From Ulota crispa (Eukaryota > Streptophyta > Bryopsida > Orthotrichales > Orthotrichaceae): 64,000 bases of DNA. The notes under the pieces are model-generated. The model saw only the letters and a program-made list of their open reading frames with translations, did no database searches and was not told where the DNA came from. Below, one piece after another: positions 1 through 64,000 of the stretch (position 1 is its first letter; each line of letters starts with the position of its first letter). Where the stretch lies: the NCBI GenBank assembly GCA_963920765.1, contig OY987246.1, positions 19,154,868 to 19,218,867 of the forward strand. The letters run 5' to 3'. Both the position numbers and the translations under genes were made by a program.

Positions 1-395
1 TGGTACTTTCTGTTTGCTCTGTATTGTCGTTGATGTGAATTATGTTAGTAGTTCTAGTGTTTCACCATTGTCTTTTTCGTATCTACTTTTAACCAAAATC
101 TCAACCCATCATGTTTTGTAGTTCTCATTATCACAAACCCTTATATAAATTTATGCATGTACATATACTACGTCTACGTTTGAATCTTTGATGATGATGT
201 CCAACTATCCTGAAAACTGTACACTCTCGTAGTAATATATTATGCATTTGATCATTTTAACTAGGGAACTGCCTATATGTACCACTCCATTTTTAGTAGT
301 CTAGCACACCTACTATATATGGTCAATTTTTTTAAAATTTACAATATTTAAATAGGTGTGAACTATATATGGTTAATATTTACAATATTTAAATA

Positions 396-649
396 GGTGT
401 GGACCATGGGAAAAATATCACTAATTTGAAAATACAACTTGACATAGAGGCTGTAACTTTAATTTTGTTTCTTTAGATTTAGATCTTGTCCACAATATCA
501 ATTAAAAAGTCTAAATTGTGCTTAGTTCAATACAATTTTTTAAATTGATACTATGAGTAAAATCAAGAGCCCAAAAATCAAATCAAAATTGCAACTTCTA
601 TGTCAAGTTCTATTTTCAAATTAGTGATGTTTTGCTTGTGGTCCACACC
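396..649. repeat. Foldback MITE with GGTGTGGACCA termini
   Basis: The ends GGTGTGGACCA and TGGTCCACACC are inverted, and about 45 bases next to each (417-460 and 588-627) are also inverted with few mismatches, so the whole unit folds into a hairpin. No clear target duplication is seen. Just upstream, 318-395 carries two imperfect direct copies of a short AT-rich stretch that includes the same GGTGTG end. Confidence 0.75.
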
Positions 650-1870
650 AGCAGTAATAAATTTGGCTAAATTTTGCAAAATTTATATCTCAAATCTGGT
701 AGCTCTAAAATTGTATTGTAAAAACAAAGAGGAAATTTTAAAACGTAACCAAAGTCCCAAGATGCAAAACTACCTTTGAGGTGAGATTCGATTTGATGTG
801 TTGCCCTATTGTTGATGGGACCTCAAATTAAGAAAACTTGAGTAGCCATCAATCATATTTGATTTCCCCCCACCTAGCTATAATGCAAAGTGTAAATGCA
901 CTATTTATGCACTTGCCCTCTCTCAAACGAGTGCTTGTAGTTATTGTGTTATGGCAAGGTTTGATGCTTGTACAAATGTACTAAATAGTTTTTTAGTGGC
1001 TTCTTGACAAAATTGTTAATGTGCACTTTGCAACTGTCCAAGTTTAGCATTATAACTAACAAAATAAAATAACTATTGAAGATTGATGTTAGACATTACC
1101 AATTCACGTAACTAAAGAATATATGAACAAAACTCAAAAGTTGCCATTTATAACCTAATAGTCTGCCATGCATGTAGCTAAAAGTTCTTAGGCAAGAAAA
1201 AATTTGTAAACAAAATACTAAATTATATGAGAAAATATTATAACCTGCACACTACTTAAATTCAAGGTGAGCTGCAAAAAAATCAACCTATAACCCATGT
1301 CTTTGGCAAGTAAAGATAAAAACAAAAAACAGGCCATATATACTATGTGATCTGCACAAATCATCAAGAAGATCATGAAGTCAAGCAAGTTCCTAAATTG
1401 GCCTAAATATATAGGATTCAAAGTTTAGTTTTTATAGATTCGAAATCCACACACTGTCCATTACTCACAAAATGACCAACTTTTAAGGGAAATTCGAATT
1501 TCACATGCTAAAATTTAGCACTTCTCATTTTCAAACTTGCTTTTCATTGGCATGAAGCTTGTTAATGTATTGTAGAATTCTATAATCAAAATTTTTATCA
1601 ATTTTTATCCGGTGGTTTCAAGTTTCAACCGATTTTAAAGTTAGTAGTTGTCACTGGAAAAGTAATCACGACCATCAGTAATTCGGATGATTGCCATTTA
1701 TCTTATTGTGATTTGTGTATGATTCAATAAATGTGCTAAAGAATTTGTATCTCAATAAATGTTAGTTTATTAACATCACAATTTATCTTTAGGTGTCAAA
1801 ATACATATAATGCATCTTTCATGCAATTCGATTGATCAATAGAGTAGGCCTTGATTGAAGCTATTTTATT
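650..1870. other. AT-rich intergenic stretch, nothing recognised
   Basis: I see no coding signal, long inverted repeat or RNA gene here. The short open frames are low-complexity and have no recognisable family. Confidence 0.6.
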
Positions 1871-2190
1871 GGGGAAATTACAACGAGGGGCACAAAAATG
1901 AAAATATTACAAATAAGGGTACGGTTTCAAAAAAACTGTAATAGGGGCACAAATTTAAGATCTCTTTACCAAAATTTTCCTATTTAGGATTGATTTGAAG
2001 ATGTCTCTAAGTTTTTTTGAAGTTGATTAACATTTGATGTGATGTATCCAAATTAGCCAATGTATAAACCAAAATTTTACAAAAAATTTACAAAAAAAAT
2101 TTGAAACTATGCCCCTATTTGTAATTATTCTGAAACTATGCCCCTATTTGTACTATTTTTCATTTTTGTGCACCTATTTGTAATTTCCCC
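1871..2190. mobile_element. Mutator-like MITE, GGGGAAATTACAA family, copy 1
   Basis: The left end GGGGAAATTACAA and right end TTGTAATTTCCCC are inverted. Each arm repeats the motif 'ACAAATAGGGGCA' two or three times. The flanks TATTTTATT (1862-1870) and TCTTTTATT (2191-2199) match at 8 of 9 bases, as expected for a 9-bp Mutator-type duplication. A second copy at 24755-25190 has a perfect 9-bp duplication. No coding capacity. Confidence 0.8.
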
Positions 2191-3390
2191 TCTTTTATTT
2201 AACCATTTAATGACCGGAATTCTTAAAATACACCATAAATCAAACACTATTTTGGTAGCCTTGTAGTAAAAAAATTAAATCATCAAATCTTAAATTTTTG
2301 TCATCTAAAATTTTGATTTCACTATCATAATTGTTCAAATGATATTTAAGTGAGTAAAATTTTGAGATCTACATTTTAGTAAGTATATAAGTTCTAGGCA
2401 TGCAAATCTAAGTAAATTTGAACTCAAAGGTCCAATTTTTTTAATAAACTACAAAATATGTATAGAGCGCCAAAAGATGGTGCGCATTGGGAGATGCATG
2501 CAACTTATTGGAATATATGTGGAAAACATCTTGAGATTTATGTTCCTCAACATATGAATATTTCTGTATTTTACGCACACATTTAGAATTACATGAACAC
2601 TCCAAATCTATCTAAATGTGACATATACAGTCTCACAATGAAAAGCTATTAGAAGCATCTCACAAATCCTGGTATTCTATAATTACATGCAAACTAGGAG
2701 TCCAAGACTACTGAATTAACCATCAATTGAGCTATTAAAATTACTCCAAGTGACCAATAATAAATTATGATTTCTGCATTTAGTTCAAGAAAATATATCT
2801 TTCTTTCAAATAAGGTTTTGTAAGTGCTTCTGTAGTTTTTGGACATTTGTATTCTTAATACAATGATTTTCAAATCCTTTCAACAAAAATCTAGTATGTA
2901 ATATCAAAGTATAACAAAGTTTTCCTTCTAAAGTAAACTTCTCATTTCAAAATTAACCTATAGCAATTGATAGTATAACACAAAAAATTGTAAAACCTTT
3001 CATAAACTAGAATGTCAAAGTTCTAATTGACTAAATCAGTTTGTATAACCTTATTTTAAGGATCTCACGATTTTTATTACAAAGTTTATTGATAGATGAT
3101 ACTTATTGCAACAATTTTTCTAATGAGACCCTATGCATGTATATTAAGAGATTCTTGTTATTTGCACCTTGGATTCATAACTTTTAAAAAACTACTTAGT
3201 GGTCAAATGTTATAATTTGGAGACCATATCTATTCAATTTTTGATACTTACTCTTTCAAACTATTTTGAGTCATATATAAGACTCAAGACTCTCCTATTG
3301 TGTGTCCAAATTTCATAGCATTTCTATTCTTACATAAAATGTCAAGAGGCTTATATTTTTAATATCTTGAATTATGCAACAATAAAACAA

Positions 3391-3930
3391 AGGAATTGCT
3401 AAAGCTACACCCAAAATTGCTAATGCACAAGTCCTAAATGACTAAGTGACAATGACTAAACCATGACTGTACAGTCATTTTACAGTCATTTTGTAATTGT
3501 TATATAATCATTGTAATCATTGTCACTTAGTCATTTAGGACCTATTTTTTTTACTAGTGATGCCACACCCCAAGGTGTGCTTTGAGCATGAACTATGAGA
3601 ATTCAATGATGATTTTTTTTAAAAGGATCAAAAGATTTGTTTCACCTTTATCATTCTAACGCTATATTCAAAAAATTGGAGGTGTTTGAATTCAAAACTA
3701 AAAGTACAAGGTTTTTAAAAATTTAAAGCAAAAATTCATAAAAATAATAGCAATGGTGCAATAAAAGTTCAACAAAAAATTGTAATTTTTTTCTTTTGTT
3801 CAAGAAGGTGGTAATGCCTTGATTGAACAAATGATGGACCACTTTATTAAAAATATATCATTAAATTTGCAAAAGGCATGCTTACAAGGGTGTGGTGTTA
3901 GCAGTTTTGGGTGTGGCTTTAATAATTTCC
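3391..3930. mobile_element. hAT-like MITE, AGGAATTGCTAAAGC family, copy 1, with a nested insertion
   Basis: Inverted ends (left AGGAATTGCTAAAGC, right GCTTTAATAATTTCC) are flanked by a perfect 8-bp duplication TAAAACAA at 3383-3390 and 3931-3938. The core matches the element at 5224-5649, including a shared 'ATCAAAAGATTTGTTTCACC'. A CACTA-like element is inserted at 3426-3559; without it the copy is about 400 bp. An 8-bp duplication suggests the hAT superfamily. The extra matching A would also allow a 9-bp reading. Confidence 0.8.
3426..3559. mobile_element. CACTA-like foldback MITE nested in a hAT-like MITE
   Basis: The right end ACTAGTG mirrors a CACTAGT-type terminus; the left end CACAAGTCC is slightly deleted. 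The arms TCCTAAATGACTAAGTGACA are inverted around a short core. The flanks are ATG at 3423-3425 and ATG at 3560-3562, a 3-bp duplication typical of CACTA elements. Removing it restores the host element's 'GCTAATGCCACACC', in line with its sister copy at 5224. Confidence 0.75.
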
Positions 3931-3999
3931 TAAAACAAATTTGAAAATTTTCTTTAATTTACACTTTATTTGCATAGATTTATATCAAAATCTTGACCC

Positions 4000-5215
4000 A
4001 TTCCATTATTATTAGCTTGGAGGGTTGACTTTCCAATTTTTAGTAAACTATGTGATATAAAAATAGGGTCAATTTTATTCATTGGAGATAAATTTCATGT
4101 CTTTTTTAGATTTACTATAGCGTTGGAAAAATATGTCTTGCTTCATTGTATGTAAAACTAGTGGGCCTGTGTACTTGCTGTTCCGGTGGAGGGCCATCAC
4201 GAGAGGAGGTCCTTGCAAAAAATCAACATGAAATTTGATCTGCATTCTTAGTTTTTGTCCCATCCCATGCCCATGGCCCCCCATCCAATGCCAGCTAGTA
4301 AGGCAAACAATTTAGTTACAAAAAATTTGGTTATAAATTAGTTTCTCAACCGCCTTACATTCTATTATTTTGACACCCAAACTACCCAACTAATAAAACC
4401 AAGCCTGTTATAGAAATAAGATAGGGTGATGTATAATCCTCAATTTTAGAATACTAGAAAAAAAGGTGGGAATTATAGGATTATCCTAAAAGAGTCTAGT
4501 ATGATGAGTGTAGGGTTTAGAGTTCATGAGCAATATGGATAAAAAATGGTTTTTTCTGTATAGGTTTTGGGTTGTAACAATTTAGGGTTTAGCAAAAAGC
4601 TGGCATTGTTGTGGAATCTTGAGAGTAGGGCTTGTGCTGGAGAGCACATTAGATTCTTTACAAGCTAGCTTCTTTACTCACTTTTATGCTAAGCTTACCA
4701 TTGCTCTTGCTAGCACTTAGAATTCTCAGATTTGAAATTGCTTTCTTGCTGTTGCGATTTTTCTCTCTTCGGATTATTTGAATGCATTGAAAGTGACGGC
4801 AAGGGTTCTGTGCAATTGAAGCTTCTCATCCTCCTCACAAAGATTTCCTCATAGAGCTGTACTTGCAATTGCGCAAGTGTGAGCTTAGTGGGGTTTGCGT
4901 TCAGGGTTGGATTTATTTTCTTTGTTGGCGTGTTCAATGTTGGATTTCCTTGGGAGGTGCAGTGAAAGGTAGCAGTAGAAAATTGTGTCTATACAAATGA
5001 TAAGGTACCTAAAAAATATTTGAGATAAAATTTATAATTTGGTTTTTATACCATAGGGTACAAAAATACCATGAGATGTCTTCAAACTACTATAGGGTAT
5101 AGAAAAACAGGTCCAATTAGAAAAATTAGACCTAGGATACTCCCTATTTATTCTTATTTTTGGCCAAAAGTATTAAGTGTTGCTACTTTGTGAATGGCAT
5201 ATTCAAAAAGCTCAA
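4000..5215. other. Intergenic stretch, no gene recognised
   Basis: Base composition rises slightly at 4600-4980. No splice-compatible series of exons and no known protein motif is visible on either strand. Confidence 0.5.
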
Positions 5216-5223
5216 TAATTTTA

Positions 5224-5462
5224 GGGAATTACTATTGCAACATCCTAAAGTGCTAACGAGACACCCCCTTTGAACATGAAAATGTGATTTTTATATGTGG
5301 ATTTTGCTAATTTTTTTATTTTGATCAAAAGATTTGTTTCACCTTTATCATTATAAGGCTATACTAAAAAAAATATAGGTGTGCTTAAATTTCATACTAA
5401 AAATATAAGACTTTTGAGTTACATAAAGCCAAAAGCTATCAAAAAATAGTTTTGGTGCAATA

Positions 5463-5514
<52 letters not shown>

Positions 5515-5649
5515 TTCCAAGGAGGTGATAATATTGTGATTGAATGAATGATGGACCACTTAATAAATCAAAAATAGCACTAAATTATCAAATTTCATGC
5601 TCAGAGGGGTGTCCCATTAGCAATTTAGGGTGTTGCTGTAGTAATTCCC
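5224..5649. mobile_element. hAT-like MITE, GGGAATTAC family, copy 2
   Basis: Inverted ends GGGAATTACTATTGCAAC and GTTGCTGTAGTAATTCCC are flanked by a perfect 8-bp duplication TAATTTTA (5216-5223 and 5650-5657). It is the uninterrupted sister of 3391-3930. A TA dinucleotide microsatellite lies inside it. Confidence 0.85.
5466..5512. repeat. (TA)n microsatellite
   Basis: More than 20 uninterrupted TA repeats inside the hAT-like MITE. Confidence 0.95.
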
Positions 5650-5659
5650 TAATTTTATA

Positions 5660-8436
5660 GACTTTACTAAATTTCTACAATAGATGTTGGTTAGCTTTAG
5701 GTGGCTGTCATTTAATTTTGAAAATTGGTGGGTCTTGCTTTGAGCCCTTTGTTTTTCGTTCTAGCTATTTAGGGTTCACGGTTCAACTTGGGGTGTGGGA
5801 ATTGCTCAATTTGTCTTTTCTGTTGTCTTTGTTGTTTGGCTGCTATTCAAAAATATTTCTCACATCTTATTTTGCACACTATGAAGACATGTACATTGGA
5901 TCAAATAATGTAGGTTAAAGTAAAGTTAATATCAAAAAGAATATCTATATCATTCATATTAATCATGTAGAAAGGACCTAAACCTAAAGTTCAATTTATA
6001 GCATTCAATATTGTGATATCTTCCTAGTAAATGAATGTCACTGACAACTTTTATATAGAAGATATAATAGTAGTATTCAATACACTTTTTTGCTAAGTTA
6101 TAGTTGAAACTTGAAAGTAGTCAATATTGGGGGGGGGAAGATTGAAAAAAGTTTATTGCCTAAAAAAATGTGGGTAGAATTTTTTGTTTTATCTAATTTA
6201 TTATGTCATTTATTCATATCAATTTAGAATTATAACTAATGCAAGCACCTTCTTTAATAACCCAAAGTAGGAAAGTACATAATGATAGCATATTTAAAAA
6301 AATAAAAATAAAAAACTAATAGCCCCCTAAAAAATACTTGGTGTTTGCACCTATCCCCTTATTTTTTTACAGAGACCCCAGCCCCCAAGTGGATTTCTTA
6401 TCTTCTTCTGCCAACAACAATGGTGGATGTTGGCATTACCACTCAGTTCTTTGTGCAATTCTCGACAGTAAGAGCTTGGGTTCACGCTCTGATTTATGTG
6501 CTTTCCTTTGCCCAATTTTCTTCCTTTCTTCTTTTCTTCTCCATTTTAGGGTTCAGTGCTTTGAAGCTTGTCATTTGTTGTTTTGTGTGTATGCATGTGG
6601 TTGAGGGTAATCTGAATATTTAGGAATGGGTTAGGGTTTAGGAAGGCTGCTTTGTATACGGTTTGAGGGACTTGCTATGTGTTAAATTCTATGCTATTTC
6701 TTGTGGGCCAAAATCTTGTATTAACCCATTGTATTCACATAATTTTTTCTTATGATATTTTTGTATTTGTAAAAAAAATAGGGTCTGAAAAATTAGGTCA
6801 TATAATCATTTAGAACTAAGCATAGGGTATCCTAATTTACATGAAAATAGTTTTTTTTCTAAAGAAAGGGAGGAAGAAATTACTTTAAAAAATCTAAATT
6901 CCCCTCATTTAATTACCCCATTATTGCAGGTGGTATCCAATTGTAAAGGGGTGTGACCCCCCCCCCCAAGGTTAGTAGTGATAAATAAGGATATGGTTTT
7001 TTTTCTTAGATGCTTTGGGAATAAGTAACATTGAAATTTGTTTTAAGAATAGTTTTAGGAAATTTTGGATAGATGCCTTTACATTTTGCAAAAATTTGAT
7101 TGATACCTTTTTTTTGTGTGGAAATTTTAGGTATATTCTTGTAGGTGTCTTAGAGAGGGGGTAATTACCAATATTGTATTAGCCATATTTTTAATAAAAT
7201 TAGTGGCTTGCATGCTTGCATAGCAACAACATAATGTGCACCTAGTGTAGCTTGCAAGAGCTACCTTGACTTTACTATTTATCATATTAGGAGTGGCATT
7301 TAACATTTATGTGCACAAAGTACGCAATTTTGACGCTACAATGCATGTATGCCAAAGGTGTTTGATGCAAAATGGAAAGAATTTCACAATGTTGTAATCA
7401 AGGTTGTGATTGCCAAAATTCTACCAAAAATAATTGGAATGTATTATGGACTCAAGTATGGGGGGCATTCTAATTTAGAGTTGAAGCTATCTTTAAGCTA
7501 AAACTTCTAAAAGGACTTAAAACATTTAATTCATTGCCTTTAACAAGGTTTCAAAATTTCTTAAATACCAAAATTGGGTACCTTGGGTATTTAGGGGATA
7601 AACAAAAAGTATTGACAATGATTCATTTGGAGATCATATATATACGCAATTGGATGTGCTCATTAGTGCTTATCAATGAAATTGAAATATATGATTTTTA
7701 TTTCTTTCAAAATTTGATTAAGGCATGAAAGCCAATAATTTTTACAAGTCATTTTCCTTACATGAATAATTTGAAGTTAAAAATGTGATTATTTTAATGA
7801 TTTTTATAACTTAATATCTTTTTAAACTTGATTTTCAACAATTATGATAGTTGTTAACCACAATGGATAAAAAACCCCCAAGAGTTTGATAATAAGTGTT
7901 GACTGTTAACAGCCTAAATTCTTCAAGTAATGAAGTTTCTAAACATCAATTATAAATAACTATATCATATGTTGATCCTAATGGTTTTTTTTACAAGTAA
8001 AACTTAGTCATTTTAGTTTTCAAAATGCATACATTTCAATTTTCAAAAGTAGCATCACATTCTAACAACCAAAAACACCCTTCTCTCTAATGTTGATATT
8101 AGAACCAATTCAAACATTCACCATTATGTAAGTAAGCAAGATCAAAATAAGGATCAATTATCATCCTTCATATAGTCAAACTCAATCCAATTTGCATAAA
8201 AAATGCAATAAAATTTTAACTTAATTCACATATAAATCAAAAATCTTGAAAATGTTGGTTCCACCTATAAGCAACATATCTTCTTCCACTCAAATGTTGA
8301 GCACATTTTTGTTCTTCTTTTTGTTAAAGTGAGCTTATGGTTATTAGAAAGCTAATTGGAAGGCGCACAATCTCACTAGTAATTTGCTTCAAAACCTACC
8401 TTGTCATTTTGATATCCTCCTTCAAAGTTGTTGCTC
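5660..8436. other. AT-rich intergenic stretch, no gene recognised
   Basis: It contains homopolymer runs (G at about 6130, C at about 6960). A slightly more balanced patch at 6340-6620 has two overlapping frames with pyrimidine-rich codons but no recognisable domain. I see no inverted-repeat element here. Confidence 0.5.
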
Positions 8437-8440
8437 TTAA

Positions 8441-8511
8441 CCCTTTAGGGCCAAGGCAACCAAAATTGGTCAATTTTAGCACTGGATCCAAGGCGCTCTG
8501 GCCCTAAAGGG
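8441..8511. mobile_element. Minimal TTAA-flanked element (71 bp)
   Basis: TTAA at 8437-8440 and 8512-8515 brackets inverted ends CCCTTTAGGGCC and GGCCCTAAAGGG. The unit is little more than two termini back to back. It belongs to the TTAA/CCCCTAAA family seen throughout the window. Confidence 0.75.
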
Positions 8512-8965
8512 TTAATTTCTTGACAGCAACATATGTTTCTCCATTCAAATGCTCATCATAGCTTTTTTCCGGCTTCATTTGAAGTGAACTTAGGGTTGTT
8601 AAAAAACCAATTTAGAGGTGCATGATTTCATCAAAAATCATATCTAAAATTATTGTAGTCTTCCCAATTTCCTTTGCCAAAGTTGTTGCTCCTAATTTAG
8701 GTTCAACTCTTATCTCTAATGGATAAAAAAAAATCTGATCAGCAACTGGGCCAAGTTTCAATAGTTTTCCAAACTCCCAAAAAGATCTATTGATTTTTGA
8801 AATTTATTATCCTCCAAAACTCTAAAACTAACTTACACCCTTACACATACTCTTGCACACAAAAGAAAGTCCAAAACCTAATCTCCCACCCTAACAATCA
8901 GATCTAGATTTGAAGTTTCATCTACAAAACTTTAACCCTACTCTAATTTATTGCAAAATGCACCA

Positions 8966-9222
8966 TTAGCAAAATTTTGAGCCCTCTAAAAGGCCCCTAA
9001 CTCCACATGGGAAGTGTGCATATAGAGAAAAAAGTTGCCATTTTTGACTATCAAAATTTGTCATTTCTGACATCTGCAAGCAGTCAAATCATGTGGCACG
9101 GCGGTTCTAGTAATTTTTTTTTTAATTTTTTAATTTTTATTTATTTACTGTTTTTTTTCACTTCCGTTAGGTAGCGTGGCACGGTTTTTTAAGGGCCCTC
9201 TGGAGGGCTCAGAATTTTGCTA
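8966..9222. repeat. Foldback MITE with TTAGCAAAATTTTGAGCCCTC termini, copy 1
   Basis: The left arm at 8966-8987 is inverted relative to 9204-9225 (GAGGGCTCAGAATTTTGCTAA). The same termini occur at 35772-36152. The superfamily is unresolved because I could not define a target duplication. Confidence 0.7.
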
Positions 9223-9749
9223 ATGTAGATTGACATCAAATGCACTACTTTGTTGTAAAATGCATTGCTATACAGTGAATTGCACTAACTATTTGCATTC
9301 CACATCTAACTTAAAATACCTTCCACTATGTTTGTATCTTAGTGCTTCTTCTAACTCTACTAATTTGTTTTGTGTTTTTGTTAATTGATATTATCGATTT
9401 CTAATTTCTTTCTAATGAAAATCCCTCTTTATAATATTTTGTTTTGGATCTCTCTACTTTGTACTTAGCCCTCTCATTTCATTTTGTCAAAAAATATTTT
9501 TATTAATCTATGTTAATGCTTCAAGCTCCTAAATAATGTTTTAATTATCCAATGTTAAGTAGCCAGTCAATATGATAGCTATCAATGGCCTATATTTTAA
9601 TCGGAAAATTGGTTTTAAACATGAAACTAATTTGAATTCTTTGAATGGTCAAAATATTGCAAAAGCAACCTCTACTGATCTTCATTAAACAAACTCTAAA
9701 AAACCAGTGCAAGAATCTAGAAGAGGGACTTAAGTACTCTTTCTTTAAC

Positions 9750-10480
9750 CCCTAAAGGATCACTTGTCCCTACATGGATCAAATGGGATTTTGGGCATGT
9801 ACTTATGGCTAAACTACTTTGTGTAATTTTTTGAAGTTTTTATGAAAGAATGGGAATTCAAAGATATGTGTGGGCATTTAATTTTAACCTCATTCCGACA
9901 TTTATTGAAGAAGTTAAAAATGAATTTATGAGAATTTTAGTTTGGCAAGCAGCCCAAAAAATTCTTTAAAAATTGCATTTGCTTAAAATAAAAATTTGAG
10001 GTTAGTTCTTTAGACTTATGTATATGTGTGAAGCATTGAATCATTCAATTCTAATTGATGAGATAAAAGTTATGAGAAGTTTTACTTTGCGGGTAGGTGT
10101 GGAAAATCTCAAAACTATGTCTACATGCAAACTAAAATTTCTCATAACTTTTATCTCATCAATTAGAATTGAATGATTCAATGCTTCTCACATACACATA
10201 AGTCTAAAGAACTAACCTCAAATTTTTATTTTTAAAAAATGCAATTTTTAAAGAAGTTTTTGGGCTGCCCGCTGAACAAAAATTCTCATAAATTCATTTT
10301 TAACCTCTTCAATAAATGTCAGAATGAGGTAAAAATTAGATGCCCACATGGATCTTTGAATTCCCCATCTTCCATAAAAGCTTCAAAAAATTACACAAAG
10401 TAGTTTAGCCATAAGTACATACCCAAAATCCCATTTGTCCACGCATTTGTCCCTTGTAGGGACAAGTGGTCCTTTACGGG
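9750..10480. mobile_element. Large TTAA-flanked foldback element (731 bp)
   Basis: TTAA at 9746-9749 and 10481-10484 brackets the element. The ends CCCCTAAAGGATCACTTGTCC and GGACAAGTGGTCCTTTACGGG are inverted, and the arms stay complementary for about 330 bases each, meeting near 10100. A related half-copy lies at about 12150-12530. There is no open frame of note. The right TTAA is shared with the next element. Confidence 0.85.
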
Positions 10481-10484
10481 TTAA

Positions 10485-10736
10485 GGTACTGTATAGTGGC
10501 CTACCAAAAAAATTGTTGCACTATGTTTTTTATCAACCTCCTCAAGTAAAGTAAAACAATTTTTATGGTAGAAAATACATACCCAAATCACACCTATGGT
10601 CATGACACTTCTCAATAAGCAGCTTGATAAAGTAAAAAAGCAACATGCTGATTGTTTTTGTTGTTGAAGATGACCTTGAAAAAGCTGTAATATTGGAAAT
10701 ACGACAACATTAATGGTAGGCCACTCTACAGTACCT
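10485..10736. repeat. Short inverted-repeat element, GGTACTGTATAGTGGCCTACC
   Basis: The ends at 10485-10509 and 10715-10736 are inverted (right end GGTAGGCCACTCTACAGTACC). It directly abuts the preceding TTAA element and the following foldback. Confidence 0.65.
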
Positions 10737-11590
10737 GGTAGTATAGCTATGTAATGCATGTTTTGGCATTCCCAACAAGTTTGTATAACAAAAAGTATAA
10801 ATGGTATTATGAACTCATATTGTTGGTATATGATTCTCATGCAATCCCAATCAACCATACCAAATTTTGGTTACTAAAAACAAAATTCCTATTTTTGGTA
10901 TATTATTTTGTGTCAAAATCATGGTTTTACAAGAAAGTTGATTAAAAAACATTGGTGATGAATTTTTGAGATTTGATTGCATGGATGTGTTGGAGACATC
11001 CGAGCACACATCTTTCCTTCTAACAAGCATCTTCAACATGTTCAAAATTCTTTCAATGGACACTTGAATGCTGGAGTGATCATGACCAAATTTAGTAAGA
11101 TAGATATTTCTTTATGGTAATTAGATTGTGCTACTTGACTCATACATTATGATTGAGCTTGTACCTTTGAACAATGGTATGTTTATTTTGCCAAAAGTTA
11201 TTAAAACATTTGGGATATTTAGTTTACTAAATTTAGTCATGATTACACTAATGTTCAAGTCTCTATTGGAAGAATTTTGAACTTTTTGAAGATGTATTTG
11301 TTACAAGGAAAGATGTGTGCACGGAGGTTTCCAACACATCCATGCAATCAAATCTCAAAAATTCATCACCAATGTTTTTTAATCAACTTTCTTGTAAAAC
11401 CTTGATTTTGACACAAAACCATTTACCAAAAATAAGATTTTTGCTTTTAGTAACCAAAATTTGGTATGGTTGATTGGGATTGCATGAGAATCATATACCA
11501 ACAATATGAGATTATGATACCATTTTTTTTTTTGTTATACAAACTTATTGGGAATGCCAAAAAATGCATTACATAACTATACTACTTGGT
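10737..11590. repeat. Large foldback, arms of about 290 bp
   Basis: The arm starting GTAGTATAGCTATGTAATGC (about 10738) is inverted relative to the arm ending GCATTACATAACTATACTAC (about 11584). Complementarity continues inward to about 11025 and from about 11305, leaving a loop of roughly 280 bases. The short open frames within are products of the palindrome. A transcript would form a very long hairpin. Confidence 0.85.
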
Positions 11591-12150
11591 GCTGTACATG
11601 ACATATATCAATTTACATATACCATCTAGTCAAAGAGCAACTAAACACTTCAAATACACATGCCTGAGCATATGGTAGGCCTCTCTAATTTGTGCATTCC
11701 ATAAATAGATGCACAAATTAACAAATTAACTTTGAGGAGTATGCACATATTAAGCCCACTTTTCCATTACTGAAAAAAACTGCATCAGCATGTGGCACAG
11801 CATTAAGGTTGCCTACTCAAGTGAACCAGCTTTAATTGTATCATTGGATGGTTGTAGCAATATTGCAACTATGTTTCAAGAAGCTTGGAAGATTGTTGAA
11901 GGCCGCTTTGAGCCACTACACAACTTTTGAGGCGGCATAGCCACCATGTTCCCTAACATGGCCACAGTTGAATCCGGCTTCTTTGTTCTTAATAAACTTT
12001 CAAAGGATGACCATTGTAAATTGTTGACTGAGTGCAAGCAATTCCATGCCTTGTCATAGTTAATTTGATTTCAAATATGTGTATAACAAAGCTTAGTTTG
12101 TTAATTTGTGACAAAATGTAAATTAGAGAGGCCTAGCATACGGTGCTTGA

Positions 12151-13084
12151 CCCCTAAAGACCCAGTTGTCCCCTCAAGGGACAGTTGAGATTTCGGGCAT
12201 GTACCTATAGCAAATCTAATTTTTGTGATTTTTTTAAACTTTTATTGAAGGTGGGGAATTCCAAGACCTACCCGGGAATCTAATTTTTTTGTCATTTTGA
12301 CATTTGACCAAGAAGATATGCAAGAATTTCTGCTGCTCAGGGGAGGGAGGGCAATCCGGGCAGCCCAAAAACTTCTTAAAAATTTATGTTTTCTAAAAAT
12401 AGAAATCTGAAATCGGTTCTTTAGATTTTTTTATATGTGGGAAGCTTTGAATCATTCAACTTCACTCAATGAGATGAAAGTTATGAGATGTTTTAGTTTG
12501 TGGGCAAATATGGATTCTCTACTCTAAAATAAACTTTGAAGTCCTTTAATTACCACAATTTTCAATATTTTGGAAAAATAATTAAACCTAAGGAAGTAAA
12601 TTGTTTATCACAACATTATCACCGTTGGGATTTTCATTTTTTCGTTTTAATAATTAAATTCTTAACAATTTAGTGATTTGACTCATTCTCTACTTCTTTT
12701 TACTTACTATTTTCCCCCATGTGTTGTATAGTTCCAAATGATTTGAAAATTCTCCCACACATATCTTACTTGGTCTGCTACATGGAAAAAACAAACCTCA
12801 ACTTTGTGTAGAGTAATTTTTTTTCATGTAAGTGTGGACAAAGGCTTTTGAATTTTTTTGGACATCACAAAAAAAAACCTTCTTTTTCACTTTAGATGTA
12901 AATATCTCCCTTCTCTCCATCTAGAATGACCTGATTTTTTTCTACAAGGACCTCTTCTAGTCTAAGGCAAGATCCTACGGTTGGATTTGCAAAACAAACT
13001 TTATTTCCTACTTTTCTACTCATTCCCCCAAAGTGGTAGTTAACAGTGACTTTCACTGGAAAAAACTGCTTGGGCCTGTAGGGG
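12151..13084. mobile_element. TTAA-family element, degenerate left flank
   Basis: The left terminus CCCCTAAAGACCCAGTTGTCC follows TTGA (a one-base variant of TTAA), and the right terminus GGGCCTGTAGGGG precedes TTAA at 13085-13088. The left 400 bases resemble the arm of the element at 9750-10480. No coding capacity. Confidence 0.6.
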
Positions 13085-13389
13085 TTAATATTTATAAGCA
13101 ACAACTCCCAAATTTGGACAACCAATATATTGATCCATCTAAAAAAAATCTATCAAATTTTCAGCCAATGCATACATGTGTTGTGCTTAAGTAATTTTTG
13201 TCGTATGTATGTGCTAAAATATTTCTTGTCACTACAATAGTTGTCAAAAAGAAAGTCATCAAAACTTCAGCTCATTCATATATCTGCATATATGTGTTGT
13301 ACTTTAATATTTATTGTCGTATATGTGTTGCGTTGAAGTATTTCTTGTCGCGTACAATAAAAAAATAACAAGGGACATGGAAGAGTAGA

Positions 13390-15075
13390 ACACCTTCACA
13401 ACCACCCCCGACTGAAACGCTAATACATCGTCAGAGGATCAGACCCAATACACGACTTTTGACAAATACGATTTGTATCACAACTATTAATCCGCAGATG
13501 ACACCCATACAATCGTCGATTGTCGAATAGTATGTTGGCATCATCATGATAGTAAGCCGAATATGCAGCCCGATAGCCAAAATATATCACACGTACAACT
13601 AATGTTTAAGTGAAACTGAAAATAAGATATTCCTTGCAATCCACGTCACGTTGGCACTTTTGCCCTCCACATTCTTCAAATATTTGCGACACTTCCTGCA
13701 AAATCTCACGTTCTCATACAATTCCATCAAATGTCCACGTCGAACCATCTCAGTCTGCCATGCTGTCGACTCATCCACAGACAGAGTAACAAACAACTAA
13801 ACAAACAAAGCAGCCTTCCAGCCCCGCTCACGTGACTTCCACCTCGTGCATGCATTCCTGCATCGAGACTGACGATGCTTATAAAAACTATTTCGTTGAC
13901 ATCAAAATATCGCAACTCTCCTTGGAACCCCATGCGACGGTTTCTGGCAGTTTCGCCTCATCCGCTAACTCGCAAGTACGGTCACAATCCATGTTGCCTC
14001 CCCAGGCCCCCAGCAACTAGGAGACATAGGATTCCCTCTGTTCTCAGGCTTAGGCACTGCCGCCACGTCAGTCATCATTGTCCATCTGACAGTCAACCCC
14101 AGGCGCCAAAATACGACCGCACCAAATCATTGCCCCGCCCGCACCAGATATCTCTCCAGGCGATTTCACAGTTCCTGCTACCGCCATCGCAAAACACCCT
14201 CGCGTCCTCTCTCATCCAGTGTGCCATCTTCTCCGTTCAGACACTCTCGTGATCACAATGCACGGCGCCACCGACTCACACACACATCACCCACAGCCAT
14301 CCCACACCACCGGAACACTGGCCCCTCCCCCAGTCACCCACGCATCCAAACTCCACACAATATACGCACATATAGAACACATGCACACCGAACGCACACG
14401 AGAAATCCAGCATCTCCGAGGAAACATGCACTTCAGCATCGTATCGTAAATATCTGACAACAACACCGCCCATGGGCAACAAAAAAAAGCTGCGCTTGCC
14501 TATTCATACAATCGGCCCCATCCGGCCCACCCTCGCCACCCGGATCGCCTCCTGCCCAAGCACCACGCCCTCGCCGCCCACTGACCGAAATCCCCAGCTG
14601 AGTCCAAATTTACAAAAACAAGTCGCCATCCCAACTACAACTACACAACCAAAGTCTAAAATAAAGAAAAAGAGAATCCTATTGCCGCCACCCATCCTCC
14701 CCTACCCCTGGCCCCTTCCACGCGTCGCGCCCACCACCGGCTTCGCTCCCGCCAAAACCTCCGATCCAACCACGGCCTGCTACGGTACTCCTACTTCGCC
14801 GAGAGACGGCTCTGCCGCAGCCTCCCCCAAGAATTCAAATGTCGCTCCTGAATACGTCGCTGCGCCTTGCTCCACGGGGCCGTCACGACCGCGCTTCTAT
14901 TCGCTCGCCACCCCGCCCGCTGCCTTCCACTGGCGCCGCGACTCCCTCAGTCCTCCAGATCCTCATCCTCCTGCACGCCACGTCACCACCACCCACTCAG
15001 ATCAGCGGCCGCCAACCCCACCAGAACCACACCTCCCACCCCGTCAGCAACCACCACCACTGCCATGACAAGAGT
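13390..15075. other. GC-rich 3' flank of the HMGB gene
   Basis: GC content rises sharply at about 13400 and stays high to about 17300, in contrast with the AT-rich surroundings. The stretch lies downstream of the HMGB stop codon and probably holds its 3' UTR. A plus-strand Pro/Ser/Thr-rich open frame here and across the gene looks like an antisense shadow. A further HMGB 3' exon cannot be excluded. Confidence 0.4.
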
Positions 15076-16044
15076 TCAGGCGCAGCATCTCACATCCTCC
15101 TCGTCCTCCTCGTCGTCGTGGATCTCTGACTTCGACTTGTCCGACTCTTCCGCTTCGGCCTCCTCCTCCTCGTCGTCCTGTCCCACCGCCACCACATACC
15201 ACTATCAGAAACCCCGCCGCCGCGCTATCAGAAAAACCCCCTACACACCTCCCACCTCATCCTCCAACCGCACACCCTCCGCTCTCACCTGCTTCTTCTT
15301 GTACGATGCCAGAGTCTTGTCGTACTCCGACTTCTTCTGCACCGCCTTGTTCATGAACGGCTGCTTCTCCTGCACATCCATCCCCATCAACCCTTCAGCT
15401 CCACTGCATCGTCCCACGCTTCCGGGACATCGGGCCACCTCGACATGCAAGTCACCTCAAAAACATCAACCGCACATCCACCACCCACATTCCCACCATA
15501 AGCAACATGCTACAACATCCAACCAGCGACTCCTTACAGCTTCCGACATCGACTTCCATCGCTCCCCTCCCGCCTTTCCCACCGCCGCCACGCCCTTCAC
15601 GTCCGGGTGGTCCTTCTTGAACTCTTGCCTGAACTCGTTCCTGCAGAACCACCACACCACCGCCCCGTCAGTCCCACTCCACGACGCAACCGAAGGGGCG
15701 CACACCACACACACCACACCACACAGCATCGCACTCGGCGACTCCCACTCACAAGAAGATGAAGAACGCCGTCTGCGGCCGCTTTGGAGCATTCGGGTCC
15801 TTCACTTTCTTGGCTGGCTTCACCTTCTTCGCCTTGGCCTCCTTCCCGGCTCCCTTCCTCTTCTTGATTTCCCTGCCACCCCATGCCCCACGCCACCACC
15901 ATCAGATCACCACTCACATGACCGCACATACATGCCCTCCCCATCAAACCACACTCTTGCCACCCACGCTTACTTGTCCTGCACCTTCGGCGCCTTCTCC
16001 TTCACCACGGCGCCAGCTCCTTTCTTGCCCTTGGCTTCCTTCAT
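15076..16044 (-). CDS. HMGB-type high-mobility-group protein, five exons
   Basis: A chromatin architectural protein that bends DNA through one HMG box. Exons on the minus strand are 16044-15974, 15872-15753, 15640-15538, 15369-15289 and 15177-15076. All introns are GT-AG and all phases close, giving 158 residues. Residues 1-48 are Lys/Ala-rich. The box starts at DPNAPKRPQTAFFIF (49-63), continues through NEFRQEFKKDHPDVKG and VAAVGKAGGERWKSMSEA, and ends with SEYDKTLASYKKKQ near 125. The tail (126-158) is almost all Asp/Glu with a few Ser and Lys. This is the usual plant order of basic N-terminus, box and acidic C-terminus. The start is the first ATG upstream of the basic region, followed by a GTAAGC donor. 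The last exon can be read to TGA (15078-15076), ending VRCCA, but a GTGAGA donor just before could splice to an exon that I did not find, so the last five residues are uncertain. Confidence 0.9.
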
Positions 16045-17402
16045 CTTGCCTGCTCACGCCTGCGCACCCACCATTGCCACAACCACGCCCTCAGTTCATC
16101 GTCCCCAATAAACCTCCCCCAATCACCTTCGCGACCACCAATGGACTTGCCCTCACAATCACCACACACGCACCCCAGACTCACAATCCCATCCTCACAC
16201 ACGCCAACCAACACCCCGCCCCTCCGCAACGGAGACAACCGTCCCACCCTCGTCGCCGCAATCCAGACGCCTCCACTCAATCGCGCGCGACCAGCACATA
16301 TTTCCCCGGCCCACGCGACCCACCACCCCGCCAAAATTACCTGCTCCAGGGAACGCGCCCACGTCGACTCCACCACACAATTCTCCTACGCTCGCATTCC
16401 CAGCCGCGGCCCCAAAACGACGCACACCCTCTCTCCCGACGACCACCCCGCAACCACGCCTACGACACCAAAACCCCCATCAAGCTCCCGACTTGCCCAC
16501 GGCGCTCGCTGCATGGTGTCATGAACACCGAGAGAAATTCACCACCACCAGAATGCACCCCACACTCCTCGACCTAAAAACCCATAGCGCAACGGACTCC
16601 GCGCCACGTCCACGCACGCCCCGCAAACACAGGACCCCACCCAAAACCAACCGAAATCACACCACGTCCATCGAACGACACCACACCCCTTGCTCGAAAT
16701 AAAAATCGGACAAAGCGGCGCGGACGAGCTAGAAAGGGAGGACGGGCAAACACGAGAGAGACGAACGAGAGCGACGGAGAGGACAAGAGGAGAGGGGCTA
16801 GTGTTAGCGATGGCGAGAGACCCACAAACCAAAGGAAGGGGCTTGAGAGAGAACAACTCACACGAAGGTAAAGGAAAGGGAAGAAGGAAGAACGTTGGTA
16901 GTTCAGTTGTTGCCTGTCGTTGGGATTGACGTTGAGCGAGGGTTTGCTCTCTTCTCCCAGGAACGCAAACGATACCTTCCTTCTCTCACAACGCTGCTCT
17001 GGGAGGGCGAGGGAAGGGAGGGGCGACACTACCGTTTACCCCGGGCCGGGCACGGGTTCGGCTCGGCAGGGGTGGAAAGGACCCAGCCGGTTCCAGCCCA
17101 GGTCGTGAATTTTCTCCCTGGGCCAGTGGGCCCCTCTGGCGATACAAAATAGATATTATGAGGTGGCAGGGCATATGCTGATTTGGAATAGATTCTGGGC
17201 TGGCAGCTGCCCCTTTCTGCCCGGTGGGTCTGTGGCTCGTGTAGAGTTGGGGCGGTCCGTTTGATTTGGGCTGCCCGGGTCAAAATTTTCTGACTTGGTG
17301 AGGCTGAACGCGCTTCTTCTTTTCCCGCTCACCTGGGGTCAGGTCTTGCTCCTCTTCTTTACCATCACCAACGTACCTTTCGCACAGTACTCACTAAACC
17401 TA
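16045..17402 (-). promoter_or_regulatory. GC-rich leader and promoter region of the HMGB gene
   Basis: Read on the minus strand, about 16930-16680 is a pyrimidine-rich tract (repeated CTCTCT, TCTTCC) of the kind often found at plant transcription starts and 5' UTRs. I see no TATA box. A GTGTGAGT donor-like site near 16860 suggests a possible intron in the leader. The open frames here lack any family signature. Confidence 0.4.
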
Positions 17403-17801
17403 AGGTAGAAGCACCCATTCCCGATCATTTAAGCTCTTGCAGGATAGCACATTAGAGCAACAATGCAGCAAAAAAAAATTTGGTGGTTTCATACAAAATA
17501 TTGTGACACAAATTTTTTCAGAAATTTTCACACAAAATTGAATTATATAAAAAATTTGAAGTGCATAAAGTGTTCAAAACCCATACCCAATCAGTAAACT
17601 CTTTGGATCCCAATCATAACCAAAACACTTCTTGCTCACTACTTTTGACTCTCTTTTGGGACACATGTCATGATCTCGTTCATCTTAATCTTGAAAAGGG
17701 AAAAAATACACATCCCAAGGCTTAGAAATAAGAGTTAGAAATAGCACATACCTTGCAGTGGTTGGGTTTGAATTCGTGGTTGGGAATGGGTGGTTCTACC
17801 T
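17403..17801. mobile_element. TA-flanked AGGTAG-family MITE
   Basis: TA at 17401-17402 and 17802-17803 flanks inverted ends AGGTAGAAGCACCCATTCCC and GGGAATGGGTGGTTCTACCT. It is the same family as 24195-24508, 36495-37108 and 54136-54799. A TA duplication is typical of Tc1/mariner-type elements. Confidence 0.8.
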
Positions 17802-17845
17802 TACTCACGACAAAACCTAATGCTTAGAGAGCAAAGTGCAAAATA

Positions 17846-18179
17846 GGGGGCTTCAAACATCTAGTTTTTTAAGTGAGTCATGTTGCAATTCACCTCAATG
17901 AATTCACTAGTGAATAGCAAGGTGAGTCACCTCTTGAATTCACTCCTAACGTGCTTCACGATAGGAGTGCACTTCAAAAACTCACTTTTGGCTCATCCTC
18001 TCGGCGGGCTCATCCTCTCGGTTGTCTAAGACGCTCATATACTCAACTTGTGCACAAAACCCTCATTGCAAATTCACATATGTGTCTTGAGCATGCAGGT
18101 GAACAAAAATAATTCACCAGTGAGCAGGGACCCTATGAGGTGAGAAACTCGTAGACCAGCTTTTATGTTTGAAGCCCCC
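17846..18179. mobile_element. MITE with GGGGGCTTCAAACAT termini, copy 1
   Basis: TA flanks (17844-17845 and 18180-18181) bracket inverted ends GGGGGCTTCAAACAT and ATGTTTGAAGCCCCC. The interior has several GTGAATTCACTAGTGAATT-like palindromes built from GTGAGTCAC and TTCACTC words. A second copy in the opposite orientation is at 49734-50057. Confidence 0.8.
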
Positions 18180-18549
18180 TAATAGTTGATCAGCACTAGG
18201 GCAGCATGGTATACAATTCTCTTGTTAGTAGTTTGCCGGTAGTGTAGATCAGTTGATCGGCCAATTTGTAACTTTTGTGATCTGCTTACGTAGACGTGGA
18301 GAACATCACATGCCTTCGCTTTTTCATCTCTTGGGGTTTTGTGCGTTCCAAACCATTCAAACCATTCAAAGCCACGAAACCCAGGGCGTTCGCAACACGG
18401 AAAGCTGAGCTTCGAGATTGCTATGAATCAGAGATCAGAACACAAGCGTCTCTTTTACGGATTTTATAGATTCGCTCAGGCTGCAGAGAGCATCTGTGAA
18501 TTCAATTGCAGCATGATCTATCAATAGCAGGTTGAGGTAGTATCATCAA

Positions 18550-18871
18550 GGGAAAATTTCATGGATACCCTTGAAGTTTGCAATATTAGCATAGATATTC
18601 TTGCTTTTTCAGAAATTACACAAATACCCTTGGACTAAAGAATTTAGGCATTTATGTGTTGTGCTTGTACTTCCTTCATGATCAATGTTGAAGAAGGAAA
18701 TATAATGAAACATAAAAGAAGCAACATGCCCACAAAGGTAGAAAGGAAGTGGCATGCATAACAAAACAAACGACTGAAAATTAAGGTCTAAGGATATTTG
18801 TGAAATTTCTAAAAAAGCAGGGATATCTATGCAAATATTGCAAGCTTCAGGGGTACTCATGAAATTTTCCC
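18550..18871. mobile_element. Mutator-like MITE, GGGAAAATTTCATGGATACC family, copy 1
   Basis: Inverted ends GGGAAAATTTCATGGATACC and GGTACTCATGAAATTTTCCC are flanked by a perfect 9-bp duplication TATCATCAA (18541-18549 and 18872-18880), typical of Mutator elements. Five copies or fragments of this family occur in the window, two of them in or next to the alcohol oxidase gene. Confidence 0.9.
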
Positions 18872-19030
18872 TATCATCAAATACCATTGTTTTGAAATCT
18901 ATAATGTCGAAATGCTCGCGAGGAATTGAAACCATAACTCGACTGTGATTCCTGCTCGTTGCAAGGTGAACCGTTCAGAGGGTTTATAGAAGCCACTGTT
19001 ATGTCCCTACATAGTGCATCATCGGAGATA

Positions 19031-19451
19031 CTCCCTCTGTCTCTCTAAAAACGTCCAAAAATCTTCCTTGTGAAGGATTAATAATGTTTCTAGTCTTTGT
19101 GCTAGTGACACATAGCATTCTAGAATCAATATACCATCTATCAAGTGTATGCAATATCTTTAATTGTGATGTTGTTGTTTGGGCACCTAAATTCCATGCA
19201 AAAGGTACCATATTTGTGGATGTTGCCAGCTCCTCATTATTAATGATTTAAAGATTAGAAGCAACAATGGTACTTCATATGGACAAGATCAAGCTTGTTA
19301 GGAGAGGAAAGCTCTCTAATTGCTTAACTTGCACCCATGAGATCATTGAACATTGCAAACGCTTTCTCAACATTTGAAATTAGCAAAAGGGAGCTTTTTA
19401 GTGGTACAAGAAATGTGTCTGATTTGGATGTTTTTAGAGAGACAGAGGGAG
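19031..19451. mobile_element. Stowaway-like MITE, copy 1
   Basis: TA flanks (19029-19030 and 19452-19453) bracket inverted ends CTCCCTCTGTCTCTCTAAAA and TTTTTAGAGAGACAGAGGGAG. CTCCCTC is the hallmark terminus of Stowaway MITEs (Tc1/mariner). A sister copy is in intron 2 of the GT47 gene. Confidence 0.92.
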
Positions 19452-19453
19452 TA

Positions 19454-20190
19454 CAAAGCAACGAAATGAGGATCGAAGTTGAATAACTCCAAGAGCAAAC
19501 ATTGATGAGTACTCATACAGCCCTATGGGTAGCATGTTGCGAACATAATTCTGTCCTCCACGATGCGCGCTGAAAATCTTTATGCACATCACGGAAAGGC
19601 TAACTTATTCTATCATACCCGCGGGTCTGACTGAACGTCTCCTCTAAGCTTACATCTTCCCTGCCCTCGTCTTCCCTGTCACTCTCAGTTTTTCCTCGTG
19701 GATCTGATTCCAGAACCACATCTTACAAGCCTTAAGGTTCATACCAATAGAAGATAAAGAACCACAATTATAAACTCCGCCGCCATCTGTCTGCTTCTAA
19801 CGCACCATTCATCGTCTTGTGAAAGAAACAAAAAAAATCGATGCGTACGGCATGCAAGGGAAAAATTGTACAGTCATGGTCTCAGCACAAAATATGGACT
19901 GTTCATTTGGATGCCAAATTATCAGGGCCCTTCTAAGCTGATTCCATAACAAATCATTTTAATCCAAATGCTTGTGATCGTTGGCATTAGGTTGGTACCT
20001 CGTGTTTTACATATCCTGCAAAGACGCAACAACTGTCACAATATGTTACAATTGTAATAGCCACATCCGAGAGAAATGACAGGACAGGAAGGTTAAGATA
20101 TTATACACCCGTCCTCGCCACTCCTCTAAGGGCAATTTATGTCCATTCTTAACCGTAAGTGAGCATTGTTCGCATATAGTGTACTATCAG
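19454..20190. other. Intergenic stretch, no gene recognised
   Basis: Base composition is moderate, but I see no long open frame, no splice-consistent exon series and no inverted repeat. Confidence 0.5.
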
Positions 20191-20285
20191 CCGGTTGAAA
20201 TTGCAAAAAATCTGCTGGAATTTGAAATTACCGGATAAAATACAGGCCAGATTTTTCAAAAAAATTAATTATAACATATTGCTGC

Positions 20286-20596
20286 GGGAAAATTACCTGG
20301 ATACCCTTGAAGTTTGCAATAATTTCAGATATCCTGCCTTTTCAGAAGTTTCACAATTATCCTTGAACCAAAAGTTTGAGGTGTTTATTTTGTTGTGCAT
20401 CCCACTTCCCTTCTTCCTTTGTGCGCTTGTCACTTTTTTCTTGTTATGCGTGCGCACAAAGGAAGAAGAAAAGTGGCATGCACAATAAAAAAAAACACCT
20501 CAAAATTTTGGTCCAAGGGTATCTGTGAAATTACTGAAAAAGCAGGGATATCTGTGAAATTATTGTAAACTTCAGGGGTGTCCATGAAATTTTCCC
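20286..20596. mobile_element. Mutator-like MITE, GGGAAAATT family, copy 2
   Basis: The left end GGGAAAATTACCTGGATACC and right end TCCATGAAATTTTCCC are inverted, and the interior matches 18550-18871. No target duplication can be made out. The host is a repeat with CCGGTTGAAATT words (about 20190-20285 and 20597-20690). Confidence 0.8.
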
Positions 20597-21209
20597 TAAA
20601 TATAAATATAAGAGATTTCCGGTGTGGATTAACGATTTGAAATTGAAAAATGCCAGATTTCAGCCGCTGAAGCTAAAAAATTCTCTTCGAACTCTGTAAA
20701 TGTCAATATGTTATCTCGGCGGTAGCATTTGAGAAAATTCTTAGGAAGTCAATATGGAATTCCACATACAATGATATTAATTTTGAAAACTGTACCTTCG
20801 TACATCAAACGAAGAATGTCACAACCAGTAACAGTTCTCGGCAAGGCTGATGAGAGAAGTCGAGGCAACGACGTGAAAACATTGCCACTCTTTTTTCACA
20901 ACTCGTGTTAAGAGATTACAGTATTCAAATCATAGAACGGGCTTGATCTATGGTACAAAACATTCCAGTCTAGAGAAAACAGTAACACAGATGAGCTCTC
21001 ATTGCACGGGTACGAGTAATCAATTAATTCAAAAGGGAGGGGGAGGGAGTGAGGGACGACGAGGGCTCAGGCACTGCAGGCGGGAAATTCAAATGCCTCG
21101 CCATGGGCGGGGGCTTGATGCCGGTCCCTCTCAAACCAAACTCGGGTCCCAAATGGGGTGCTTATTTGAGGTCTTGGCATCTCAGGCAAACCTGAAACTT
21201 AATCTTTAA

Positions 21210-21435
21210 CCCTTAAACATCCATAGGGCATAGTATATACGCTGACGTATAATTGCCATTTGTTACCAATAAGAAATTTTAATTTGGGATCTCAAGTAGC
21301 TCACTAGAACTGCATTGATCTATTTTTCAACTTCTTTGTTGGTCTCAAATGTAATAAAGGTGTGGATCCATACCAAATACAAGGAAAATATCCCATATTG
21401 TACTGGTTGGAGCAGCATGCTCAAACGTTTAGGGG
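21210..21435. mobile_element. TTAA-family element, chain member 1
   Basis: TTAA at 21206-21209 and 21436-21439; termini CCCTTAAACATCC and AAACGTTTAGGGG. It shares its right TTAA with the next element. Confidence 0.7.
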
Positions 21436-21439
21436 TTAA

Positions 21440-22086
21440 CCCCTCAACGCCCTTGAACTTTTCTAAATCTCTCAAAATATGCTTCAGGATGAACAAAATG
21501 CCAACATTTTAATAAAATTTATCGTTTTTTTTTAAATGTAACCGTATAAATTCAAGCTAGACATGTTAGGGATTACACTAAAAAAGAAAAAAACAACAAC
21601 ATTACTTATAGATTAAAAGATTAAAAGATTTGATCATGAGAGTTTTTAAAACTGTGAAAGTGATTTGAAATCTTTCAATCCTCTTTTCACATCTCAAATT
21701 TGAAATTGAGGATACCAAAAAAAGATGCGCATGTAAAGTACAACATGCAACACCCTAATCAATTTACGGCCTCTCAAAATATATTCTACAACTTCTTAAA
21801 TTAAATTTCTAATGTGATTTTTTCTCCAAGTTCTAGTGTACTTGAGGCTCATTTCCAAGAGCTTTCAACACTGGAAAGTGAAATTTACAATGAACATCTT
21901 TGCACAAAATCTTGAATAGACAAATCATAATCATTCATTTTCAAAATTAGATTTTTGACACTTAAACAAGATTTCAATAAGAACAACTTAAAATAATAAG
22001 TATTAAGATGAATTTTGAAGAAAAATCAAGCCATCTCAAAATACAATGCAGAGGAGCGCTATTTGCGCCCCTTAGGCCTTGAGGGG
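21440..22086. mobile_element. TTAA-family element, chain member 2
   Basis: TTAA at 21436-21439 and 22087-22090; termini CCCCTCAACGCCC and GGCCTTGAGGGG. The interior is homologous to chain member 3, for example a shared 'GACATGTTAGGGATTACA'-like block. Confidence 0.75.
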
Positions 22087-22090
22087 TTAA

Positions 22091-22733
22091 CCCCAAAATG
22101 ACCCTAGGATTTCTTGAGCTTCTAGGAATTTATTCTAATTTGAACAAAAAGCCAACATGTTGATAAGTTGTATCAATTCTATTTGAATTGTAATCATATA
22201 AAATCAAACTAGGCATGTTAGAGATCACATTAGAAAAGAAAACATAATAATATCTCTTATGGATTGAAAGATTATAATGTTTAATCATGAGGGTGTTAAG
22301 ACTATGAAAGGGACTTAAAATCTTCCAATCCTCATTTCAAAGGTTAAATCTAAAAATCTGATCACCAAAAGAATATGAGGTTTAAGGTTGTTAGATGTCT
22401 AACTTAAATAAATTTATGGCTTTAAAATCTACGCCTATGTTTTTTTTTAATGATTTTTTAATGTAGATTTCTCTCCAAGCTCTAGTGTAATTGAGGCTCA
22501 TTTTTTAAAAATTTCAACTCTAGAAAACTCAAGATTGCAATGGACACCCTTGTACAAAATCTTAAATAGAAAAATCATCAACATTCATTTTCAAAATCAG
22601 ATTTATGATATTGAGAATAGACTTCAAAACAAACTTACACAAATTTATTTTTACTAAAATAGTGATTGGATAAGCTTTATTCATCTTCAAAATTTTGTAA
22701 ACACCTAAATTGGGTGCCTTGAGCATTTAGGGG
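22091..22733. mobile_element. TTAA-family element, chain member 3
   Basis: TTAA at 22087-22090 and 22734-22737; termini CCCCAAAATGACCC and GGGTGCCTTGAGCATTTAGGGG. It is a diverged direct copy of chain member 2. Confidence 0.75.
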
Positions 22734-22737
22734 TTAA

Positions 22738-22947
22738 ATGCCTACGAGGCCATGTGCAACCAATACAATACAAGGTATTTTTTCTCTATTTGGAATGGAT
22801 CAGCACCTTTTATTGCATTTACAATCAACAAAGTGGTTGAAATATCTTTCAATGCAATTTTAGTGAGTCATATGAGACTCCAAATTAAAACTTCTTGTTA
22901 GAAGCAAATGTCAATTGTATTCCAATGCCCCATCAGACATTTAAGAG
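22738..22947. mobile_element. TTAA-family element, chain member 4
   Basis: TTAA at 22734-22737 and 22948-22951; termini ATGCC and GACATTTAAGAG are degenerate. Placed mainly by position in the chain. Confidence 0.5.
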
Positions 22948-22951
22948 TTAA

Positions 22952-24192
22952 ACACTAAGTTTCTTAGTAAGTGCCATTACTCACGAAATTCACCAAACTG
23001 GAAGTGCGGATTATAAATAATTTCAAATTGTACAAAATACCGCCATACACAATGTTCTAATCTACCAATGTCTATTTTATTATGGGTTTGCGGTCAATTA
23101 TTGAAAAGATCATGTTCAATGTGTGGGAAAAATCGGCTGCTAGTTCATTGTTAGTTGGTCAAATTAGGAAAATAATCGGTTGGACTTTGAATTTAGAGGA
23201 TGTAAAATCGGAAAGAAATTTAAAAAGCTGGATTTCAAAGGTGCCTTTCAATATTTGTAAGATTTTTAACCGGCTTTCATCAAAATATGACGGATTTCAG
23301 CCGGTAGGTTAAAGTATTCAGTGTCTGGTACTTAGGCAAGCCCGGGGTTATACCCAAGTATCAATCCCACAACCCTTTGGGTATAGTTCCTTGAAACTCT
23401 TTAGATATTATTTCTCACTCTAATACCTTGAACCCTATGCGGAGTGCACAATGGTGCAACAATAAACCATTGCCAAACAAATGCCATTTTTGAAACCGTA
23501 AATAGTTGCCGGTTAGCCGCTCACAATCATCACATAAGTCTTCCTGGACATGGGGCGTTGGTTGTGAATTTACAACATTCACTATCAACATCTTTGCCTT
23601 TTACCTTTGTTTGTGATTTTTTCAATGGTTGTGTTTTGTGATCCATTTGAAATTGTCTTTTCATTTATGCATTATGAGAATTTAATAAAATTACTGGTAC
23701 AAATTTCAATTTGGAAGAAATTAGCCGATAAAAATTTGAAATAATAGGAAATCAACCGGACGTTCTTTTAATTGAGAGGATGCAACTGGTGCCAGCTAAA
23801 AAAACGGTTCAATTTTGAAGTAGGAGGAAATCAGCTGGAGGGGCTCCAAAAATTTCCCAAACACTGATCATGTTGGAGTAATCGAACATCAAAATATCAG
23901 TTCCGAAGATAGAAACCAGTGCTGGTGACATTAAAACATTGATTATTCAGATATATATAATACAGAACCCAATTGCATTTTTTTAAATCTTGGGGGAACT
24001 GCAATGTATGCTACACACAATTGAATCTATTTTATGCACAACTTGAAATATTGTTGTTATGGGTTATAGTGTCAAAATAAAATAAAATGAAGAAGACATT
24101 CAAAGACAATGCCAAAAGCAAAGTACATCATATTATAAGAATAAGAATGTTATCACAAAACCCAAAACTACTAAAATTATAGGAAGAAGTGC
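22952..24192. other. Intergenic stretch with diverged CCGGTTG repeats
   Basis: Blocks at about 23120-23310 and 23715-23850 share words such as AAATCGGCTG, CCGGTTGG and GATTTCAGCCGG with 20190-20690 and 54205-54300. It is a dispersed repeat whose borders I cannot define. No gene is recognised. Confidence 0.4.
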
Positions 24193-24194
24193 TA

Positions 24195-24508
24195 AGGTAG
24201 GAGCACCCATAAACGTTAGTGTCCCCATAACTGTCACTTCTGAAATCTTGGAAAATCTATGGAAGTGAATAGAGGTAATGACAAGAATGTACAATATGTG
24301 AACATGAATTCTTATAAGTGGTTATGGGTGCAATGGCATTTTGTTCTTTAAAAATTCATAACTTATTCTCATAGTATCCAAATAATACATTTGAAAGTGC
24401 AAACTCATTTTTTAAATATTCCTAATAGGATCCTCTAATTTGCTAGTTGTTTATTAATAGTTATCATGTTCAAAACCCTTAGTTTGACGTTTATGGGTGC
24501 TCCTACCT
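24195..24508. mobile_element. TA-flanked AGGTAG-family MITE
   Basis: TA at 24193-24194 and 24509-24510; inverted ends AGGTAGGAGCACCCATAAACG and CGTTTATGGGTGCTCCTACCT. A degenerate copy lies at about 40541-40788. Confidence 0.85.
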
Positions 24509-24754
24509 TACATTGAATGGTTGTTTCAAGCGCTAGTACTAAAATGGTTTGTGTTAACTAAGCTTTACAGTCCACACTTGGTCTAGCTTGTCATTTTATA
24601 AATAATCAAACCAAGTGTAGAACTTAAAGCTTGATTTATGTAAACCATGTTTTCCTTGATGAAATGGTTGATGGTTGATTCATGAAGATCCTTCTTTCAT
24701 CACAACTAAAGTTTAGTAGTTGCACAAATTAACAAAGTCATTTCTCAAAAAGAA

Positions 24755-25190
24755 GGGGAAATTACAAATAGGGGCATGAAAACGTAAAACATTACAAATA
24801 GGGGTGCAGTTTCAAAATAATTACAAATAGGGGCATGATTTCAAAAAAAGTTGTAATTTTTTGTAATTTTTTTTTGGTTTGGACACTGGTTAACTTGGAC
24901 ACATCACATTAAATGTTAGCTAACTTCCAAAAAACTTAAAGGTCTCTCCAAATCAAACCTAAATAAAGAAATTATAGTATAGGAAATGGCAAAATTTGAA
25001 GACTTTTAAATTTTTTGGAAGTTAGCTAACATTTTATGTGATGTGTCCAAGTTAACTGGTGTCCAAACCAAAAAAAAAATTACAAAAAATTACAACTTTT
25101 TTTGAAATTGTGCCCCTTTTGTAATTATTTTGAAACTGCGCCCCTATTTGTAATATTTTACATTTTCATGCCCCTATTTGTAATTTCCCC
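24755..25190. mobile_element. Mutator-like MITE, GGGGAAATTACAA family, copy 2
   Basis: Perfect 9-bp duplication CAAAAAGAA at 24746-24754 and 25191-25199. The ends GGGGAAATTACAAATAGGGG and its inverse, each followed by repeated ACAAATAGGGGCA words, give nearly symmetrical arms. Sister of 1871-2190. Confidence 0.9.
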
Positions 25191-26059
25191 CAAAAAGAAT
25201 TTATTTTGTGGAATAAGATTTCTAGGGGATATATTCTGTTCTTGAACTTGATAAACTTGTTTATATGGATGTTAGAATTTTGTTTATATGTCCACCTAAT
25301 GGGTTTCCTTTCCTTGGATAGTCTTAAATCTTAAAAAAAAAAGAAACCCCAAAAAAAATTAAACTTTGTATGCCCATGTCAAAATCTTTGAATATGTTTA
25401 TTGTGCCAAACTATGTAAAAGCTTACATTGTGATATACATTCATTCATATCCAAAAACGGTTATATCAATAGGGATTTCAAACTTTGACATACTTGATTT
25501 CTAATGTTGTTTTTATGATTTTAGAATTTTGAGTACATTGTCCTTGATCAACCTAGGTATCTACCATGTTTCCAAAATGAACTTTTGTGTTCATATCATT
25601 CTAAACAAGCAACTACAAGAGCATTGAATTATACACAATTTTTTTTGAACAACCTAGAACAACCACACAAAAATTATTTGCATCTTTTTTAAGGCATTTC
25701 CAAGGTTGGGATTGGAATTTTTGAGGCTCTAGTTTCAAGTAAATGTGGGGTTAACAATTCTCTAGTTTGAATGCACAAAGTAGCTATATAACAAGCTATA
25801 TAATTAATCATCTTGGAAGGATTATATGGGCAAAAAATACCACATTTAACTAAATATGGGGTTCTCTATGTTCTTGAACTTTGTAGATCTTTCAAAATTT
25901 AGCATATTTTTTCCAACACTGTGCATGCATAGTTTTTGATGGATACATCTCTTGATGATCAACATGTATCTCTCAATGCTCTGTAACTACAATTTTTTTT
26001 GCAAATGAAAATGAGTTTAGAGCTATTACTTATGGTCTTATGGACTTGTACTTAGTTAA

Positions 26060-26944
26060 CCCCTAAACTACCAAGGCCATTTTTTGCCAAAACCCACTCA
26101 AAACTGCCCCTATTTCTGCGTTCATCAAAAATTCCAACAAAATGCTTTCCTTGTAAATCTAACCATAGGAACTTGTAAAGCACTTGTAGAAGAAGAAGTG
26201 GTAAAATTTTTGTGACATTTGACCGCATAGATTGAAAGTTATGAGCATTTGAAGGGAAAAGTTTTTTTTTCCATGGTGCCCAAAAATTTCAGATGGCTTT
26301 GACAACCATTTGCTGATTACTTTTGCTCTACAAACAGTGAATTGGTAAATTTATTTTCTAGGTAATCAAGTTAGACCTTTGTATACCAATTTTCAAGGCA
26401 ATCAAAGACACGGAACACATTCTAAAAAACATTGCAATGCCACTATATGACAAGTTTTGCAAATACACTATGACATTTTTGAGTGAAGTTTCCCACCACA
26501 TGTTTTTAGATATGGAAAATCCAAAGAGCTCGTTTGAAGATAAACATGTACCTCAAATGCCAAAAAAAAGAAGTTAAAAAACTCAAAATTTCTAAAATTT
26601 AGAAGCTCCCAAAGCCCAAGTTGACCTCCTAATTAGAAATGAAAGGGGGCAATTATGAAGTAATGGGGACCACCAGCACAACATGTGGCAACCCCTCCTT
26701 GCTCCCTCCCCTCCAAAGTCAATATTTTTTCCCTTGCCCAAGCTGCCCCTCGAATTGCTTTTGGCCAAAAAAAGCCCATAACTTGTGAACTGTGTGACTT
26801 AATCACATGATTTTTTGCATCCACAAACCTTATACATTCCTACACACCTGTAAAAAGTTTCAAAAAATCATGTCAAAAATTGAGGTCACACAAGCCTACC
26901 CAAAATCCCAAAAGTCCCCCAAGGGGACTTTGGTCCTTTAGGGG
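26060..26944. mobile_element. TTAA-family element (885 bp)
   Basis: TTAA at 26056-26059 and 26945-26948; inverted ends CCCCTAAACTACCAAGGCC and GGGACTTTGGTCCTTTAGGGG. There is no transposase-like open frame, so it is non-autonomous. Confidence 0.75.
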
Positions 26945-27982
26945 TTAAGTGTGACATAAATAATTTTTTTCTCAAGAAGCAATGTTAATCCATATAAGCA
27001 TTTATGTGGCCATATAAAGATCTCTAGTGGTGTTTAGTTTGCCAAATCATAGAACTGAATATATGATGCAGTATAAACACATAATTCACAAAGAGCTTGT
27101 TTTTTTTATAAAGAGTTTCAAATATTGCCATGACAAAAAATTTAGAGTCACTTATATGGCTTCGCACTTTTTGAGAGTATCGATTGTAGTCAACTTAGAC
27201 ATTTCCCACATTTCATAGTTAAAACTCCTTGTTTATATCACTTCAAAAAAATAATCTCTAAAAAGCAAATACAATACCCAAAGGACAAGTGGGTTGGGTT
27301 GCAATGCAAAGGACAACAAGGATATGTTCCTTGACAAAAGGAATTAAAAGAAAAAAAACGAAAAATGAGAAAAAAAGTAAAATAACCAAAAATATATAAA
27401 CAAACTTAGTGTAAACAACTCAGTACCAAGCTGCCAAGTGACAAGATGGCTGGAACTACCTTGTTCCAAGAAGTCTCAAATTCCAAGAATAACTTAGTGA
27501 ATAGATAATCAACTTGGATGGATGGATGGAAAGCATCAACAAGATAGATTTTTTCTCAAAAAAATCACGTGAATCATATAAACTTATATGACCATTTAAC
27601 CGCTGCCAAAGATGGTTTGTACAACCCGAACCGTATAAGTGCTTGTGCAATGTGGTATAAGCCTTCACATGAAAAGGATTTTGTACACTACAAGGGATGG
27701 TTTTAATCCTTACACAAAAAACAAAAATGTCGAAGTCTGAAACCCCTACAGTGCACGCACTAGAGTGTTCTGTCTTCTGTAGCTTGAAAACGCAACCTTG
27801 TGGAAAATTTGCATCATCTGAAGCCAGATTTAGTGGCAGGAAATTATAGAAGAACAGCACGAGCGTGGTTGCCACACCTCCGGATGATTATACTCATGAC
27901 GCAGGTTCGACCAGAAGCCTGTCAAACGTACATGCCACATGGTAGCGGAGACAACTGTTGTACAAGATGTGCAAACGCTTAA

Positions 27983-28606
27983 CTCCTGAGCGCCCTGACC
28001 CCTTAAAATGGGGCGCTCAGTTTTGAAAAATGTCCACGTTTGCCTCCTATCCTCTTTTTAATGGTAAAGTCAAAGGATTTGTACTTTTTCATGTATCTTT
28101 AAGTATGTGTTTACTACCACTCAAAAAAAATTCAAGCTATTTGACTCTATTTCGGTAATACTTTTATTGTAGCATCACCACCTGTCCTACAAAATGGATG
28201 GCCTTCTGGAAAGAGGCCGGCCTACTCCCAAAAAAGAGCCCCACCCAACCCCAAAAATGAATGACCTTTTGGAAAGGGTGACCCCAAAACTTGCCATGGC
28301 CTCAAAAATTGCCTTGTTTTCAAGCCACCCTCTTGGCCTCCAAAACCTAATGAGACAAGAGGGGCACCTTTCTCCTCTAACGTGATTGGCTCACAATTTG
28401 TTCTTTTTGAGAACAAAAGAAGGGAGCCAATGGGGGCCAAGGCTCCTTGGTCTCTCAACATGCCATGACGGTGGCCCCCGACCTCCAAATCTAATGGCCC
28501 CTCCTGTTCCAAGCCTGAAGCAGGCCAATTTTTTGGGGGCCTGGTGGTGATGCCCTTAGTACACAAGGGTATGGATTTGAGTGAATATGGCCTGGGCACT
28601 TAGGGG
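27983..28606. mobile_element. TTAA-family element (624 bp)
   Basis: TTAA at 27979-27982 and 28607-28610; ends CTCCTGAGCGCCC and GGGCACTTAGGGG. A tight hairpin CTGAGCGCCC/GGGCGCTCAG sits just inside the left end. The right TTAA overlaps the start of an AGGTAA-type element. Confidence 0.65.
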
Positions 28607-28609
28607 TTA

Positions 28610-29000
28610 AGGTAACCTTCCTCATAACCAAGTGTCTAAGGGTTTAGGATACTTCAAGGTCTTTGAAAATTCAGAAAAAGAATCCATAGGCTTAGCCTTT
28701 CAACAAAGCTACTATGGAATGTTAATTTTGTGGAAAAAAGTATTGTAGAATATTTTATATTAAAGGGCAAAGTTACAACTCATAGGGTCCCTAAAAGCAA
28801 CTCTAAACTAACCTTGAAACTACATGGATGTGTTCATTTAACAGCACTTGACGGTTCCAATTCCAACCCTCCCAAAGTAGCTTAGCAATTGACATGTGGC
28901 AAAATTTGCTTGTGCAAGCAAAGTTCACTACTTCACTTTGAGTTCATTAGTGTACCGTGAAACCCTCAAATCTAGGGTGCAGAATTGAGTGCCTCTTGGA
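28610..29000. repeat. AGGTAG-family element, right-truncated copy
   Basis: It starts AGGTAACC after TA and matches 50872-51267 and, inverted, 59237-59759 over about 370 bases, including AAAAAGTATTGTAGAATA and CTCATAGGGTCCCT. Homology is lost at about 28995, before the MITE at 29018. Confidence 0.75.
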
Positions 29001-29017
29001 TTGCGCGTGTTTATTTT

Positions 29018-29521
29018 AGAGCGTCTCCATTGGTTGGCCAATGGAATGACATGCCATATGGCTCAGCTTGGCCCCTTCATGGAGAATCGGCTCATTATAT
29101 AATTCTTGAGTCCACTGGACTGAGTTTAAGAGGACACGTTACAAGGTTTGGAATTAAAAGCTATGCCAAAAATAATTGCAATTTATGGATGCTCCAGGCA
29201 AATTTGCCATTCCAACATGGGATGCTCTAGGCATCTTTGCCACAACAGCATGGACAAGTTAGTAGTTTAGACTTTAGAGAACTAATGGCAAATAAATTGG
29301 GGCCTCACCAACCATCAAGGCAATAAATAAAAGTGTTAGAGCCACAATCCAAGCACGCTACAAATGAAAACTACCACGGCAGCTGAGAGTGCCCGGAGCC
29401 TTCTTTGATGCGGTTGGGCAAAGATTTGCCATCACTGTGTTAATGCTGGACACTCTAAAATTAGAAACAATCCTAAGGCCACAGTAAATGACAAGCCAGA
29501 GCCAACCGGTGGAGATGCTCT
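29018..29521. mobile_element. MITE with AGAGCRTCTCCATTGG termini, copy 1
   Basis: The ends AGAGCGTCTCCATTGGTTGG and CCAACCGGTGGAGATGCTCT are inverted. Related elements are at 44159-44656 and 49579-50501, and one further left end is at 63966. I cannot define a clean target duplication. Confidence 0.75.
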
Positions 29522-29929
29522 TATGTTCCATGTCTCGTGTCCCACTTCCCGGTTGCTAAGTTTCTAATTTTCCATGAATTGAGAGAGAGCCAACAAACAA
29601 AATTGATAGGAAAAACATCTCATTTTATTGATTTTTTTTTGAACCTTTTCTATTTTGGTGTTGTCTTTAAATATGGACCTATCTTTCTCAAGGACATTTC
29701 ACAATACATGTGCAAGTTCCCCCTCAATGCTAAAATCCCAATTTTGTTGGGTTATTAATACTACAAGAAAATGTTGTCAATTCAGTCATTTTTTGTAGGT
29801 TTGGACAGTCAATTTGGACCCTTTTTGTCAATTTGGACAAGTTTAATCATTTTGAACATTGTTTTATTGTAGTACAACAATCAAGAATACCAAATAAAAC
29901 AACTAATGCTTTGTGCATAGAAATTAGTG

Positions 29930-30160
29930 AGATTTGGGCTAAAAGTTAGGTCAAGCAAAACGATCAAACCAACCGGGAGTAAAGCCCCGATTTCTTGGTG
30001 CCAAAACTTCTAAAAAATAAAAAAAATACATTGAATTGGGACGTAGGTGGAACTTGAGGTATAGTATGAATGGCCAAATCTCAACTTTTGGATCATGACC
30101 AATCATGTTCTGGGGTTTCATTGGGACATGGTACGTAGTGTGAACAGCTCCCGAGTCTCC
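29930..30160. repeat. Partial copy of the CACACTATGTCCC element family
   Basis: It contains 'GGTGCCAAAACTTCT' and ends TGGGACATGGTACGTAGTGTGAA, resembling 62271-62640 and the element around 33300. Its left border is unclear. Confidence 0.5.
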
Positions 30161-30910
30161 TCTCCTCTCCTCTACTCTACTCTCTTGGTCCTCCAATGAT
30201 TGAGTCACCGAGGGTGCCAAAATTCTGAATCTTACTTTCTATATCTTAAATTAACAAGAAATCTGAACCGCCATTTGAAAGTCAAAATCAGGTTTCAGCG
30301 TTACTGCCCACGACTGATAAATGCTCCAACTTCACAATTCCACATCCACATCAGACCCAGGGAACTCTCTAAGTTTGCCAGTCTTACCTTATTTTGACAC
30401 TGTCTGACCTTAACACTAAAATAAATAGGTAAAAAAAAGGTGAAAAAAAGGACAAAATTACTAAGTCCATTCTCAAACATGCATTAGATTCATCTAATTT
30501 TGGATGAAGCAGATTTATATTTATACATTTCATGAATCTATGTGCACATAGACAACTTATCGATCCATTTTTCCTTTCCTGCTTGCATTCTTAGGTGCAT
30601 GTTGCTCAACCAACCCAAAGAAATCCCTGTCGAGATCGTGAGACGGTAGCCAAAAGCATCCCACAAAAAAAGTGAAGCTATGATTTTATTTATAAAGAGT
30701 AGCTACAACGAAACCAAGAGTTTGTCGAGACCGCATTTACATTGAGCCTTTGGTAGCTGGGTAAACTAAAAAAAAAATAGCATACCAATGGTCAACAATG
30801 GTTTATCAGGGTCCTTCTCACGGGCAGCGGTACAAACTAAATGATAAATCTATACTGAAACTCACTGACTGCTCTTTGAAAATGGCTTTAAAAATGGATT
30901 AAAAAATGGC

Positions 30911-32166
30911 TCAGAATCCGCAAGTTGCCGCATGAGTGACGTTGAACTTGGTGCACTCCGACGCACGAGGAAAACAAGCCTTGATGTACTCGCAATCACA
31001 GCCAGAGTGTCTCCCAAACTCACACCTCACTTCCTCTCCGGGCAGGCACTCCATGCCCGGGCTCTGACACACTGCGGCACCGACACCACCACCACAACCA
31101 CCGAACAGTCAGATGAAGATCTCACCATAAGTCTTGCCATTGCAGCATCGCACTAAATAAAATGCGTAGACCCTGTAAGTTACTAGAAGTCTAGCCATTG
31201 CAGCAAAATATTAGATAAAATGCTCAGATCCTGCAAGTTACCATAAGTCTAGCCATTGCAGCATCTCACTAGATAAAATGCTCAAATCCTGCAAGTTAAG
31301 AGAGAAGGCTTACAAAGAGGTAGGCTATTTAAAGCCGTAAGAGGTAGGGTATTTAAAGCCAAAGCGGCAGGCGGAGTGAGGAGACGACGCGCTGCCAACT
31401 GACTAAGCTCGAACCGATCGGCCAACTGCGCAAACATCACACCAGTTGAGCTTTGTGATCTCAATAACTGTGAAGCATGCCCTGTTTAGAAACAGACCAC
31501 GAAGATGACCCCAAATCTTGTCCATTGCACTAAATGAGGAAAAGAGAAAATCATGTCAAGTGGGGACAAAATTAAAACTGCACTAGGTGTCTAATTCTTA
31601 TAGCTTCTTTCAATGTGAGAGGGCGGCTAGTGAAGCTCATTGGAGCTGATAATCGATCAAATGGGAATTCTGGTTTTTTTGGAATCCCATTTGATTGATT
31701 ATTGGTGAGAGCTCCACCGACCACCCCTTCACATGGAAGGACACCCTTAGTACGAACCTTTTCATTGGACAAACAAAATCAATGACAACACGTCAATTTC
31801 CCACCAAATGAAGGTGGACAAAACACTGGGCAAAGCATTTTATCCCCACTTTAGGTTTAAACCGGCCCTTATATAAGCAATGCAGAGACACACATGGTTT
31901 TCAACAGCGGAGCGGTACCTGCGCAGCTTCTGCTTGCATTCTAGCCAAATCCTGGATGGTCATGTACTTCCTGGCAGCCTCTGCAACATCAACGACGGTG
32001 TGAGATCTAATTCCTCCGGCATTTTCACAACACTGATACGACCCACTCAAAGCACTCAATCTTTTGCACATATCTACCCAAGAAGTATTCGGACAAGGGT
32101 GTCGGTACCTGTGGCCACCAGCATCAACAAAAGCACACCCAAAATGTCTCTGTAATGAATAGCCAT
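30911..32166 (-). CDS. Candidate secreted cysteine-rich protein with tandem exon-like repeats
   Basis: No family recognised. Exon 1 (32166-32109) encodes MAIHYRDILGVLLLMLVAT, a typical signal peptide, and stops at a GTACCG donor. Exon 2 (31980-31919) follows TTGCAG and encodes a helical pro-region, ARKYMTIQDLARMQAEAAQ. Three tandem 47-nt exon-like units follow (31288-31242, 31230-31184, 31172-31126), each after a C(T)TNCAG-type acceptor and before GTAAC or GTGAG. The last exon (31071-30911) follows CCGCAG. Using one of the first two units plus the third closes the frame: 58+62+47+47+161 nt, 124 residues. The C-terminal part starts CCNGKTYVCQ and has 10 cysteines in about 60 residues, including CDCEYIKACF, ending CGF before TGA. 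Signal peptide, pro-region and cysteine-rich end suggest a processed apoplastic peptide or protein; that role is inferred. The middle exons are the weak point. Confidence 0.45.
31126..31300 (-). repeat. Tandem repeat, three units of about 60 bp, each carrying splice-like borders
   Basis: Three direct copies contain, on the minus strand, TTGCAG-(47 nt)-GTAAC or the like, with the shared core ATGCTGCAATGGC. A further two-unit repeat (TAGGGTATTTAAAGCC-type) follows at about 31316-31361. Confidence 0.85.
31580..31755. repeat. Foldback repeat within an intron of the cysteine-rich gene
   Basis: The blocks CGATCAAATGGGAATTCTGG and GGAATCCCATTTGATTGATT are inverted around 31672, with outer flanks (CTAGGTGTC and GACACCCTTAG) also inverted. 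Confidence 0.65.
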
Positions 32167-32600
32167 GGTCACAAAAATGTAGAACCTTTGTGTAAGAAAC
32201 AAGGATCTGCGCCATGAAACAGAACAATCCCACAGTGTCAAAGATCTGCACAGTCACATTGCAAAGTGCGAAATATTGCGACTGATAACACGGCGAAGGT
32301 AACACAAGATCTAGCCAGGAAGTAGTAGAGCTGGCGGAGAAAACGAGGAGAAAGCAGGGCTGCTGCTAGCTACTCACCGACGGCAGATTCAAATTTTGGT
32401 CACGAATTGCAGGGTTCTAGCAAGCAAAGGTTCTATGGCGGAGAGCTGTGGAAGAAGTGTGTACTGAAGCTACAAATGGGGCTGCACCAGGCTCTATAGA
32501 TTAGAGCTGTAGAAGCAGGGACGGTGAGGTGGTGTTGCAACGGGATGCCCGAAGGTGTGCTACTACCGGCCTTTTCTTAGTTGGGAATGCAAATCATTCA
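32167..32600 (-). promoter_or_regulatory. Leader and possible promoter of the cysteine-rich gene
   Basis: Read on the minus strand, this stretch is more GC-rich than its surroundings. It has a GTGAGTAGC donor-like site near 32380 and a TTATCAG acceptor-like site near 32285, so a 5' UTR intron is possible. No TATA box is clear. Confidence 0.3.
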
Positions 32601-33089
32601 AATTCAATCATACTTTTATGAGAGAGACAGCTCACTGATCGATTTTTTGGAACTAGTCAATCATCGACATTTTCACTCTTATTGGAAAACCGCCCCCCGG
32701 GAAACAAGGATCCCGCGGTTTGGGACTGGATGATAATTGGGGCAAAGTAGCTGGAACCCACGGGGTACCAGAACCTTGTCAGAACGAAAGTGGATGAGAA
32801 TCGTTAGACGTGCGGGGTTTGATTGTGCTGTTCATCCAGTTTGTGGCACTGGAGGGGGCTCCGCAAGTGGGGCCATGGAGCAGCACTCAGGGAGGAGTTT
32901 GTTGGATCCTCGTTGTAAGTGGGTGCTCTCAGACTTCGTCGGTTCATCGCTGTTGAGCAATCATGGCTCTAGGGCTGGTTCCTGAGATTATTTCAGTTTG
33001 TTTTGGCTTTAGGGGACTGACGGTCACCAATTCACCATGTTTGAGGAAGTTTCTAAGGGTCGTTGAATTGTTGGATGAGACTTAGAGGC

Positions 33090-33639
33090 GGTTCACACTA
33101 AGGTAGACCGACCCAATTCCGACCATGTGCTTAATGCCGCCCAAATGTACCCGAGGTGGTCATTTTAATCCGATATCTTATTTTCTACATCATAGAAGAT
33201 AAGGTGTTTATGACATTCTTACATTTTAGGATTAAAAATGTATGGATACATTTGGGCGGCACTAGGCAGATGGTCGGAATTGGGTGAACCTACCTTATGT
33301 CCCATGTCCTCTGTCCTTTCTGAAATTTGAAAACTTGAGAATCTAATTTGGTTATAGCAAAAAGTTGGGACTTGGCGTTTCACGTTACATTTCAAGTTTT
33401 GAGTTTGTATCCGATGCATTTTGGTTGTATGGCATTACTTTTTAGAAGTTTTGGTGCCAAAGAAGGTGAGATTTCACTCAAGTCAGATTGACCATTTTGC
33501 TAAATCCAACTTTCAACCCATGTCCCACAAATATTTTTGCATAAGATATTTATGGCTTTCTTTTATTATTCATTTTTGCCTGTAATAACCTAACAAAGAT
33601 GGGATCTCATGTTGAGACATGGGACCTAATGTGAAATGG
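33090..33639. repeat. CACACTATGTCCC-family element, interrupted by a TA MITE
   Basis: The left border GTTCACACTA and right border GACATGGGACCTAATGTGAA are inverted. It is the same family as 62271-62640, sharing AAAAGTTGGGACTTG and AGTTTTGGTGCCA. It is split by the MITE at 33101-33295. Confidence 0.7.
33101..33295. mobile_element. TA-flanked AGGTAG MITE, 195 bp, with a visible empty site
   Basis: Inverted ends AGGTAGACCGACCCAATTCC and GGAATTGGGTGAACCTACCT with TA on each side (33099-33100 and 33296-33297). The host reads TTCACAC-TA-TGTCCCATGTCC; the sister host at 62271 reads GTCACAC-TA-TGTCCCATGTCC without the insertion. Confidence 0.88.
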
Positions 33640-33774
33640 TCCAAAGTTTGAGCAAGGAAGCGGTTCACATTATATTGCACTTTCCAACATTACAATTCCT
33701 TGGTCAACTTCGCAAAGGGGCGAAAAGAATAAAAAGAAACACCAAAAAATATTGAGCATATGGTGCACAAAAAT

Positions 33775-33875
33775 TGTTGGAACCTGGCTCTTGAGTTAGT
33801 TTCTTGTTGTGACAAGCCCAATTGTTGGAACTTGGCTCTTGAGTTGAGTTTCTTGTTGTAACAAGCCCAATTGTT
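33775..33875. repeat. Tandem duplication of about 50 bp
   Basis: Two direct copies of a block containing GGCTCTTGAGTT and TTTCTTGTTGT and ending ACAAGCCCAATTGTTGGA. Confidence 0.85.
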
Positions 33876-34368
33876 GGAGAGAAGTCTCACGTTTACTAGG
33901 TGCCAAAACTTTCAAAATAATGCCTCATACACTATTCTACATGAACCAAGACTTCGGACATTTCATTGTGATCCACTGTAAGTTACACATATTTTGTGAT
34001 TTTGAAGAATTAATAGGGCTTGAAACTTGGGACATAGTGCTAACGACCCCTGAATTATGAGACTGCAACAACACTTTTCATTTCTTTTTTACAATGGAAG
34101 GCAGGAATTGTCATTAGTAGAGACTTTTGATACACCAATTCATCTTTTTGATGGTCTTGGAACATCCGAGCCATTTTATGAATGCCTTCTCCTAATTGAC
34201 ACCACTTTCTATCCTTCCGTAGTGTCCAATTCCATCTATTTTAAAAATTTGAGATTCTTTTCACTTTTTGTATATTTTCAAAAGTATAGGTTATATAAAG
34301 TACCAGTTCATAAAACTTTACACCTTAAAGAATGCAAGCATGCTACATCTCAAAAATTGACTTCCTTA

Positions 34369-34491
34369 GGGTACGTTCACACTTGGTGTTAGGAGGAGTA
34401 TTAGCACTACAAATGCAGTCTAAAGATGTGTTCAAATACATTTAATTTTTTGTTGCTAATACCCCTCCTCACACCAAGTGTGAACATACCC
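34369..34491. mobile_element. Tourist/Harbinger-like foldback MITE, 123 bp
   Basis: TTA duplication (34366-34368 and 34492-34494); inverted ends GGGTACGTTCACACTTGGTG and CACCAAGTGTGAACATACCC. A 3-bp TTA duplication and a GGG start fit PIF/Harbinger. Arms of about 45 bases fold into a compact hairpin. Confidence 0.85.
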
Positions 34492-35771
34492 TTAGATTAA
34501 ATGATAACTCCAATAAATAAAAAGTAACAATTGAATTCTAACCAAGTACCATAGCTAGAGCTGTGCATTCAATAATAATAGCAAAAAAAAATATTATAGT
34601 AAAAATTTCATATTTTCAATTAAAAACCAATCCTTGCAAAAAAAATTAAAAAATTAATTTCCAATTTTATGAACGTATAGGAAAGATAGAAATGGCATCT
34701 CCTCAACAAAAATTAAAAAAATTCCTCCTTGGTTTTTGGTTTAAAGTGTATTTTGATGAACCAACACCAAAAAATCATACAAAGATAGAAATATAATCTT
34801 TAAAGCACCACACAACATTTTTTTGGCAACGTAGCAATTTTGGGTGGGTTAGTACTTATAGCATAAGAAGTGCAGTTTCACACAAAAATTAGAGGATGTG
34901 TGCCCAAGGAGTAGTTTTCCAATGCAAAAATTTCACATCTTTTTAATTTGTAGGAAATAAGTTATGATGGAATATGTACTTATGTTTGCTAGAAGGGCAA
35001 TACATGCACATTTATTTACACTGTAACTAGAATTTCAGGTTCTTGCCCAGAGGTTGAGGGCAAAGATATTTCTTGGCAAACCTTGATCTAACCTCAGTCC
35101 ATGAAGGCAATTGTTTTTGCTTACTGTCCTTTACTTCACATTTGTTGAAAGTGGCCCTACATTGATCAAGCTTGTCAAAGACACAATTTTTGACTAATTC
35201 CCCTTTTTCTTTTCCTTCCTTTGAAACCAGCTAAAATCTACAGCTCCAACTTTCATACTTTGAAAAGACTATTGTACGTGGAAGCTTAAAATGATTGAAA
35301 AAATGGCTTGTTATGAGAATTTCCTTGAAGCTAGTCTTCTATTCTAATTGTTTAGTATGTGATCCCCAATTCAAGATGTTATGAATTTCTTTAGGCACAA
35401 TTATGAGCGGCTCCATTACAAAAGTCAATCTAAAAAGTTTAGTTAAAAAAATGAAAGTGCAAATGCCACCCCAAATTAGAGTTGCCCAAAATTTGAATGC
35501 CCCCCAAATAAACTATTTCTCACCTCAAACCTTATACTCTCACAATTTGTGCTGTAAATGTCTTCCATCTTTTTACTACAACATAACAAAGTAGTCTATT
35601 ACAAAATCTTACAATAAAATGCAACAAAAATTCATTTTGATTTTGATTTTCCTTTGCTATCGAAACGACCCATTTTGAGTGCTTTTTGGTGAAATACAAT
35701 CATAGCACTTTAGGGGTAAACAAGCTCCTTTTTGTAATTATGTCATTGAACACAAATTGTCCAACCAAACA

Positions 35772-36152
35772 TTAGAAAAAATATGAGCCCTCTACAGGGC
35801 CCCTAAGAACCCCTCTCAAGGGGTCTATTTAGTTGTTTTAATTTGTACTTTGGAGTAACAAAAATTCCTTACACCCTACTATGCCTTTGACTACAATCAT
35901 GGCTCACATTAAAACCTAGTACTTGTGAGGGTAACCTTAGTTACGATTGTGTACAATAGTAAGAGAATAATTAAGAAATTGTGACAAAGTACTAGATTGC
36001 AATATTCTATTCATAGTTTTTGTGATGCACAATAAGAAAGTCATACAAGGTAGAGACACTTCACACACGCTTTTAATGTACCCAGTCTAGGCCCAAAAAA
36101 TGTTAAGAGAAACCATTCTTAAGGGCCTTATGGAGGGTTCATATTTTTCTAA
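35772..36152. repeat. Foldback MITE with TTAGAAAAAATATGAGCCCTC termini, copy 2
   Basis: The ends are inverted (right end GAGGGTTCATATTTTTCTAA), and each is followed by a GGGCCC-rich block. Related to 8966-9222. Confidence 0.7.
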
Positions 36153-36494
36153 AGTTTAAATGTTTAACAAGAGTGCATAACAAAAGATTTGAAAAAACAT
36201 ATCACTACATAAAGCATATGGTATCTCTTTCATATCTATCTCTTTTAGATGCTTTGCTAGCCTATTGAGTCTTCTAAACTTCATAACAAACAAATGATAA
36301 ATGATTGGTGCCCCTTTTAAGGACAATGTTTACAAATAGCTCAATCTTTTGAATCTAAGTTCATAATTTTTTTTAAAGTACAAAACAAAATTCTTATATT
36401 CAATATCCGCTTCAATTTTAGGAAAAATCATTCATTATATTTAAGAAATTCAGTCACCTTTAAAAAGTGAATTAGCTACCAAGAACACTCCTTA

Positions 36495-37108
36495 AGGTAA
36501 CCACACCCATCAGCCTGACCGTCTCCATGGGCGTCACTAACATCATAATTAAAAAAGCAACTGCTTATGAGTGAACCAAGTGATGATTATGGGTGACAAA
36601 GTGATGATTATGGGTGACAAAGTGATGGTTGTGGTGACTGGTATGATGGTTTTGAGTACCCATCTCACTATTTAAGAACCAATAAGTCTTGTTTTTAGCA
36701 TCTCTTACACATGGTTCCTACAATTTCAATGATTTAGCACTTTGGAAAATACCCATGCACACATGACTATGTGGATAACTTCCCAAACGAAGCTAATATT
36801 TTTTGTTCTCTGTTTCCAATTTAATGATATAATTTTTGCCCTTGTCCAACTACCCTAACCACTAGAAGAAAAATAGGGATAAACGATTACCATAAAGTGC
36901 CAGTTGTAGTCCACAATAACTGCCTTACAACTGCACAACAATTGCACAACTAGAATCTAGTTGTGCAATTGTTGTGCAGTTGTTTGTGCAGTTGTAAGGC
37001 AATTATTGTGGACCACGACTGGCACTTTATGGTAATTGTTTATCCCTATTTTTCTTCTAGTGAACCATGCTAAAGTGCTTAAACTCACGTTTATGGGAGT
37101 GGTTTCCT
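36495..37108. mobile_element. TA-flanked AGGTAA-family MITE with a nested CACTA foldback
   Basis: The ends AGGTAACCACACCCAT and ATGGGAGTGGTTTCCT are inverted with TA flanks (36493-36494 and 37109-37110). The interior matches 54136-54799, for example AAGTGATGGTT and TTTTTAGCATCTC. A 22-bp tandem repeat (TGATGATTATGGGTGACAAAG) occurs at about 36580-36640. The CACTA foldback at 36860-37062 interrupts it. Confidence 0.8.
36860..37062. mobile_element. CACTA-like near-perfect foldback, 203 bp
   Basis: It begins CACTAGAAGAAAAATAGGG and ends CCCTATTTTTCTTCTAGTG, with a 3-bp duplication AAC (36857-36859 and 37063-37065). The arms are almost identical inverted copies of about 95 bases joined at GAATCTAG. 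The short terminus and 3-bp duplication are diagnostic of CACTA. Confidence 0.92.
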
Positions 37109-37161
37109 TAAGACCAATCTACCTTACTCCACCAAGGCAAAAAAATTTACACACCACTTAA

Positions 37162-38215
37162 CCCTTTAAGGTCTGGTTGACCATTTTTTGGTCTATTTAG
37201 ATACATTATCATTGGTATCCAAAGTTTGACAATGAATTTAGTTATGGATGAAAGGGGATGGGTGTGGGGAATTTAGAAATGAATGTAATGGGACAAATTC
37301 CATGAAGATCCGTGCCGGCATGTGGTGTAGGGGTTGAACAAACTGCTTGCATGCATGCTAAAAATACGCAAATCATTTGGGAGAAAAACAACTCTAAATG
37401 CAAAAGAGAATGGCATTTATATTGATAGACACAAGTTTAGGGAATGCTAGGTTGGAGTTTCATATGGTTCTTGATGGTAAAAAATGATAAACCCGACCCT
37501 ACAAGAACAAAAAATAATTCCTCAACAAGAAACACGCTGCAAAGGTAGCTTGTTGTATGCATGCTCATTTCACCATATACAAAACTGAGAGATCTTTTGT
37601 AATTTGCAACAAAAGAACCCTCAATTGCCACCAAATTTATTGTGAAGGGCCAAGCATCAAATCCCATTCCAATGGTACAGTCAGATCTTCATTATAGATC
37701 ACAGTTAGGTATTTCTCATCTGTATTGAGTTAAGAACATGAAAACCTCTTGCCCGCCCCCAAATCAACCATAGACCTTGAATGGTTTAAGGGTTTTTATA
37801 GAGACTACACACCAAAGGAAATGTTACTTCAACGGGACCTTTAATCCTTGTACGCCAGATGGGTGGTTAAGCCTGTCCCTTTACAGTATTCTATAGTGGT
37901 TGGTAGGTGCCCATCCATTTTAATATTGTTTTCAAAAGTTGCAAAAGTCAACAGTACATGATGCCCTCATGAAAATTGCAATAACGCAATATGGGACCCA
38001 ATATGGTATCTTTGAATCTTCTTTCAATTTGAGTTACCTAAAAATATGAGTGTATTTGATGAGGTTATTTTTTGCCTTCCACTCTCAATTATGTATTTAT
38101 GATCATTGCTAAAAAAAATTAGATGCAAAAGAGCTTTTTTTCTCTCATACAGAATGTTTTTTTAGGAGCTAAGTTAGAGGACAAAAAACGTCCTCCCCGG
38201 TGTTTTGTCTAGGGG
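37162..38215. mobile_element. Possible TTAA-family element (about 1 kb)
   Basis: TTAA at 37158-37161 is followed by CCCTTTAAGGTC, and TCTAGGGG precedes TTAA at 38216-38219. The inner bases are only weakly complementary, so these may be ends of two different copies. Confidence 0.4.
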
Positions 38216-38603
38216 TTAAGGTAGTCAATTCTAAAATTGTTTAGTGATTTTGAACCGCCCATGTAGAGAGTGGAGAAATGGACATGACGTGGTTTGTAAA
38301 TTGTCCTCTTACAATCATTGAATGCATGAAAGAAAAGCTGTTTTTAATTGCATGAGCTAATCATTCTCTTTGCTTTTCCCAAATCTCTTCACAACTTACA
38401 ATTGAATGGTTCTTGGAAGGTTTAGGGTCATAATTAGATACCTATGACACATGCACTTTGAAAATTCATAAGTAATTCAAAAATGCTTCAAAATAATATG
38501 AAACGACTTGTGTTACATTCCACATTTATTTCTCTTTATCTAAATAGTGAACTAAAAGTCCTCCCATCCACGCATAACCATGAAAAAGGGGAATGAACCC
38601 TTA

Positions 38604-38824
38604 GGGCCAATTTCCATGGGGGGGCCGGAATTGGAGGCCCATCCAAGGTGACCCGGTTAGAACAAAGAAAAAATCTTGAAATGTTTAGAATGTGTAGAGT
38701 TCAGAAAGCAACCTTTGATTTTGGGTCTAGAGCCTTTAGGGATGTAGTTTGACTTTTACAAAACTAGAGGCTGGACGTCCAGGTTTGACCTCTCTAGCGA
38801 CCAACCCCCCATGGAAACTGGCCC
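38604..38824. mobile_element. Tourist/Harbinger-like MITE, copy 1
   Basis: TTA duplication (38601-38603 and 38825-38827); inverted ends GGGCCAATTTCCATGGGGGG and CCCCCCATGGAAACTGGCCC. The interior matches 62649-62865 in inverse orientation. Confidence 0.9.
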
Positions 38825-39120
38825 TTACCGGTTTAGACTAGCAATTGGCCAAAAAATTCTTGAATGTGATTGGTTGAAATTTGGGTTTTGACTGCTACAA
38901 GGTTCAAACTGAGGGTTTGTCTGGTACTTTTACATCCATGTTCATCAACCAATATAGGCACGTCAGCAAACAAGATAGTGAAGTTTTGGGACTTGCTCCA
39001 AACGTGATACCAAACTTGTTGGACAGAGGCACACTCTTAGATGACACACAATTACACAAAAAAGTTTATATCGTGAGAAACATTGGACACTGTGCTAATT
39101 TCAGTGTCTCTGCTGCCTCA

Positions 39121-39641
39121 GGGCATCATCAATGCAACACGGGCATTTGGACGGGCCCTGGGATGGCAAAAACTTTGCTATTTTTTGACTAGTGTATAAT
39201 TAGCAAAAGAGATTACTATCATTGGAAGCATATACAAAAACTTGTTATACAAATAAAATGACATATGGTATTGGAAATTGGACAAACAAATTAACACCCA
39301 TTGAAAAAATAGCTAAAGGACAAACAATATGGCAAATCTTGCCTAATAAAGAATAATTAGATAGTGGCACTCCAAATTTTCAGAATTTGGAGTGCCACTA
39401 TCTAATTATTCTTTATTAGGCAAGATTTGCCATATTGTTTGTCCTTTAGCTATTTTTTCAATGGGTGTTAATTTGTTAGTCCAATTTCCAATACCATATG
39501 TCATTTTATTTGTTTAACGAGTTTTTGTATACGCTTCCAATGATAGTAATCTCATTTTCTAATTTTACACTAGTCAAAAAATAGCAGGGTTTTTGCCGTC
39601 CTAGAGCATGCCCAAATGCCCGTGCTGCATTGATGATGCCC
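39121..39641. repeat. Near-perfect palindrome, 521 bp
   Basis: The arms start GGGCATCATCAATGC and end GCATTGATGATGCCC and are complementary almost to the centre, where CTCCAAATTTTCAGAATTTGGAG closes the hairpin near 39380. The arms are about 255 bases each with few mismatches. No protein is encoded. A transcript would form a long double-stranded hairpin. Confidence 0.93.
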
Positions 39642-40130
39642 TTAGAGCTTCTCTAGCCTTTCTCTGGAAACAGAGCACTACAAACTGATTTTCCCATGTG
39701 ACTTTCATTGTGCAGGGTGCGGCTCCAGGCGGGTGGTCTAGTCTCACTTGCAAAAACAAGAATGAAAATAGAAAACTATGGGACCACTGTTCGGAATCGT
39801 TGAAAGCGATTTGCGTTAACAGCGGGTAGTGCCATAACAGCAAACGAGTTTCCAAAATAAGAACATGTCAAATTTCCTGAACACACTGAAAACTACAATT
39901 TCAAAAAAGAAATTTGAAGAACCTAGCCTTCTTTTTGTGTGTGACAAGCTTGCAGTGTACCGAGATTCCGAGTCCTCGCAAGCCTGGGCCTGAAGCTTCG
40001 TCCTCTGGCGAGCAAGGCTGGAGCTGCTCTTATTGGATGGTCGGTTTTCGAGCCAACTACCTGAATAGTGGAGCAGAGGCCCAAGATATCCCATCTCTTT
40101 TGCAACTACGACTGACCCTCAGCTGCTTCG

Positions 40131-40200
40131 ATAAGCCCTAAAACCTCTTCAACCTCCGTCGCCCTCTCTCCTCTTTGCAATCTAGGGTTTGCTCCGACCT
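40131..40200 (+). promoter_or_regulatory. Telo-box and pyrimidine-rich leader, possible promoter of a non-coding or unrecognised gene
   Basis: AAGCCCTAAAACC (from 40133) and CTAGGGTTTG (40182-40191) are telo-box-like elements. They flank a CT-rich tract (CCGTCGCCCTCTCTCCTCTTTGC). In plants this combination marks promoters of ribosomal-protein and other translation-related genes and some small nucleolar RNA hosts. No convincing coding exon follows. Confidence 0.35.
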
Positions 40201-41857
40201 TCCTTGAAGTTTTGCTGTTGCGTCGCTAGTTTCATGGTTCACATACGGTTTTTATGTGTGCGTGCTGATGAGGCGCTTCGGGTCAGCGTTTTTCTGTTGG
40301 CGACCAAATCACGATTTGGTGCAATTGGGAGTGGAGTCCCTCCATTTTTCCACCAACAGCTGTGATTTGGTCGTCAGCAGAAAAAACCCTGCTCCGGGTC
40401 GAACTGTTGATTTTTGTTTTGTATTTGTGCCTTCCTGGTGTTCTGTCTTGTTGCGTTTTCTTTCCGAGGATGCCTTCTTGGTGAAGGTGTTCCGGGCGAT
40501 GCTGTGTCCCTAAAACCCATCATGTGATGCTTCTCGTTTAAGGTTTTGAACATGATGTCTATTAATAAACACTTAGCAAAGTATAGGATCTTATTATTTG
40601 GATATTGTGAAAATTAGTTGTGAATTTTTAAAGAGCAAACTGCCATTATACCCATAACTAATATTAAGGTTTCATGTTCACATGTTGTACATTCTTGTAA
40701 TTACACCTATTTATTTCTACAGATTTTCCAAGATTTTAGAGGTGATGGTTATGGCTTATGGGGATACTAACGTTTATGGGTGTTCCTAGCAATTTATATT
40801 CAAGACTTTTTTTTGTCGTCGTCCGTCTAGAGTTTGTGTATTTAAGGATTTGACATGCAAGGAAATGAGGACACTTTCCCCGGATGATCGAAGCTGATTC
40901 CAAGAATGCTATTCAGCTCGTAAGAGCCAAGCCAGAAAGACTGATCCTTCATGTCATTGAAGTGTTCGTTTAAGGTTTCCGGCATTCCCGTGTGTACAAT
41001 GCCGTCGCCTCTTGCGCGGTAATTGAATGGTGGAATATGCTAGATTAACTTGGCGAGTGGGCAGTTAGGCAGACTTTCTGTGTCTGTTGTTAACAATCAT
41101 TTGCCAATCATTTACTAATTGGTAGAGAATTTGAGTTTTGCTACATTGTACTCATGGTGTATGCTCGTTTATGAGTGTGTCTCCTTTGCCTTCTTGGCTG
41201 TAGCTACAGTAAAGATGGAGCATTAAGGATGTGTGCTCGCTTGATGAGTACATCGCTTACCGCGTTTCATACAGTTTCTTTGCTCTATTTTCGAGACTTG
41301 ATCCTCGGATCATCAGAGATGAGTCTTACCACATGTAAGAAATAGAAGCATTTTGCTGCTCCATGAAGGTTTTTATCACTGGTTTTTCTTTGCTTCTTTA
41401 ATAATTTGATGTTTAGGAAGAGGTTTTTTATTCGATATTGGAGTAACGATGATGTCTCGCTGCATTTGTAAATAGCCTAACGAAGTGGTATGGGAAGTAT
41501 CTGAACTACGCCTTACATTGAGCGATGTTTGACATTCTGATGTCTATTCATTGCGTTGTCATGATTCGTTTGTATGTGATTCTGGCTCCTTGGTTATTTG
41601 TTCTTGCTGTTGCCGGTTTCATTAATTTTTGTAATAGCTCTGGTATCATGGTCGAAGGTCGGCTGGACTTTGCTTAATGACGATGAGCATATACTTTGAC
41701 TGGCACGGCGTCCGGCCAGAAGACTCAGTATATATTTGGTCGTCTACGTGTCTGCATTCTGTAGACGGTCATTTTCCAGTTTCAACCCTTTCGTCCTCGC
41801 GTGATGAGATGCAAAACCTAAATCTTGGTACTCTTCAAAACGGCCTATCCTGTGGAC
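40201..41857 (+). other. GC-moderate stretch, possibly transcribed, product unknown
   Basis: Base composition is closer to the gene regions than to the AT-rich background. Open frames are short and match nothing. Stretches such as GGATGATCGAAGCTGA and GACTGATCC (40881-40950) loosely resemble C/D box spacing but miss the consensus. A diverged AGGTAG-family element occupies about 40541-40788. Confidence 0.3.
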
Positions 41858-41861
41858 TTAA

Positions 41862-42086
41862 CCCCTGAGCGCCTAGCACAAGTTCACTCAAATGTTAGCC
41901 CTTGGGAACTCATTCCAATCAAACAGATCCAAAAAAATTGATTGTACCAATTAGTAGTGCACATAGGCCCAGAGATCCAAGGAAAAGGATATGTCCTTTC
42001 ATTGTACCATTGAAAAGATTATAATGGTCAAACTATGAAATTTTTCAAAATTGAGAGGCCATATGTTGGCCCTTGGCGCTCAGGGG
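41862..42086. mobile_element. TTAA-family element (225 bp)
   Basis: TTAA at 41858-41861; TTCA in place of TTAA at 42087-42090. The ends CCCCTGAGCGCC and GGCGCTCAGGGG are exact inverses. Confidence 0.8.
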
Positions 42087-42369
42087 TTCAGTGAATTGTT
42101 TGAAGATCACTCTTTCTAGGTTTTTGGTTGTTGTTGCATCAACAAGCTTGGAATCTGATGTTGTTGTGACAATTCTTTTAGTTTTTAAACATTTGATTAT
42201 GGAGATTATGTAAAGCACCCAAATGTGACACTAGCTATTAGTGACATCTTAAGATAAACCTAAATAGACATCTATAAATAAACCGAAACAAACAAAGCAC
42301 TTGTAATTAAAATAAACCTAAATAAATAAACTCAAACAAATAAGATAGTTATAAATAAACTTGAACAAG

Positions 42370-42482
42370 AAACGTAAGCACCCAACCAAGACATGCAAGC
42401 ACCCGAATAAGACACGTAGGCACTCGAATGAGATATGTAGGCACCCAAACCAAACATGTAGGCACCCAATTTAGACACGCAA
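42370..42482. repeat. Minisatellite, about five units of 24 bp
   Basis: Units resemble GTAGGCACCCGAATAAGACA with variation. Read on the minus strand they produce an 8-residue periodic open frame, an effect of the repeat rather than a gene. Confidence 0.85.
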
Positions 42483-42755
42483 GTTAGCGTAAGAGAACAA
42501 AAATTGTGCAAGTGGTGGTTTATGATTGGAAGTGACATGGTCTTTCTATTGTCATGACATGGTTTTTTTGTTGTCTCTTCTTCAAGGATCTAGTCTACAC
42601 AATATGTTAATCTATGGAGTTACCTCCAATAATTTGAAATTTATTTAGAAGATCTCAAAAAATTCCAAGAACAAATTTGTTTGCATGTGTACCCATTTCC
42701 TAACAAACCTATGCTATTATATTCTCAAAAGAACCTCCAAATTATCACATCTTAA

Positions 42756-42979
42756 CCCCTGAACGTCCCAAACACCCTTTGTGGCTATACGTATGGCCGC
42801 ATGTACAGATTTATTTGAGTTATTCTGAGGACTTTCCAAAAAAAATTATGCATCTACCATCATACAACCCTTCAATATATATGCTTGTAACACTTGATTT
42901 CTAGCTAATTCAAACTTCTGTATATTGGTTGTGATTGTATTTGGTACTGTATCTCCAGAGCACAAGGGACGTTTAAGGG
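42756..42979. mobile_element. TTAA-family element (224 bp), nested
   Basis: TTAA at 42752-42755 and the variant TCAA at 42980-42983. Ends CCCCTGAACGTCCC and GGGACGTTTAAGGG are inverted. Confidence 0.75.
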
Positions 42980-43619
42980 TCAAGTAAGTGTCACTTTTGG
43001 GTGCTTCTACCTTAATGTATGGCAGCAGTGAAGGAAAAATATGGTCCCTAGATCTGTGATGTTAGACCTATGATGTTATTCTGATATCATGTTGGTGATA
43101 TCTAGCTGTCCCAGAACGAGTTTAGGGTGTTTCGTGAGATGGCTATACCCGTGGGAATAAGTGAAACGGTAAATACTAGGGAGGTAAATGTGGGAAAAAA
43201 TGTAGAAGTTTGGATATAGATTTTTGTTTTTGAAGTACAGTGTAAGTTGCGACCTTGGAGAAAATACAAGAGGTCCAATGATGACTACTTTTGCCTCTTA
43301 GGGCCACTTTAATATGGCCAAAAATTCAGAGGTTATTAATTTCCACCAAATTTGGCCATTTTAATCCTTAACACAATTATCTTCCAAATGCATACATGGG
43401 AGCACTTCATCATCCAAAGCAATAATGATTCAAAATAAGTTAAAAATTTCCCTAAGAACTTTAAAACTTATGAATTTTTGCAATGCCAAAATGCATACCT
43501 TGTAATGCATAAAAATTAAAAGTAATTTAAAAAACTAAAAAGTTTACATGAGGAGAAAGATGGATAAATGTTTAACAAATATTATGATGTTAACCTTTGA
43601 ATTCAGCTTTTAAAGGCTT

Positions 43620-43920
43620 TAACTTCATATTTGTTAATTTGGGAAAACAATAGGTACCATTTTGTACCTCATCTTAATCCAAAATAGCCACTTTAATTCA
43701 ATTAAGGAGGTCACCTTAAACCTAGTTAATGAATTTTTGTCCAAAATCTCAGAAGTCAATGAAATTTTTGTCCAAAAAAAGCATATTTTAGAAGATATAT
43801 ATCTCATTTCATTGGAAAACAGTCAACGGATTCCCAATTCAATGAATATGGTGTTCTTTGGAAAAAAAAGCCAAAAGTTCTACTTTGTACACTTTTTCCC
43901 AAATTAACAAATATGACGTT
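43620..43920. repeat. Foldback repeat
   Basis: TTCATATTTGTTAATTTGGG (about 43626) is inverted relative to CCCAAATTAACAAATATGAC (about 43896). Its outer limits may extend to 43299, where TTAGGGCCACTTT starts. Confidence 0.6.
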
Positions 43921-44158
43921 CTTTACATTATGGCCATTCAAGTTGAGAAGCTATTTAAATCTATTGCCAAGAGTTTGGTCTTTGGACTTACCTTTGGAAG
44001 CTTCACACTAAGGTGGGTGTACTTTTTGAAATAGTATTTTATTGCTTATTTTCAACTTGTTTTTTTTTTATTTCTTAACAATATTTAGCCACTCAAGGCT
44101 ATGTCCTCTTGACCCAGTTGTGTCAAGCAATGGGTCTCCAAAACACTCTTCATTCAGG

Positions 44159-44656
44159 GGGCATCTCCATTGGTTTTGCAAAATGCAGGCTTTTTGAAGC
44201 AGTTTGAGCGGGCCCTTCGAGGTGGTTTAGCACAAATATTTCGAGCAATCTCCACCTATGCAATCAAAAACAAATGTGTTAGGATAGTTGCGGTTTAAGT
44301 GGCCTTGCTTTGTGCAGGGGCAATGCTTTTCCTACCACACAAGCACTCAAGCCCCAGGACAGCTCCATCGCCAAGGCAACTCTTAGCAAATCAGAGATAG
44401 AACCCCCTCTGATAGATGCTAAGAATAGCACTCTCCCTAACCTTGCACTTACAAAATAGTAGTAATCTAAAATAGCCCATAAATTCAGCTCAGTAAGAGA
44501 GAAGAGAGTTCCAAGAGGTCACCATCCCCAGACCCATGTTTGGCAAGGCTGCTCTAAAACTCGGCTTAGGCAAGTCACCAATGGAGATCCAAATCATGAA
44601 TATTACCCTCTAGCCATGCTGTTTAGGCGGCTGGAGACAACTAGTGGAGGTGCTCT
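44159..44656. mobile_element. MITE with GCATCTCCATTGG termini, copy 2
   Basis: The ends GGGCATCTCCATTGG and CTAGTGGAGGTGCTCT are inverted. Related to 29018-29521. Confidence 0.65.
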
Positions 44657-44710
44657 AAATTTAATGAGCTTTGTCAATGGGCCTCCAAAACACTTTTCAT
44701 CCTAAATTAA

Positions 44711-45045
44711 CCCTTAAACATCCAAAAGGATGTTTTTTGTCCTTTGCCTCTAAAAAATCATTCTATATGACAGAAGAAAACAGTTTTCCTAGAAGTGATC
44801 ATAAACATATATTCCATCATGGAAGGCAAAAAATTACTTCATCAGATACACTCATACTTTTAGACAATTCAAATTGTGAGAAGATCCATACTACCCTTCC
44901 TACAATTTTTTTGAGGTCAGCTTGTACTGTTCACTTTTGCAGCTAGCTGAGCACTTGTTACACCAACATAGTTCTAAAATCCTTGAAAACACTGTAGAAG
45001 TCACAATAGCAAGCTGGCCACGAGGATGAGCCCGATGTTTATGGA
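44711..45045. mobile_element. TTAA-family element
   Basis: TTAA at 44707-44710 and 45046-45049; ends CCCTTAAACATCC and GATGTTTATGGA. The right TTAA is shared with the 50-bp element that follows. Confidence 0.65.
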
Positions 45046-45049
45046 TTAA

Positions 45050-45099
45050 CCCTTAAATCCCTGAGTGTCCCCTTGGGGGACAAATGAGGGATTTAGGGG
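45050..45099. mobile_element. Smallest TTAA-family hairpin (50 bp)
   Basis: TTAA at 45046-45049 and TCAA at 45100-45103. The unit is two termini back to back: CCCTTAAATCCCT and AGGGATTTAGGGG around a tight GTCCCCTTGGGGGAC hairpin. Confidence 0.75.
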
Positions 45100-45103
45100 T
45101 CAA

Positions 45104-45990
45104 TAAGTTTTATTCTATATTCCTATTGATGAATGGTCAAATGACTATTTATGGGTCATATTTGAAGTACAAGGATGGAGAAGAAGAACTTTTGAACTGA
45201 TGAATTCACTTGAAGTTTCAGGTTTGGAGTGCAATGCTGGAAATATTCTTACACTCATTTCCTAATGTGAGGTGACCCCAGCTAATTGCAACTTAAAAAT
45301 AGTAAATATGTGACTTTCATAAACTCACCAGTAAGTTATCCCCTAAGTGATGAACCTATGACCACTGCTTTTCATCTTTAGTGCATGTCACTTAATTTGT
45401 TGTCATTTGGCAACTAGATTTGAATGAAAAAATTTAAATTTATTTTTCAAGGATGAAACCTCATGTCTTCTATACTTCATAAAAAAATAGATTTAATTTG
45501 TGCAATGTTGTTTTTTTTGAGAATTTTTGAAGAAAAAATGAAGAAAATCACATCAAATAGAAAATCATTTCAAAAAATCTGAAAATTTCACCATGTTGTA
45601 TGTATTACAACGACAAACATCATGGTGTCTACTCAATTTCCGTGTCATTTTATAATTAGAAAATAATAGACATTGAAAATACATTTAAAGTTCAAATTGC
45701 AATAAAATACTCAATATTAGGGAATTTTCCAAATTTCAAATTGGAGTAAACACTAGAGTAGATGTCCTTCATTTTGTTAGTTGGGCTCAAATTCAAAAAA
45801 TATCATTCTTGTGGAAAAATTTCAAATCTAGAGCAAGGAGCAACAACTTCCCAAAATACACTAAAATATCATATTTTGTGTGATCTATTTTTTTACTAAC
45901 TTCTCATTTACAAAGAAAGAAATATTAACAAAATTACAAAATTCAACTGGATAGATCAACAACAACCCCTCATAATCCAACATCAACAAA
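45104..45990. other. AT-rich intergenic stretch upstream of the GT47 gene
   Basis: No gene or inverted repeat recognised. GC content rises after about 46000, where the GT47 leader probably begins. Confidence 0.5.
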
Positions 45991-46410
45991 ATATGGATGA
46001 AAAATGGTTTCAACTCGCTGTGGTTCAGTTTTCATTCGTTCGAGAGCCACTCAATGGCGCTCGCGGCGTTCGTGGGTTAAGTATACAAGCGACCCGGGGT
46101 CGTCTTACTACCGACGAGTACCGAAAAGCTGCAGCTAAGATCTCCGGCTTCGAAGCCTTTAGCCCCGATACTCAAATTCCTCGAAGACCTACCTCGAGAG
46201 GGAGCAAAAATTGGTCACACAAAAACCATTCTGCGCAAACGAGTGAAGATCTCACCATACCAATCAACTCCGAGCTCTGTCACCTGTTTCGAATTCGAAC
46301 CACACAGACAATCTTGCAGTTCCACAATACATCAACAATGCTCTGTTTTCCTTGTTTAGGTTTTTGTACTCCATAGCGAGATTACGGTGCTGTGGAGATC
46401 GCAGACATAG
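45991..46410 (+). promoter_or_regulatory. GC-richer leader region of the GT47 gene
   Basis: Composition shifts from AT-rich to balanced at about 46010. No TATA box stands out. The open frames here read into the leader without any family signature. Confidence 0.35.
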
Positions 46411-49400
46411 ATGCAGAAATCTGCAGTTATGTGGAACGGCAAACCACGGACTTCCTCATCAAGACTGGCAGGGTTTTGCAGACCACTGGAAGTCTTGGGA
46501 GCAACGGTGCTTGTCATTCTCACATACTCTTGTATGCCACTTGCCCTAATCTTTTGCAACACTGGGATTATCGCACTCGGAGAGAGAGACTAAACAATGG
46601 TTTAAATTATAGAAATTATGATAAGCGGGCAACGAAATTGAGACGTGTTATAAGTGGTGATCATGTGTTAGGGTTTACCATTACTCCAGAATGTGTTTAG
46701 TAGATAATCTTGAAATTCAGAGGAATACTGGCATTCTCGTTGCTAATTAGGGTTTCTGAAATTGGAGATAATGTGGAGAATTGTAGTATAGATTGTAAAA
46801 AAATGATTCGCTGTAGAGATAGTTGCAATTTGCAGGTTTTATGGTTTGGATTCCGAAGTATTTCTTCTGATATTGTTTTGTTGTTGTTCGGGGAATTAGG
46901 CACCAGGTTGGTTCTGCAATCTTCGAGTCAGACCTGCCAATGTGAGCTGAATTCAGCTGCGAGGAGTGGCTATGGCGAGCGGCAGCAATTGAAATGGCCA
47001 GAGCGAGGGTATGGCGCACGTCTCCAATTGCAGATTTACGTGTACGATGTCGAAGAGATTGAAGGACTTCGAGAGCTTGTCAGTGGGAGAGATCATTCCA
47101 TTCCGTCCTCGGGTTGTGCCAGGGGTCAATGGGGAACCCAGGTACTGCCAGTCCTCTTATAAACCCTAATTTAGCATGTCACTAGAATCAGTGACAAACC
47201 TTGCATGTACTCCCTCTGTCCCTCTAAAAACGACCAAAAAGCTTCCTTGCAAAGGATTAACTGTGTTTTTAGTCTTTGTGCTAGTGACACATAGCATTCT
47301 AGAATCAATGTACCCTCTACCAAATGTATGCAAAAGTCTTCAGCTTTGATGTCGCCTTTTGGGCACCCAAATTCTATGCAAAAAGTACCATATTTGTGCA
47401 TGCTGCCAGCTCCTTATTATGGATGACTTAAAGATTAGTAGCAACAATGGTACCTCATATGGGCAAGGCCAAGCTTGCTAGGAGAGGAATGTTCTCTGAT
47501 TGTTTAACTTGCCTTGCCTCCGTGAGATCATTGAACAGGATAAACGCTTTCTGAGCGTTTGAAATCAGCAAAAGGGAGCGTTTGAAATCAGCAAAAGGGA
47601 GCTTTTTAGTGGTACAAGAAATGTGTCTGATTCGGAGTTTTTTAGAGGGACAGAAGGAGTATTGGTTAGGAAGCAAATAAACTTAAACAAAAAGGCAGTC
47701 CCTCGTATGACCTGAAAAATGCTTAAAAGTACGAGTCTCAAAACACGAGTCCCAACTTAGGCTTCTTCGCTGTTTTAGACGTTAAATCGTGTGCACTGGG
47801 TCGGCCCTTTTGACATCTAACTTGATCATGGTAAACATGAGAAAGTGGAATTAGCGAATTGACGACAGCAACTGGCTCTTTGTTGTGATTGTTGTGCTCA
47901 CAGGTGACGATTCACAAACTGTTGATGGAGTCAAGGTATCGGACGTTAAACAAGAGCCAAGCCGATTTCTTCTTTGTTCCTGCATACGTGAAGTGTGTTC
48001 GCACATCTCCAAGCGGTTTGAATGAGCAAGAAGTCAATGACTATTTTCTCAAGGTGATGCTCTATGATTCATGCCTATGTTTTTCTTTTTAGACCAGGCG
48101 TAGGTTAATTGCAACACCTCTGAAAAAACAACTCGTCACCGCACAATGACTATAGACTTGCTGCAGATTCTGAAGCAAATGCCTTACTTTCATCGCTCAG
48201 GTGGACGGGACCATGTTTTTGTCTTTCCAAGGTTCGCAATTACACACTTGCTCTACTTGAATATGATTTCTTTGCAAAGGTGATGCAACGATTCTCCAGA
48301 GAAGTCTTTGAATTCTTAGAGCTGATGAAGGTCATTGTATGCCTGCATTGATGAATCAGTGGAGCAGGAGCGCATTTGGTGAAAGACTGGCCTATTTTTC
48401 TTAACCGGTCGATATTTCTCACTCCGGAGGTGAGTCCTCGCTTTAGCTTTCTCTTTCTTTTTTGTGGCCATTCTGGGATATTCCATGTACTTGATGTTGC
48501 AGGCGAGTTTTTCTCAGTGGGAACCTCTGTGATGTGCAGGGTGATAGGACAGATAAAAAAGGGTTCAGCTCATTCAACACGTGGAAGGATATCATCATCC
48601 CGGGATTTGTTAACGCACAAATTTTCGCCTTCAATTCTCCTGTTGCTCCTTTAGCTTTGTCCAAGCGGCAATATGTGGCCAACTACTTGGGACGAGCACA
48701 GGGAAAGAAGGGCAGGCTCCAACTCATTCAACTCGCCAAAAACTTCCCTAATGAGGTTAACCCCTTAAGTGCCCAAAAGGCCTGTAGTGGCGTCTTCCAT
48801 ATCTGTAAGAATTGAAGTAAATCATTGAGAAAGCTTCAAGGAAGGTAAGAAAATGTACCATTTCAAACAAAAACATATTATACCCTGACTTTTTGCCAAG
48901 TTACCATAATCTGATGTTGGCTATCAAAGGCGGATTTTTCAGCTTTATTTTTTTGGCTTGAGCTACTAGGGGTGACCATCTTTTTGTCCAGACCCCAGAG
49001 TTGTCTTGGGTCGGTAAATCTCACATTTGCATCTCCAGAATTAGATAAAATAGTGGGCTGATTATGCACTGATTGTTGAGATTTGGTGCAGTTGGAAGCC
49101 CCCGACCTTGCGTTTCAAGGGACAGCCAAACTGGGACGCATAGAGTATTACAATCACCTACGAAATGCTAAGTTCTGCCTGGCTCCTCGTGGTGAATCCT
49201 CGTGGACCCTTCGCTTCTACGAAGCTTTTTTTGTGGTAAAATTTCAATTCCTACAAATTTGTTTTGCCTATGACCGACGATGTGAGGCTGCAGACGTGAC
49301 CAGAGATTCAGAATTGTATGAAATTATTTGTTACAGATCTTTACACAAGATGAAATGGTATGTTGCAGGAATGTGTTCCGGTGATTTTGTCCGATGAAAT

Positions 49401-50863
49401 TGAGCTTCCATTCCAGAACGTGTTGGACTACAGAGAATTTTCGATAAAGTGGCCAAGCAGTCGCATAAATGAGGAGCTTTTGACCTATCTTCGTTCCATT
49501 CCTGGTACAATCCCCTGCCTTTGTATTCGAAGCACGCCAAATGAAAGCTCAATTCTTGAGTAGGATTTGTTTAGGCTAAGAGCATCTCTAGAAGTACGGA
49601 TTCCGCAAAGAAAAGCCTTTACGTATGCACATGGTTTGCGGAGCTTAGTTTCGCTGCATTCTGCCCAGGCTTACCTCGGTTTCCCCTGCAGATGCCATAG
49701 TGGTCCATGAAAGGCAGCAGTCAAACAACAATAGGGGGCTTCAAACATAAAATCTGGCCTTCGAACTTCTCACGTCACAGGATCTCCGCTCACCAGTGAA
49801 CTGTTTTCGTTCCCTCGCACGTGCAAAGTCTGAGACACCCGTGAGTTTGCGGAAGTTTTTGCGAAAGAAGTTTCGGGGTTTAAGGAATTAGGTGCATGTG
49901 TCCCACGAAGCCACGAAAGTGAGTTTTTGAAGTTCACTCCTCACGTGAATCACGTTAGGAGTGAAGTCTAGAGGTGAGTCACGTCACAATTCACTAGTGA
50001 ATTCACAAAAGTGAATCGTGACGTGAGTCACCTGAAAAAGTTTAAGTTTGAAGCCCCTAATGAAAAGTGCCATGCGTCATTTTCCCTCACATTATGCCAA
50101 TCAAAGTCTGTCACCATTGTAGTACTAAAATCACAAGGACCTCTATAATATCACATTTTGACCTCTGTGATATTACATGTCCACTCTTTCTGATACTATT
50201 ATATAGATACAATTTGAAGACTTATTGAATTTTTTACTTGCATTCTATTCAACATATGAAAATCCTAATAAAATTCTAATGGTAAATGCTTACCATAGCA
50301 AGCGCCAACCCCTAGTGATTTCCTGAAACAATAGGCATGACAAAGTAGTACCTGACCAGCTCACAAATATGGGAAGCCAATCCCTGGGTTTTGCCAAGAA
50401 GGAGGTTGCAGTGCTGAGGCCATCTTTTTTGCCCTGCATTCTCTGCAATTGGCATTCCGGAAGCTCAATGCCTTGTTAACCTTATCACTAGAGATGCTCT
50501 ACTCTAAGTCACCATGATAGTGGTGGTGGGATAATTCTATGTTTCCATGTTTGCAAAGTTCAAGGAATACTATTCAGCTATGAATTAGAAAACTGAAGAA
50601 TCGTGGTGTGCTATGCTGTTGAATGTTTTGCAGACCGTGACGTTGAGAAGTTGCTGGAGCGAGGTCGAGATGTGCGGTGTCTTTTCACGTATGCTCCCGA
50701 CAGCGAAGGCTGCACCGCCTTGACAGGCATTCTCTGGGAGCTGCAACGGAAAGTCCGAGCGTTCCACCAACATCACCACACTTTCTGGCTACACAACACC
50801 TCCCTGGTGAACCAAGACCTTGTTCAGTTTTCAGATTGGACTCCCCCCTTTCCTGTGCCTTAA
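46411..50863 (+). CDS. Exostosin-family GT47 glycosyltransferase
   Basis: Probably a type II Golgi enzyme adding a sugar to a cell-wall polymer or glycoprotein; the substrate is unknown. Clear exons: 47904-48053, 48167-48231, 48360-48429, 48540-48755, 49092-49235, 49369-49504 and 50634-50863, plus the 3' part of 46900-47141 from IYVYDVEEIEGLRELV onward. All introns are GT-AG and in phase, ending TPPFPVP before TAA. Family blocks are QADFFFVPAYVKCV, SGGRDHVFVFPSGAGAH, NRSIFLTPEGDRTDKKGF, YLGRAQGKKGR, LRNAKFCLAPRGESSWTLRF, ECVPVILSDEIELPF, WPSSRI and ETFWLHN-like HTFWLHN. From memory the order fits the plant clade that includes Arabidopsis At5g16890. The N-terminus is inferred: ATG 46411, hydrophobic VLGATVLVILTYS, donor at 46532, acceptor at 46899; this joins in phase, for about 457 residues. 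The first exon could be wrong. Confidence 0.85.
47210..47659. mobile_element. Stowaway-like MITE, copy 2, in intron 2 of the GT47 gene
   Basis: TA flanks (47208-47209 and 47660-47661) bracket ends CTCCCTCTGTCCCTCTAAAA and TTTTTTAGAGGGACAGAAGGAG. It contains a 25-bp internal tandem duplication (GCGTTTGAAATCAGCAAAAGGGA twice, about 47555-47600) that the copy at 19031 lacks. Confidence 0.92.
48757..48795. mobile_element. TTAA-family terminus at a GT47 splice donor
   Basis: Exon 48540-48755 ends GAG, and the intron begins GTTAACCCC. The T of the GT and the next bases form the TTAA target, directly followed by CCCCTTAAGTGCCC, a family terminus. The opposite end was not found in the intron. Confidence 0.5.
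49579..50501. mobile_element. MITE with AGAGCATCTCTAG termini in intron 8 of the GT47 gene
   Basis: The ends AGAGCATCTCTAG (49579-49591) and CTAGAGATGCTCT (50488-50500) are exact inverses. Another element, 49734-50057, is nested inside. Confidence 0.75.
49734..50057. mobile_element. MITE with GGGGGCTTCAAACAT termini, copy 2, nested
   Basis: TA flanks (49732-49733 and 50058-50059); ends GGGGGCTTCAAACAT and AAGTTTGAAGCCCC. Inverted relative to 17846-18179. Confidence 0.8.
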
Positions 50864-50871
50864 GAGGTTTA

Positions 50872-51267
50872 AGGAAGACAGACCCATATCCGACCGTTTA
50901 AGGGTTTGGGGTACCTCAAGGTCTTGGAAAATTGAGGAAAAACATTTGTAGGGTTAGCCTTTCAACAAGCTACGTCATTTTTGGGGAAAAAAGTATTGTA
51001 GAATACTTTATATTTAAAGGCAAAGTTGCAGCTCATAGGGTCCCTATTAGCAACTCTAGACTAATCTTGAAATTGTTTGGATGTGTTCTTAGAATGGCAC
51101 TTGTTGGTCCCAATTCCAACCTTTGCAAACTAGCTTAGCAACTGACTTGTGGCAAGATTTGCTTGTGCAAGTAGCGTTGACTGCTCCACTTTGGGTTCAA
51201 GAGTGGACATTGAACACCAGGGTGCAGAATTGAATTGAGTGCCGCTCCGGAGTGGGTATATCTACCT
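50872..51267. mobile_element. AGGTAG-family element just after the GT47 stop codon
   Basis: TA flanks (50870-50871 and 51268-51269); ends AGGAAGACAGACCC and GGGTATATCTACCT. It starts 8 bases after the TAA of the GT47 gene, so it probably supplies most of that gene's 3' UTR. It holds an intact TTAA at the site where the sister copy at 59237 carries an insertion. Confidence 0.8.
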
Positions 51268-51269
51268 TA

Positions 51270-52678
51270 ACGGTATGTGTTCAACAGGTTTTTAACTCCA
51301 CGAATGCAGCCGTTATTTATACCAATTTCATGGTTTTTGTCTTTTCGTAAAGAAACACAATTGTAGTCTTTGCAAGGTTCTTCACGAGCAGTGGAAGAAG
51401 CCCAATGAGAAGCCGGTTTGCATTGAGAATGAGCATCAACCTGCATTAGGCATGCCGCTTACATCAAATATTAAGATCTTAGAAACAACAATTGTCTATT
51501 ATAATAGAAACTCGTTCATAAATAAGGTCAGGACGTGATCCAAAAGCCTATCTTCAACATTTTGGAGTCTTCTCTTTAATTTCTTCCCAGTTGTATGAAC
51601 TTACGAATGCCAATTTCTTTTTCATGTTTTACTTGTTTTTTGAAATTTTAGCTCGCTAAACATCAACTTATTTTGCTGTTTGGATTTTGATAAAGAGACC
51701 TAACCTTCCAGCCTTGCTGAACAGTGTTCGTCGTTCCCCTCTTTCCAGTTTCTATTCTGATACTCAAGTTTACAAGGCTTTAATAGAATCCAGGCCAACT
51801 TCCATACTGCATTGGAATTTGAGAACCAAGGAAACGACAAAGGAGTTACAAAGCTATGCATGGAAGTGTGCTGGAAAATAGTAGACAAAGATTGGAAATG
51901 GTGCTCCAACAAGTCTCTTGCAAGAAGCATGGGAATCAGAGTTTTGCGTACCCCAGATTTGTGCAAATGAGAAATTTCACATAAAACTGCAATCTTTGCA
52001 TTGCTCAATTTATTATGCACAAAAATATACGAGCTTTCTTTGAAAGCTTCAACGAAAAACTTCAGCAACAATCCCACCAAGATTTTCACAGCAAAACATT
52101 TCCCAACACTTAGGAAATGCCTGCAATTGGTGAAACTGAAATCTTTTATGACTTTTGGTAGAGATGTCATAACTATGTACAAGCTTAAACAATCTAAATC
52201 TAAATCTATTATTATGGGTTAACAAACCACTAACCTTCCAAGGGTGATGAAAGGAATCCCTTCAAAATCTAAAAAAACACAACCAATTATTTCTCAGGAT
52301 TCTTCTAAGACTGGGCCGACGCCACAAGGAACAAGATGACCGCGTGGCTTGCTCTCCAAGGTAGTTCTAAAAGTTGATACCACTGAAACCAATCCTTGCT
52401 TTTTCTAGTACTGAAGGTTGATTTCACTGAAACCAATCCTTGCTTATTCTTTTTTTCAAACCCAAACACAACTCTCACCATGGTATTTTTTTCTAGCAAA
52501 AGGAAGCCAAACTGGCAAAAAAAAAAAACTGACAGATTTGAGCCACTCTCGACTGACCCCTCCACTTATTCTCCATTTATTCTTGAATGGACTATCAACA
52601 GCTGTAATATGGCGAACGAAAAAAATGGCCTGATACATAAAAGAAGCCACCAAAAAAAGGGGGGAAAAAATGCTTTGG
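51270..52678. other. Spacer between the convergent GT47 and alcohol oxidase genes
   Basis: 3' flanks of two convergent genes. Short duplicated words occur at 52380-52440 (ACTGAAACCAATCCTTGCTT, twice). No gene recognised. Confidence 0.5.
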
Positions 52679-55600
52679 TTAGACTTGGCACTTTTTCAAG
52701 TACTGCACCACGGAATCGGCGGTGCAATAGGCGATGGATTGAATGGTCACCATGGGGTTCACGCCAGAGGACGTGGGCAGCACGCTGCCGTCGCCCACGA
52801 ACAGGCCCTCCGCTTCCCAAGTCTCCCCTCTCGCATCCACTGCCGACGTCGCCGGCGTCGCGCCCATGCGGCAGCTCCCCAGCTGATGAGCTGAAACCAG
52901 CTGGATGCCGTCTTCCTTTGCTCCACGCCGCCTCACTCGGTTTAAGTACGCTTCAATCTCTGCACTGGATGCACCTGCAAAGGAAAACCATGGTTGTTAC
53001 TTTGGGCAAGTTTTGGCCAAAGGACAAGACAAGTGGGTAGGGGTAACCATGATTTTTATTTTGGGCAAGTTTTGGCCAAAGGATAAGACAAGCATGCAAC
53101 AGTCCGGAATGCATGGGTAGGCATGTCCACCCAATGTTGCATTTTAGGATTCTTGACTTGGGCGTGTTTATCCAATGTTGCACTTTAGGGTTCTTGACTT
53201 AAAAAAGAAAGAGCATGGGTGGGCGTGTCCGTCCAATAATGCATTTTAGGGTTTTTGACTTAAAAGAGGAAGAATCAAATTACCACTTTTTATATTTACT
53301 ACATGACATAGCTTTAAGTTCACATTCTGATTAAATTCACGTTGGCAACAATGTGTGTAACCAGCATGTATGTGATAAGCTTTTTTTTATTTTACCGTTT
53401 TCTAAGCTCAACTATGAGCTGACTACATTGGACACAGAAGAGCTCAATTGACCATATAGGGCGGGTGGGCAAGCGGGTGTGCAATTTGTCCAATGTGAAT
53501 CATGAGGAAAACACCAGAAAAATCGACACTTTACGCAATCCTACGAGTACTCTTTAAATGCAAAACTCCCTAGCACAAGAACTAAGGACAGTTTTTTTTG
53601 TTCATTATGTGTAGAAGGATTGAATTGCACATGGCTGATGCAGTTTATATGAACCGAAGACTAGCAAAATCTTCAGCATGGGTCTTTGTTTATTGCTTTT
53701 TAGATTTTGGACTGTCAATAAGTTGATTTGAAAAAGCGCATATTATGGACTTACCCTTCACGCGGAACCGCTCTGCATCCAACTGGGTGGTGCCGATTGC
53801 AACAGCGCCGGCGGCGACGAGCACCCTCAAGCTCTGAATGATACCAGTCACCAAGCTCTCCTCATCATACTTTGAAATGCTGTACTTATATATCGGATCT
53901 TTTTGGTTGTCTAGGGTCACGGTCCCAAAGCCTTTGTCCCGAGTGACGACTGTCACGTGTGAAGTCCGGCTGTGGTGCAAAAGCCGCTCTTTGGCATCAG
54001 CACCTGCTCTCAATCGCCATGGAAAACATTGGACATAAGAAGGGTGACTCCACAGGAAAAGAGTAGACAAAAAAAAAACCATCCAAAAATGCAGCACAAA
54101 GTCTTCGAAACCATCCCAACTTTCTAGACGTAGTAAGGTAGCTACACCCCTCTCAGCCCCTCTCAGTGAGTGTCCCCATCAAGGTCTGGGAAGAACCGAC
54201 CTCTAGTTCAATGCTAGCCGATTGAAATCAGAAAAAACCGTTTGAAATTTATAAACTTCGGCTAAAAACAGGTCAAAAATCTTTAAAAAATTACTTAGAG
54301 TACGAAATAGAGAAAATAACCGAAAGAGCTCCTTGATAAACCGGTTCAATATAGGAATGGAAAGAAATCTACCAAAAAATCTCAAATATTTCCCTGACCC
54401 TCCCCATCCACATTACCTACTTTTGCACCCTATGTTAGTGATTGATAAATTTAAAAAAAAATGGTTATGAGTGACAAAGTGATGGTTTTGGGTGACTGGC
54501 ATGACCGTTTTGAGTGTCCTATCTCACTATTTAAGGACTCAAGTTAATATTATGAGCATATGAGCACACTAAAAACTTCAACAAGCGTCTTTTTTAGCAT
54601 CTCCTACACATACCTGTACATTTTCAATGATTTTGGACTTTGAAAACTCTTTGTGAACAAATGCTTGCAATTAGAACTTTTAAATTGATGCCAATATTTT
54701 TGATTTCCTCTTCCTTAGTTAACAATATTTTTTCAAGGTTCATCAATTGATTTTTATACTCCAATATCCTTAGTTTCACGCTTATGGTTGTTGCTTCCTT
54801 AATCAATAGAAAGTTGCAGCGTTTGTCAAAACCAAAAACAAACGAACTTGGGCAGAGATGGCAAGTATTGGTTTTGGATCAAGGAGGAGAAGAAGGGAAG
54901 AGGAATACCGGAGAGCCACGCGTCGAATGCTGCAAAAGCTGCAGGATGGAACACGCCGGTCTCAAGCAGAGCGCCGTACTCCGAGGGTTTTCTCGAAGTG
55001 ACAGGCGCGTACACGGTCATGATACCGCCTTCATACGCCTTTCCCGCAGGCCCAGTTCCTTCGGGAAAGTAGCCCCACGTGGAGCTGGCGGAGTGCAACC
55101 GAAGGTACTTGCCAATGTTGGCATTCGTGAGGCCGCTTCGGAGCAACAGAACGGGAGTCATCAAAGCGCCGCAAGCCACGACAGTGGCAGTGGCCGTGAC
55201 AACGACTCGCTTCAATGCACGGCCTTCTCCAACAGTGGCCACCACACCCCGGGCTCGCCGGCCCTTCTTCCCACCGGCATTTTCCTCGTGGAACACCTGA
55301 ACGGGATATTAGGTAGATATGGAGTTATGCGACTATTTGTGCAGTGTTAACTATCCTTGATTACAAGTCAACTTGGTATCGTTGCATCACTATTTGTTAA
55401 TTGGTTTTCAACTCGTTGTTTGTTACACCGCCAATTTGTTGTGTTGCACATCAATTCATTGTATAGTATTGTTGATTTTTGTCATGTTGCAACAATTTTC
55501 GTCACTTGTCATCCCTTACTCTATATGTCATAGCTCTACACACCACTTTCACACAACCCCGTAGAGTCACAAGTGACAAAAATGGCTGCAACATGACAAC

Positions 55601-58600
55601 AATCAACAATACTAGACGACCAATTGACATGCCACACAACAAGTTGGCAGTGTAACAAACAACAAGTTGAAAACCAATTAACAAATAACAATGCAACAAT
55701 GCTGAATTGACTTGTAATTAAGGATATCATGTTTTCAAGCTAGTGTAATGTGCCATTGACATGTTTTGTTTTTGTCCCATTATAGTACAATACACTCTTG
55801 TCATATTAAGCTTCCATCCTTTTACTACAATAACTTTTTTTTTTTTTTCCCTACCATGAAGAAGTGGATTTTAAATAAGACTATAAATAAGCACATACTC
55901 TATATCTCAATGTTTTTTTTAATGTTTTTGTCAAGGTAGAACAACTGGCACCTTAGAAAGTGCACAAGTAAGGAAAAATTGGCTAATATTGGAAGTAATA
56001 AATGAAGTGCGCACATTCATCCAACACATTTACTAATATACACTACTTTCATCCAAAAACCGGCAATCCATATGTTTGCTCAAGAAGACATCTGGCAATT
56101 TCATCCACTTCTTAAACCTAATTTCTTAATGTAGTGGTAGCCACAAAAATTTCAAGGTAAGATTTAGGCAAAAATTCGCCAATAAAAAAGGACGCTGCTA
56201 TATCTAACTAATATAGGGTTACCGTACCTGCTGTGCGTTGCAGTTGGATAAAACGATGGCGTTGCCTGTGTTCACGGCGTCCACCAGCCACGTCTCGGCT
56301 GTCGACTGCTTCTTCCCCGTCGGGCATCCGTAGCTGCACCACCCACAGTAATGATCCGACGGACAGTTCCTCTGCAGCGTGGCGTGCTCGTACCCCAGTT
56401 TCTGGCACCCCATCTGCAGCACCGTGTTTTGCAAGCTGTGTTTGTCCACGTTGGGCTGCACCGACAGCCGCTCCCACACTGCTTGCAACGCTCGGTCGTA
56501 CCTCTCGCTGCTGAAGAGCTCCAACCCGTGGTCTTTCACCCACTCGCTTCGCACATGCTCCGGCGTTTTGAACGACACGCACCAGTTCACGGCTGTACCT
56601 GCAGGGAAAAGATTTCACCAAAAATAATCGTCAAAATGGTAAAGGCCACCGGTACTCATTTAGTTTAAGTACCCATTGTATCAATGAATGTAAGAAGAAT
56701 ATTCTTGTAATAAACAAATTATGCGCTAGCAATCTTATCACAAAATGTGGCTAATTTTAAGTTTAAAACTATGAGTGACTAGTTAACTTACATATGCCAT
56801 CAACTTGATTCAAAGTAAAGTCTTAGTGTAAACCACTTCATGCATGTACCCCCCTCTTCCTTCTTGGTATTTTGCTAAAAGGACAAACAGATTGCTGGAA
56901 ATTGCACCATGACACTCTCTTTGAGTCAATCAAAATGAAACTCCTCTGGTGGTTAATAATAAAGTATAATAGGTCACTAGAAGTTATACCACAACACTAT
57001 CTCTTTAGAAAAGTGGCTTCATGAAAACCCTAAACTAGAGGGATTCTTTTATATATATAGATAGATAAGTTTAGGTACAGGTACCCGTTGTATCAATGGA
57101 GTAAAGCCTCAATGTAAACCATTTTATGCATGTATCCCTCTCCACTTTATGCATGTATACCTCTTCACTTTATATATGTACCCCTCTATTCATTGTTGGT
57201 CCTTTGCTAAAAAAACAAACATGTCACTAGAAGTTGCACCATGATTCTCTCTTGCACTGAAGTTGATCCATGACACTCTCTTTCAGTCAATCATCATGAC
57301 TCCTGTGGTAGTTATTAATAAAGTATAACGAGTCACTAAAAGTTACACCACAACACTCTCTCTTTAATTTTAGCGGCTTCACCAAAACCCTAACCCAAAA
57401 GGGATTCTTTTACATACATAGACAAAACCCTAGCTCAAGTCCAGTTTTTCATTGACAATTGGAGAATTTGAGAAAAAGTTGTCAGTTTCGTGAAGAGTTC
57501 TGGTACCTCCACCCACGGCTTTTCCAGCGATGAGTTCCACGCCGCCATCGTCGGTCGCCATGCACCCCATCCTTTCAAACAAATTGATCATTCCGGGTCC
57601 TTCCAGCGTGGTCATATCCTGCGCTGCGAAGTAGCTCCCCTTCTCCAAGACCACCACCTTGAACCCTTGCTTCGCAAGAGCCGCTGCTATCACCCCGCCT
57701 CCAGATCCTGAGCCCACGATCACCACATCGCATTCCAGATGGATGTCTTGGTTGTTGCTCTTCGCTGATTGTGATGACACGGTGGGCGTTTCGTTCACCA
57801 CAGGAAAACCTTTGCTCGCAAGGAGCGTTTTGAGCTTTTCACTCTCTTCCGTGGCGTCGATGTGGCTGTCACCGAGTGGCCTTGGTCGATTGTAGTCGTC
57901 CTTCGTCCTGGCTCGGACCTCCGGTGCCACTCCTGTGTACCCCATTGCTTTCCATGCTGGATTCTCACCGTCCTCATCGAGCTGATCGCAATCCACACAA
58001 AACCCCAGCGTTCAAAAACCCCAGCGTTTCTTTAGGGTTGTGAGATACGGAAAATTTCATGGATACCCCTGGAGTTTGCAATATTTACATAGATACCCCT
58101 GTTTTTACAGAAATTACACAATACCTCACCGTCCTCATCAAGCTGATCGCAATCCACACAAAACCCAGCGATCAAAACCCCAGTGTTCTTTAGGGTCTCG
58201 AGATAGGAAAATTTCATGATACCCCTAAAATTTGCAATATTTACATAGATACCCCTGCTTTTTCAGAAATTACACAAATACCTCACCGTCCTCATCGAGC
58301 TGATCGCAATCGACACAACACCCAGCGTTCATAACACTAGCGTTTCTTATGGGTTTTGAGATAGGAAAAATTTCATGGATACCGCTGAAGTTTGCAGTAT
58401 TTACATAGATACTCCTGCTTTTTCAGAAATTACACAAATACCCTTGGACCATAATTTTTAGCCATTTATATATTTGCTGCGTTTGTACTTCCTTCATGAC
58501 CAATGTTGAAGAAAGGGAATGTAATGAAACAAAAAAAAAGCAACAATGCCCATAAAGGAAGAAGGGAAGTGGCATGCACAACAAACAAACATCTGAAATT

Positions 58601-60230
58601 TTTGGTACAAGGGAACTTGTGTAACCCCTGAAAAAATAAGGGTATCTACGTAATTATTGCAAACTTCAGGGGTATCCATGAAATTTTCATCAAAACCAAA
58701 AGTTTACTAGAGTAGAAACTCGGGCCGGACACGTCTACAAAGGACAAGTTATGGGCAAGATCGAATGGGGAGCTGACCTTAGAGTAAAGAGCCCACCCTG
58801 TGATGCACTTCAAGGCCTTGAACATTTGTCGGATTTGGGAGAAAGGGCACCTCGCCCAGCCCTGCAACACCATTTCTTGCGTTCGGGGAGACAGACGTGC
58901 AAACTTCGGAAAGAATGGGTACTTGAGAGTGCTAGTGTTCACTCTACCCACCGCCCCAAGCAAAAAGGTACCCCATCCTGTACTCAAGAGCCCTATTACC
59001 GACAGCAACTGCTTCAATATCACTGGCCTCATCAAACAACCCAACGACGCAGCGACCTGCATGCGTCATACACACAAATGCACATCAATCGTTGAAAATC
59101 ATCCTCGAATTCAAAGAGCCACGTCAACAACCATGGAGTTGCTGGTGTTTTTTTAGAGTGTACGAGTCATGATTAAACCCTAATTTTGCTTTCAGCAACA
59201 TGCAAGACAGTCTATGGCCAGCCTGCCCGTGATTTAAGTCAGACACACCCGTTCCCAATGGGTCCCCAATTCTGCACCCTACTTTTGAGAATTTCACCAC
59301 ACACTGTTGAATTCATAATGGAGCAATGAACTCTACTTGCACAAGCAAATCCTATTACATGTACATGTTAGCTGCTAATTTAGTTTGCAAGGGTTGGGAT
59401 GTTTGCAAGGGTTGGGATTGGGACCGTCAAGTGCCATTATAGAAACACATTCAAGCAATATCAAGGTTAGTTTAGAGTTGCTAATAAAGACCCTATGAGC
59501 TGCAACTTTGCCCATTGATATAAAAGAATCTACAATACTTTTTTCCACAAAAATTATGCTTTCATGATAGCTTGTTGAAAGACTAACCTTACTGATAAAT
59601 TTTCCTGAATTTTCCAAAACCTTGAGGTACCCACAAACCCTTAACCCCTAAATGCCTGAGGCACCAAATTCACCAAATCCTAGTGTAAAAACCACCAGAA
59701 TTTTGATGGGTGCCTAAGGCATTTAGGGGTTAAACGGTCGGGTATAGGTCTGTCTACCTTAAGACGCACTCGCCAGAAACTAAAAGTCGGTCACAAAGAG
59801 TAGGTACATACACGCATGGTGAAGCAACAGTACGCATGGAAAATCCGCACACAATGCTTGCACACAATTCACGGCAGTAATTGAGAATTGGGGTCGGGTG
59901 AGATTAGGTGCAGCGATAGTGAGCTGGCAGTACACAAGCAGAAAGGTGAGAGAGAAAGAGAGCAGAGCAAGCGAAACGTACAACGTCGATGACGTCTTCG
60001 TCGGAAGGTTTGAGGCGGTACAACCTCGTGACATCCGCGGCCGTCACGCCGCTTGCGAGGTCGGCACTGGTCACACCGTCCGGTGGCGGAAGCGCGGGCA
60101 CGAACGCGTCGCAAATCGCCGTCAGCGCTTCGAATTGCCCGGGGGAGAATTCGTGCGCGCGCGGCGGCGTCCATTCCAGAAGCGACGAATGGCCATGAAT
60201 CACTCGCGAGGACGCCGCCGAAGAGGCCAT
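52679..60230 (-). CDS. FAO: Long-chain-alcohol oxidase (GMC flavoprotein family), seven exons
   Basis: Oxidises long-chain fatty alcohols to aldehydes with O2, releasing H2O2 (EC 1.1.3.20 by family), probably membrane-associated. Exons on the minus strand: 60230-59982, 59056-58778, 57981-57507, 56598-56228, 55296-54909, 54003-53755 and 52974-52679. All introns are GT-AG, every phase closes, 768 residues, close to the family's usual 740-770. Exon 1 has [21 protein letters not shown]; exon 2 has a hydrophobic stretch ([19 protein letters not shown]) and WARCPF. The FAD-binding motif [16 protein letters not shown] is at about 263-278. VGGGTAVNWC spans the 3-4 junction; exon 4 has [15 protein letters not shown]; exon 5 has [17 protein letters not shown]. 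The C-terminus has HQLGSCRMG (His about 700) and [14 protein letters not shown], with the expected GMC active-site His and Asn. The start is the only in-frame ATG before the conserved N-terminus. MITEs and tandem repeats fill five introns. Confidence 0.94.
52987..53092. repeat. Direct repeat in the last intron of the oxidase gene
   Basis: Two copies of a 46-base block (TTTGGGCAAGTTTTGGCCAA core) spaced 59 bases apart. Confidence 0.9.
53110..53272. repeat. Three-unit tandem repeat in the last intron of the oxidase gene
   Basis: Three diverged units of about 50 bases share GGCGTGT, TCCAATGTTGCA and TTTTAGGGTTCTTGACTT. Confidence 0.85.
54136..54799. mobile_element. AGGTAG-family MITE in intron 5 of the oxidase gene
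   Basis: TA flanks (54134-54135 and 54800-54801); ends AGGTAGCTACACCCC and GGTTGTTGCTTCCT. It shares CTCACTATTTAAG and TTTTTAGCATCTC with 36495-37108. Confidence 0.7.
55352..55726. repeat. Foldback in intron 4 of the oxidase gene
   Basis: The ends TATCCTTGATTACAAGTCAA and TTGACTTGTAATTAAGGATA are inverted, with arms of about 160 bases around a loop near 55510-55560. Confidence 0.88.
56664..57425. repeat. Large direct duplication in intron 3 of the oxidase gene
   Basis: A block beginning ACCCATTGTATCAATG is repeated from about 57082 (ACCCGTTGTATCAATG). Both carry ATGCATGTA, GACACTCTCTTT and GGGATTCTTTTA-type words in the same order. The second copy lacks about 100 bases near its start. Confidence 0.8.
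57964..58440. repeat. Three-unit tandem repeat across the intron 2/exon 3 border of the oxidase gene
   Basis: Units start CTCACCGTCCTCATC at 57964, 58125 and 58282 (spacing 161 and 157). Each contains, on the minus strand, the acceptor GCGATCAG, 18 nt of exon 3 (Leu-Asp-Glu-Asp-Gly-Glu), intron sequence, and the first 75 bases of the GGGAAAATTTCATGG MITE. In the two extra units the 18 nt are followed by GTATT, a potential donor. Confidence 0.92.
58365..58690. mobile_element. Mutator-like MITE, GGGAAAATTTCATGG family, in intron 2 of the oxidase gene
   Basis: A full-length copy with ends AGGAAAAATTTCATGGATACC and GGTATCCATGAAATTTTC. Its left end has been copied into the tandem array next to it. 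Confidence 0.82.
59237..59759. mobile_element. AGGTAG-family element in intron 1 of the oxidase gene, with a nested TTAA element
   Basis: TA flanks (59235-59236 and 59760-59761); ends AGTCAGACACACCCG and AGGTCTGTCTACCT. It is an inverted copy of 50872-51267, interrupted at 59641-59733. Confidence 0.8.
59645..59729. mobile_element. TTAA-family element (85 bp) with a visible empty site
   Basis: TTAA on both sides (59641-59644 and 59730-59733); ends CCCCTAAATGCCTGAGGCACC and GGTGCCTAAGGCATTTAGGGG. The sister host at 50872-51267 has a single TTAA at the same point (CCGACCGT-TTAA-GGGTTT). Confidence 0.93.
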
Positions 60231-60560
60231 CGCTCGTAATCAACGTCTTCGCAATTCCTCAATTCCACCACCTCTCGATCCTCGCAACCAGGAATTTTGC
60301 AAGCGATCAGATAATTTCCAAGCGGATTGCCCACGCACGCACACAACCTCAAGGGGCGGAATTCTCCACCACCACCATCGCCAAGTGGGCGGACCAAGAT
60401 GATTGCAACAAAAGATGCATCATCATCCGCAATCTGTGCTGCCAAGTTGGTTGCCTACAGCGGCAAAGTTTGTTCTTTTCTAAATATAGAAATCCACGGG
60501 TTCCAGAAAGCATAAAGCGATCGAGGTAAAGTATTATAGAATTGGATGGAGAAACGTGGG
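60231..60560 (-). promoter_or_regulatory. Leader and promoter region of the oxidase gene
   Basis: Read on the minus strand, TCTATATTTAG at about 60491-60481 is a TATA-like box about 250 bases before the ATG. The DNA between is balanced in composition and could be the 5' UTR. Confidence 0.4.
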
Positions 60561-60977
60561 TATTTGCAGCGGTGGGGCTATGGGATTGCACGAACTACAG
60601 CTGCAAAAGTAGTGGTTGTAATGAACGTGAGGCGCAGAGCCGGAGACCTTGGCTGCTGCAGTAATTTAGCGGTCGATGGATTGTCAGAAAGCGTTGACGG
60701 GAGCTGCACACGATGTCGCGGTGAGTGATTTGGAAGCTCTCCGAGTCTCCGGTTGCGCTGGGTCTGGAATGTGACGTACCGACGACGCCCACGCGCGGGC
60801 CGGAGTCGTAGAGGACGACGTCATTATGAACACGTGGAGGTGATTGGAGGCAACAACTCATTTCTAAGGTTTTTGAAATGGAGGCATTTGCAACCAATCT
60901 TTCTACTCCTCTTTTTTCGAAATTTCTCGTACATTGCTTGCATCTTTGAACAAATATATTATCGGATTTTTTTTTAA

Positions 60978-61302
60978 TGGATACCCCTGAAGTTCGGGGT
61001 ATTTGTGCAGATGCCCCCCCCTGGTTTTTCAGAAACTGCACAAACATCCTTGGAATATACTGATTTTCAGACGTTTGTTCTTGTGTGCACGTCAGTTTCT
61101 TTTTCCTTTGCGTGCAAGAAAAAAAGAAAAAAAAGGATAAGAACCAATGTGCGCACACACAAAAGGAGAAGGAAGTGGCATGCACAACAAAATAAATATG
61201 TGAAAATTATAATCTAGGGGAATTTGTGCAATTTCTGCAAAAATCAAGGGTATCTGCACAACTACCCCAACCTTCAAGGGAACCCGTAAAGTTCTTCCTA
61301 AA
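60978..61302. mobile_element. Mutator-like MITE, GGATACCCCTGAAGTT family, diverged copy
   Basis: The left arm ATGGATACCCCTGAAGTTCGG and right arm CCAACCTTCAAGGGAACCC are inverted. The interior keeps GGTTTTTCAGAAA and GTGGCATGCACAACAAA from the other copies. Confidence 0.75.
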
Positions 61303-61325
61303 GGAAAAAAAAGAGCCTGCTTTAA

Positions 61326-62237
61326 CCCCTAAAATTATTTTGTGTTTAGAGGCCCAAAACTGTTTCAAAATACCAATCCCCACAGCAAGGTCAAAATCTT
61401 CATTGAAACTTAACATTTTAACAAATCTACCTGTAGGATCCTTTGGTTGACTTACACAAGTACATTGTCCCAAAATTTCAAAATGAATATCTCCACCAAT
61501 TGCAAGATCAATGTGCCTAAACTTCAAAATGTAGGCTTTTCTAGCCCTTCTAGAAGGTGAAATTTTGCTTTTCAAACTTTTTAGAGAAAAACTTGTATGT
61601 TGTAATTCTTGTGCAATTTTTGCAATATGTTGGAAAAGGGGTTGAAAGCATATATAAAAAAATTTGACCAAAAAAAATTTGGGATTCGTTTTTACAAAAA
61701 TTGTAAAGTGAAAGGTATTGATAAATGAAAGATATAACTAATATGCTAATAAGTTTTGGAAGAATTTGGAAATTATCAATCCCAATGGTGAGAATGCTCT
61801 AACAGACAATTAATAACTTTAATTTTCATTTTCATTTGAAAATTTTCAAAATTGAGAGTAAAAGATAACTTTATATGTTTTTTCTACCCTCTTCCTACCT
61901 TCATTGCCCACAAAATAAAATTCCTTTGAAGTCTTGCCTTGTTATTTGGAATTGAGTGATTCAACTTTTTTTGAGTAGGTATCAATCTATAAAATTCTAT
62001 AAAAAATAAAAATAAAATTTTAGAGTATATTTTTTGCCCAATTTGACATTGAAATTGAAAAAACCTTATAACTTTTGCATTACTTATCGAAACAACATGA
62101 AATAAAGCTTCACACATAGATTATGATGAGTAGCATCCATCCTAAAAATTTCATGAAAAAAATTCCAAATTATAAAGTCAAGAGAACTTGCCTGAGTTCT
62201 CATAAAGCCCAAAGTGGGCTCCTTGGGCCTTTAGGGG
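61326..62237. mobile_element. TTAA-family element (912 bp)
   Basis: TTAA at 61322-61325 and 62238-62241; ends CCCCTAAAATTATTTTG and GGGCTCCTTGGGCCTTTAGGGG. The inner left end is diverged, and there is no transposase-like frame. Confidence 0.6.
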
Positions 62238-62270
62238 TTAATAAGAAGAAGGATATGGTTCACTTTGGAG

Positions 62271-62640
62271 CTAGTCACACTATGTCCCATGTCCCATTGA
62301 ATTTTGAGAGTTTGATTGGTGTAGAGTCAAAAGTGCCAAAAGTTGGGACTTGACGCTTCACATTAGGTCCCAAGTCTTGCGTCTTGGTTCACAACATTTT
62401 TGCTTACATGACAACATTTTTAGGAAGTTTTGGTGCCAGAGAAGGGTGGGACTTCACTCAAGGTTTGGGTTGACCATTTTGGTTGCCACAACTTTCAACC
62501 CAAGTCCCTCCAAATTTTTTGCATAAAACATTTATGACTTTTTTTAGTGCTCATTTTTGCTCTCAATAATCCAATGAGGTTGGAATCTTACATTGAGACA
62601 AGAATTGCACAAAATGGGACATGGGATGTAGTGTGAAGTG
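62271..62640. repeat. CACACTATGTCCCATGTCCC-family element, uninterrupted copy
   Basis: Inverted ends GTCACACTATGTCCCATGTCC and GGGACATGGGATGTAGTGTGA. It gives the empty site for the MITE at 33101-33295. Confidence 0.82.
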
Positions 62641-62648
62641 CCCCTTAA

Positions 62649-62865
62649 GGGCTAGTTTCCATGGGGGGCTACAAAGGTCCGACTTGGACGTCTAGCCTTC
62701 GATTTTGTAAAAGTTAAACTACATCCCTAGAGGTTCTGGACCTAAAATTGGAGGTTGCTTTCTGAACTTACTCTATGCATTCTGAACATTTCAAGATTTT
62801 TTCTTTGTTTTGCCTGGGTTAGCCTGGATGGGTCTCCGATTCCCGCCCCCCATGGAAACTGACCC
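62649..62865. mobile_element. Tourist/Harbinger-like MITE, copy 2
   Basis: TAA duplication (62646-62648 and 62866-62868); inverted ends GGGCTAGTTTCCATGGGGGG and CCCCCCATGGAAACTGACCC. Inverse of 38604-38824. Confidence 0.9.
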
Positions 62866-62868
62866 TAA

Positions 62869-63960
62869 CTCATAAGTGCCCAATCCAAATTTCATGATGC
62901 ATTGGACCTCATTGCGAACAATTTGGCATTGCAACTTTGCAAGTTCAAAAACAACATCTACAAGAGTTAGCTGTTGACGTTGCACTAGGCTTAGGGTCTG
63001 CAGCCGTATGAACAATTTGTTAAATTTTCATTGCAGAGATTAAGAAATTATAACGGTCAAAGACAACAAATTTTTAAATATGGAGAGGCTAGATTTGAGG
63101 CGATGGGGGTGCTCAAGGTTTAAACAAAGAAGGGTTTTGTAAATAAAAGAAAGCTTGTTTGAGTAAAATAAAATCAAAAGTTACAATAAAAAACATGTTT
63201 TTTGGTGTTTTTGCACCATGCCTTATTATCAATACATGTACTTGATCTCTATGTGATGGAAATTGTCAAAAATAAAATATAAAAAACCAAAGGTTTTCTT
63301 TATAAAAATTATGCTTGAATTCCTTGATACACTAAAACGGTGCAAATTAAACATTAGATGTAGAAGCAACAAAAAAAAATGCTCAAATTTTCCAAAAACA
63401 TTTCTCATTTTTGTTTTTTGTGTACAACCATTTCATTGCAAAGTGCACTTGATAAAAAATATGAGGCCGTTTTTTGGTCTACAGGTTTCAATATTAAAAA
63501 CTATTTTTAATAGAAAAAAACAATTATATTTTTAGATAGTAAACTTTGTAGCCGGAGGGTGAAATTGATATCTTTATTACACTATATGGTCTCCTTCATT
63601 TCTTTTCTTCTAACATTTTCAAAGGCTTGTCTTTATGTTCTCAATGTATTGACTTGAACTCTTGAAGGCTTTCAATCACAAAGAGAAAAGGGCCGCATTG
63701 TACTTTTATTCTACTCAGTTATGCCATTTTGATTGAAATGGTCCCATGTTTTGATGGTCTTGCCTCCTAGTGAAAAGTGCCTCTAAATGAACTTAATGAA
63801 CTGCCCCTACAAATGTTCACATAAGCTTTTGAGAACAATGAACTTAGTAAATTATCTTTTACATTAATTATGGGCTAATCAAGTCATAACATTTTTTTGT
63901 TGCGGAGATTGTATTACAATGGAAGGACATCTACATTAGGTTGAGAGAGCTACGCAAGGC
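62869..63960. other. AT-rich intergenic stretch
   Basis: No gene or element recognised until AGAGCATCTGTACCC near 63966, which looks like the left end of an AGAGCATCTCCA-type MITE cut by the window edge. Confidence 0.5.
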
Positions 63961-64000
63961 GAGTTTGGTAAGAGCATCTGTACCCTTACGCGCAAAGGGT

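Follow-up and report, generated by a model that had tools for sequence, protein, structure and literature searches.

A TTAA-flanked MITE family with an empty paralogous site, and piggyBac transposase genes, in a land plant genome

piggyBac is in wide use as a tool of genetics; most descriptions of its natural hosts concern animals, fungi and some protists. According to the available text of PMC2872659, published piggyBac elements have CC[C/T]T tips and terminal repeats of 12-19 bp, and the coral CMITEs are about 100 bp long, have TTAA duplications and terminal repeats of 13-14 bp, form tandem arrays and have a related empty site. Kolobok elements also generate TTAA duplications, with termini that start with purines in the available part of PMC9587614. 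The Tourist and Stowaway MITEs of plants are small, non-coding, bounded by terminal inverted repeats and located inside genes.

In this work we analysed an insert in a 64,000-nucleotide stretch of land plant DNA (the window, which here means this whole stretch) and its relatives in the 274.8-Mb genome. The elements resemble the piggyBac superfamily (PF13843; structures 6x67 and 9c0f) in their TTAA flanks, their C-rich tips and the presence of a DDD transposase domain genome-wide, and differ from it in the host, in the length of the delimited transposase-bearing spans (5.2-6.6 kb) and in the MITE tip, which is CCCC and not CC[C/T]T. They share with the coral CMITEs all of the features listed above, while the end sequence and the host kingdom differ and longer MITE families are also present here. 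The features of Tourist and Stowaway MITEs are shared as well; the target, TTAA instead of TTA/TAA or TA, sets the elements apart. In contrast to Kolobok, they start with CCC. The features of the window are collected in Table 1.

Table 1. Positions of the insert, its paralogous empty site and the other TTAA-flanked elements of the window.
Feature	Position	Strand	Remarks
Mini-element, TTAA-flanked, CCCTTTAGGGCCA ends	8437..8515		14/16 end bases inverted; tip of the CCCTTTA transposase-lineage type
TTAA-flanked element, CCC[CG]TAAAGGAYCACTTGTCCC ends, 740 bp	9745..10484		14/16 end bases
TTAA-flanked element, 655 bp	21436..22090		12/16 end bases; right TTAA common to the element at 22087..22737
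Probable TTAA-flanked element, 651 bp, one end CCCCTAAATGC	22087..22737		10/16 end bases
TTAA-flanked element	26056..26948		aligned over its first 550 bp, TTAA onward, with the L053/L060 transposase 3' flank
Paralogous host repeat, empty site (single TTAA)	50872..51267	-	MITE-like itself, GGWAGAYAKACCCA ends
Insert including both TTAA copies	59641..59733		93 bp; 85-bp element = 59645-59729
Left TTAA target-site copy	59641..59644		
Left terminal inverted repeat CCCCTAAATGCCT	59645..59657	+	matches the right end 13/13; extended 20/21
Right terminal inverted repeat	59717..59729	-	
Right TTAA target-site copy	59730..59733		
Possible TTAA-flanked element, 920 bp, pairing uncertain	61322..62241		8/16 end bases

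The original prediction placed an 85-bp element with perfect ends between two TTAA copies at 59641-59733, and these coordinates were exact (TTAA, 85 bp, TTAA, with 13-bp perfect inverted ends). The element folds into one long hairpin and encodes nothing. It lies in a minus-strand gene, between the first coding frame, which ends at about 60.0 kb, and the frame that follows at 57.4-58.0 kb, and the same gene harbours a Pfam GMC_oxred_N match (GMC oxidoreductase domain) at 56222-56614. The predicted location in intron 1 of an oxidase gene fits these open frames and this domain, in a gene model drawn by eye from the open frames.

The repeat that hosts the insert was aligned with the reverse strand of 50700-51400, and 362 of the 437 aligned positions were identical (83%, gaps excluded). 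Across the site the sequence is AAACCC-TTAA-ACGGTCGG in the empty copy and AAACCC-TTAA-[85]-TTAA-ACGGTCGG in the occupied one, which is thus longer by precisely 85 + 4 bp. The clean insertion with a doubled TTAA, claimed from the comparison with the paralogue at 50872-51267, was therefore borne out, as the paralogue has a single TTAA there and is best read as a site that was never hit. The empty site had also been offered as proof of TTAA duplication. The insertion is real, but TTAA is palindromic and a single site cannot distinguish a TTAA duplication from one of TA or TTA; the comparison of the flanks of many copies does, and the 4-bp target had to be established in this way. Several other copies of the host repeat are flanked by xTAA or TTAx, so the host repeat itself falls outside a strict TTAA rule.

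The end sequences are abundant. The 17-bp end TTAACCCCTAAATGCCT had 337 forward and 337 reverse exact matches in the genome (0 for the reversed-pattern control), and TTAACCCCTAA, with up to 2 mismatches, had 58 matches in the window (27.2 expected; 0 of 100 shuffles reached 58). Elements were collected in L001-L048 and the window by pairing exact CCCCTAAA with its complement at distances of 60-2000 bp, on condition that 11 or more of 14 end bases were inverted; a TTAA was not required. This gave 31 distinct pairs, 64 to 1495 bp long. TTAA was present on both sides in 27 of these end-selected pairs, and the other four had one substitution on one side (TGAA, TCAA, TTAT and TAAA); most of the paired loci were fetched via one TTAA-bearing end, which biases that end and leaves the opposite one unbiased. 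The outer T (left) and outer A (right) were retained at 61 of the 62 positions, while the next four bases beyond TTAA varied on both sides, with a mild excess of T just to the left (15/31). The conservation of the outer T and A next to variable bases indicates that the target is 4 bp long, and a TA or TTA duplication was ruled out by these flank statistics. The collection of copies proposed with the original prediction thus came out in favour of the TTAA target. Neither copies without TTAA duplication nor a partner of a non-TTAA superfamily was found among the copies examined.

Linking 40 elements by blastn matches of at least 60 bp resulted in clusters of 25, 7 and 6 elements and 2 singletons; the cluster of 6 consists of elements of 64-85 bp, the 85-bp insert among them. 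One copy of the 640-bp kind, used as query, retrieved at least 39 further scored near-full-length relatives (91-93% identity), and the listed pairs of fetched copies were 69-87% alike. To judge from these identities, the 640-bp kind consists mostly of old copies with some younger ones. Adjoining elements sometimes have a common TTAA: AGGGGTTAACCCCT, with up to 1 mismatch, was found twice in the window (20 shuffles, average 0.1, maximum 1) and 9 times in 296 kb of loci that had been selected for such ends.

The genome contains many piggyBac transposase genes. A search with the PF13843 (DDE_Tnp_1_7) profile found 528 candidates; scoring 116 of them gave at least 120 matches on contigs C1-C11, with a best E of 1.3e-73, many of them near the full 349-position model. 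Ten of the 120 scored matches were stop-free rows and the other 110 carried stops, some of them possibly in introns. Four translated open frames matched PF13843 (E 8e-60 to 1.2e-25), and the L049 translation matched the solved structures of piggyBac (6x67, E 4.1e-20) and piggyBat (9c0f, E 5.8e-17). In an alignment of 14 proteins, at the columns that we take to hold the catalytic Asp, the second Asp was invariant, the third was present in at least 90% and the first in 12 of the 13 covering rows (His in P0016); L049 has Asn at the third. DDE_Tnp_1_7 transposases with the three catalytic Asp are consequently encoded in this genome. Sixteen relatives were found in the protein database (29-69% identity over 33-91% of the query), and an NCBIfam search gave no match.

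We analysed the 3' flanks of 11 transposase copies. With one mismatch allowed, eight of them had an inward TTAA-CCC-type end 1.1 to 2.1 kb past the transposase domain, and no such end was found in the L050, L054 and L057 flanks; with the same mismatch, 1009 to 1133 of 2000 random 1.2-kb stretches also had one. Without mismatches, such an end was present in five of the eight 1.2-kb flanks of L052-L059 and in 357 to 387 of 2000 random stretches. CCC-type ends are so common here that one near a transposase gene means little, and an end near a transposase was dropped as evidence by itself after this background count.

Shared sequence at the ends was more informative in one lineage. The 3'-end tips of L049, L051, L055 and L059 are CCCTTTAGCGACCATGG, CCCTTTAAGGACCGTGG, CCCTTTAATGACCATGG and TCCTTTAACGACCGTGG, flanked by TTAA in L049, L055 and L059 and by TTGA in L051. 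Five of the six pairs of these 3' ends aligned above the best of 200 shuffles (0 of 6 outside the site), the in-register alignments starting at the first or second base from the TTAA-type site or further in, and L051 and L059 have 135 bp in common. The pattern TTAACCCTTTANNGACCNTGG, with 1 mismatch, had 483 matches in the genome (reversed control 0); among the first 100 listed, four lay within 3.5 kb of the centre of a transposase domain, all of them downstream and inward-facing (random placement, mean 0.29 and maximum 4 in 2000 draws, two contig sizes being estimated). These data show that the elements of one transposase lineage end in TTAA-CCCTTTA.

A candidate 5' end was found in five of the six transposase copies in which it was sought, giving candidate spans of 5565 (C2), 5162 (C6), 5656 (C8), 6607 (C4, 3.59 Mb) and 6010 bp (C4, 4.13 Mb). 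The C2 element has TTAA-CCCTTTAACG at each end (10/10 bases; background 0 of 4000 random 3-kb stretches) and its two boundaries are firm; those of the other four spans are less firm. The end pairs of C6 and C8 match at 9/10 bases (background 2-8% and 3-7% respectively), and their 5' ends have an in-register stretch in common. The C4 pairs match at 8/10 (4.13 Mb, background 7-16%) and, without a gap, at 5/10 bases (3.59 Mb, background about 80%), and with such high backgrounds neither C4 span is proven. Two overlapping TTAA sites compete at the 5' end of the 3.59-Mb C4 copy and at that of C8. Nine of the ten flanks chosen for the five spans are TTAA and one is TTGA. Both tips are CCCT on C2, C6 and the 3.59-Mb C4 span, CCCA/CCCT on C8 and CTCC/CCCC on the 4.13-Mb C4 span (the two C4 pairs not being proven).

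Some MITEs resemble sequences next to transposase genes. The MITE at 26056-26948 and that at L043:7605-8490 align from their own TTAA, over 550 and about 575-580 bp respectively, with the 565-590 bp leading up to the end found downstream of the L060/L053 transposase (scores of 235 and 440.5; top five of 50 shuffles, 31.5-34.5). The 5' end of the L053/L060 transposase copy was sought and not found, and none of 39 other scored copies of this flank stretch lay within 15 kb of a listed transposase, which suggests that this 3' flank could be a MITE adjoining the gene. In their first 40 bp, the 5' ends of three out of five transposase elements were similar to the ends of the 640-bp MITEs (0, 2 and 3 of 1000 controls as good, the controls keeping the tip). 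For the L053 3' end, 14 of 1000 controls were as good, and for the other five of the nine ends tested, 206 to 987. The link of the CCCC-type ends to a transposase is tentative. L043:7605-9513 was rejected as a mixed element, since the MITE stops at 8490, and L034 was rejected as a long element, its frames resembling a host gene of the hydroxyproline arabinosyltransferase type (Pfam match below cut-off). L044 is an 8.3-kb span in the end and ORF lists.

The original prediction also proposed a search for a longer copy encoding a DDD/DDE transposase with matching ends. The PF13843 genes and ends of the CCCTTTA class were found, but no transposase element with an exact CCCCTAAATGCC end was seen when the first 100 of the 674 ends, all of them on C1, were compared with the transposases; the sole CCCCTAAATGCCT end within 8 kb of a C1 transposase in that set was 4.4 kb off and facing away. 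The tie of the CCCCTAAATGCC family to piggyBac is indirect. It consists of a common TTAA target, tips that belong to one class and, in some of the comparisons, a subterminal palindrome of the ACCAWATTTTGGT kind. Compared with published piggyBac ends, the 85-bp element has a perfect repeat of 13 bp, within the 12-19 bp range, and a CCCCT tip.

The insert is very probably a non-autonomous MITE of the piggyBac superfamily. A chance inverted repeat, or an artefact of assembly or alignment, is the least credible of its competitors and can practically be discarded: short elements with 13-bp ends can arise randomly, but 674 exact 17-bp ends against a control of 0, the TTAA flanks of the 31 pairs and the at least 39 further near-full-length 640-bp copies refute it. 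Hardly more plausible is a Tourist-like (PIF/Harbinger, TTA/TAA) or Stowaway-like (Tc1/mariner, TA) MITE that landed in TTAA by chance, with a real duplication of 3 or 2 bp. The lone palindromic site is compatible with such an origin, and the neighbouring host repeat is flanked by xTAA/TTAx. Against it, the 31 pairs have all four TTAA positions on both sides in 27 cases, in place of a 3-bp duplication, and the retention of the outer T/A beside varying bases disagrees with a 2-bp TA duplication.

A TTAA-specific family mobilised by another superfamily, be it Kolobok, Sola or one not yet described, that converged on TTAA and C-rich ends deserves more attention, and we consider it improbable. It draws on the lack of an exact-CCCCTAAATGCC-end transposase copy among the first 100 of the 674 listed ends, on a CCCCT tip unlike CC[C/T]T and on CCCC-type ends near transposases that are not above doubt; the commonness of CCC-type ends makes the piggyBac assignment less sure and this convergence stronger. 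Kolobok is also present in green and red algae according to the available text of PMC9587614. The same text gives Kolobok termini as 5'-RR...YY-3', however, and those of the 85-bp element are CCCC...GGGG. Furthermore, piggyBac transposases are abundant in this genome and one of their lineages has TTAA-CCCTTTA ends, which speaks against another superfamily. The original prediction of a piggyBac-like or otherwise new TTAA-specific family is supported by the TTAA flanks, the at least 120 PF13843 matches and the TTAA-CCCTTTA transposase ends.

Under the piggyBac assignment, we infer that piggyBac transposases moved the CCCCTAAATGCC family. A longer relative would make a DDD transposase of the piggyBac type that binds the terminal repeats, with the subterminal palindrome perhaps aiding the binding. 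The transposase would cut the element out with TTAA ends and integrate it, with a stagger of 4 nt, at a TTAA target; TTAA would then stand on both sides.

Plant transposon literature treats piggyBac unevenly in the text available from each source. The plant table of PMC9033089 (2022) has Tc1-Mariner, hAT, Sola, MuDR, PIF-Harbinger and CACTA, with piggyBac absent, and PMC2528002 leaves piggyBac out of its plant transposon survey. PiggyBac is counted among seven angiosperm MITE superfamilies in a 2023 review (PMC10004981), is said to have been isolated from insects, fungi and plants (PMC10813416, 2023) and is named in a general sentence on plants (PMC10794571). Repeat counts for PiggyBac are 1230 copies (122 kb) in the fern Ceratopteris (PMC6890710), 0 in Cyperus iria (PMC11751304) and 1 in Stipa capillata (PMC8319324). 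From these mentions and the fern counts, there is some precedent for piggyBac-type sequences in plants. The view that piggyBac-type elements are not established in land plants holds insofar as we recognised no description of a bounded, transposase-bearing piggyBac element from a land plant in the available text of open-licence papers; it must be qualified as a statement on plants in general, which are named in PMC10004981, PMC10813416, PMC10794571 and PMC6890710.

It is likely that piggyBac is entrenched in one or more lineages of land plants, probably not seed plants, where several transposase-bearing lineages have CCC-type ends of their own and have given rise to several large MITE families, and that plant annotation overlooked it because most repeat classifications for plants do not include piggyBac. 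The high interest of the locus comes from its host being a land plant. With at least 120 scored piggyBac matches and an intragenic TTAA MITE in one plant genome, ancestry in plants versus horizontal transfer becomes testable, and native plant piggyBac ends and transposases are available for study. The results also suggest that TTAA MITEs in plants should be checked against piggyBac before they are filed as Tourist or Stowaway.

PF13843 had no matches in 14 well-known genomes, and these were rejected as a plant negative control: NAC also gave 0 there, so the set seems to be without a land plant. Angiosperms have about a hundred NAC genes. In the genome studied here we counted approximately 13 (25 exon matches). 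With so low a number, a grass genome, which the style of the genes had suggested at first, was rejected, and the plant probably belongs outside the seed plants. At the gathering cut-off, the only Rfam family matched in the window was snoZ103.

The host repeat, one copy of which carries the 85-bp insert, is a second MITE-like family, distinct from the TTAA elements (TTAA-flanked MITEs with C-rich ends). Its copies in the window and in the loci fetched from the same genome end in (A)GGTAGACAGACCCAT and are flanked by xTAA or TTAx. A TTAA flank is not strict in this family, and the target-site duplication is best read as TA. Two further C-rich inverted-repeat pairs in the window each have one TTAA flank and one altered flank (TGAA, TTGA).

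Coordinates of repeat features in the window and the fetched loci
Feature	Location	Length or pattern
Host repeat copies, window	50872-51267; 59400-59759; 17404-17800; 33102; 36496	
Host repeat copies, fetched loci	L033:7429; L036:6789; L046:4829	
C-rich inverted-repeat pair	window 41858-42090	233 bp
C-rich inverted-repeat pair	window 42752-42983	232 bp
Shared-TTAA junctions	window 21429-21446; 22080-22097	AGGGGTTAACCCCT, ≤1 mismatch

Adjoining TTAA elements can have a single TTAA in common. Such junctions were found twice in the window (mean of 0.1 in 20 shuffles), and at 9 more places in the fetched loci. At L064:440-620, a MITE-like stretch containing a ACCAAAATTTGGT palindrome and a transposase-bearing element seem to abut edge to edge, because the TTAA closing the former is the start of the latter. 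The piggyBac transposase frame of another fetched locus, L060, has a Cys-rich tail at its C-terminal end; a long (CATA)n microsatellite lies directly behind this frame (L060:5064-5713).

In the oxidase gene, one 11-residue peptide recurs in three adjacent open frames (window 57960-58320, minus strand), suggesting that part of the gene may be tandemly duplicated.
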